Assembly (NCBI RefSeq): GCF_001565895.1
Contig: NZ_LSNE01000003.1
Coordinates: forward strand, 1,144,345 to 1,182,936
DNA length: 38,592 nucleotides
DNA from: Paraglaciecola hydrolytica
Lineage (GTDB): Bacteria; Pseudomonadota; Gammaproteobacteria; Enterobacterales; Alteromonadaceae
Reading direction: 5' to 3'
A program made the translations under genes and the position numbers. Position 1 is the first letter of the stretch. Each line of letters starts with the position of its first letter. The notes under the pieces were generated by a model. The model searched no databases. It worked only from the letters and a program-made list of their open reading frames with translations, and was not told the DNA's origin. This document shows positions 1-38,592 of the stretch, piece after piece.

Positions 1-731
1 CTGTGGGGTAATAAACGTCTGGCCAATTTACTTAGATAATCTGCTGCATCTTGTAGAATTGCCGTCGCAATCACGTCTTGTTGGGCGGCTGCATCAAGTA
101 CCAAAGGCGCTAAACTAGCAAAAAACACGGCGGGAGCGCCATTAACTTTTTCAGCCACAGCGGTAGCATCTTTACAGCCTAAATGGGTTTTAAGCTGGTC
201 CACTAATGGGCTGTAAGGGGCCAAATCATCCATAGCCTCTAAACAGACTTGAGTCGCTGCTCGCCCTATCCATGCGCCGCCGCCTTTATCGCCGGCAGTA
301 AAACCATGGCCACCTAAATTTAACTGTTCGCCATTTAACACCGCAAAGGCAGACGAGCCAGTACCGGTAATGATGACTGCGCCGTCTGCTCCATCGTGAG
401 CCCCTAAACAGGCAATATGTAAATCTGTAGTGAGGTGCACACTGGCAAAAGGATGCTGCCATTGCAGCATATTGTGTCTAATACTAGGTAAGTTAACCCC
501 TGCCAAGCCCATACCTACATGACAGAAACGTAAATATTCCAGTGGCAAAGCCGCTGCTAATAATGCTTCGTGACAAGCACCAACTATGGATTTAATTGCC
601 ACAGGCAAATCAGTGGCCGCATTAGCCGAGCCCGACAAACCTTCGCCAACAATCTCCCCCTTGTGGTTTTGCAATAGGGCTTTGCACTTGGTGCCACCGC
701 CATCCACACCGATAAAAAAATGCTCCTGCAA
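1..731 (-). CDS. nagK: N-acetylglucosamine kinase, BadF/BadG/BcrA/BcrD family (C-terminus cut by window edge)
   Basis: The first 243 codons are present; the gene runs off the left edge. It probably phosphorylates GlcNAc or glucosamine released from chitin, in the cytoplasm. The N-terminus reads MQEHFFIGVDGGGTKCKALL, with the DGGGTK phosphate-1 motif of the ASKHA kinase fold at residues 10-15. A second phosphate motif, ITGTGSSAFA, and GDKGGGAWIGR follow, as in the BadF-type GlcNAc kinases. The start is a TTG at 731: no ATG is available there, and GGAGGAG, the end of the upstream chitobiase gene, makes a good ribosome binding site about 7 nt away. Only 3 nt separate the two genes, so they are surely cotranscribed and probably translationally coupled. 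The name follows the GlcNAc kinases of this fold, not the ROK-family NagK of E. coli. Family assignment is firm; exact sugar specificity is inferred from context. Confidence 0.85.
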   Translation of the reverse strand, partial: MQEHFFIGVDGGGTKCKALLQNHKGEIVGEGLSGSANAATDLPVAIKSIVGACHEALLAAALPLEYLRFCHVGMGLAGVNLPSIRHNMLQWQHPFASVHLTTDLHIACLGAHDGADGAVIITGTGSSAFAVLNGEQLNLGGHGFTAGDKGGGAWIGRAATQVCLEAMDDLAPYSPLVDQLKTHLGCKDATAVAEKVNGAPAVFFASLAPLVLDAAAQQDVIATAILQDAADYLSKLARRLLPH

Positions 732-734
732 AAT

Positions 735-3359
735 TTACTCCTCCACTTTTTGCTGCATTGAGACAGACACACTACGGCTATAACGAAGCAAACCAGGCAT
801 GCTGCTACGTAATAATACGGGTTTAGTGACTTTTACCGGCTGGCTGTACACTTGCCATTGTTTCTCACCCTCTTGCTGATACTCAATCGTCAAACCACTA
901 AACATCGAGTTGGCATGTAACCAACCTTGTTTAATTTTGGCGCCTGGGGTCGGCAAACGAAACAATACCTCATCACGAGCCAAATCAGTTAAAATCTGGC
1001 TGCCCATAGTTTGACTAAATTGCGCCCAATCCTGATACATTTGTTGCTGTTTAAGCTCAGTAAATAGCTTGCTGTCACGAGAATAAGTTTGCCCAGCTTG
1101 GTAGGCAACAGCCCATTCTGGTTTAAACCAAGCGCGCTCAGCAAAGGCAATTAAACGTGGGAACAACATGTAGTTAGCACTGTCATCGCTACGTACTGTT
1201 TCACTCCATAGTTGGGCTTGAATACCGCTCACTTTGGCTTGATTTTGCAAACTTACTTTTTCAGTACTTTGGTAATCATTACCTATAGCGTCCGTCCAAA
1301 ACTCGGCATGGGCGGGCAAGTTATCCGGCATAAACTGAAACACTTTAAAGCTATCTATACTGCGCATGCCCCAATAATATCCGGGCTCTTTAGGATCAGC
1401 TTGATAAGGAAAGTCAAAATACAATACATCAGGAAACGACAATACGGTATCCCAGCCACGATTAACAAAATCATGGGCTCGATCAAAACCATTGCTCGGT
1501 AACAAACCCCAAATATTAGCTTGTACCTTGGCGGGCAATTGGTCTGCCTTAGCATGGCTTAAACCATCATCCCAGGCTGCGGCTTCTATGCCTTTTGCGG
1601 CAACCATTTGGGCAACACGCTCCACAAAATAAGGGCCAAGATCAGCGCTACTTTGCAAACGTGCATTGCCTGCAATCATTGCCTGACAAGCGGGGGAGCC
1701 TTGCCAAGCACCAGCAGTTTCATCTGCGCCGATATGATATCGTTTGAGAGCCACACCAGCTTTATTGTGCATTTTGATAAGTTCTGACAATACCTTATCC
1801 ACAAAGTGATAAGTAGAATCCAGACAGGGGTTTAAAGTGTTGTCATCGTAATGTTGAATAGAGCGGTACTGGCTCTTATCGGCAAATTCAGTCAGTAAAT
1901 ATTGCTCGGCCTCTGGGGTTTTTTCTTCAGACACTAAACGTTTATAGCGCGCTTCCATCGACTTAATGGCTGCGCGTGAATGGCCAGGCATATCTAAAGA
2001 CGGGATCACCTCAATAAAATGGGCATCAGCAAAACGCAGGATATCTATATAATCTTGGGTGGTCAGATAACCATTTACCTTGGTTTTTCGCTCAGGGCCA
2101 CTCCCCAATTGTGGCATCAAACAAGTTTGCTCTAAGGGATCAAAACAACGAAAACCACCGATATCGGTTAATTCCGGAAGCCCAGGAATTTCGAGTCGCC
2201 ATGCTTCATCTTCGGCCAAATGAAAGTGCAGTTTATTGATTTTTAACGCAGCCATTTGCTCGAGTAAATTGATGATAAAAGCTTTACTGTGAAAATTACG
2301 CGCCACATCGACATGTAAACCGCGGAATTCATAACGAGGGGCATCTGTTATGTTACCCACTGGCAAACTGTTATTGCCATCTAACAACTGATACAAACTC
2401 ATCAAACCATAAAACAGACCAGCATTATCACTCGCTTCGATGAATATTTGTTTTTCGCTGATAGTTAACTGATAAGCCTGAGTGCTTAATCCTGACTGGA
2501 GATTGAGTTGCAGTTTAAGCGGCAAACCTGTGGATTGAGTGTTTAACCCTTTTTTAGCCAAACGCTGAAACGCTGCTGAAAACTGACTCAAACTCGCCTC
2601 ATCAACAGCAATACCTTGAGACACTGATACCCGCTGTGTTGCATCAAACTGCGAGCTCACAGTATGTGGGATCAAGCGTGGCGCTGTTGTTGCAGACTCG
2701 GCGGCCAAGGCATTAATGCTGGCGTAATGCTCAAACATCACCTCTGGCGTTGCCAGTGGCACCTTATCTCCCACTCGTCTTTTGGTTTGCTCTGGCGTAA
2801 CAAAAGGCAGTACATGAGGATAAACTAACAACTGGGTATCACTATCAACCAGAGGCACCGTCATCTGGATGACTCTAGCCTGTAAATCAGTGGCGCTAAT
2901 AAAATAATTAGGAAAGGCTTCTGACTCGTTAACCAAAGAACCTATACCTTTAAAATCAATAGCATAACTACCTTTTTTAATCAGGTTTTGGGAAACTGGC
3001 GTAATAACGTGAATATCGCCATTGGTATGTTGAATATCAAACAGCTCACTACCATCCCATTTGATATTCGAGGTATTGCTAAAATAAATCTGCCAGTCTT
3101 TTAAGGCCACATCTTGCTTAAAAGTAAGTTGTATCTGACCCTGATAACATTGCGCACTGCCCGTATCCTGCTGGCAATTTTCAACACTAATATTGTTGTT
3201 AATTACATAAGTCAAACCCATATGTGCAGCGATATTGTCGAGCAATTGTTGTTGAGCACTCGTTGAATCGGCCACTGCGGCACTTAAACCGGAACTGCAC
3301 AACAAACTTGCCAGCCCACAAAAGCTGCCAAGTGTAAATTTCCTGCGTGTATTACCCAT
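735..3359 (-). CDS. Exported beta-N-acetylhexosaminidase / chitobiase (GH20)
   Basis: Cleaves terminal GlcNAc from chitobiose and chitooligosaccharides, probably in the periplasm. The 874-residue protein has the Serratia/Vibrio chitobiase layout: signal peptide (MGNTRRKFTLGSFCGLASLL, likely cut after GLSAAVA), N-terminal CHB_HEX carbohydrate-binding domain (about 30-185), GH20b domain (about 240-335), the GH20 TIM barrel (about 343-785) and a C-terminal beta domain. The catalytic pair is in HIGADE (Asp546-Glu547). The reading frame stays open for 13 codons further upstream, but the ATG at 3359 is preceded by AAAGGAAATAAC and is followed at once by the signal peptide, so it is preferred; an ATG at 3374 is possible. 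It lies directly upstream of the GlcNAc kinase and divergent from a LacI regulator. A NagR-like operator lies about 145 nt upstream. Confidence 0.93.
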   Translation of the reverse strand: MGNTRRKFTLGSFCGLASLLCSSGLSAAVADSTSAQQQLLDNIAAHMGLTYVINNNISVENCQQDTGSAQCYQGQIQLTFKQDVALKDWQIYFSNTSNIKWDGSELFDIQHTNGDIHVITPVSQNLIKKGSYAIDFKGIGSLVNESEAFPNYFISATDLQARVIQMTVPLVDSDTQLLVYPHVLPFVTPEQTKRRVGDKVPLATPEVMFEHYASINALAAESATTAPRLIPHTVSSQFDATQRVSVSQGIAVDEASLSQFSAAFQRLAKKGLNTQSTGLPLKLQLNLQSGLSTQAYQLTISEKQIFIEASDNAGLFYGLMSLYQLLDGNNSLPVGNITDAPRYEFRGLHVDVARNFHSKAFIINLLEQMAALKINKLHFHLAEDEAWRLEIPGLPELTDIGGFRCFDPLEQTCLMPQLGSGPERKTKVNGYLTTQDYIDILRFADAHFIEVIPSLDMPGHSRAAIKSMEARYKRLVSEEKTPEAEQYLLTEFADKSQYRSIQHYDDNTLNPCLDSTYHFVDKVLSELIKMHNKAGVALKRYHIGADETAGAWQGSPACQAMIAGNARLQSSADLGPYFVERVAQMVAAKGIEAAAWDDGLSHAKADQLPAKVQANIWGLLPSNGFDRAHDFVNRGWDTVLSFPDVLYFDFPYQADPKEPGYYWGMRSIDSFKVFQFMPDNLPAHAEFWTDAIGNDYQSTEKVSLQNQAKVSGIQAQLWSETVRSDDSANYMLFPRLIAFAERAWFKPEWAVAYQAGQTYSRDSKLFTELKQQQMYQDWAQFSQTMGSQILTDLARDEVLFRLPTPGAKIKQGWLHANSMFSGLTIEYQQEGEKQWQVYSQPVKVTKPVLLRSSMPGLLRYSRSVSVSMQQKVEE

Positions 3360-3492
3360 GTTATTTCCTTTCATCAACTCGCTGCTCCCAATTACCAAGC
3401 TACGCTATTTGTCGCTTATATGTTTAATTTATGTTTACTACCAGACACTTTAGCGCAGCTAAAATCATCCAGACTGAGTGTTTGTTAGCTGC

Positions 3493-3521
3493 ACATTAAT
3501 TAACAATGACAACGCTGTCAA
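3493..3521 (-). promoter_or_regulatory. Predicted sigma70 promoter of the chitobiase-kinase operon
   Basis: On the minus strand a perfect -35 hexamer TTGACA (3521-3516) is followed after 17 nt by TAATGT (3498-3493), a weak -10. Transcription would begin near 3486, giving a leader of about 127 nt before the chitobiase ATG. The -35 box lies inside the palindromic operator at 3505-3522, as expected for repression. Confidence 0.4.
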
Positions 3522-3522
3522 T
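3505..3522. promoter_or_regulatory. LacI-type operator, probable NagR site
   Basis: AATGACAACGCTGTCAAT is an almost perfect palindrome (TGACA-ACGC-TGTCA) centred on CG, the usual symmetry of LacI-family operators. It lies between the chitobiase gene and a divergent LacI-family regulator. The half-site resembles what I recall of NagR sites in Shewanella-type GlcNAc regulons, but I could not check this. Confidence 0.6.
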
Positions 3523-3706
3523 AAAATATCGAAGCACTTGTAAATTATTTGTTGAGGTCTTACCTCAATTTGTTCGCTAGCCATTTACAAGTCAATTAAA
3601 TAAGTAATAAAGCCGCATTTTATTAAGCACATTTCACTAACTGGCTGATATACTGCTTAAATTTGCCATTTCAAACCAAGCAAAAATAGGCAATTTATAC
3701 GCAAAA

Positions 3707-3827
3707 TCCTTGGAATTGCACGGCAGCGGCAAAGAACCTCAGCCCCATGAGCTTAGATGTACTAAGTGCCACTACCGCTAAAAATAATGGTGAGTGAATG
3801 CAGCCAATTAACTTGCAGTTGCAAGGA
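3707..3827. repeat. Dispersed intergenic repeat, copy A (hairpin ends)
   Basis: The ends form an imperfect inverted repeat: TCCTTGGAATTGCA (3707-3720) pairs with TGCAGTTGCAAGGA (3814-3827) except for one mismatch and one wobble. The interior from 3739, beginning CTCAGCCCCATGAGCTTAG, is shared with copy C near 24598, and the end region is shared with copies B (14688) and C. It lies 70 nt before the LacI-type regulator start, so it may form part of that gene's leader or promoter region. Confidence 0.6.
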
Positions 3828-3897
3828 TGAAAGACATAGATAAGTTGAATTACCCTTATAAGACCTTGAACAAGGCTATTGAAATCTGGATATTAAC

Positions 3898-4950
3898 ATG
3901 AGATCAACTATTACTGATGTTGCCAAGCTGGCAGGTGTTTCGATAAAAACCGTATCGCGAGTCATTAATATGGAAGACTCGGTGGTTGAAACAACTCGAC
4001 TAAAAGTCGCTCAAGCCATTGAGCAGCTTAACTATCAACCTAATCATGCCGCCAGAAATCTCAAAGGCACCAACACTTATACTCTGGGTTTTGTTTACGA
4101 TAACCCCAATGCATATTACATTATCGAAATGCAGGAAGGGATCTTGGCCGAATGTCGTGAGCGTGGTTATGAGCTCATCATTCACCCCTGTAAAGCGACT
4201 CAAGTCGACATTATCAGCGAAATTAAAGCCATGGCTAAACGTTCACAACTAGCCGGTTTGGTAATTTCTCCGCCCTTATCAGAAACGCCTGAGATATTGG
4301 CCGCCATTGAAGAAATGGACCTCAGTTTTGTACGCATTATTCCAGGCTCCAATGACTCACAAGAATCAACTCCCTGTGTATTTGTGCACGATCATGATGC
4401 GGCTTACAAAATTACTGAACATTTAATTCAACAAGGTCATAAAGCCATTGCGTTTATCGGCGGAGATAAAAGTCACCGTTCAACCATAGAGCGTTTGAAT
4501 GGTTACCTTGCGGCTTTAAAAGCTCATGGTATAGAACAACTTGATGAGTACGTAATCGATGGTCAATACACCTTTGATTCAGGTGCCACTGAAGCCAAAA
4601 ACTTGCTGAACTTGAGTAAAAAACCCACTGCGATATTTTGCTGTAACGATGAAATTGCCGCGGGGGCTTTATTTGCGGCACGCTTGAATGGTTTTGATGT
4701 ACCTAAACAACTGGCAATAGCAGGTTTCGAAGACAGTCCGTTTTCACGTCAAACGTGGCCACAACTGACCACGGCCGCTCAGCCTACTAATATCATTGCC
4801 CGTAAAGCGGCAAGTTTATTGATTTCCCATATCGCGGCAAAACGCTCTAAAGCTAAAGCCAATCAGCCGGTAATGCACAAACACTTTGAACCTCAGTTAT
4901 TGATCCGTGCGTCTACTCAGCTGAATACCCAACAAGACACAGACAACTAA
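3898..4950 (+). CDS. nagR: LacI-family transcriptional regulator, probable NagR (GlcNAc/chitin utilisation)
   Basis: A 350-residue LacI/GalR repressor. The N-terminal helix-turn-helix and hinge are clear (TITDVAKLAGVSIKTVSRVI, then YQPNHAARNLKG), followed by a periplasmic-binding-protein-like effector domain with the usual FVYDNP, GLVISPP, FIGGDKSHRS and CCNDEIAAGA segments. It is transcribed away from the chitobiase-kinase operon, and an operator-like palindrome with CG centre lies between them, so it probably represses chitin and GlcNAc genes and responds to a GlcNAc-derived ligand. In Alteromonadales NagR is of the LacI family, which fits. The ATG at 3898 starts exactly at the HTH domain; its ribosome binding site is weak (GGATATTAAC). 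The effector and the nagR name are inferred from context; the family is certain. Confidence 0.85.
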   Translation: MRSTITDVAKLAGVSIKTVSRVINMEDSVVETTRLKVAQAIEQLNYQPNHAARNLKGTNTYTLGFVYDNPNAYYIIEMQEGILAECRERGYELIIHPCKATQVDIISEIKAMAKRSQLAGLVISPPLSETPEILAAIEEMDLSFVRIIPGSNDSQESTPCVFVHDHDAAYKITEHLIQQGHKAIAFIGGDKSHRSTIERLNGYLAALKAHGIEQLDEYVIDGQYTFDSGATEAKNLLNLSKKPTAIFCCNDEIAAGALFAARLNGFDVPKQLAIAGFEDSPFSRQTWPQLTTAAQPTNIIARKAASLLISHIAAKRSKAKANQPVMHKHFEPQLLIRASTQLNTQQDTDN

Positions 4951-4995
4951 ACCCGTCATTACTTAAACCGCAATTGCAATAATAAGGGGGATCAA

Positions 4996-5592
4996 TTAGT
5001 CGCCGCTCTTATCGTCTGCGCTGATGCGGCTCGCTGTCGCACCTGACTGACCTTTGTATTTAGCATCGACTCTTGCGTTATAAGGTTTTTCAGCAAAATC
5101 TGATAATACCTCAAAACTAATCGCACCTATTTTCATACCGGGCTTAAGTGCCAGTGGTAACTTTCCACCGTTATAGAATTCTAAAACGATATTACCTGAC
5201 CAACCCGGATCAATCCGGTGAGCAGTTACATGCACCATTAAACCCAAACGGGCCAAGGATGAGCGACCATCTAACCAACCAACAATATTAGCCGGTAGAG
5301 TGACAGACTCTAATGTCACTGCCAGCGCTAACTCACCAGGGTGTAAGAAAAAAGATTTATCCGCAGCGATTTCTATTTCATCACTCATCACATTATTTAA
5401 GGCTGCCTGAACTTCCGCTTTTGGCCCGCTTAAATCAATGTATGGCGCATGCTGACTTTCAAATACTCGAAATTTATTGCCCAAACGGATATCAACAGTC
5501 ACACCACTGATTTCACTGTAATCGGGTTCAGGGCTGATAACAATTTTGCCCTCTTGCATGTAGCGGTAAATATCTTTGTCACATAAACGCAT
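4996..5592 (-). CDS. dcd: dCTP deaminase
   Basis: Deaminates dCTP to dUTP, the main route to dTMP precursors in gammaproteobacteria; cytosolic homotrimer. At 198 residues it is close to the E. coli enzyme (193). The signature [10 protein letters not shown] contains Ser111 and Arg115, and VLEFYN carries the catalytic Glu138, all at E. coli numbering. The C-terminal YKGQSGAT segment that closes over the nucleotide is present. It converges with the upstream regulator gene (45 nt between stops) and lies 139 nt downstream of apbC on the same strand, an arrangement (mrp next to dcd) also found in other gammaproteobacteria. The ribosome binding site is weak. Nothing unusual. Confidence 0.96.
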
Positions 5593-5662
5593 TTTTGTGC
5601 TGCTCGTCAGTTAACGGTTTAAATATTAGGTACTTGAAGCACTAGGCTTAAAAAGCCCGCCA

Positions 5663-5693
5663 TGCTTGCACAGTAAGTATTTTGGTGCAAGCA
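5663..5693 (-). terminator. Stem-loop between apbC and dcd
   Basis: TGCTTGCAC (5663-5671) and GTGCAAGCA (5685-5693) form a 9-bp stem with a 13-nt loop. On the minus strand, downstream of apbC, it is followed by TGGCGGGCTTTTT, so it could terminate apbC transcription or attenuate read-through into dcd. The T-run is offset about 8 nt from the stem, so this is uncertain. Confidence 0.35.
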
Positions 5694-5731
5694 GCTAGGC
5701 CCACCATCTGGATAAAGTAGCTGTTTAAATA

Positions 5732-6778
5732 TCAGCTTGTTGTTACTTTTAAATATAAACCTTTAGAAACCTCTCGCGCCAGCTCTTGATAAGCCAAAGT
5801 CAAAGGGTGAGTTGGCTGGCTAATTTGCAAAGGTATCCCTCCATCAGCATGAACACGAATATCAATATTCAGTGGTAATTGCGCTAATAAGGGTAAGTTA
5901 TATTGGGTCGCGAGTTTTTGCCCGCCATGCTCAGCAAAGATGGCTTCATGATGACCACACTGACTACAAATGTGATAACTCATATTTTCGACTAAACCCA
6001 AAACTGGCACTTTGACCTTATTAAACATCGCAATACCTTTGGTGGCATCAGCTAAAGCTAAATCTTGCGGCGTGGTGACGATAATCGCGCCACTTACTGG
6101 AATTTGCTGAGCCAATGTCAGTTGAATATCCCCTGTGCCCGGTGGCATATCTACAATTAAATAATCCAATTCTGGCCAATTTGTTTCATTAAGCAATTGG
6201 CTTAAAGCTTTACTCGCCATAGGGCCGCGCCACACTGTCGCGTTTTCGGCTGGTACAAAATAACCAATGGACGACGCCACCAGCCCATGAGCCATAATAG
6301 GATCTACCTGTTTTTGATCCTCACTACTAGGTTTAGCATCAACATTACCCAGCATTATCGGAATAGAAGGGCCATAAATATCGGCATCTAAAATACCTAC
6401 TTTTACTCCCTCGGCGAGCAAGGCAAAAGCCAAATTAACACTGGTTGTGGACTTACCCACGCCACCTTTGCCTGAGGCAATAGCGATAATATTTTTTATC
6501 TTTGGGCGCTTCGCCATTAAAGTGGGCGCCACACCGATATTCGTTAGGACGTCGATATCTTTGACTGGGCTAAGATGCAAAGCCAGTTTGGCAGCTAAAG
6601 TATCTTTCAATAATTGGTGCAAACTCTGTGCTGCAAATGGCAAGGAGATAGTTAAGGACTTCCCTTTCAATTCAAACCATGCCCCCACTTTTTCAATAGG
6701 CATGGCAAAAAACTCAGCTAAACAGTGCTGAATATCGTGATGTAAAGATTCATTTGAAGTTTTAGAGCTAAAAAACAT
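5732..6778 (-). CDS. apbC: Mrp/ApbC-type iron-sulfur cluster carrier P-loop ATPase
   Basis: A 348-residue member of the Mrp/NBP35 family, which binds and transfers [4Fe-4S] clusters to apoproteins in the cytosol. It has an N-terminal DUF59-like region (residues about 10-80), a deviant Walker A GKGGVGKST (103-111) with the signature lysines, the DADIYGPSIP switch I segment, VDMPPGTGD and a C-terminal CSQC pair (Cys271, Cys274) that holds the cluster between subunits. Start at 6778 is supported by AAGG 7 nt upstream. It is transcribed divergently from metG, an arrangement also found in E. coli. Confidence 0.94.
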   Translation of the reverse strand: MFFSSKTSNESLHHDIQHCLAEFFAMPIEKVGAWFELKGKSLTISLPFAAQSLHQLLKDTLAAKLALHLSPVKDIDVLTNIGVAPTLMAKRPKIKNIIAIASGKGGVGKSTTSVNLAFALLAEGVKVGILDADIYGPSIPIMLGNVDAKPSSEDQKQVDPIMAHGLVASSIGYFVPAENATVWRGPMASKALSQLLNETNWPELDYLIVDMPPGTGDIQLTLAQQIPVSGAIIVTTPQDLALADATKGIAMFNKVKVPVLGLVENMSYHICSQCGHHEAIFAEHGGQKLATQYNLPLLAQLPLNIDIRVHADGGIPLQISQPTHPLTLAYQELAREVSKGLYLKVTTS

Positions 6779-6899
6779 ACTTGGCCTTGAGGTTTAATCG
6801 ATGCTTTTAATCGATTGAATACAAATTTCGTAATGCAATGATGGCGCAGAAACGGTACTATTTGCGACCTTTTTTACTAACAGTAATCCTATTATACCG

Positions 6900-8963
6900 A
6901 TGTCTTCACCAGCACAAACAACTCAAGCACGTAAAATTCTGGTCACCAGTGCCCTGCCCTACGCCAATGGCTCAATTCACTTAGGTCATTTGTTAGAGCA
7001 TATCCAAACGGATATATGGACGCGGTTCCAACGAATGCGTGGCCATACTTGTTATAGCGTGTGTGCCGACGATGCCCATGGCACCCCTGTCATGTTAAAG
7101 GCTCAGCAACTTGGTATAACACCAGAGCAAATGGTGGCGCAAACTCGTGCCGAACATCATCAAGACTTGCTCGATTTTAATATTAACTATGACAACTACT
7201 ACGTCACCCATTCTGACGAAAATAAAGAGCTGTGTGAACTGGTGTACAACCGCTTACATGCTAACGGATATATCAGCACGCGCACTATCAGCCAATTATA
7301 CGATCCTGAAAAACAGATGTTTTTACCCGATCGTTTTGTTAAAGGCACTTGCCCAAGCTGTAAAGCTGAAGACCAAAATGGCGACAGTTGTGACGTGTGT
7401 AGTGCCACTTATGATCCTACCGAGTTAATCAATCCTCGCTCGGTAGTCAGTGGAGCAACACCAGTATTACGTGATTCAGAACATTACTTTTTTGACTTAC
7501 CCCAGTTTGGCAACATGTTACAAGACTGGCTGAAAAGCGGTGCCATTCAAATTGAAATGGCCAACAAACTGCAAGAGTGGTTTGAAAAAGGTTTACAACA
7601 ATGGGATATCAGCCGTGATGCACCGTATTTTGGTTTTGAAATCCCTAATGCACCCGGCAAGTTTTTTTATGTCTGGGTTGATGCACCAGTAGGTTATATG
7701 GCGAGCTTTAAAAACCTGTGTGATCGTACAGCAGGTTTAAATTTTGATGAATATTGGGGTTTAGACTCCACTGCCGAGCTCTATCATTTTATCGGTAAAG
7801 ACATTACCTACTTCCATTGTTTGTTCTGGCCAGCCATGCTTGAAGGCGCAGGTTTTAGAAAACCCAGTGGTGTTAACGTACATGGTTTTGTGACGGTGAA
7901 TGGCGCAAAAATGTCTAAATCCAAGGGCACTTTTATCAAAGGTCGGACTTATTTAGATCATCTAAACCCTGAATATCTGCGTTATTATTTTGCCTCTAAA
8001 CTCAGCGATGCCGTCAGTGACATCGACCTGAGCTTTGAAGACTTCGCACAAAAAGTAAATTCAGATTTAGTCGGTAAAGTAGTCAATATTGCCAGCCGCT
8101 GTGCCAGTTTTATCAATAAACGTTTTGACGGTAAGTTATCGGCCAATGTACTAGAGCCTGCGTTGGTTGCCGAATTTCAACAAGCCCAAACCAGTATTGC
8201 TGATGCTTATGAAAAACGTCAATACAGTCGCGCTATTCGTGAAATTATGGGCTTGGCTGATAAAGCCAACCAATTTATTGATAGCAATGCACCTTGGGTA
8301 ACGATTAAAGATCCTGAAAAACTGCAATTTACCCACGATGTGTGTTCATTAGGTATTAACTTGTTCCGTTTATTGGTGATCTATCTCAAACCCGTAGTGC
8401 CTACATTGGCCCACCAAGCCGAAGAGTTTTTAAATGACTCTCTAACGTGGGACAGCCTAAACAGCGTATTAACTGAGCATCAAGTCAGCCCCTTTAAAGC
8501 CCTGTTACAGCGGGTCGAAATGGATAAGATTAATGCCATGGTCGAAGACTCGAAAGAAAACCTAGAGCCGACTAAAGCACTCACTGCAGCTAAAACTGTC
8601 GAACAGAACGAACATTTAGTTAAAGATCCGATTGGCGAAACCATCTCGTTTGAAGACTTTGCCAAAGTGGATTTACGTGTCGCCTTGATTGCCAAAGCCG
8701 AACACGTCGAAGGCGCTGAAAAGTTATTACGCTTAGAGCTCGACTTAGGTGGCGAAACCAAACAAGTATTTGCCGGGATTAAATCCGCCTATCAGCCAGA
8801 AGACTTAATTGGTAAACATACCGTGATGGTCGCTAACCTCGCACCACGCAAAATGCGTTTTGGTTTATCCGAAGGCATGGTGTTAGCCGCAGGTCCTGGT
8901 GGTAAAGACCTGTTTATCCTGGAGCCACATACAGGAGCTAAACCGGGTATGAAGGTTAAATAA
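6900..8963 (+). CDS. metG: Methionyl-tRNA synthetase
   Basis: Charges tRNA-Met with methionine. The 687-residue protein has the class I catalytic core with the HIGH-type motif HLGH (27-30) and KMSKS (in [12 protein letters not shown], about residue 340). A zinc knuckle uses Cys151, Cys154, Cys164 and Cys167. The anticodon-binding alpha-helical domain follows, then a C-terminal EMAP/Trbp111-like dimerisation and tRNA-binding domain (about 590-687, [20 protein letters not shown]). It aligns over its whole length with E. coli MetG (677 residues), which fixes the start. No Shine-Dalgarno sequence is visible in the 20 nt upstream, and a -10-like TATTAT ends only 4 nt before the ATG. Followed by a strong terminator. 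Confidence 0.97.
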
Positions 8964-8992
8964 AGGCGTCTTTTAGACACTCAAAAAAATCA

Positions 8993-9023
8993 GGCGAAAT
9001 AAGTTTCTTATTTCGCCTTTTTT
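8993..9023 (+). terminator. Rho-independent terminator of metG
   Basis: GGCGAAATAAG (8993-9003), loop TTT, CTTATTTCGCC (9007-9017) gives a perfect 11-bp stem followed by six T. It lies 30 nt after the metG stop. Confidence 0.92.
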
Positions 9024-9066
9024 ATAGCTGGCTATGTAGGTTAATGTTTGTATAAGGCAAGGTAAT

Positions 9067-9666
9067 CTACAAACCAAGGCCTTTCAATGCGATGACTATC
9101 AAGGGTTTTAACTCAGTGCAAGGCTTACCGGCTCTAGCCATCGCCGCAGTCCCGTTTAATAACGTTAGTAAATAACAAGCATGTAGCTCAGCATCATGGG
9201 CTAAATTCAAGTCTTGAGCTTCTTTATCCTGTTTAAAAACGTCGGTTAATGAGTTGAAGGTATATTCACTCACTTGCATAATTTTTTGGCGGGCAACGTC
9301 CGGAATTAGCTCACCTTCCGCTTCAGATATACATAAGGAAACATAACAGCCTTTAGGGCTATGCTCATTACACTGCTCACTAACCACAGAGTTTAAATAA
9401 TTCAATAACCTTTCACGCAAAGGTAAATGACGTTGCTCTAGATGGAAGCGGTGAGCCAAATCAACACTCTGCATATAATAATCGGTTGCCAATACAAACA
9501 ACGTTTCTTTGTTGCCAAAAGTGGCATACATACTGGGTTTATTGATCGCCATCGCCTCAGTTAAATCTGTCAACGACGCACCAACGTAGCCTTTTTTCCA
9601 AAACACCAACATGGCAGCTTCAAGCGCCTGATTACGATCAAATTTAATTTTACTAGCGGCAACCAT
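9067..9666 (-). CDS. TetR/AcrR-family repressor of the adjacent SDR gene
   Basis: A 199-residue TetR-type regulator. The N-terminal domain reads ALEAAMLVFWKKGYVGASLT with the recognition helix in INKPSMYATFGNKETLF; the C-terminal ligand-binding domain is helical and includes cysteines around SPKGCYVSLC. The ATG at 9666 has a strong ribosome binding site (GGGGGA, 6 nt away). It is divergent from a short-chain dehydrogenase, and two identical 12-bp palindromes lie between them, one inside both promoters, so it very probably represses both its own gene and the dehydrogenase. The inducer is unknown; a small aldehyde, quinone or other electrophile would fit TetR-SDR pairs in general but cannot be read from the sequence. 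Confidence 0.9.
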   Translation of the reverse strand: MVAASKIKFDRNQALEAAMLVFWKKGYVGASLTDLTEAMAINKPSMYATFGNKETLFVLATDYYMQSVDLAHRFHLEQRHLPLRERLLNYLNSVVSEQCNEHSPKGCYVSLCISEAEGELIPDVARQKIMQVSEYTFNSLTDVFKQDKEAQDLNLAHDAELHACYLLTLLNGTAAMARAGKPCTELKPLIVIALKGLGL

Positions 9667-9750
9667 ACTAATCCCCCATTAAGCCTATTCAAGCTTAACA
9701 CCTAAGCAGAGCTAAACCATCAAGGCTAAAAATGGCCTCATAAAAAATCA

Positions 9751-9778
9751 TTGACATCATTATACCGATCGGTACAAT
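9751..9778 (+). promoter_or_regulatory. Sigma70 promoter of the SDR gene
   Basis: A perfect -35 TTGACA (9751-9756) and -10 TACAAT (9773-9778) are separated by 16 nt. The spacer holds the palindrome TACCGATCGGTA, and a second copy lies just downstream, over the expected transcription start. Confidence 0.75.
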
Positions 9779-9786
9779 TGCGTCAA
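9759..9786 (-). promoter_or_regulatory. Sigma70 promoter of the TetR gene, overlapping the SDR promoter
   Basis: On the minus strand TTGACG (9786-9781) and a perfect -10 TATAAT (9764-9759) are 16 nt apart. The spacer contains the same palindrome as the opposing SDR promoter, so the two promoters face each other across one operator. Confidence 0.7.
9763..9774. promoter_or_regulatory. TetR-family operator O1
   Basis: TACCGATCGGTA is a perfect 12-bp palindrome of the type bound by many TetR/AcrR regulators. It sits in the spacers of both divergent promoters. Confidence 0.85.
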
Positions 9787-9789
9787 CCT

Positions 9790-9801
9790 TACCGATCGGT
9801 A
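9790..9801. promoter_or_regulatory. TetR-family operator O2
   Basis: Second identical copy of TACCGATCGGTA, 27 bp from the first (centre to centre). It lies just downstream of the SDR -10 box and upstream of the TetR -35 box. Confidence 0.8.
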
Positions 9802-9838
9802 TAGTTAATTCTTATTTTCATTTAGACAGGAACACAAC

Positions 9839-10579
9839 ATGAATTTTTTAATCAAAGACAAAGTGGCTTTAGTAACAGGTGCAAACCGTGGTATCGGCAA
9901 AGCAATAGTTGAAAGCTTTTTACAACATGGCGCACGTAAGGTGTATTTAGCCGTACGAGACATAAAAAGCACTCAAGCTCTATGCCAACAATATGGCGAC
10001 AAAGTGGTAACATTGGCCTTAGATGTCAGTGATGCAGAATCAATCAAACAAGCCGTTTTATTAACTCAAGACGTTGACGTTGTTGTGAATAATGCAGGTG
10101 TCTTAGAAATAGCGGATCCTTTGGCCGACAACGCCGAAGTCGCCTTGCAACACGAGTTTGATGTGAATGTGTTGGGGCTAATACGCATAGCTAAGGCCTA
10201 TGCCAATACCTTAACCAGCAAAGGTTCTTCTGCTTTTGTGCAGTTAAATTCTGTTGCATCAATTAAAAACTTTACCCCTTTCACTACATATTCGGCATCA
10301 AAAGCCGCCTCTTATTCAGTAACTCAAGGTTTAAAAGACGTATTTGCACCTAAGGGTATTCAAGTGCTTAGTGTTCATCCTGGACCAATCAAAACGGATA
10401 TGGGTGATAAAGCCGGTTTTGATGTTGCTGATTCGGTAGAAAGTGTCTCTGAGGGTATTGTAGCCGCGTTAGCAGAAGGTGAATTTCATTTATTCCCAGA
10501 CAGTGTTGCCAAACATTTTGAAGGAGCCTATCAAAGTTTCGCTGATGGGATTATCAACGCCGAACAAGGTGCAGAATAA
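9839..10579 (+). CDS. Short-chain dehydrogenase/reductase (SDR), classical type
   Basis: A 246-residue NAD(P)-dependent oxidoreductase. The Rossmann motif TGANRGIG (13-20), VNNAG (about 83-87), catalytic Ser138 and the Tyr151-x3-Lys155 pair (YSASK) are all present, and HPGPIKTDMG follows as in classical SDRs. Start at 9839 is supported by AGGA 8 nt upstream. The substrate is unknown. It is the only gene in its transcription unit, controlled by the divergent TetR gene through two operators, so it is probably induced by its own substrate or a related compound. A 13-bp stem-loop follows the stop. Confidence 0.92.
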   Translation: MNFLIKDKVALVTGANRGIGKAIVESFLQHGARKVYLAVRDIKSTQALCQQYGDKVVTLALDVSDAESIKQAVLLTQDVDVVVNNAGVLEIADPLADNAEVALQHEFDVNVLGLIRIAKAYANTLTSKGSSAFVQLNSVASIKNFTPFTTYSASKAASYSVTQGLKDVFAPKGIQVLSVHPGPIKTDMGDKAGFDVADSVESVSEGIVAALAEGEFHLFPDSVAKHFEGAYQSFADGIINAEQGAE

Positions 10580-10589
10580 AAGTTGAAAC

Positions 10590-10623
10590 AGGTCTGATTT
10601 CTAAAACGATAGAAATCAGACCT
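10590..10623. terminator. Strong stem-loop between convergent SDR and coiled-coil genes
   Basis: AGGTCTGATTTCT (10590-10602) and AGAAATCAGACCT (10611-10623) form a perfect 13-bp stem with an 8-nt loop between two converging genes. No T-run follows on either strand, so it may be a terminator needing help or a transcript-end stabiliser. Confidence 0.5.
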
Positions 10624-10640
10624 TATGATGCACTGGCTAG

Positions 10641-11207
10641 TTACACCTCGCTTTTTTCATTATGGCAATAATGACTACTGGTCAGCTTTTCTGGACTCAG
10701 AATTTCAATTTGATCATGTTCTAACCCATCTATAGTGACCGCCATCGCCTTTTCGAACTTGTGTGCCACTGCAGATATTTTTTCACCTTGTTGACCTATG
10801 GCATCAAAGTCTGCTTGATGAGAGGCAATCAATTTTTGCAATTGTTTAGCCACTTCATCTTGCTGTTTTAGGTAGGTTTTGTCGATATGCAGTGTGGTGT
10901 CGGTTTCTTGAATTGCCAAGGCACTGAGTTGTTCAATTTTATTCGAATACACCTGAATTTGTTGTTCAATCGCTTTTATAGGGAGTTCTAACGCGGCCAT
11001 AGTACCCTCAATTTTTTGCAGCTCTTGATAGGCATTTATTTGTTCTTGAGTCATGGCATATTCAGCCACCAGCTTACAATCCTGCAATACTCGAATGCGA
11101 TAATTGTTATCTACGTTTGCTGTTGCACTGCTACCTGCACTTATGGCTGCCACCGTAAAAAAGCCAGTGGCTACAAGTAACACTGATAATTTGCTTAGTT
11201 TTTTCAT
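10641..11207 (-). CDS. Exported coiled-coil protein of unknown function
   Basis: A 188-residue protein that I do not recognise. It starts with a typical signal peptide (MKKLSKLSVLLVATGFFTVA, cleavage likely around SATA/NV). The mature part is rich in Gln, Glu and Ala and has heptad-like stretches, for example residues about 55-100 and 112-140, suggesting a long coiled coil or helical hairpin in the periplasm. Two cysteines (in QDCKLV and SHYCHN) near the ends of the mature chain could form a disulfide. Start at 11207 has GAGGA 6 nt upstream. It is divergent from an orphan periplasmic binding protein, with 181 nt between them. Confidence 0.75.
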   Translation of the reverse strand: MKKLSKLSVLLVATGFFTVAAISAGSSATANVDNNYRIRVLQDCKLVAEYAMTQEQINAYQELQKIEGTMAALELPIKAIEQQIQVYSNKIEQLSALAIQETDTTLHIDKTYLKQQDEVAKQLQKLIASHQADFDAIGQQGEKISAVAHKFEKAMAVTIDGLEHDQIEILSPEKLTSSHYCHNEKSEV

Positions 11208-11325
11208 CTTTTGTCCTCATATTTTTAAGATATTCCCCCTTTAAGTCGTCAGCTATAGAAAAATAGTTTGAAAAATGAGTTACAAATTTCCAAAAACCAA
11301 GCAGCCAACTCATTTATCTATTAAC

Positions 11326-11354
11326 TTGTTCAACCTATGCATAGTCGTTACTAT
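11326..11354 (+). promoter_or_regulatory. Possible promoter of the binding-protein gene
   Basis: TTGTTC (11326-11331) and TACTAT (11349-11354) are spaced by 17 nt, 35 nt before the start codon. Moderate match only. Confidence 0.3.
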
Positions 11355-11388
11355 CGGGACACTCCTTATTAATTAGCCAAGGTCGACG

Positions 11389-12192
11389 ATGAAGCCAAGC
11401 AAGTTTGTTTTAAACTGTATGACACTCATCTATTTAGTGCACTGCGGTGGAATTAAGGCGAATGAGAAACTGACAGTGGCATTTGGTGAAGTACTTGCCC
11501 CATGGGTTCTCGCTGGGGACAATAAAGGTATCATTATTGAAATCTTTGAATCCGCTGTTGCCCCTTTAGGTTATGAAGTAACTCCTATCTATCTACCTTA
11601 TGCTCGGCGCATCAATGCCTATCAAATGGGTTTAGTTGACGTTGCATCCGACATGAATCCAAACACTATAAAAGGACATAACTTAGTCGGTTTTTTTTCC
11701 GATATAGCGTACTCCTATGAAAACTTTGCGTTTAGTTTACAAAAACGAAACTTCCATTTTACCCACATGGATCAACTCAAAAATTACAGCTTATTATCAT
11801 GGCAAGATGCAGCTATTCATTTAGGCGCTGAATACGCCAAAATGGTCAAAAATCATCCTCACTACAGTGAAACTTTTGATCAGTATAATCAGGTAAAAAT
11901 GTTGTTTTTAGAACGGTATGACGTAGTGCAAATGGATGCGCAGATATTCGCTTATTACCGCGCGAAGATCAGTGAGTCAAATGATAAAATTAGTATTCAA
12001 CAGGTGGATCGTTTTCCATTGTTTGGCGCCAGTCCTAACGGTTTTATGTTCAGAACTAAAAAACTACGTGACGCTTTTAATGAACAATTAACACATTTAA
12101 AAACATCAGGTGAATACGCCAATATCTTTGCTCGTTATAGTATGGATTCTGCTAAAACTGCTATCCAAGCGCCTGAATTACCAATCAATTAG
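11389..12192 (+). CDS. Orphan periplasmic substrate-binding protein, SBP_bac_3-like
   Basis: A 267-residue exported protein. After a signal peptide (residues 1 to about 24, ending GGIKA) it has the general features of family 3 amino-acid-type binding proteins: an opening LTVAFGEVLAPWV strand, a GIIIEIFESAV segment, YLPYARRINAYQMGLVDVA and a C-terminal helix (LRDAFNEQLTHLKTSGEYANI). The LVHC before the mature part is not a proper lipobox. No ABC permease or ATPase lies nearby, which is common for such proteins in Alteromonadales, where they may act in sensing or detoxifying rather than uptake. The ligand cannot be told. Start chosen at 11389, with AAGG 7 nt upstream. Confidence 0.75.
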   Translation: MKPSKFVLNCMTLIYLVHCGGIKANEKLTVAFGEVLAPWVLAGDNKGIIIEIFESAVAPLGYEVTPIYLPYARRINAYQMGLVDVASDMNPNTIKGHNLVGFFSDIAYSYENFAFSLQKRNFHFTHMDQLKNYSLLSWQDAAIHLGAEYAKMVKNHPHYSETFDQYNQVKMLFLERYDVVQMDAQIFAYYRAKISESNDKISIQQVDRFPLFGASPNGFMFRTKKLRDAFNEQLTHLKTSGEYANIFARYSMDSAKTAIQAPELPIN

Positions 12193-12270
12193 TATATACC
12201 CAAGCAACCTGAAGATGCAGGATTATGAATACCGTCCATGGTATTCACCATAGGCCAACCTGCGGTTGTT

Positions 12271-12295
12271 AAAATGTGTTCCATACACATTTTTC
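12271..12295 (+). terminator. AT-rich stem-loop between convergent genes
   Basis: AAAATGTGT (12271-12279) pairs with ACACATTTT (12285-12293), loop TCCAT, followed by a T. It lies 79 nt after the binding-protein stop and could end that transcript. A second small inverted repeat, GAATACC/GGTATTC, lies at 12227-12246. Confidence 0.35.
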
Positions 12296-12317
12296 AGTGG
12301 GAATTAAATCCGTTTTA
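12289..12317. repeat. Dispersed intergenic repeat, copy D (29 bp exact match with 24540-24568)
   Basis: A 29-bp stretch beginning ATTTTTCAGTGGGAATTAAA is identical to 24540-24568. The upstream part of this gap (12195 on, TATACCCAAGCAACCTGAAG) looks like the start of an intergenic repeat I have seen in Alteromonadales genomes, but only the 29 bp is repeated within this window. Confidence 0.6.
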
Positions 12318-12348
12318 GACAAGGCAAATGATGGCAAGTCTAGAGGGT

Positions 12349-12996
12349 CTAAATCAAATATTGATGGTAACCGGCGTTAACAAGTTGCTCATAGGCATTG
12401 ATAACCGCTTTGGGGACATCCTGTTTAATTTGATAACCTAAACGCGGATATTGCAATATCCTGTGTAAATCCCCGACAATCAGTTGGATTACTTGCTCAG
12501 GATCAGTCGCAGACTGCAGATAATCTGCCAAAGTGATGGACTGCGATGTTACATAGACCTCAACATCAGCAAAATGCTGTTTAAAGGTGGCATAAGCTCG
12601 ACGTTCTAAATAGGGTTTAGTAACGAGTAATACCTTACTTGGCTTAAGCCCTCGCCCTTGCAATAATTGCATAGCAAACAGGATGTTTTCGCCACAATTG
12701 CTCGATCGCGTTTCGAGTAAAATATGCTCACTGCTTATGCCTGCTTTTATCGCCTCATCAGCAAATATGTCCGCTTCGCTTTTGCGCCATAAATCTTTGG
12801 TGATTTTGCCAAAGCCACCGCTAAACAAGAGTAATTCACTGTAGTTTTGTTGATATAACTCAATGGCTTTATGAGCCACACCCAAGTCCTGACAGCCCAT
12901 CACGATAAGGCAATCGGCTGCTTGTAATCTATGGTTAAGATGATGGTAGTCCCACAATGTTTGTACTAGCAGATATAAGGAGTCTGACAGCTGCAT
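12349..12996 (-). CDS. YdcF/ElyC/SanA-family (DUF218) protein
   Basis: A protein of 215 residues, with the DUF218 fold: CLIVMGCQDLGVAHKAIELY, LLLFSGGFGK, LETRSSNCGENILFA (the acidic-Asn pattern typical of the family) and VLLVTKPYLERRA. Members bind or process nucleotide-like or envelope precursors; E. coli YdcF binds S-adenosylmethionine and SanA/ElyC act in envelope integrity, so the precise role is open. Unlike ElyC and SanA it has no evident N-terminal membrane segment, so it is probably cytosolic, like YdcF. An in-frame TTG directly precedes the ATG, and the ATG is preferred. It lies 12 nt downstream of the YafS-type methyltransferase on the same strand with no clear ribosome binding site, suggesting translational coupling. 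Confidence 0.8.
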   Translation of the reverse strand: MQLSDSLYLLVQTLWDYHHLNHRLQAADCLIVMGCQDLGVAHKAIELYQQNYSELLLFSGGFGKITKDLWRKSEADIFADEAIKAGISSEHILLETRSSNCGENILFAMQLLQGRGLKPSKVLLVTKPYLERRAYATFKQHFADVEVYVTSQSITLADYLQSATDPEQVIQLIVGDLHRILQYPRLGYQIKQDVPKAVINAYEQLVNAGYHQYLI

Positions 12997-13008
12997 CAAA
13001 TAATCAGC

Positions 13009-13788
13009 TTATTTGGATTTAGTTTGCCAAGGTTGGCTAACCTGCATGGCACCGGAGCGCCATGTGGCACTAGTGACACCTACTGCCGCAAAATTTGGTT
13101 TGGTTTTCCATTTAGGTTTAATCAAACTTAAGGGAATTTCGCGTTTACGGGCTTCAATAATATAAATGGCTGAGAGCCAGCCCAGATAACGCTCACACCA
13201 CTGTAGCCAACCAGAATCAGGGCCAAGTCGTCGACCTAAAAATAATTCTGAAAACACTCGGCGGCGCTCCGTAGTCACTTCAAAACCCAGCAGTTGTAAC
13301 CAGTCTTTAGTACGAGCCAAACTGAAAAATCGCGCCTGATGCAGGGCATTATGTCGATTAAAAGGCAGATATTTAAATAGACCACATAAACTCCACGGAT
13401 TAAAACCGACTAATACTAAATGCCCATTTGGGATAATACAGCGGGTAACTTCACGTAAAACTTGATGGGGGTCTTTGGCAAAATCCAGTTCATTGATCAG
13501 CAAACAAACATCAATGCTGTTTTCGGCAAAAGGCAAGCTATCTGTTTTACCCATCACCGAGGTATAACTACAATTTTTGTTGGTCAAATTAATTTTATGT
13601 TTTATCGGGCAATCGGCTAATTCAATGGCGCTGCTTAGATTGCCTAAACGTAATAAATGGTAACCAAAGTATTTGCGACTCGATTCTGCCATGCTGGTTT
13701 CGATAAGTTGACGCAAAACATCGCCCATTGGCAGATTGTGCCAAGAGTTGGGATAAGTGGGAGCTTGGTCGATTAAGGCAGATTTCAT
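13009..13788 (-). CDS. yafS: YafS-like SAM-dependent methyltransferase
   Basis: A 259-residue class I methyltransferase of the Methyltransf_11 type. The second half of the SAM fold is clear: TDSLPFAENSIDVCLLINEL, DPHQVLREVTRCIIPNGHLV and GFNPWSLCGLFKYL. The glycine-rich motif I is poorly conserved, as in E. coli YafS, which may still bind SAM. It lies divergent from gloB, and mltD follows gloB, which reproduces the E. coli yafS/gloB-mltD arrangement and supports the assignment. Substrate unknown. A YdcF-like gene follows 12 nt downstream. Confidence 0.82.
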   Translation of the reverse strand: MKSALIDQAPTYPNSWHNLPMGDVLRQLIETSMAESSRKYFGYHLLRLGNLSSAIELADCPIKHKINLTNKNCSYTSVMGKTDSLPFAENSIDVCLLINELDFAKDPHQVLREVTRCIIPNGHLVLVGFNPWSLCGLFKYLPFNRHNALHQARFFSLARTKDWLQLLGFEVTTERRRVFSELFLGRRLGPDSGWLQWCERYLGWLSAIYIIEARKREIPLSLIKPKWKTKPNFAAVGVTSATWRSGAMQVSQPWQTKSK

Positions 13789-13863
13789 AAAAAATATGGT
13801 AACCTACTATCCTAAAAAAATCCTCACGCATTTTAGCGAATACTGCAATAAGGAGAGCCTAAA

Positions 13864-14634
13864 GTGGCTATGAAAATCCATGCTATTAAGGCGTTTAACG
13901 ACAACTATATCTGGTGTTTACACAATGCTCAGCACTGTGTGGTGGTGGATCCCGGTGATGCCCAGCCAGTACTGGATTATTGTCAAAGCCAACAACTGAC
14001 ATTAGTGGGTATATTAATCACTCACCACCATTGGGATCATACCAATGGTTTACCTGCATTATTACAAGCATTTCCCGGTATACCCGTATTTGGTCCACAC
14101 AATCCTAAAATTGAAAGTATTAACCAGCGCCTACAACACAGAGACTGTATTACACTGCCTGAATTAAAACTTGAGCTATCAGTACTGGAAGTACCTGGCC
14201 ATACCCTAGATCATATCGCCTATTACAGTCCTGGTTTGTTGTTCTGCGGTGACACTTTGTTCTCAGCCGGTTGTGGGAGATTATTTGAAGGCAGCGCAAC
14301 GCAAATGTATCAATCTTTAAGCCAACTAGCGGCCTTACCCGGCGATACTAAGGTTTACTGTACCCATGAATATACCTTAGCCAATATTAAATTTGCCTTA
14401 GCCGTTGAACCAAATAACGCAGCACTGCTCGAATACCAGCTTTGGGCACAACAGCAGCGGTCACAACAACTACCTACGTTGCCAAGTACTATTGCTAAAG
14501 AACACACGTTTAACCCTTTTTTACGTTGCGCTTCAGTCGCCTTGCGCAGTGCAGTTAAGGCACACGACTCGAAGACTATGAATGACGATGAAAGTGTTTT
14601 TGCGGCCTTAAGAAGCTGGAAAGATCAATTTTAA
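13864..14634 (+). CDS. gloB: Hydroxyacylglutathione hydrolase (glyoxalase II)
   Basis: Hydrolyses S-D-lactoylglutathione to D-lactate and glutathione, the second step of methylglyoxal detoxification. A 256-residue metallo-beta-lactamase-fold enzyme with the binuclear metal motif THHHWDH (53-59), the metal ligands in VPGHTLDH and FCGDTLFSAGCGR, THEYT, and the C-terminal NPFLR segment that contacts glutathione. The usual start would be the ATG at 13870 (MKIHAI), but GGAG is 8 nt from the GTG at 13864 and 14 nt from that ATG, so the GTG is favoured. Adjacent to yafS and mltD as in E. coli. Confidence 0.95.
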   Translation: MAMKIHAIKAFNDNYIWCLHNAQHCVVVDPGDAQPVLDYCQSQQLTLVGILITHHHWDHTNGLPALLQAFPGIPVFGPHNPKIESINQRLQHRDCITLPELKLELSVLEVPGHTLDHIAYYSPGLLFCGDTLFSAGCGRLFEGSATQMYQSLSQLAALPGDTKVYCTHEYTLANIKFALAVEPNNAALLEYQLWAQQQRSQQLPTLPSTIAKEHTFNPFLRCASVALRSAVKAHDSKTMNDDESVFAALRSWKDQF

Positions 14635-14687
14635 TCGGTAGAATGCAAAAATCAGGTGAAAACCTTCTTTTAATATAAACCCAATAT

Positions 14688-14745
14688 CATTGGAATTGCA
14701 CGGCGGCGAATGAGCGCAGCCAACAAACGTGCAGTTTCAAGGATG
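14688..14745. repeat. Dispersed intergenic repeat, copy B (short hairpin form)
   Basis: TTGGAATTGCACG (14690-14702) pairs fully, with two G-U wobbles, with CGTGCAGTTTCAA (14728-14740) around a 25-nt loop. The right half from 14716 (GCAGCCAACAAACGTGCAGT and 8 more bases) is identical over 28 bp to copy C at 24660. It is a deleted form of copies A and C that keeps the two ends. It lies 49 nt before mltD. Confidence 0.65.
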
Positions 14746-14793
14746 TAGGTTATAAATGTGTCAGCCAAGTCCTGACCATACAAGGAACCCGCA

Positions 14794-16476
14794 GTGCGAG
14801 TAAATTTTTTAAGTATCCTTGCTTTAAGTGTCACCTTGTCAGCCTGTCAAATGCTGCCCGATGGGATCACCGACACTCAACAATTAGAACAAGAGCACCA
14901 GATTGCTGAGCAAATTCTAGTATCTTGCCAACAGTCAGGTGAGCAAGTTGCCGATATTTTTGATTGTGAATCTGCAGAATCTGGCACCATCCCCGTTACC
15001 CATCCCAAAGACGAAGTTCATCCTGCTATCTCCTCAGCCAATGAATTAGGCGAGTTTGATAAGGTTGATGCCATCGATTTATGGCAACGTATCCGTGCAC
15101 AACTTAGTTTTGAGATCATTGATGATAAAAGGGTAACAGAACAACGAGATTGGTATTTACGCCACCCTGACTACATGCAACGAGTTGCCTTGCGCGCTAA
15201 ACCTTTTTTACATCTGATTGTGGAAGAAATTGAACAGCAAAACATGCCTTTAGAAATGGCCTTGTTACCCATAGTCGAAAGTGCTTTTGATCCCTTTGCT
15301 TACTCACATGGCCGTGCTGCAGGTATGTGGCAGTTTATCCCCTCAACCGGTAAACGTTTTGGCATGAAACAAACCTGGTGGTATGACGGACGCCGTGATG
15401 TGGTGGCATCTACCAAGGGGGCGATGGCCTATTTAAATTATCTCAACAAAATGTTTGATGGGAATTGGTTACACGCACTCGCCGCCTATAACAGTGGTGA
15501 AGGCCGCGTAATGGGGGCGATTAAGAAAAACAGAAATGAAAATAAATCGACTGACTTCTGGCATCTCGACTTACCCCGAGAAACCCGTGCTTACGTACCC
15601 AAATTATTAGCCTTAGCAGATATCCTCTCTAACAGTGAAAAATATGGTTTTGACTGGCCCGTCATCGAAAACCAGCCATTAACTCAGTTAGTTAATGTAG
15701 GTTCACAAATCGACTTAGCCTTAGCCGCACAAATGGCTGAGCTAAGTGTAAAAGAATTACATGCCCTAAATCCTGGGTACAACCGATGGGCGACTGATCC
15801 TGATGGCCCGTTTGCTTTGTTGGTTCCTATCGACAAAGCTGAAAAATTTTCTCAGGCCCTCGCTCAGACGGAAAATAAAGATCGCTTAAATTGGGTGCGT
15901 CACAAAGTAAAAAGTGGTGATAGTTTATTAAAGTTAGCGGATAAATATCACACCACAGTGGATATCATTGCTCAGGTTAATGAATTAAAAGGCAATATGA
16001 TCCGTCAGGGTGATTTTCTAGTTATCCCTGTTGCACTTAAATCCCTTGAATCCTACACCCTCTCGCAGGAGCAACGTTTAGCCTCAACTCAATCCCATAA
16101 AAGTGGCAATTTTAAGCTCAATCATACCGTTAAAAGCGGTGATACTATGTGGGATCTAAGTCGTGAATATAAGGTGAACTTGCGTAGTTTAGCCAAATGG
16201 AATGGCATGGCACCTACTGATCCATTGATGCCCGGCAAAGAGCTAGTGATTTGGGTTAACAAAACCAGCGCTAAGCAAACCGGCACTAATCTAGCCAGCG
16301 ATGCCATTATGCGCACCCTAACTTACACAGTGCGCAGTGGTGACTCATTAGCACGTATAGCCGGTAAATTTAAAGTAAGTATTAACGATATCCAAAAGTG
16401 GAATAAAATCGCTAGTCAAAAATACTTACAACCCGGACAAAAGTTGAAAATATTAGTGGATGTAACCCGCACTTAA
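14794..16476 (+). CDS. mltD: Membrane-bound lytic murein transglycosylase D
   Basis: Cleaves peptidoglycan glycan strands with formation of 1,6-anhydromuropeptides; an outer-membrane lipoprotein acting in the periplasm. The 560-residue protein begins with a lipobox (LSAC, Cys18). The SLT catalytic domain (about 145-260) shows the catalytic Glu162 in PIVESAFDPFAYS, then GRAAGMWQFIPSTGKRFGM and ALAAYNSGEGRV. Three LysM peptidoglycan-binding domains follow at about 365-415, 435-485 and 508-556, one more than the two of E. coli MltD. The start is a GTG at 14794 with AAGGA 8 nt upstream. Downstream of gloB, as in E. coli. Confidence 0.95.
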   Translation: MRVNFLSILALSVTLSACQMLPDGITDTQQLEQEHQIAEQILVSCQQSGEQVADIFDCESAESGTIPVTHPKDEVHPAISSANELGEFDKVDAIDLWQRIRAQLSFEIIDDKRVTEQRDWYLRHPDYMQRVALRAKPFLHLIVEEIEQQNMPLEMALLPIVESAFDPFAYSHGRAAGMWQFIPSTGKRFGMKQTWWYDGRRDVVASTKGAMAYLNYLNKMFDGNWLHALAAYNSGEGRVMGAIKKNRNENKSTDFWHLDLPRETRAYVPKLLALADILSNSEKYGFDWPVIENQPLTQLVNVGSQIDLALAAQMAELSVKELHALNPGYNRWATDPDGPFALLVPIDKAEKFSQALAQTENKDRLNWVRHKVKSGDSLLKLADKYHTTVDIIAQVNELKGNMIRQGDFLVIPVALKSLESYTLSQEQRLASTQSHKSGNFKLNHTVKSGDTMWDLSREYKVNLRSLAKWNGMAPTDPLMPGKELVIWVNKTSAKQTGTNLASDAIMRTLTYTVRSGDSLARIAGKFKVSINDIQKWNKIASQKYLQPGQKLKILVDVTRT

Positions 16477-16496
16477 ACGCTTATGAATACCCCCAT

Positions 16497-16524
16497 AAAG
16501 AAAGGGCCAGTTGGCCCTTTCTTT
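16497..16524. terminator. Bidirectional terminator between mltD and cysS
   Basis: AAAGAAAGGGCCA (16497-16509) and TGGCCCTTTCTTT (16512-16524) form a perfect 13-bp stem with a 2-nt spacer. The stem carries A/T flanks on both sides and serves two converging genes. Confidence 0.9.
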
Positions 16525-16541
16525 AAAGCTCAATAAAATTG

Positions 16542-17936
16542 TTAACCGCGGCGCCAACTTGTCCCCTTATCACCATCTTCTAGTACAATATTCAAGGCTT
16601 TCAAAGCATCACGCGCTGCATCGGCAGCAGCCCAGTCTTTATTGGTTCTGGCATCGTTGCGCGCTTTAATCAAAGCTTCGATGTGGGCTACATCATCACT
16701 GTTGTCTGCGGGATTTAAACTGCCCTGCAAATACTCTTGAGGGGCTTGTTGTAGTATCCCTAACGTTGCTCCAAGGCTGACTAATATCCCAGCTAAATCA
16801 CTGGCAACAGCAGATTGTTCATTTTTAGCTTTATTCAACTCACGTGCCACATCAAACAATACTGAAATCGCTTCAGGTACATTAAAATCATCATCCATGG
16901 CTTTGTTAAAACGAACTAGATAATCACTAAAATGAATATCTACCTTGTGGTTTACCTCAACGTCACGCAAAGCCGTATATAAACGTTCTAAACCAGCGCG
17001 AGCTTGTTTGATGTTATCTTCTGAATAACTTAACTGGCTGCGGTAATGGGCCGACATTAAGAAAAAACGTAAAGTCTGTGCATCATAATCTTTTAACACA
17101 TCACGCAAGGTGAAAAAGTTGCCAAGTGACTTAGACATTTTTTCTTGGTCTACCTGCACCATACCCGTATGAATCCAATAATTTACATAGGGTGTGTCAT
17201 AGGCGCAGCATGATTGTGCCACTTCGTTTTCGTGGTGAGGAAAAATCAAATCCGAGCCTCCACCATGAATATCAAAATGGGCTCCAAGGTGTTTATGATT
17301 CATCGCCGAACACTCAATATGCCAACCAGGACGCCCTTCTCCCCAAGGCGAACTCCAACTTGGCTCTCCGGGTTTAGCAGACTTCCACAAGACAAAATCC
17401 ATCGGATCACGTTTATCGTTATCCACTTCAACTCGTGAGCCTAAATTAAGCTGTGATAAGTCCTGTTTACTCAACTTGCCATAATCAGCATAAGACCTAA
17501 CATCAAACAATACATCACCCGACAAACCTTGATAGGCATGGCCTTTTTTGATGAGTTTTTCGATGACCTGAATAATTTCACTAATATGCGTAGTTACACG
17601 CGGTTCGATATCAGGTTTGAGCAAATTAATCGCGGCAAAATCTTCATGCATCATAGCGATAGTGCGCTGTGTTAACTGCTCGGTGGTTTCATTATTTACA
17701 TTGGCGCGTTGAATAATTTTATCGTCAACATCAGTGATATTACGCACATAGTTGACCTCTAAACCCCGTGCACGCATATATCGCACCATCAAATCAAAAC
17801 TTAAATAGGTGCGTGCATGGCCCATGTGGCTTAAGTCGTAAACAGTAATACCACAAACATACATGCCCACCTTTCCTGCTTGCAATGGCTTAAATTGCTC
17901 TTTTTGGCGAGTGAGAGTGTTATATATGTGCAGCAT
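16542..17936 (-). CDS. cysS: Cysteinyl-tRNA synthetase
   Basis: Charges tRNA-Cys. The 464-residue protein matches E. coli CysS (461) in length and motifs: YVCGITVYD with zinc ligand Cys28, the HIGH-type HMGH (37-40), zinc ligands in WHIECSAMN and FPHHENE, and KMSKS in [10 protein letters not shown] (about 266-270). The C-terminal anticodon-recognition domain ends GTSWRRG. The frame stays open for 23 codons upstream, but the ATG at 17936 is chosen because AGGA lies 7 nt before it and the N-terminus [10 protein letters not shown] is that of the family. Divergent from ppiB, and a bidirectional terminator separates it from mltD. Confidence 0.97.
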
Positions 17937-18094
17937 GTAAATGTCCTGTTTGATGGTTGGTTCTGCAAAAACAGCGATTCTAGCATTCACACCAACGCAT
18001 CGCATTAAGCAATAAACACTAAGAGTTAAAAACTTTTACGCTTTAGTGTTAGAATGCGCCTTTTACTAACATGTTGACGTTACAGGACAACTTA

Positions 18095-18589
18095 ATGGTT
18101 AAACTACATACAAATTATGGGGTTATTACTCTCAGCCTATTCGCTGATAAAGCTCCACTTACCGTGGCCAACTTTTTAGAGTATGCAAAAGATGGCTTTT
18201 ACGACAACACTATTTTCCATCGTGTTATCGATGGTTTTATGGTTCAAGGTGGTGGATTTTCGCCAGGTATGCAGCAAAAACCAACAAAAGCCACGGTTAA
18301 AAACGAAGCCAATAACGGTTTAGCCAATAATACCGGTACAGTGGCGATGGCACGCACCAATGAACCACACTCAGCTACGGCGCAGTTTTTTATTAACATA
18401 AAAGACAATAGCTTTTTAAACTTCCGTAGCGAAACATCCGATGGTTGGGGCTACTGTGTATTTGCAGAAGTTTCTGAGGGCATGGACGTGGTTAATAAAA
18501 TCAAAGCCGTCAGCACAGGTAATTCAGGCTATCACCAAGATGTACCAATTGAAGATGTAGTGATCCAAAAAGTTGAGTTAATTGATTAA
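18095..18589 (+). CDS. ppiB: Cytoplasmic peptidyl-prolyl cis-trans isomerase B (cyclophilin)
   Basis: Catalyses proline cis-trans isomerisation in the cytoplasm. The 164-residue protein has the same length as E. coli PpiB and the cyclophilin active-site segments [30 protein letters not shown] and [12 protein letters not shown]. No signal peptide. An earlier in-frame ATG exists at 18071, but the one at 18095 has AGGA 8 nt upstream and matches the family N-terminus (MVKLHTNYG). It lies between cysS (divergent) and lpxH, as in E. coli. Confidence 0.96.
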
Positions 18590-18610
18590 TAAACAACATT
18601 AATTGAACTT

Positions 18611-18637
18611 AAGGGCAGATATTAATCTGCCCTTTTA
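18611..18637 (+). terminator. Rho-independent terminator of ppiB
   Basis: AAGGGCAGAT (18611-18620), loop ATTA, ATCTGCCCTT (18625-18634), with TTTT overlapping the end of the stem. It separates ppiB from lpxH, so lpxH probably has its own promoter or relies on read-through. Confidence 0.85.
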
Positions 18638-18673
18638 TTGTAGAACATATAAAACTCTTCACTAAGATCTCAA

Positions 18674-19405
18674 ATGCAACCATTCACGTATTTTATCTCA
18701 GACCTACATCTATCGGCACAACGCCCAGATATTAGCCAATGTTTGTTTCACTTTCTAACAACCCAGGCCGTTCAGGCAGAAGCCTTATATGTATTAGGTG
18801 ATTTATTTGAAGTTTGGATAGGGGATGATGATAACAGTGAGTTTAACCTCAGTATTGCTGCAGCATTCAAAGCCTTAGCAAACCAAGGCATTCCTATTTA
18901 TTTTATTCATGGTAATCGTGATTTTTTAATCCGCCAAAAGTTTGCCCTGCAAGCAGGTATGACTTTATTACCAGAACAATGTGTTATCGATCTTTATGGC
19001 ACCCCAACCCTAATCATGCATGGCGATGAATTATGCACACGTGATGTGGTATATCAAAAGTTTAGACGCAAAGCCCGAGGGTGGTGGTGGCCTAGATTAA
19101 TGTTAAGTTTGCCACTGGCGCTACGCCGCAAAATTGCTGAAAATGGCCGAAAAACCAGCAAAAAGAATCATGCAGGACTCACTATGGAGATCATGGATGT
19201 CAGCCCAGAAGAAGTTACCAAAGTCATGGACCGACATCAGGTTAATCAACTTATTCACGGCCACACACACAAGCCGGCAATCCATCAACTTGACGTGAAT
19301 GGCCAAGCAGCCAAACGTATTGTATTAGGCGACTGGTATGATCAAGGCAGCATATTAAAAGTTAGCCAAGAGCAAATTCAATTATTAAATCAATCGTTTG
19401 ATTAG
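18674..19405 (+). CDS. lpxH: UDP-2,3-diacylglucosamine diphosphatase
   Basis: Releases lipid X and UMP from UDP-2,3-diacylglucosamine, the fourth step of lipid A synthesis, at the inner membrane. A 243-residue calcineurin-like phosphoesterase with the metal-binding blocks SDLHLS, GDLFEVWIGDDD, HGNRDF, MHGDELC and HGHTH all present, and the LpxH-type helical insertion (RKARGWWWPRLMLSLPLALR). Length matches E. coli (240). The ribosome binding site is weak. A 163-nt stretch after its stop contains nothing I can identify. Confidence 0.95.
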   Translation: MQPFTYFISDLHLSAQRPDISQCLFHFLTTQAVQAEALYVLGDLFEVWIGDDDNSEFNLSIAAAFKALANQGIPIYFIHGNRDFLIRQKFALQAGMTLLPEQCVIDLYGTPTLIMHGDELCTRDVVYQKFRRKARGWWWPRLMLSLPLALRRKIAENGRKTSKKNHAGLTMEIMDVSPEEVTKVMDRHQVNQLIHGHTHKPAIHQLDVNGQAAKRIVLGDWYDQGSILKVSQEQIQLLNQSFD

Positions 19406-19568
19406 CCTTATGACCAACATTCTACACTTCCCTTAGCAGAATCTCGATAACAGCTTCTCGACTCCAGTATCCTGCTTCGCTCTATCTTTCAACATGTAAA
19501 CATTGACCTACTCTCGTCGCTCAAATTTTTCCAACACCACACTAACATTGGTAATTAAACAGCCACAT

Positions 19569-20107
19569 TTAATGCAACCTATTGATAAGCATGGTAATGA
19601 AATAGCGTACTTTTTGAGCTAAGCCAATCGGTGAGCTGACACTAAAATAGTGCTTGAATACAGCACTTGTATTGCCACACTCGTCGCAAACAACAAGTTG
19701 AATTTGGTATTCACCTGATTGCATACCCCCCTTAACCCGCAACGTTGCATCACGGGTTATCAAGGTTTTATTTGGCTTAAGTTTTATGGATTTTTGATCA
19801 GCGTCCATCGGTATTCCGTTATTTTTCCACCAATATCCACAGAGCGCTGAGCACTTAATAACAAATCTTCAGCAAAACCAATAGTAGTCGGTGCATCTAT
19901 CACCGCAGTGGGCTTTTTGTCATCTCGGATAATTACTTTGGTAATGGTGGGAGCGGATTCATTACCTGAATCATCAACTACCACAAGCTGAAACTCGTAA
20001 ACACCCACAGCTAAGGGTTTGCTGCTGTCAGTTTCGATACTGAGATTGGCGTCTGCCGTTTTGATGGGGTTATTGACTGCAAGTTTATTGGATTTGATAG
20101 TGGCCAT
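19569..20107 (-). pseudogene. Frameshifted small PKD/Ig-like domain protein
   Basis: Two overlapping frames together make one protein of about 180 residues. The first part (from ATG 20107, MATIKSNKLAVNNPIK) runs through VGVYEFQLVVVDDSGNES and a PKD-type segment (TAVIDAPTTIGFAEDLLLSA, then ITEYRW) and stops at 19784. The second frame, visible from 19808, continues with SIKLKPNKTLITRDATLRV and SGEYQIQLVVCDECGNTS, which is homologous to the first part and supplies the missing half of the PKD fold. Adding one A to the AAAAA run at about 19793-19797 joins them as TLIKKSIKLK. So the gene is either disrupted by a 1-nt deletion, mis-sequenced, or frameshifted on purpose. No signal peptide; function unknown. 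Start and end coordinates cover both pieces. Confidence 0.65.
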
Positions 20108-20288
20108 GATGCAAAAATCCCAGTAAGTAAGAAGATAATAAGCATAGTCAAAATTTTTAAATTTTGTGCACAACTAAATCTTTCAAATAACAAAAGCATT
20201 GATCAATACGACACTTTTCCATTGCTTGCACGCCTAAAATCAAGCAAGCTTTAACGATTTGTTTACAATCAATCAATGGGGACATCTT

Positions 20289-21230
20289 ATGTATTTTGCC
20301 AAAACAACGTTAACAAAGTCTTTTCAGGCACTAGGTCTGGTTTTTATTGCTGGTATGAGCGTGGGTTGCTCAGAGGTCGAAGTTGCTAAAACCGATGTAC
20401 CACAAGCACAACAAGCCGTAGTAGAAACACCCGCAGCCATAGAAGTTGCCGCCACTGATCCACAATTGAGTGTGCAATTATGGTCAGTTAAAGATGCCAT
20501 GATTGAAGATTTTGAAGGTACCTTAACAAAGTTAGCCGCCATGGGATTTCAAGGTGTTGAGTTTGCTGGTATTTTTGGCCGTTTTGAAAAAAATCCCGAA
20601 GGTTTAAAAGTGTTTATTAATTCACTTGGCCTTAAAGCTTCAGGCGCCCATGTTCATTTTGACAAATTTACCCCAGAAAATTTTGATAGCACAGTAGCGT
20701 TTTACCAAGCGATTGATTGCAATTATTTAATTATTCCAATGGATAAACGTGCTTTCACTTTAGAAGGAGCTAAAGAAGTCGCGGCTGATTTAGCGGCTTT
20801 ACAAGATAAACTGGCCCCCTTTGGCATGCGCGCTGGATACCATAACCACAAACCGGAAATGCTCGGTGATGTTGGCCAAACTCCTTGGGATGTCATTGGT
20901 TTGGGTACCAACAACCAAGTTATTTTGCAACAAGATGTGGGTTGGACCGAAGTAGCAGGTAAAGATCCAATTGATTTTATTAAAGCCTATCCAGGGCGCA
21001 CCATCACGACTCACTATAAAGCCTCTGCACCAGAGCCTGGTAATTCAGAAGATCCCATTATTGGTCAAGACACCTCTGACTGGAAAGCCTTGATCACGGC
21101 TAATCGCACCATCGGTGGCACCGAATGGTTGGTGGTTGAACAAGAATCCTATCCTGAAGGTTTGACCCCCATGGAAAGTGTTGAAGCGTCACTTAAAGGC
21201 CTGCAACAAATCCTCAGTGACATGAAATAA
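20289..21230 (+). CDS. Lipoprotein with a sugar phosphate isomerase/epimerase-like TIM barrel
   Basis: A 313-residue protein of the AP_endonuc_2 (xylose isomerase-like TIM barrel) superfamily: LSVQLWSVKDAMIEDFEGTL, MGFQGVEFAGIFGRF, YHNHKPEM with metal-ligand type His, QQDVGWTEVAGKDP and EWLVVEQESYPEG. Unusually it carries an N-terminal export signal (MYFAKTTLTKSFQALGLVFI) ending at a lipobox-like SVGC, so it is probably anchored in an envelope membrane facing the periplasm. Related exported proteins occur in Alteromonadales and Bacteroidetes near sugar-catabolic genes, but none lie here. Start 20289 has GGGGA 7 nt upstream; an ATG at 20259 is less likely. Substrate unknown. Confidence 0.85.
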   Translation: MYFAKTTLTKSFQALGLVFIAGMSVGCSEVEVAKTDVPQAQQAVVETPAAIEVAATDPQLSVQLWSVKDAMIEDFEGTLTKLAAMGFQGVEFAGIFGRFEKNPEGLKVFINSLGLKASGAHVHFDKFTPENFDSTVAFYQAIDCNYLIIPMDKRAFTLEGAKEVAADLAALQDKLAPFGMRAGYHNHKPEMLGDVGQTPWDVIGLGTNNQVILQQDVGWTEVAGKDPIDFIKAYPGRTITTHYKASAPEPGNSEDPIIGQDTSDWKALITANRTIGGTEWLVVEQESYPEGLTPMESVEASLKGLQQILSDMK

Positions 21231-21243
21231 CCCGACACAAAAT

Positions 21244-21269
21244 ACGGTTGGCTTTAGTGCCAACCGTTT
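21244..21269. terminator. Stem-loop terminator between convergent genes
   Basis: ACGGTTGGC (21244-21252), loop TTTAGT, GCCAACCGT (21259-21267), then TT. A 9-bp GC-rich stem 13 nt after the TIM-barrel lipoprotein stop and 19 nt before the diguanylate cyclase stop; the T-run is short. Confidence 0.65.
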
Positions 21270-21285
21270 ATCCAATCAACTCAAA

Positions 21286-22686
21286 CTAACAACCAGCATC
21301 TTGTAAATTAATTTCCACACGATTACGTCCGTTTTGTTTGGCTATATACAATGCTTTATCCGCCGCAATTAATTCGACTTCCAGTGAAGTCTCTGCGTTA
21401 GCTAACGTTACGCTGGTACCAATACTCACCGTCAACGCAAAGCTCGTGGCAGGATCAACGTCAAACCTTAATTCGGCGATACTTTTTCTTAAACGTTCAC
21501 AAATACCCAAAGATTGTGTGTTGTCCTGCAATAAAATACAAAAAGCAAACTCTTCTCCACCATAACGCCCATACGTATCCTCTTGACGAAAGAACACGCT
21601 AAATGCATGGGCGAGTTTAACCAATACTTTGTCGCCAATATCGTGACCATAGGAGTCATTGATCTTTTTAAAATTGTCGATATCTAACAAACCCACTAAC
21701 AATACCTGATGATCCCGTTTAGCCCTGCTAATTTGCTGCTTGGCTTGCTCCAAAAAACACCTTCTATTGGGAATTTTGGTCAGTACATCATAATAGGCAA
21801 AACGATGAAGTTTTTTATTTACATCGTGTAATTCTTGGGTTCTGATGCGCACGATTTTTTCTAGATTAGACTTTAATTCTTTGAGGTTTTTATTGTGGGT
21901 TTCAAGTTGTTCGGCGCTGTATATTTCACTGGTAACATCCCGTTCAATTGCAGCAAAATGTGTCACTTCGTTGTATTTATTTCTGAGTGGAAAAATATTT
22001 AAACTCAACCAGTAGGGATGACCGGTTTTAGTGTAGTTACGAAGCTTAGCAGACACATTTTGTTTATTTTGCAACGCCTCTCTAATGCGATCTAACTCCT
22101 CTTGGTCGGTCTCTTTACCCTGCAATATTCTGGGGGTCTCGCCAATTACCTCTTCACGGCTATAACCCGTCAGTTTTTCAAAAGCATTATTCACATAAAC
22201 TATCCGTGGCCCTAAGGGTTTTAACAGATCATCGGCTTCGGTAACAATGATGATATCCTGGGCGTTATCAACAATAGATTGAAAAGAAAACAAACTTTTT
22301 TTGTCGGTAATATCGTTAAAGGTCACGACAATAAAGCTATTTTTGTCGGTTTCGGCTATCTCAGGGTACGCGTTAACCATAAACCAAGAGGGCTTGTCTT
22401 GGCTGCCGTCGATAACACCCAGTACCATATTGTAAATTGGATTTTTAAAACGTTTTACTTGGGAAACTGGAAATTGTTCGTTTAAAAGTGTATGACTTGC
22501 TTCATCAATAAAACGCCATTGTGGATCAAAAGCATCCTTCCCAATCATTTGCTCATAACTTAACCTTAATAAACGCAAAGCTGTCGGATTAGCGTACACG
22601 ACAGAGGTATCCCATTTATGGATCACTACTGCAATATTGGCGTTTTCGAGCAAGTTTTTTAAGGTTTGGTTATCAAAATTACCCAT
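21286..22686 (-). CDS. PAS-PAS-GGDEF diguanylate cyclase
   Basis: Makes c-di-GMP from two GTP. The 466-residue cytosolic protein has a first PAS domain (about 1-128), a second PAS domain with PAC motif (about 134-252), a coiled-coil linker (255-297) and a GGDEF domain (298-462). The active-site motif is GGEEF (376-380), and a product-inhibition site RxxD (RQED, 367-370) stands exactly 5 residues before it, so the enzyme should be active and feedback-inhibited. The second PAS has GETPRILQGKETD, like LOV domains, but lacks the photoactive cysteine. No membrane segments. It is divergent from an HD-GYP phosphodiesterase gene (225 nt between them), suggesting an opposing pair. Confidence 0.92.
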   Translation of the reverse strand: MGNFDNQTLKNLLENANIAVVIHKWDTSVVYANPTALRLLRLSYEQMIGKDAFDPQWRFIDEASHTLLNEQFPVSQVKRFKNPIYNMVLGVIDGSQDKPSWFMVNAYPEIAETDKNSFIVVTFNDITDKKSLFSFQSIVDNAQDIIIVTEADDLLKPLGPRIVYVNNAFEKLTGYSREEVIGETPRILQGKETDQEELDRIREALQNKQNVSAKLRNYTKTGHPYWLSLNIFPLRNKYNEVTHFAAIERDVTSEIYSAEQLETHNKNLKELKSNLEKIVRIRTQELHDVNKKLHRFAYYDVLTKIPNRRCFLEQAKQQISRAKRDHQVLLVGLLDIDNFKKINDSYGHDIGDKVLVKLAHAFSVFFRQEDTYGRYGGEEFAFCILLQDNTQSLGICERLRKSIAELRFDVDPATSFALTVSIGTSVTLANAETSLEVELIAADKALYIAKQNGRNRVEINLQDAGC

Positions 22687-22911
22687 AAGTACTTCACTTG
22701 TTTTTTATGCCACAACTGAAGGTTAGAACAAATAATTACATTTGGCAGAATTTTATCAAATCGAGCAGCTAGACTATAAATTAGCGTACTTAAGATAGGA
22801 GCCGTTTATGTTTTTGACTAAGATTAATTCTTAATAAACAAGGATAGTTATTGAATTAACCTGAGGAAAAAGCGATAAATGAGCTGAACTTTTCATTGTC
22901 GGGAGTAGATT

Positions 22912-24516
22912 GTGCACGTCAGCCATATTCTTAATGAATTTCTTAATGTTAGTGTCGCTTTATCAACAGAAAAAAACACCAGTCGACTGCTTGAGTCCAT
23001 CTTACTGTCTGCAAAAAAGTTAGCCAACGCAGATGGTGGAACTATCTATTCAGTCAATGACAAAAACGAACTGGTATTTGATACCTTATTTAATGACTCA
23101 TTAAAACTGCATATTGGTGGCTCGTCTAACAGTATCGCCAGTTTAAATTCGATTCCTATTTACATCGATGGTGAAGTTAATAAAAGCGCAATTGTGGCGC
23201 AGGCAGCGGCAACTGGTGAAGTAATTAATTTAGATGATATGGAACAGGCCAGTCAATTACACAGCCAACGTTCGAAAGCCATAGATCAACAATACAATTA
23301 TCACACCAAATCGATTTTAACGATCCCGATGAAAAATCATGAAGGGGACCTGAGTGGTGTATTGCAATTAGTTAATGCGCGTAAGGAAAATAGCGATACG
23401 GTTATCGCTTTTAGTACCGAATTATCTCGCACAGTCGAGGCGCTCGCGTCTTTGGCTTCTGTTGCTTTAACCAACCGCCAGTTAATCGATAACATGGAAG
23501 AATTATTTCAGGCATTTACCCGCCTGATAGCCAAAGCCATCGATGAAAAATCTCCTTATACTGGTGGTCATTGCCGCCGTGTTCCCGAATTAACCATGAT
23601 GATAGCAGAAGCCGTGCATCGCCATACTGAAGGCCCGATGGCGGCATTTACGATGACAGATGCCGATCGTCATGAACTTAATCTGGCGGGCTGGATCCAC
23701 GATTGTGGCAAAGTTGCCACACCTGAATACGTCATGGATAAGTCTAAAAAACTTGAAACCGTTTTTGATCGAATAGCACTGGTTGAAACCCGTTTTGAAT
23801 TGGCCAAACGTGAAGTTGAAATACATTATTTACAACAACTTGCCAACACTAACGATGCAGTAACTAAAGCCGCTTTAAAACTCGAACGGGATACACAACT
23901 ATCTCGTCTAACAAGTGATCTGAATTTTGTAGTCACTGCCAATACCGGTGGCGAGTTTATGAAACCCGAAGATCAAGCCTATTTAGTTACCATAGGCCAA
24001 TCACAGTCCGTCAACATTAATGGCAAGCCAACGGCGCTGCTCAGCGACAATGAAATCTATAACTTACGCACCGCTCGTGGCACCTTAAATCCGGAAGAAA
24101 GAACCATTATCAACCGACATATGGATATTACTGTAGAAATGCTGGATACCCTGCCTTTCCCCAAACACCTTAAACGAGTGCCAGAGTTTGCTGGCGGCCA
24201 TCATGAAAAAATGGATGGCACAGGTTACCCTAAACGCTTAAAGCGTGATGAGATGTCGATCCCAGCCCGTATCATGGCTATCGCTGACATTTTTGAAGCA
24301 TTAACAGCCGCCGATCGCCCCTACAAAGATGCTAAAAAGATCAGTGAATGTTTACGTATCATGGGATTTATGAAAAAAGATAGCCACATTGACCCTGACT
24401 TGTTTGATGTATTTATTAAAGAAAAAGTCTATCAAGAGTACGCACTTAAATTTCTTAAACCCGAGCAACTCGACGAGATTGATCTAAGTAAAATACCGGG
24501 ATTTTCGCTCAGCTAA
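22912..24516 (+). CDS. GAF-HD-GYP phosphodiesterase (predicted c-di-GMP hydrolase)
   Basis: A 534-residue protein with an N-terminal GAF domain (about 10-190) and an HD-GYP domain (about 200-480). The metal-binding motif is HDCGK (His263-Asp264), and HHEKMDGTGYP (430-440) is the complete GYP signature, so it should hydrolyse c-di-GMP. Between these blocks there is extra sequence of about 105 residues (about 285-390) with a charged helical stretch (VETRFELAKREVEIHYLQQL) that standard HD-GYP domains lack. No signal peptide or membrane segment. The start is a GTG at 22912 with GGGAG 6 nt upstream. Divergent from the diguanylate cyclase; converges on the CHASE2 cyclase, with a composite repeat between. 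Confidence 0.9.
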   Translation: MHVSHILNEFLNVSVALSTEKNTSRLLESILLSAKKLANADGGTIYSVNDKNELVFDTLFNDSLKLHIGGSSNSIASLNSIPIYIDGEVNKSAIVAQAAATGEVINLDDMEQASQLHSQRSKAIDQQYNYHTKSILTIPMKNHEGDLSGVLQLVNARKENSDTVIAFSTELSRTVEALASLASVALTNRQLIDNMEELFQAFTRLIAKAIDEKSPYTGGHCRRVPELTMMIAEAVHRHTEGPMAAFTMTDADRHELNLAGWIHDCGKVATPEYVMDKSKKLETVFDRIALVETRFELAKREVEIHYLQQLANTNDAVTKAALKLERDTQLSRLTSDLNFVVTANTGGEFMKPEDQAYLVTIGQSQSVNINGKPTALLSDNEIYNLRTARGTLNPEERTIINRHMDITVEMLDTLPFPKHLKRVPEFAGGHHEKMDGTGYPKRLKRDEMSIPARIMAIADIFEALTAADRPYKDAKKISECLRIMGFMKKDSHIDPDLFDVFIKEKVYQEYALKFLKPEQLDEIDLSKIPGFSLS

Positions 24517-24539
24517 GTAATACCAATTCCTTTAAATAA

Positions 24540-24690
24540 ATTTTTCAGTGGGAATTAAATCCGTTTTATATTTACCGGCACCGCGGCGGAAAAGGAACTC
24601 AGCCCTATGAGCTTAGCCGTACTAAGTGCTACTCAATTTACAACTCATGGTGAGAGAGTGCAGCCAACAAACGTGCAGTTTCAAGGAATG
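24540..24690. repeat. Dispersed intergenic repeat, copy C (composite)
   Basis: The left part (24540-24568) is identical over 29 bp to copy D at 12289. The rest resembles copy A (GAACTCAGCCCTATGAGCTT at 24595 against 3733) and its right end (24660-24687) is identical over 28 bp to copy B at 14716. The left hairpin arm seen in A and B is replaced by the D-type sequence. It fills the gap between two converging genes and ends 10 nt before the CHASE2 cyclase stop codon. Confidence 0.65.
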
Positions 24691-24700
24691 GTATAAGGAT

Positions 24701-26926
24701 TTATTTGCTGGTGTGGGTAAAACTACCATCCCAATCATCAGGGGGTGGCTCTTGCAAAAAGTGCTGAATGCGTTGCTCGTACAATGCAATCAAATGCCTA
24801 TTGCTAAAGTCAGGACTTAACGTTGATAACTCAGCCTGGGCCTGGGTAAACTGCCGTGAAAAATAACATTCCAATATGTGATTAAAATCGTTACAAGCCT
24901 TTTGTTGCGTTTGACTTAAATGCACGGCTAAAGGTGAGTAGATAGTCACAGGCGCGTCTTTTCCTTTTACTTTAACTTTATCAATTAACAAATAACTAAA
25001 GTCCTGCGCTTGTGCGCGGGTAAATTCACCAACTAAAATATCTACCCCATAAAACTTGGTTAAGCCCTCTAAACGTGAGCCCAAATTAACCGCATCACCA
25101 ATCACGGTATAACTACGGCGAAAGTCTGAGCCCATATCACCCACGTTCATTTCACCGGTATTAATACCAATGCCAATATGAGCAAGCGGTTTGTTTTGTG
25201 CCACAAAAGTCAGGTTTAAGGTTTCCAGTTCTTGCAACATACTAAAAGCCGCCGCCACCGCTTTATTGGCATGTTGCGGCTCATCTAAAGGAGCCCCCCA
25301 AAATGCCATTACCATATCACCAACATATTTATCGATAGTGCCATCACCTTCCAATATGCAGCGGGTAATAGGTGAAAAAAACTGGTTAAGCCACAGTTTG
25401 AGCTCACCGGCTGTCATGGTTTCAGAAATTGACGTAAAACCACGGATATCGCTAAACAATACCGATAGCTCTTTTTTCTCACCAGCCAAGGTCACTGACT
25501 CAGGGTTTTGCAAAATACGGTCAATATGGGCAGGAGGAACGTACTGATCAAATACCGCTTTTACCTGACGGCGTTTTTTATTTTCCAGAAAAAATCCACT
25601 GCTTATATAAAAGACAGCCAATAACAAGGTCAGTAATAAAACACTGAATAAGGGCAAATAGATAAAAAATTGATACCACAACAACAGATTCACACCAATC
25701 ACCACGACTAGCAGTAATAAGGCAAAAACACTGGTAACCAAGGGGCTACGTTCACCCAACAAACATAAACATAAGATGCCGATAACTAATAATTGCAGCA
25801 ACATTACCTCTGCCCACCAATCTGGTTGATGAGGGATAAATTGTGGTGCAATTAAGGCATCAAATACTGTGGCGTGTATTTCCACCCCAGGAAAACCCAA
25901 AGCCACTGGTGTGGCCCGTAAATCCGCTAAGCCGGTGGCAGAAGTACCCACAAAAACGACCGCCTGATCAAAACGTTGATCTTGAATTTCATCATTTAAT
26001 ATTGCGGCAGCAGAGGTATAAGGATAAGTGCGAGCTTGCCCTCGAAACGGTACAAAAATCTTCGCCTGATTATCCGTCGCAACCCAAGTATTGCCGATAC
26101 GCAGACCCTGTAAATAGGCTTGCTTAGATAGATTTTGCCAAGTAGGGATCACCTGTTCAATTAGGCTATAAACCCTGAATGCTTCCAGCGCCAAAGACGG
26201 ATAGAGCTGGCCATCAAGTTCAGCAATTAGCGCCACTCTTCTGACAAAACCATCGGCGTCTTCAAACGAGTTCATATAGCCCTGACCTGCAACTACCTCC
26301 GCCAATGATGGTAATAAACCCGCGTAACCAGAATATTGTGGAACACCAGTGATAGCCTCTATTTGGGTTTGTGCCACGCCATCAGCAGATAATACACCGA
26401 CCCGTAACGCTTGCAGGGTTTTACTGTCTTTATCTTGATGTAATAAAACCGAAAGCACAGCTTCAGTATTGGCAAGGGCGGTAACAAACTGTTGATCATA
26501 GTCAAACTGCTGCAATAGCATTTCGCGTTGATGCTGTGCCAGTTCTTGCTCTAAACTGGCTAACACCGCAACTGCTGGGTTAATTTGTGGCTCAGCAAAC
26601 AACACGTCATAACTGATCACTATGGCACCCAGCGCAGTGAGTTTTTGTGTTAGTTCAGCAAAAATCTCCCGTGACCATGGCATACGACCAATATTAGCTA
26701 GGCTGAATTCATCAATATCAACAATTTGGATATTAGTAACACTGGCGGGCCAAGGAGGCAGTCGTTTGACTTTTAGATCATAAATCAAACCGTCTATGCG
26801 CTCACGAGGGAGTTGAAAAAATGAGACTTCCAACAACTGAAAAAGCAAGACTGCCACCAACATCAGCGTGGGAACAAAGTATCTCAAGCTGCGTTTTAGT
26901 TTTTTAACCAACAAATGGGAGGGCAA
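24701..26926 (-). CDS. CHASE2-domain class III adenylate cyclase
   Basis: A 741-residue sensor cyclase. A membrane segment (about 17-33) precedes a periplasmic CHASE2 domain (about 35-365), three more membrane segments follow (about 372-392, 397-417, 421-443), then a cytosolic cyclase domain (about 485-665). Catalytic metal ligands are Asp493 (FSDIRGF) and Asp537 (DKYVGD); Lys533 and Thr607 (SYTVIGDAVN) fit ATP rather than GTP, and Asn614/Arg618 are the transition-state pair, so it should make cAMP. A helical C-terminal tail ends the protein. The start is a TTG at 26926 with GGGGGG 5 nt upstream; no ATG is available. It lies 60 nt downstream of the multidomain lipoprotein and is probably the last gene of that operon. 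CHASE2 cyclases next to FecR-domain proteins are a known association. Confidence 0.92.
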   Translation of the reverse strand: MPSHLLVKKLKRSLRYFVPTLMLVAVLLFQLLEVSFFQLPRERIDGLIYDLKVKRLPPWPASVTNIQIVDIDEFSLANIGRMPWSREIFAELTQKLTALGAIVISYDVLFAEPQINPAVAVLASLEQELAQHQREMLLQQFDYDQQFVTALANTEAVLSVLLHQDKDSKTLQALRVGVLSADGVAQTQIEAITGVPQYSGYAGLLPSLAEVVAGQGYMNSFEDADGFVRRVALIAELDGQLYPSLALEAFRVYSLIEQVIPTWQNLSKQAYLQGLRIGNTWVATDNQAKIFVPFRGQARTYPYTSAAAILNDEIQDQRFDQAVVFVGTSATGLADLRATPVALGFPGVEIHATVFDALIAPQFIPHQPDWWAEVMLLQLLVIGILCLCLLGERSPLVTSVFALLLLVVVIGVNLLLWYQFFIYLPLFSVLLLTLLLAVFYISSGFFLENKKRRQVKAVFDQYVPPAHIDRILQNPESVTLAGEKKELSVLFSDIRGFTSISETMTAGELKLWLNQFFSPITRCILEGDGTIDKYVGDMVMAFWGAPLDEPQHANKAVAAAFSMLQELETLNLTFVAQNKPLAHIGIGINTGEMNVGDMGSDFRRSYTVIGDAVNLGSRLEGLTKFYGVDILVGEFTRAQAQDFSYLLIDKVKVKGKDAPVTIYSPLAVHLSQTQQKACNDFNHILECYFSRQFTQAQAELSTLSPDFSNRHLIALYEQRIQHFLQEPPPDDWDGSFTHTSK

Positions 26927-26986
26927 TTAAGCCCCCCTTATCAGTATTGAAAGCCAACTTATAGCCTTAAAGGGGATCAACAAAGC

Positions 26987-29900
26987 TTAGTTACCTTGCC
27001 CTAAAACTTCTACCGTCAAAGTAACGGTGGCTTGGCCAACTTTGCCACTATGGTCACTCAACTGATAAACAAAACTATCTTCACCAACAAAACCACTCGT
27101 TGGTGTATAAACAAAACTACCATCCAGATTTAAGCTAAGTGTGCCGTGTTGAACAGAGCTTACAACTGTGGCTACTAAGTTAGGTAATTTTCCTTTATTA
27201 CTAAATTCCAGCTCATAAATGGGTGATGAAGAGGTATTTTTAACCAACCATAAACGATCAGAGTTAGCATTGAGTGCTAATCCACTGACACCGGAGATAC
27301 CTTGAGGTAGAGCTAAACGTCTAACGACCTTACCCTCTGGGGTATACTCGATAATGTTGTTATCAATACTGCTCACTAGATATAGGTTACCTGTCTGGCT
27401 ATTAATATCTAAATCACCATAACTGACATTAAACTGGGAGCCACTGGCGTTTAACAAAAAGCTCGATATTACTGCTCCACTGTGAGGATCAATTTCAGCC
27501 ACCAAATTACCCATGCCCTGGCCAGGCACATTGTCTTGTAACAAGAAAAACGTGCGAGTAATGGGGTTATAAGCGCCGCCAACTACATGGCTATTGCCAA
27601 ATGCCGTATTAAGCTGAGCTATTACAGTATTAGTTTTAGGATCCACCGCATAGATTTCAGTTTCAGCAGTTTCACCATTGATAATCAATAAGCTTCCCTG
27701 AGGCACCGGGGTATTAGCCAGACTGAGCGCTTCTGGTGCAATATCCATATCGGCATCATTGGCGCCCTCACCTTGCCAGTCCAAAGTGGTAAGTACCTGC
27801 CCCGCTCTGTCTAATACCGAAATGGCGGAACCAAACCCCGAATAGACATATAGGTGTTGGCGATACTCATCCACCGCTATGGCAATAGGTTGACTAAAGG
27901 TGGTAACAATTTGATTTCTGATCGCCAAACTATCACCCACAAGTGGCATATCAGGATCATTATCATTGGCTAACACTCCTGGGACACCCACAGCTAAAGC
28001 CTGATCACTAGTCGCTTGAAACTGATCGTCTAAGGCGACAGGTTCATCTGAAAAATCAATAGTCGCGTAACCTGATACGATGAAATCTAATCTATCCAGT
28101 GGCCCTGTATCACTGGAATTAGCGGTTAAGCCTACATTGCCAATACTGCACTGTTGGTTATTAGGTAAGCCCTGACATACCTGTTGGTTGGTCACATAAG
28201 CACCAAAATTACGTAAGGTAGAAAAACCAGGCACAGGATAAGAAGATTTAATCACACCACCGCTAGCAGGAAATAAACTCAATTCAAACAAGGCGTCACC
28301 TACGCTGGCAAACGTTATTTGGTTACTTCCTGCTGAAACAGAGCGAGCAACTACAGGTGAATTACCCACACCGCCATAACTCATAATAAAGGCATAAGTA
28401 CCACCTTGACCGGGTTGATTGCCGCTGCCAGCACTCTCGACATATTCACCTTCCATCGAGCACACCGTATCGATAACTTGCAAACAATCACCAATGCGAT
28501 ACAAACCAGAGCCTATGCCGTTACCAGGGGTGGTTTCACCTACACCTATATACAAAAACTCACCTTTGATGTTGAGAGAGTCACCGGTCAAATCGTTTGG
28601 CACGGCCTGCACATCAATACTTACTGTTGCAGTGTCAGTTTCGCCAGCAGGGTCGGATATTTCATAACTAAAGGTCACTAAACCTACATAACCACTAGGC
28701 GGGAAATAAGTAAAACTGCCGTCAGTACCAAGGGTAAGAGTACCCGTATTAGGTCCACTCACTGGCTGAGTATTAACCGTAATAACATCCCCATTAGGAT
28801 CTTCGTCATTGACTAACAAACCGCTGCTTTTTTTGATATCCAGGCCGGTATTTTGATATATCGGAAAACTGTCATCATTAGCAACAGGTGGCAGGTTATT
28901 AATGGATATAACGATTGATACATTGCCCGTGGCAGTGCCCCCGTTACCATCTGAGACCTCATACTCCACGGTATCTTGCCCCACATAACCAGTGTCAGGG
29001 GTGTAGGTCAGACTATTGTCATTTTCTATCACCACTGTGCCATTTTGCGCACTGGCCTGCGACACTGACAAACTATCACCGTCGGGATCCTGATCATTAC
29101 TCAGCACATCAATATTAACTGGGGTATCAAGTAACGTAGCAGCGGAATCATCACTGACCACCGGATCATCGTTAACAGGCGTGACCTGCACAATTATCTG
29201 GGCACTATCGGTTAAACCTAAGGTGTCGCGAATGACATAATCAATTACCACCTGACCGTTAAAATTAGCTAGCGGTATATAATCAATATTTACACCATTG
29301 AGGCTCGCCTGACCTGAACTCGCTAAAGCCGAGACCAATGAAATGTTATCGCCTTCAGGATCACTATCATTATCTAAAGGAGCAAAGCTGGCGCTGTCGT
29401 CTTCCAACATTGTCTCTGCATCATCAACCGCTTGAGGTGGGTTATTGGGTATAGTACTGTTGGGTGCAATCACCAATCCTTGGCTAAAAGCACTCTCGCC
29501 ACTGCCATCCACTCCGACCAACACTACATAATAAGTATGTGCAGCATTAAGATTAGTGAATGAAACCGAGGTACCACTTAAGGCTAATCGCGCTTGACCT
29601 TCAGACAGTTGCAAATAATTGTGTTGCCCTACTCCACTTTGCCCTGCAAGGTATAAGTTGTAACGCAGCAATTGGGAATTTGCATTCCAACTCAAATCAA
29701 TAGTGCTGCCATCCGCACTGCGGGTATATTGCAAACCACTTAACTGCTGGGGCTGCCAATCAACTGTCAAACTCGCAACTTGCTGTTGAGTATCGGTTTG
29801 GTCTGTTACCCACAATCCCAATACTAATGGCCCAGCGTTGGCCACATAAGCGCCAGGGTAAATACCGCTATACATGGCCGAGTGTTCATTGCCTGAGCAA

Positions 29901-30181
29901 CTCGTATTTGAACTACACAATACATGGCGAGATGATCCCGCATTAAAGCTGATTGCTACGGACTTTAAGCCGTCCAAATCACTGACTTTTATATCCAGTA
30001 ATAAATTACCTGCAACCACTTCATTATTAATAGGCGCTAAAAAACCACCCACGCTATCACTGGTTGATTTAGCTAAACGAGCATTACTAATTTCTGCGGG
30101 CGACTCACTACTCCCCCCACAGGCCAATAAACTTAAGGCAAAGATACAAGGTACTATCTTATGTAGCAGCATGTTCATCAT
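26987..30181 (-). CDS. Multidomain lipoprotein with cadherin-like repeats and an inserted beta-propeller-like region
   Basis: A 1064-residue exported protein. Lipobox LLAC puts Cys21 at the mature N-terminus, with Gly at +2, so outer-membrane sorting. Then: Ig-like region (about 45-142), fibronectin III-like (146-240), three cadherin-like/Big_9 domains (248-335, 339-427, 431-525; NDxDPxGD motifs suggest calcium binding), an unassigned region with four cysteines (527-713), and a fourth cadherin-like domain split into 714-754 and 1001-1058 by about 245 residues of beta-propeller-like repeats (AIAVDEYRQHLYVYSGFGSA, DLDINSQTGNLYLVSS, GLALNANSDRLWLV). Three in-frame ATGs (30181, 30178, 30172) follow AAGGAG; spacing favours 30178. 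Only 5 nt separate it from the FecR gene upstream. Probably an adhesin or surface protein; function not known. Confidence 0.85.
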   Translation of the reverse strand: MMNMLLHKIVPCIFALSLLACGGSSESPAEISNARLAKSTSDSVGGFLAPINNEVVAGNLLLDIKVSDLDGLKSVAISFNAGSSRHVLCSSNTSCSGNEHSAMYSGIYPGAYVANAGPLVLGLWVTDQTDTQQQVASLTVDWQPQQLSGLQYTRSADGSTIDLSWNANSQLLRYNLYLAGQSGVGQHNYLQLSEGQARLALSGTSVSFTNLNAAHTYYVVLVGVDGSGESAFSQGLVIAPNSTIPNNPPQAVDDAETMLEDDSASFAPLDNDSDPEGDNISLVSALASSGQASLNGVNIDYIPLANFNGQVVIDYVIRDTLGLTDSAQIIVQVTPVNDDPVVSDDSAATLLDTPVNIDVLSNDQDPDGDSLSVSQASAQNGTVVIENDNSLTYTPDTGYVGQDTVEYEVSDGNGGTATGNVSIVISINNLPPVANDDSFPIYQNTGLDIKKSSGLLVNDEDPNGDVITVNTQPVSGPNTGTLTLGTDGSFTYFPPSGYVGLVTFSYEISDPAGETDTATVSIDVQAVPNDLTGDSLNIKGEFLYIGVGETTPGNGIGSGLYRIGDCLQVIDTVCSMEGEYVESAGSGNQPGQGGTYAFIMSYGGVGNSPVVARSVSAGSNQITFASVGDALFELSLFPASGGVIKSSYPVPGFSTLRNFGAYVTNQQVCQGLPNNQQCSIGNVGLTANSSDTGPLDRLDFIVSGYATIDFSDEPVALDDQFQATSDQALAVGVPGVLANDNDPDMPLVGDSLAIRNQIVTTFSQPIAIAVDEYRQHLYVYSGFGSAISVLDRAGQVLTTLDWQGEGANDADMDIAPEALSLANTPVPQGSLLIINGETAETEIYAVDPKTNTVIAQLNTAFGNSHVVGGAYNPITRTFFLLQDNVPGQGMGNLVAEIDPHSGAVISSFLLNASGSQFNVSYGDLDINSQTGNLYLVSSIDNNIIEYTPEGKVVRRLALPQGISGVSGLALNANSDRLWLVKNTSSSPIYELEFSNKGKLPNLVATVVSSVQHGTLSLNLDGSFVYTPTSGFVGEDSFVYQLSDHSGKVGQATVTLTVEVLGQGN

Positions 30182-30186
30182 TCTCC

Positions 30187-31389
30187 TTAAGGTTTAAGCT
30201 GGCGTAAAACAAAAGAACCGGACGCTTCAGTATTGCTCGCGCTGCTGTCATATAATGCAATATTACCCAGCACGCCTTGAGCTTGATCAATTAACAACGC
30301 TTCAATTGAACCACTGGCGAGATTGTTACCGTGGGACGCAAAGTTAACTGACAAATCTAAAACACTGTCTCGAACGATACCGTCAAAGGCGGCAAACCAT
30401 TCCCCCCCCGCATCCGTAAAAGACAAATTACCTGTGGGCACTCGTGCGCTATCAAAATTGATCGACATAGATATATTAAAATCATTAATCTCCCCCAAAC
30501 TGCTACTAACAGAGTGTTGGTCAAGTTGATCAAACACCGCCAACCCTTGACGACTCACATCAGCGGGTAACCACGTTGCGGCGAGTCGATCATTATCGAT
30601 ATATCTTTGACTATTAAGTTTGCTCAGATAAATGCTGTCATCAGCTTGTTTGCTTGAAAATGCAGGCAATGCAGCCGCAAAACCCGCGTCAGCTAATTCA
30701 ATAGGTACTTGCTCGTATAGATCACGACTATAACCACTGGAAAATGCCAAGGGAGTTTGTAATAAAAATTCAACCGAGCCATCTGCTCTGACGATGGCAA
30801 ACTTGTGAGGTAACAGTGGTCCTAAAGAAAAACTCTGACCTAAGGTACCTGCCGTTACTTTAATATCGATAATGCCTTTCCAACCAGCTAAATATAAATC
30901 ACCTTCTATTAACTCAGCTTCATAATGGGTACCACGTACACCGATACTGGCCACTGGAGTGACTAACTTGTAATTATCCGGTGTTTGCTGCAAGGCACCA
31001 GTCACGGTTTTTAATCCACCTTTTAACAAAGACATACTGATCGTGCCTTGTTCAGTTTGTGCATCAAACTCATAACTAACAATCGACAGTTCGCTTGAGG
31101 CCTGCATCGACAGCAGTCCGCCATCGATCATACGTAACTGGGTAGCACTTTGTTGTCCAGTGGTGACCAAATCGGTGTTATAAACGGCTGAACGTCTGGC
31201 CAAAGCACGCTTTTGTTGATCTGTCAGCGCCACTACCTCACCTTGCGCCATAATCGCCTTGCCAGCGGTGGTTGACTGCGTTTGCCCCAAAGCACCAAAA
31301 CTGACCAACAAGCCTAGGCTAGCCCAAGTTAGTAATGAACTAAAACCAAATGCAGACTGCATTAAAACTGATAACGAGCGCCAATCCAT
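30187..31389 (-). CDS. Exported FecR-domain protein with C-terminal small-barrel-like domain
   Basis: A 400-residue exported protein. A signal peptide (about 1-35, ending FGALGQ) leads to a FecR domain (about 43-176) with the typical LVTPVASIGVRGTHYEAEL and LKGGLKTVTG segments. There is no anti-sigma N-terminal part, so this is the periplasmic/cell-surface type of FecR protein, not the FecI regulator. The last 100 residues (about 300-396) alternate glycine-rich turns and strands (PTGNLSFTDAGGEWFAAFDG, LDLSVNFASHGNNLASGSI, ASGSFVLRQL), resembling the small beta-barrels found at the end of TbpB-like proteins; this is inference. Start 31389 has CAGGAG 7 nt upstream and overlaps the preceding gene by 28 nt, showing translational coupling. 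Confidence 0.85.
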   Translation of the reverse strand: MDWRSLSVLMQSAFGFSSLLTWASLGLLVSFGALGQTQSTTAGKAIMAQGEVVALTDQQKRALARRSAVYNTDLVTTGQQSATQLRMIDGGLLSMQASSELSIVSYEFDAQTEQGTISMSLLKGGLKTVTGALQQTPDNYKLVTPVASIGVRGTHYEAELIEGDLYLAGWKGIIDIKVTAGTLGQSFSLGPLLPHKFAIVRADGSVEFLLQTPLAFSSGYSRDLYEQVPIELADAGFAAALPAFSSKQADDSIYLSKLNSQRYIDNDRLAATWLPADVSRQGLAVFDQLDQHSVSSSLGEINDFNISMSINFDSARVPTGNLSFTDAGGEWFAAFDGIVRDSVLDLSVNFASHGNNLASGSIEALLIDQAQGVLGNIALYDSSASNTEASGSFVLRQLKP

Positions 31390-32699
31390 AAATTGCTCCT
31401 GTTGTAATCATATAAAGCCAAGTTGCTGCGGTTATCCACCACACTCATTTGTGCCGTTAACAGCCAATCGGCGCGCCACTGATAATGTAAGTCCACAACC
31501 AGTTGCATAAATTTGTCTTCACGAGTTTGTGCAAACAGCGGATGATCTTCCGCGTATTCAGCTTTGAGGTAATCGGCGCTCAGTTTATAGTACCAACGAG
31601 AGGAGAGTTGCTGGGTAAAACTATAACCTGCCCCCAATAACTGCCGCGAATTAAAGTCCATCTGGCTTTCCTGACTTTGTTCATCACCTAGTTTAAGGCT
31701 AAAACGACTTAAGCCAGCAAAAGTTGGCGTTTCAAACCACAGGTTAAACCACAGCTGATCGCGGCTTAATTCAGTAAAATCTGCATAATCCAAACGACCA
31801 AGGGTTAGCTCGCCACCAATGGATGATTGACTAAAAACAGCTTGTCCAGCCTCAATAATTAAACCGTAATAATCTAAAAAACTTTCACCATCGAGCCATA
31901 AAGGGCGATAAAACACACGAGTACCCACATCTTTACCGGCCAATTTGCCGGTATAACCGACAATGGCGTTAAAGTTTGATTTGGACTGAGCCAACTCTTC
32001 GGAATAGCCGGTGTAACTGGCGCCAAGTGAGGTATACCAACGGGATGTTTGAGTAAGCGGGGCCACATAACTAAACTGCGCATTGAGATCATAAAAACTA
32101 CTACTGATTGCCTGACTTTGCTCAAACAATTTAACTTGCCCGAGTAAAGGCACGGTAATAAATTCGTTTTCTATGCCGTTATTAGGGTTCGAATCCTGCC
32201 CCAAGCCAAGTTGCAAAGTATTGTGCCAACCTGAGTTATCGTTACTTTGACGACGTTCGATGGCCCTTATGTTTTGTTCAACTACGTTTTGCATTTCAGG
32301 CGACATTTTTTGCAAAGCAAGATGGTTAAATTCCACCTCTGCGGCGGCTAAATTACCCAGTTCATAATAACAAGTGGCCAGCGCAAATCTGGCAGAAACT
32401 GTTTGTGGCTGAACCTGCACCACCCGCTCTAAAGCATAGACCGCAAGATTACAATTATCTGTTGCTTTAGCGGCTAAACCAAAAGCGAGATCAAAATCTG
32501 CTTCGCCTTCTAGTTCATTTTGCTTAGCCTCAGCTAATACATAAGCCTCAGAAATCTGCTGCTTATTTAATAATTCAATGATTTGTTGTGGAATGTCCGA
32601 AGAGGCAAAAGACTTAGCTGTAAGTAACAAACCTACAGCGAATAAACAGCATGAAGTTAAGCATAAACGGTAGTGGTGAGAGCTTGGTTGGCGTTCCAT
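31362..32699 (-). CDS. TPR protein with C-terminal outer-membrane beta-barrel (Slam/DUF560-like)
   Basis: A 445-residue exported protein and first gene of the operon. Signal peptide 1-33 (AKSFA/SS), then TPR-like helices (about 37-150, including ALATCYYELGNLAAAEVEFN), then from about residue 158 a series of amphipathic strands (LQLGLGQDSNPNNGIE, WYTSLGASYTGYSEE and so on) ending in NLWIGARYQF with a C-terminal Phe, the signal for outer-membrane assembly. Short periplasmic TPRs followed by a 14-strand-size barrel of about 290 residues is the plan of Slam/type XI secretion outer-membrane proteins (DUF560). It lies directly upstream of the FecR protein and a large lipoprotein, possible cargo. 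Ribosome binding site weak (GGGTTGAAAAC). Barrel location is firm; secretion function is inferred. Confidence 0.75.
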   Translation of the reverse strand: MERQPSSHHYRLCLTSCCLFAVGLLLTAKSFASSDIPQQIIELLNKQQISEAYVLAEAKQNELEGEADFDLAFGLAAKATDNCNLAVYALERVVQVQPQTVSARFALATCYYELGNLAAAEVEFNHLALQKMSPEMQNVVEQNIRAIERRQSNDNSGWHNTLQLGLGQDSNPNNGIENEFITVPLLGQVKLFEQSQAISSSFYDLNAQFSYVAPLTQTSRWYTSLGASYTGYSEELAQSKSNFNAIVGYTGKLAGKDVGTRVFYRPLWLDGESFLDYYGLIIEAGQAVFSQSSIGGELTLGRLDYADFTELSRDQLWFNLWFETPTFAGLSRFSLKLGDEQSQESQMDFNSRQLLGAGYSFTQQLSSRWYYKLSADYLKAEYAEDHPLFAQTREDKFMQLVVDLHYQWRADWLLTAQMSVVDNRSNLALYDYNRSNLWIGARYQF

Positions 32700-32815
32700 G
32701 TTTTCAACCCAAAAATACGCAATGCCTTGAGTATATAAGGATTTTTACGTACCGCTATATTTATTATTGCTTGTATTTGGCTTTTTTATACAAAACCCCA
32801 AATGGTTAACAATGA

Positions 32816-33985
32816 CTACCCGTTTTGCTGTGTGCGATCGCGTTGTTTGATATAGGCATTGGCATACATCGTCAGCAATTTCTTTTGTTCGGCTTCATTC
32901 AGTTGCACCATGCGACTTTGTAGATACGCTATTGCGGCTTTCATTTCCATTGTCGAATTTGTAGGGCTTGTGTTTTGGTTTTTATCTGTTAATTGCTCAA
33001 GTAATTGTAGCGCTGCTTTACCACTTGAAAATGTTTGATAACCGGCCAAAATCTCTTTGTCTAAATATTCAGCGACTTGTTTAGCGCTGTCGAAGGATTC
33101 ATTGGCGACCTGACCAAAATGCACATGTACTCGGCCTTTTTTGCCGGTAATGCCATTAACAATACTACGCATATCCTCATTGTCGGGTTTGTCGTAAGCT
33201 CCCAATAAATCTACCTGATGTAACTCCTTAGCTTTACTGATATCACAGGGATCAAACTCATAGGATATCGACACAGGCACAATACGTAATTGCCTTACAT
33301 AATCAGCAAACTCAATTTCTTTGGGCTTATTAATAGTCAACATCGAAATAATCGCTGGGTTGGTAATGTCATTACCGTCTTTTGCCCGCCCTTCACGCTG
33401 GGCAATCCAGATATGCTGTTTATCAGTTTGTAAAGTATGAAAAATATATTCACTTAGCAGTTTAGCCGCGGCGAGTTTTTCACGTCTGTCAGGTGCCGAG
33501 CGTTTAACAATAAAACACTTATTTAAACGAATTAAATCAGCCACCCACTCTTTTTTAAGTAAGTTATCACCCACCGCAATCCTAACGGTATCTTGTTGGT
33601 TAATATGTAATACCCAATTAACCAGTGCGGGATCTAAGGCGATATCCCTATGATTACTCACAAATAAACAGGCCTGACTGAGATCCAATTTATCTAAACC
33701 ACTCACGGTAAAAGCTTGAGTTGTGGTATCGATCATACGCTGCACGTAGGGCTCAACTAAACGTCGAAAACCAGTTAAATTCTTAATGCCGGATATCTGA
33801 CTAATAATATAATGACGAGTAATAAAACCTAATAATGGCCATGTAAATTTAGGCCAAGCAGAAAACTTAAAGGCCACAATAGTGCGGATAAACTCTTTAT
33901 TATTAAAAAGCTTAGTTAATATACGAGGCAGATCAGTATCATCATATGGCCTGATTGCATCAAACTTGGAGATCATCTTACTCAC
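32816..33985 (-). CDS. Glycerol-phosphate-type acyltransferase (PlsC-like)
   Basis: A 389-residue member of the PlsC/LPLAT acyltransferase superfamily, probably membrane-associated and acting on a lysophospholipid or related acceptor. Block I is SNHRDIALDPALV (His112): the aspartate is 5 residues beyond His instead of the standard H-x4-D, as seen in a subgroup of bacterial HRDI(V/A)LD proteins. Block II is KCFIVKRSAP, block III-like IWIAQREGRAKDG. A C-terminal extension of about 110 residues (from 280) is mostly helical. It precedes, on the same strand, the TPR-barrel operon with 116 nt between them. Acceptor specificity unknown. Confidence 0.82.
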   Translation of the reverse strand: MSKMISKFDAIRPYDDTDLPRILTKLFNNKEFIRTIVAFKFSAWPKFTWPLLGFITRHYIISQISGIKNLTGFRRLVEPYVQRMIDTTTQAFTVSGLDKLDLSQACLFVSNHRDIALDPALVNWVLHINQQDTVRIAVGDNLLKKEWVADLIRLNKCFIVKRSAPDRREKLAAAKLLSEYIFHTLQTDKQHIWIAQREGRAKDGNDITNPAIISMLTINKPKEIEFADYVRQLRIVPVSISYEFDPCDISKAKELHQVDLLGAYDKPDNEDMRSIVNGITGKKGRVHVHFGQVANESFDSAKQVAEYLDKEILAGYQTFSSGKAALQLLEQLTDKNQNTSPTNSTMEMKAAIAYLQSRMVQLNEAEQKKLLTMYANAYIKQRDRTQQNG

Positions 33986-34089
33986 ACAACCTATATAGAA
34001 AATAGCGGGGCATTTTGCCGATATTTCAACAAATCAGCAAATGCTTTACCTGTTATTTGCACTAATCAGAGCAGTCACAAAAAATCCAC

Positions 34090-34644
34090 TTATTGTTGAG
34101 CGCTTTGTAATACTTGCCAATTTAGTTCGAGCTGAGAGTTTGCCGTGGCCACAAAGATCGACTCACCGCTCAAGGTAATGGCCCAATCCATTGTGCGCTC
34201 AACTACGGCAGCTAAGCTTTGCACTTCGGCATAGTTAAATTGTATGACGTCAATAGGTAGGGTTTGCAACTGAGCCATGCTTTGTTTCCACCACACATTG
34301 GATTTTGCATTAAAACTATATACCGCCGTGTGTTTAGCCAGGCGACAGGCCTTTTTCATACGATCAAAAGCGGGTTCGCCCACGTCTATCCACAATTGCA
34401 ATTGGTCATCTAAACTGCGCAACCAAATATCAGGCTCGTCCACCGAACTTAAACCTTTGGTAAAACTCATCACTTGCTCGGTATCACTATGGGCATGCAG
34501 ACAAAAGGCCACTACCCTCGCCATCATACGTTCTAAGGTTTCAGAAGGATGTTGGGCAACGGTTAAATTTAGCGCGGTATAATGATCATGGTTCAAATCG
34601 CTTAGGGCGATTTTAAATTTGTAAATAGTGGGTTTTAAAGCCAT
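34090..34644 (-). CDS. yaeQ: YaeQ-family protein
   Basis: A 184-residue cytosolic protein matching the YaeQ family (181 residues in E. coli) from end to end: MALKPTIYKFKIALSDLNHD, AHSDTEQVMSFTKGLSSVDE, PDIWLRSLDDQLQLWIDVGE and AVYSFNAKSNVWW. YaeQ has a PD-(D/E)XK nuclease-like fold; E. coli YaeQ was reported as a suppressor of RfaH loss, but its biochemical role is unclear. The frame is open for 18 codons upstream; the ATG at 34644 with GAGAG 6 nt before it gives the family start. Confidence 0.93.
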   Translation of the reverse strand: MALKPTIYKFKIALSDLNHDHYTALNLTVAQHPSETLERMMARVVAFCLHAHSDTEQVMSFTKGLSSVDEPDIWLRSLDDQLQLWIDVGEPAFDRMKKACRLAKHTAVYSFNAKSNVWWKQSMAQLQTLPIDVIQFNYAEVQSLAAVVERTMDWAITLSGESIFVATANSQLELNWQVLQSAQQ

Positions 34645-34754
34645 TGATACTCTCAGCATGAAATTGACACTAAAGCTAAGCCTTAAAGTACAAGCCAAGC
34701 CTCAAAACAGCCAAGATAATACAGCAAAGACCCTCCTTGTCTTGCTAAATTAAT

Positions 34755-35378
34755 TTAGATTTTACCTGTCACTCGATCCCAAAATTCGCCCCGGTCATTG
34801 CTACGCGGAAAAGGCTCGTTGGGTACTGGCACCCCAAGAAATTCACACAAAGGCTGCCAGCCCTGCTTAACATCAAAAACCAGTAACTGATCGGCGGGTA
34901 TAGTATTTTTAACCGCATCATTATGCGCCGTATAAGCTTTCATCAATTCCTGACGATTAAGTCCCAGCGGTATTCCGCTTTTATGGATAACTTCCATGGA
35001 CATAGCCAACCAGTCTTTCATTTCGATTGGTGCGCTGTCTTTCTCAGCCAAAAGCTGATAAATGGTGGGGGCAAAACTGTCAGCCCAGCTCTCTGCACTG
35101 CGCTCGGTTAAAATAAATTTAGCCATCGGATAAACACTGATTAATTCTTTAAAAAAACCGGCTGTTGGCCAATCAACGGCACTGTTATAACCGCTGTAAA
35201 TCGCCTGCCAATCAGCATTCCCCGTTAAAGCCGCTGTCCATAAAGGCACTTGTTTTGGCATAGCATGTAGTACTTCTTCCATATGAAAACAAGGCCCGAA
35301 GCCAAGTTGGTTTATAGCGAGCATGAGTGAATAGGTACCTGTTCGCCCCACCCCTGCGCCAATTACTTTCATCGTCAT
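34755..35378 (-). CDS. Sulfotransferase family protein (Sulfotransfer_4 type)
   Basis: A 207-residue P-loop protein. The N-terminus MTMKVIGAGVGRTGTYSLML has the 5'-phosphosulfate-binding loop of PAPS-dependent sulfotransferases. KFILTERSAESWADSF holds the 3'-phosphate-binding Arg/Ser pair, and the C-terminal LLVFDVKQGWQPLCEFLGVPVPN closes the fold. This sequence type (GxGRTGTxSL) is widespread in marine bacteria and eukaryotic algae and its acceptors are mostly unknown. AAGGAT lies 6 nt before the ATG at 35378. No sulfation or PAPS-synthesis genes are nearby. Convergence or operon structure gives no hint about its substrate. Confidence 0.85.
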   Translation of the reverse strand: MTMKVIGAGVGRTGTYSLMLAINQLGFGPCFHMEEVLHAMPKQVPLWTAALTGNADWQAIYSGYNSAVDWPTAGFFKELISVYPMAKFILTERSAESWADSFAPTIYQLLAEKDSAPIEMKDWLAMSMEVIHKSGIPLGLNRQELMKAYTAHNDAVKNTIPADQLLVFDVKQGWQPLCEFLGVPVPNEPFPRSNDRGEFWDRVTGKI

Positions 35379-35507
35379 GGTTATCCTTCCTCGTTAAATT
35401 TGATTGCTAGGTTTATTATGCGTGCCAACACTTGGAGTCCATTAAAGATAGCATGGGATTTCCAGTGCCATTATTTAATCAACTGCTTTTATTACGAGTC
35501 GCTTATT

Positions 35508-36701
35508 ATGAACAATCTTCGTGAACATTTTAATGCACTGACAACTTTGTTGTTGCAGACTCAAACTTATTGGCGCTCCGTTGCTTTTCATCATGCCGAG
35601 CTACCATGGATGGCACAACATCCGACCTTAGTGACTCGTTTATTGGCTCTATCCCTCGCACAAACAGAGAAACTTGCGAGTGATGCAAGCACCCTTCTAA
35701 CCTTTTTTGAAAATGAAATCTCTGGGGCCACTAAATTGGCAACGTTAAGCAACTTGCCTGTGCTGGTGCACAACCCCCTTGCAACGGTCAATCCACGTTT
35801 TTATGCGGGCATGCCTGGCCGTAAGTGGCAACAAATCCAAGCTTTTGCGGCATGCTGCACGGACAGCCCCTTACCCATATTGGAGTGGTGTGCAGGCAAG
35901 TCGTATTTGGGGTTTTATCTACAGCACTTACAGCAAAACAAAGTGAATGCATTGGAGTGGGATGCAGACTTGGTGCAACAAGCGAATAGTCGGGCTAAAC
36001 ACTCAGACAGCAACTTACATTCCCATCAGGTAGATGTGCTAAGTGCAGATGTACTTACCCATATTCAGCCACTACAACAAGTTGTTGCATTACATGCTTG
36101 TGGTGAGTTACATGAAAGGTTATTAAAACTCTGTGTCGCACAAAAAGTACAACAACTGCACCTTGCGCCCTGTTGCTACCATAAACGCCAAGACGAGCTT
36201 TACCAACCACTCTCTCACCAAGGTGAAAAACTGAACTTAGCCCTCAATAAAACAGAATTACACACCGCAGTAATGGAAACCGTAACAGCGGGCGCCAACG
36301 TGCAGCGTCAGCGTAAACACCTACAAATAATGCGTTTAGGTTTTGATTGTTTGCAGCGCGACATAACAGGCAATCAACAATTTTTAGACTTACCTTCATT
36401 GCCAGCTAAATGGGCACGTGCCGATTTTAAGGATTTTTGTTTTCATTGCGCAGACTTAAAAAATATCACCCTGCCCCTAGATATCAACTGGCAGCATTAC
36501 CAGCAACTTGGCGAACAACGTTTTAAACAAGTATCAGCTCTGGACTTAGTGCGCTTTTTGTTCCGCCGCCCACTCGAAGTGTGGTTGGCACTCGATCGAG
36601 CTTTGTTGTTACAAGAGCAGGGGTATAGCGTGCAGCTTGGCACTTTTTGCCCCAGCCACGTTACTCCACGTAATATATTGATCCAAGCATATTTACCTTA
36701 A
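35508..36701 (+). CDS. METTL25/RRNAD1-like SAM-dependent methyltransferase
   Basis: A 397-residue protein with a Methyltransf_32-type domain: motif I ILEWCAGKSYLGFYL (SAM binding), NALEWDADLV (acidic motif II), VALHACGELHERLL and HLAPCCYHKRQ (the CC pair typical of the family). Eukaryotic relatives METTL25 and RRNAD1 are linked to rRNA or translation; the bacterial substrate is not known. A helical N-terminal part (about 1-100) and C-terminal part (about 300-397) flank the domain. The frame remains open for 36 codons upstream of the chosen ATG (35508), but that region overlaps AT-rich leader sequence; the ribosome binding site is weak, so the start is uncertain. It is divergent from the sulfotransferase with 129 nt between the chosen starts. 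Confidence 0.8.
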   Translation: MNNLREHFNALTTLLLQTQTYWRSVAFHHAELPWMAQHPTLVTRLLALSLAQTEKLASDASTLLTFFENEISGATKLATLSNLPVLVHNPLATVNPRFYAGMPGRKWQQIQAFAACCTDSPLPILEWCAGKSYLGFYLQHLQQNKVNALEWDADLVQQANSRAKHSDSNLHSHQVDVLSADVLTHIQPLQQVVALHACGELHERLLKLCVAQKVQQLHLAPCCYHKRQDELYQPLSHQGEKLNLALNKTELHTAVMETVTAGANVQRQRKHLQIMRLGFDCLQRDITGNQQFLDLPSLPAKWARADFKDFCFHCADLKNITLPLDINWQHYQQLGEQRFKQVSALDLVRFLFRRPLEVWLALDRALLLQEQGYSVQLGTFCPSHVTPRNILIQAYLP

Positions 36702-36963
36702 AAAGACCTTAAAAAAAACATTGTATAACCTTATAAAGACAAGTCAAAAAGACAAATCCTCTATCAAAATATTTTTATTTTTTATTTAAACAAATTCCAT
36801 TGTTTTCAGATAGTTAGCCTAGTATACCTAGTAATTGCTAGATCTAATTTAGCACAGGGTAAAACACAAAATTAGCTTATTTATCTGCTAGTCAAGCCAG
36901 CATTAGAAGTCGCGATTGGCAGGTAGTAGGCTAAATAAAAACATAATAAAACTGGAAGAAACT

Positions 36964-38592
36964 ATGAATACTCAACTATCCAAACTGGCGAAAAACATTC
37001 GTTTTGTTATTGCCACTTCTGCCGCACTTAGTGCCACAGTCGTAGGTTCAGTAAATGCACAACAAACAAAAGAAGACGCCAATGTCGAAAAAATTGCTGT
37101 AGTTGGTTCACGTGGTGCCCCGCGCTCGGTGCAAGACTCCCCCGTTCCTGTAGATATTATCGGTGGCGAAGAACTTAACAAAGCGGGTTCTGCCGATATG
37201 TTAGATTTGTTGATTGGTGCTATTCCGTCTTTTAGCGCACGTTTACAACCTATTTCAGATGCGGCAACCTTAATTCGCCCAGTCAACTTGCGTGGTTTAC
37301 CCTCTGACAGCACCCTCATATTAGTCAATGGTAAACGTCGTCATCGCGCATCTGTTATTGCGTTTCAGGGTGGCGGTGTAAATGATGGTGCGCAAGGACC
37401 AGATATTTCAGTTATTCCCAGCATCGCGATCAAACAAGTAGAAGTATTACGCGATGGAGCCGCAGCGCAATATGGTTCTGATGCTATCGCTGGTGTAATG
37501 AACTTCGTTTTGAAAGATGCCGCTGAAGGTGGCTCGTTTGAAGTGAAACACGGCGAATATTATGAAGGTGATGGTGGCACCACCACGTATGCCGGTAACC
37601 TTGGCCTGCCATTTACCAAAGATGGTTTTGCTAACCTAAGTTTTCAACTTAAAAACGCCGACGCCACCAGCCGCAGTGTGCAACGTCCCGATGCGGCGGC
37701 GCTAATTGCTGCAGGCAATACCGCAGTTGGTGATCCTGCGCAAACTTGGGGTAACCCTGAAATCAAAGACGACATTACGCTGTTTGGTAATGTGGGCTTA
37801 GATTTAGGAGATGACAAAGAGTTTTATATGTTTGGCAACTATTCAGAACGTGATGTGACAGGTGGATTTTATTATCGTAACCCACACAACCGTGGTTCAG
37901 TTTACCTTGGCCCAGGCGTTGATGATGGCGTACGAGACGGCGAAGGAAATGTTGTATTAACACCAACGCTATTAGTGGGTGATGTCGCACAGTCACAAGG
38001 CGCAGCGCGCACCTGTGGCGTCGTCCGCACCAATGTACCCAATGTATTAGTGACTGACGACTATCTTGCAATGGTCGCTGATCCTAACTGTTTTGCCATG
38101 AACCAGATTTTCCCAGGTGGGTATACCCCAGCTTTTGGCGGTAATATTACCGATACCTCATTGGCCATAGGCACAAAAGGCGAAATCAAAACAGGCTTCC
38201 TTGCCGATGTAATGTACGACATTAGTGGTACTGTGGGTCGTAGTGAGTCGTCTTTCAATTTAAAAAATACACTTAACCCATCTTTAGGTTTAGCCACCCC
38301 TACCGAATTTGAGACAGGTAAATATATCCAGTTAGAAAAAATGTTTAACTTGGATTTGGTAAAATCTGTCAACGCAGGTTTAGCTGAGCCTCTGACGATT
38401 GCCGGTGGTTTAGAATGGCGAGAAGAGTCCTTTGAAATTGTTGCCGGTGACGAAGCCTCATGGAAAGCTGGCGCTTATGCTGACCAAGGATTTAATATCG
38501 GCTCGCACGGATTTAAAGGCTTTGGTCCAGAAAGTGCTGGCACCAACACCCGCCGCAGTGTTGCCGCTTACGTTGATGTAGAAGCTTATTTC
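36964..38592 (+). CDS. TonB-dependent outer-membrane receptor (C-terminus cut by window edge)
   Basis: The first 543 codons of a TonB-dependent receptor that runs off the right edge. A signal peptide (cut after SVNA) is followed by a TonB-box-like EKIAVVGSRG, then a plug domain (about 55-170): DSPVPVDIIGGEELNKAGS, LRGLPSDSTLILVNGKRRHR, then VEVLRDGAAAQYGSDAIAGV. Beta-barrel strands begin at about residue 180. It imports some ligand through the outer membrane using TonB energy; nothing near it names the ligand. Start at 36964 has GGAAG 6 nt upstream. The 262-nt gap before it probably holds its promoter, but I see no clear operator. Confidence 0.93.
   Translation, partial: MNTQLSKLAKNIRFVIATSAALSATVVGSVNAQQTKEDANVEKIAVVGSRGAPRSVQDSPVPVDIIGGEELNKAGSADMLDLLIGAIPSFSARLQPISDAATLIRPVNLRGLPSDSTLILVNGKRRHRASVIAFQGGGVNDGAQGPDISVIPSIAIKQVEVLRDGAAAQYGSDAIAGVMNFVLKDAAEGGSFEVKHGEYYEGDGGTTTYAGNLGLPFTKDGFANLSFQLKNADATSRSVQRPDAAALIAAGNTAVGDPAQTWGNPEIKDDITLFGNVGLDLGDDKEFYMFGNYSERDVTGGFYYRNPHNRGSVYLGPGVDDGVRDGEGNVVLTPTLLVGDVAQSQGAARTCGVVRTNVPNVLVTDDYLAMVADPNCFAMNQIFPGGYTPAFGGNITDTSLAIGTKGEIKTGFLADVMYDISGTVGRSESSFNLKNTLNPSLGLATPTEFETGKYIQLEKMFNLDLVKSVNAGLAEPLTIAGGLEWREESFEIVAGDEASWKAGAYADQGFNIGSHGFKGFGPESAGTNTRRSVAAYVDVEAYF

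What the first reader, a model, noticed from the sequence alone, without database searches (positions are those of the whole stretch)
24701..32699. Candidate surface-lipoprotein secretion and cAMP signalling operon: TPR-barrel / FecR / cadherin lipoprotein / CHASE2 cyclase
Four genes on one strand are packed with a 28-nt overlap, a 5-nt gap and a 60-nt gap. They encode, in order, a TPR plus outer-membrane barrel protein with Slam/type XI secretion architecture, an exported FecR-domain protein, a large lipoprotein (Cys21, Gly at +2) and an adenylate cyclase with a periplasmic CHASE2 sensor. FecR-CHASE2 neighbours are known; a DUF560-like barrel and a cadherin-like lipoprotein in the same unit suggest that the barrel displays the lipoprotein or FecR protein on the surface, and that CHASE2 senses its arrival or loss and signals by cAMP.
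Basis: partly seen in the sequence, partly recalled or inferred. Interest (0 to 1): 0.75.

Follow-up and report, generated by a model that had tools for sequence, protein, structure and literature searches.

The report
Slam-like barrel wired to cAMP signalling
A conserved marine-bacterial operon pairs a secretion-type outer-membrane barrel with a FecR sensor protein, a large surface-type lipoprotein and a cAMP-making enzyme, probably a relay that turns an event at the cell surface into a cAMP signal.

Summary
The four-gene operon is real and conserved. In the best 80 of 101 loci found with the FecR protein, the barrel gene lies directly upstream in 80 of 80, the lipoprotein directly downstream in 69, and a CHASE2 cyclase is present in 62 of 69 loci with at least 9 kb after FecR. 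The barrel model has N-terminal TPRs and 14 strands. Its profile matches Slam/T11SS barrels (99.6%, E 1.4e-23) better than BBP2_2 (96.3%, 1.6e-9), BcsC (1.3%) or porins (6.4%). The FecR protein ends in eight strands; fold hits include TbpB and NHBA, but sequence support is thin. The likelier T11SS-type client is thus the FecR protein, not the lipoprotein, which 8 loci lack. Nearest tested precedent: NsrA-CyaK of Sinorhizobium meliloti, FecR, TPR and barrel in one protein beside a CHASE2 cyclase; its barrel is not detectably related. A similar cluster is in print for Campylobacterota. My searches found no paper linking T11SS barrels to FecR or CHASE2. Best reading: a trans-envelope cAMP relay on a Slam-family barrel. 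Export and signal are untested.

The parts
31362..32699 (-). BAR: outer-membrane protein, N-terminal TPR + 14-strand barrel, Slam/SlipAM-like
   Evidence: ORF; Pfam TPR; model pLDDT 94; hhalign of the barrel profile to Slam 99.6%
32238..32594 (-). TPR helices of BAR (residues 36-154)
31368..32231 (-). 14-strand barrel of BAR (residues 157-444)
30187..31389 (-). FECR: exported protein, FecR domain + flexible linker + C-terminal 8-strand domain
   Evidence: ORF; FecR; model pLDDT 83
30763..31269 (-). FecR domain region (model residues 41-209)
   Evidence: best fold hit PupR cell-surface-signalling domain, (aligned range not shown, taken to be this part)
30199..30543 (-). 8-strand C-terminal domain (residues 283-397)
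   Evidence: fold hits TbpB and NHBA C-terminal domain, (aligned range not shown); 1 of 61 family members (L103) matches PF01298
26987..30181 (-). LIPO: large predicted lipoprotein; conserved N-terminal domain, Big_9/cadherin-like repeats and, in close relatives only, a middle domain and a propeller-like region
30119..30130 (-). lipobox LLAC, Cys21, followed by Gly
   Evidence: sequence; conservation
24701..26926 (-). CHASE2 class III adenylate/guanylate cyclase
   Evidence: the only CHASE2 match in the genome
25757..26842 (-). CHASE2 sensor (residues 29-390)
24944..25480 (-). cyclase catalytic domain (residues 483-661) with FSDIRGF at 491, DKYVGD at 532, VIGDAVNLGSR at 608
   Evidence: the meaning of the motifs is recalled

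Best explanation
A trans-envelope cAMP relay built on a Slam/T11SS-family barrel. BAR sits in the outer membrane with its TPR domain in the periplasm. FECR is exported from the cytoplasm, its FecR domain docks on BAR's TPR face, and its flexibly linked C-terminal TbpB-like domain engages the BAR pore as a T11SS client would. The state of that complex (ligand bound outside, or C-terminal domain exported or held) is read by the CHASE2 domain of the inner-membrane cyclase through the FecR domain, and this sets cAMP. LIPO is an accessory outer-membrane lipoprotein with a conserved N-terminal domain, probably an adhesive or stalk-like partner or target. In 40 of the 52 relatives whose run holds LIPO and then the cyclase, an MBL-fold enzyme, possibly a cAMP phosphodiesterase, lies between them. 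Shown by computation: gene order, domain make-up, barrel homology, predicted strand counts. Inferred: all contacts, export, the signal, the cAMP output.
For: Barrel directly upstream of FecR in 80 of 80 loci; CHASE2 present in 62 of 69 loci with at least 9 kb after FecR (in one, L117, upstream and divergent). BAR barrel profile against 5 Slam-family barrels, each with a TbpB_B_D-type gene beside it: 99.6%, E 1.4e-23 over 280 columns; controls BBP2_2 96.3% (1.6e-9), BcsC 1.3%, Porin_4 6.4%. 34 of 66 BAR family members match SlipAM at E <=0.5, best 2e-10. FECR model: best fold hit PupR 6ovk; TbpB (4qq1, 5kkx) and NHBA C-terminal domain (6cuj) also hit. L103 passes PF01298 at 27.5 bits against 26. 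In S. meliloti FecR + TPR + a C-terminal part that PMC7529298 calls a beta-barrel are one protein whose gene overlaps cyaK, and NsrA and CyaK are needed for signal perception there (passages). Campylobacterota cluster of CHASE2 cyclase, phosphodiesterase, FecR OMP and TPR protein (PMC9239204, passages).
Against: No contact, export or cAMP change can be tested here. FECR's own C-terminal profile does not match TbpB_B_D (0.6%); a wider set reaches 34-47%; PF01298 is matched by only 1 of 61 FECR family members at E <=0.5 and by 0 of 10 FecR partners of Slam-like barrels elsewhere. The TbpB fold hits have rmsd near 18 A over the whole model. BAR members also match BBP2_2 (32 of 66) and DUF2860 (23 of 66). 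The NsrA barrel is not related to BAR (0.1%). Outside the 80 loci a CHASE2 gene lies within the fetched stretch of only 5 of 16 barrel-FecR loci. Some FecR partners (249, 250, 255, 262 aa) have no room for a cargo domain.
Confidence: 0.6

Rival explanations
1. One reading: BAR is a true T11SS translocon that displays LIPO (or FECR) on the surface, and CHASE2 senses its arrival or loss as an assembly checkpoint.
For: Slam homology; LIPO is a predicted lipoprotein in most copies: of 69, 58 by pattern (2 of them, L040 and L045, doubtful), 7 more by eye, 4 without; its N-terminal domain is found in 69 of 70 loci that hold LIPO; FECR has a cargo-like fold hit.
Against: Pfam finds no cargo-type domain in the window LIPO, whose C-terminus is repeat-like; LIPO was not modelled. 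LIPO is absent from 7 Catenovulum/Gayadomonas-type loci and from L117 while BAR-FECR stay; 4 copies look SPI-type.
Confidence: 0.2
2. BAR is a plain T11SS for FECR: FECR is secreted to the surface or medium as an effector or binding protein, and the CHASE2 cyclase is only a co-regulated neighbour.
For: The barrel-FecR pair is more widespread than its link to CHASE2: FecR is next to the SlipAM hit in 15 of 24 genomes, CHASE2 within the stretch in 5 of 16 such loci.
Against: FecR-CHASE2 neighbourhood is common without the barrel: FecR in 15 of 40 CHASE2 loci, a BAR relative in 6 of 40; some FecR partners with no room for a cargo domain keep the barrel.
Confidence: 0.15
3. BAR is a polysaccharide or small-molecule channel of the BBP2_2/EpsL or BcsC/PgaA kind, and the operon regulates exopolysaccharide or uptake.
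For: BBP2_2 profile 96.3%; BBP2_2 hits in 32 of 66 and DUF2860 in 23 of 66 BAR members; EpsL model hits in relatives; top Foldseek hits are BcsC, then FadL and PelB, PgaA among the first six.
Against: The Slam match is much stronger (1.4e-23 against 1.6e-9); 14 strands; BcsC profile 1.3%; no polysaccharide gene among the five window neighbours scanned, neighbours in other loci were not scanned for this.
Confidence: 0.05

Closest known systems
NsrA-CyaK (Sinorhizobium meliloti), with Clr
   Same: FecR domain, TPRs and a C-terminal outer-membrane barrel, gene overlapping that of a CHASE2 adenylate cyclase; an outer-membrane protein needed for cAMP signalling
   Different: one fused protein; barrel unrelated by profile (0.1%); no Big/cadherin lipoprotein annotated beside it in the region fetched
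CHASE2 cyclase / FecR OMP / TPR / phosphodiesterase cluster of Campylobacterota (PMC9239204)
   Same: same set of functions in one cluster
   Different: there the FecR protein is described as the outer-membrane protein; no Slam link or lipoprotein in the passages read; I did not fetch its sequences
Slam / type XI secretion system (PF04575, DUF560)
   Same: TPR + 14-strand barrel, profile homology; partner with a predicted 8-strand C-terminal domain
   Different: partner is a FecR protein beside a cyclase; secretion not shown; window protein itself below Pfam detection
FecA-FecR / PupB-PupR cell-surface signalling
   Same: outer-membrane barrel to FecR-type domain logic (recalled); FECR fold hit to PupR
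   Different: no TonB receptor or sigma factor in the operon; output is a cyclase
Burkholderia BiofilmReg operon (PMC5192318, passages)
   Same: FecR protein with a CHASE2 receptor
   Different: histidine kinase output, LysM-FecR protein, no barrel described

Membership tests
T11SS / Slam OMP | C-terminal DUF560/SlipAM barrel | tested here: met
   by family profile 99.6%, E 1.4e-23; window sequence alone 96.6%. Direct PF04575 hit for the window protein absent; 34 of 66 family members match at E <=0.5, how many pass the cut-off was not shown
T11SS / Slam OMP | 14 strands with N-terminal TPR | tested here: met
   14 long strands and TPR helices, pLDDT 94; closure of the barrel was not measured
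T11SS / Slam OMP | neighbouring client with C-terminal 8-strand barrel (TbpBBD-like) | tested here: inconclusive
   FECR has 8 C-terminal strands and TbpB/NHBA fold hits; sequence profile 0.6%, wider set 34-47%; PF01298 in 1 of 61 members and 0 of 10 wider partners
T11SS / Slam OMP | moves a protein across the outer membrane | not testable with these tools
   needs experiment
NsrA-CyaK type relay | FecR + TPR + OM barrel beside a CHASE2 cyclase | tested here: met
   split in two proteins here
NsrA-CyaK type relay | homologous barrel | tested here: not met
   hhalign 0.1%
NsrA-CyaK type relay | barrel needed for cyclase-dependent cAMP | not testable with these tools
   needs experiment
FecI-FecR-FecA signalling | ECF sigma factor and TonB receptor | tested here: not met
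   neither is among the four operon genes and the five neighbouring genes scanned

The most novel reading that the evidence does not exclude
A branch of the Slam/T11SS superfamily has been turned into a receptor: its client, a FecR-TbpB-barrel hybrid, is threaded through the barrel so that the C-terminal domain is outside while the FecR domain stays in the periplasm and gates a CHASE2 adenylate cyclase, making protein export itself the signal for cAMP. In an evenly drawn sample of 229 Gammaproteobacteria genomes the FecR-paired kind (15 of 24 genomes with a SlipAM hit) outnumbers genomes with a TbpB_B_D hit (4 of 24).
Probability: 0.3. Interest if true: 0.85.

Novelty: new variant of a known kind. 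Interest (0 to 1): 0.62.

Why it matters
What CHASE2 domains recognise was stated as unknown in 2016 (PMC5192318, passage); in the passages I read the NsrA case is the only one with a named outside signal. T11SS: only seven OMPs, all of cluster 1, were verified as of 2025 (abstract passage of PMC12282271), and neither T11SS paper searched mentions FecR in its main text. A conserved Slam-barrel/FecR/CHASE2 unit gives both questions a small, genetically testable system, and suggests that secretion barrels and signalling receptors share parts.

Tried and rejected
Direct Pfam test of BAR for DUF560: negative for the window protein. FECR C-terminus against a TbpB_B_D profile: 0.6%; PF01298 in 0 of 10 wider FecR partners and 1 of 61 family members; so that claim rests on strand count, fold hits, a wider profile (34-47%) and one relative. 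NsrA as orthologue: rejected by barrel comparison, kept as a parallel architecture. Rfam at gathering scores: no match in the window. Promoter scan: 11 sites against 21.5 expected, uninformative; a terminator-like stem at 26918-26937 straddles the TTG start given for the cyclase, but 13 such sites were found against 9.8 expected. Plasmid search with BAR: no match; with FECR: 4 records, partial. PDB sequence search: BAR's good matches are TPR proteins, FECR gave one chance-level row. A guessed place on S. meliloti 1021 pSymB missed cyaK. H13 (L118) turned out to be another FecR-CHASE2 pair, not NsrA.

What was dropped before counting: the deep alignments took 65 of 77 BAR and 60 of 74 FECR ORFs that passed length and completeness filters in the 80 loci, near-duplicates removed; the first alignments took the window plus 12 (FECR) or 14 (BAR) copies out of 17 loci. 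The CHASE2 survey used 40 loci, one per genome, from the top-scoring rows among 154 of 274 genomes with a hit, so it is not random, and a few stretches end at a contig end. One of the five Slam yardsticks (L222) is cut short by a frame change and three of the five come from one genome.
Full report
Observation. The four genes, strand, overlap and gaps are as described. Pfam finds TPR in the first protein, FecR in the second, Big_9/cadherin-like repeats in the third, CHASE2 plus a class III cyclase in the fourth. The cyclase has FSDIRGF, DKYVGD and VIGDAVNLGSR motifs, which I recall as elements of an active class III cyclase. It is the only CHASE2 match found in this genome.

Conservation. A BAR match was found in 19 of 98 genomes, the window's own included; of the 21 other genomes of the same genus one (G018) has it over nearly the full length, with one stop inside, and one has only a short TPR stretch. 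A search with the FECR alignment gave 101 relatives, of which the best 80 loci were kept, mostly Alteromonadales. BAR lies directly upstream of FECR in 80 of 80, median gap 8 nt, often overlapping; LIPO directly follows in 69, an MBL-fold gene in 9, a short unassigned ORF in 1, a contig end in 1. CHASE2 is present in 62 of 69 loci with at least 9 kb after FECR, in L117 upstream and divergent; of the 7 without, five carry LIPO genes so long that little or no room is left, and two (Psychrosphaera L049, L051) lack it in reach. The other 11 loci are too short and show none. In 40 of 52 loci whose run holds LIPO and then CHASE2 an MBL-fold gene lies between; in 12, as in the window, it does not. 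FECR's C-terminal domain is found in 77 of 80; the other three are short or cut. LIPO is absent from L057, L063, L077, L098, L101, L104, L109 and L117; L070 and L105 are contig ends; in L092 a LIPO-like gene lies further on.

The barrel. AlphaFold2 gives pLDDT 94, pTM 0.75, with TPR helices 36-154 and 14 long strands 157-444. A SlipAM (PF04575) search of 229 Gammaproteobacteria genomes hit 24; in 15 of these 24 a hit is beside a FecR-domain gene (G186). TbpB_B_D (PF01298) was found in 4 of 229 genomes, all four among the 24. Five SlipAM proteins with a TbpB_B_D-type gene beside them and no FecR gene in the flanks (three from one genome, one cut short) served as the Slam profile. The BAR barrel profile matches it at 99.6%, E 1.4e-23 over 280 columns; the window barrel alone at 96.6%. 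Controls: BBP2_2 96.3% at 1.6e-9 (window barrel alone 39%), BcsC 1.3%, Porin_4 6.4%; Slam against BBP2_2 85%. So Slam is the nearest relative tested, with BBP2_2/EpsL-type barrels as a neighbouring group; 34 of 66 BAR family members match SlipAM, 33 TPR_Slam, 32 BBP2_2 and 23 DUF2860 at E <=0.5. The Foldseek list starts with BcsC, and FadL, PelB, CymA and PgaA follow; no entry named Slam is in the 50 rows shown.

The FecR protein. The model has a signal helix, a FecR beta domain, a disordered linker (221-268 below pLDDT 50) and eight C-terminal strands. Foldseek hits are PupR (6ovk, 9.9e-6, rmsd 4.0), FecR-type anti-sigma proteins, TbpB (4qq1 2.2e-4; C-lobe 5kkx 3.6e-4) and the NHBA C-terminal domain (6cuj, 5.4e-3, TM by target 0.56, rmsd 4.3). 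The tool does not show aligned ranges; I assign PupR to the first part and NHBA to the second by length and fold, and the TbpB rows, with rmsd near 18 A, run over the whole model. By sequence the window family does not match a TbpB_B_D profile (0.6%). A wider set of FecR C-termini reaches 34 to 47%, aligned over the VDF and G-x-F-x-G-x-x-A motifs, with porin, BBP2_2 and Slam controls at 0.1% or less. PF01298 is matched by 1 of 61 FECR family members (L103, 27.5 bits, cut-off 26) and by 0 of 10 wider FecR partners. Paracoccus and Shinella FecR proteins, next to a TPR-barrel gene and a CHASE2 cyclase, match it below cut-off (2.3e-4, 0.019), and their C-termini match the TbpB_B_D profile at 90% over 46 columns. 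Some FecR partners of Slam-like barrels are only about 250 aa, so the client-like domain is not essential to the pair.

Known systems. In an S. meliloti pSymB record the gene overlapping cyaK by one base on its upstream side codes for a 1190-aa protein with FecR (66-160), TPRs (422-588) and a C-terminal part. I take it to be NsrA: its place beside cyaK is recalled from the title paper, which is not held, and its size fits the beta-barrel at residues 600-1200 given in PMC7529298 (passages). PMC9239204 (passages) reports CHASE2 cyclases clustered with a phosphodiesterase, a FecR-domain OMP and a TPR protein in Campylobacterota. PMC5192318 (passages) and PMC5498481 (passages) give other FecR-CHASE2 links. 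In my survey FecR lies near 15 of 40 and a BAR relative near 6 of 40 CHASE2 loci. The main texts of PMC12282271 and PMC8406197 have no occurrence of 'FecR' or 'adenylate' (supplements not searched). 'Type XI secretion' with 'FecR' gave 0 papers, 'FecR' with 'CHASE2' 3. Two broader searches showed 10 of 18 and 10 of 37 papers; in the first no listed paper holds DUF560, and in the second no title or abstract start listed joins these parts to T11SS.

Mechanism. I commit to a trans-envelope relay (0.6): BAR and FECR form the sensor, CHASE2 the output, LIPO an accessory. NsrA shows FecR, TPR and barrel in one protein working toward a CHASE2 cyclase; here the same three parts are split over two adjacent genes, which argues that BAR and FECR act together. 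Whether FECR's C-terminal domain is exported is open (novel case, 0.3). LIPO's conserved N-terminal domain (69 of 70 loci) next to the lipid anchor, with a repeat stalk of variable length, fits an adhesin-like partner; its middle and propeller-like regions are found in only 9 and 8 loci. The MBL protein matches a cyclic-nucleotide phosphodiesterase model at 35.7 bits, far under its cut-off of 400, and RNase Z models score higher, so that role is a guess; the window's genome has a 45% identical homologue elsewhere.

Noticed in passing
window 21286-24516: A PAS-GGDEF gene and a GAF/HD-GYP gene, both c-di-GMP-type, lie just beyond the cyclase gene, the latter convergent with it.
   Followed up: no
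L021 / L039 (Paraglaciecola MAG): The only same-genus near-full-length relative has BAR interrupted by an in-frame stop and LIPO split in two ORFs; decay or assembly error.
   Followed up: no
G000 C7:200571-201206 (L126, L271): A second SlipAM-like barrel (306-aa ORF) in the same genome, with no FecR-domain gene found in the 16-kb stretch.
   Followed up: partly
L027:15274-16116 and relatives; G000 C6:197250-198020 (L272): MBL-fold gene between LIPO and CHASE2 in 40 of 52 such relatives but not in the window; a homologue sits elsewhere in the window's genome.
   Followed up: partly
L049, L051, L061, L096, L099: An MBL-fold gene lies directly upstream of BAR; in L049 and L051 a second one follows LIPO and no CHASE2 gene is in reach.
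   Followed up: no
L119, L121: In Shinella and Ensifer plasmids FecR-CHASE2 cyclase genes lie beside NHLP bacteriocin export transporters and cyclic-nucleotide-binding proteins.
   Followed up: no
FECR proteins L031:11265-12845 and L034:11162-12748: Their linkers are long and rich in D, E and S repeats, as a flexible tether would be.
   Followed up: no
L254:3019-6624: A 1201-aa FecR-domain protein beside a BAR-FecR pair; by eye its C-terminus looks like a small outer-membrane barrel.
   Followed up: no
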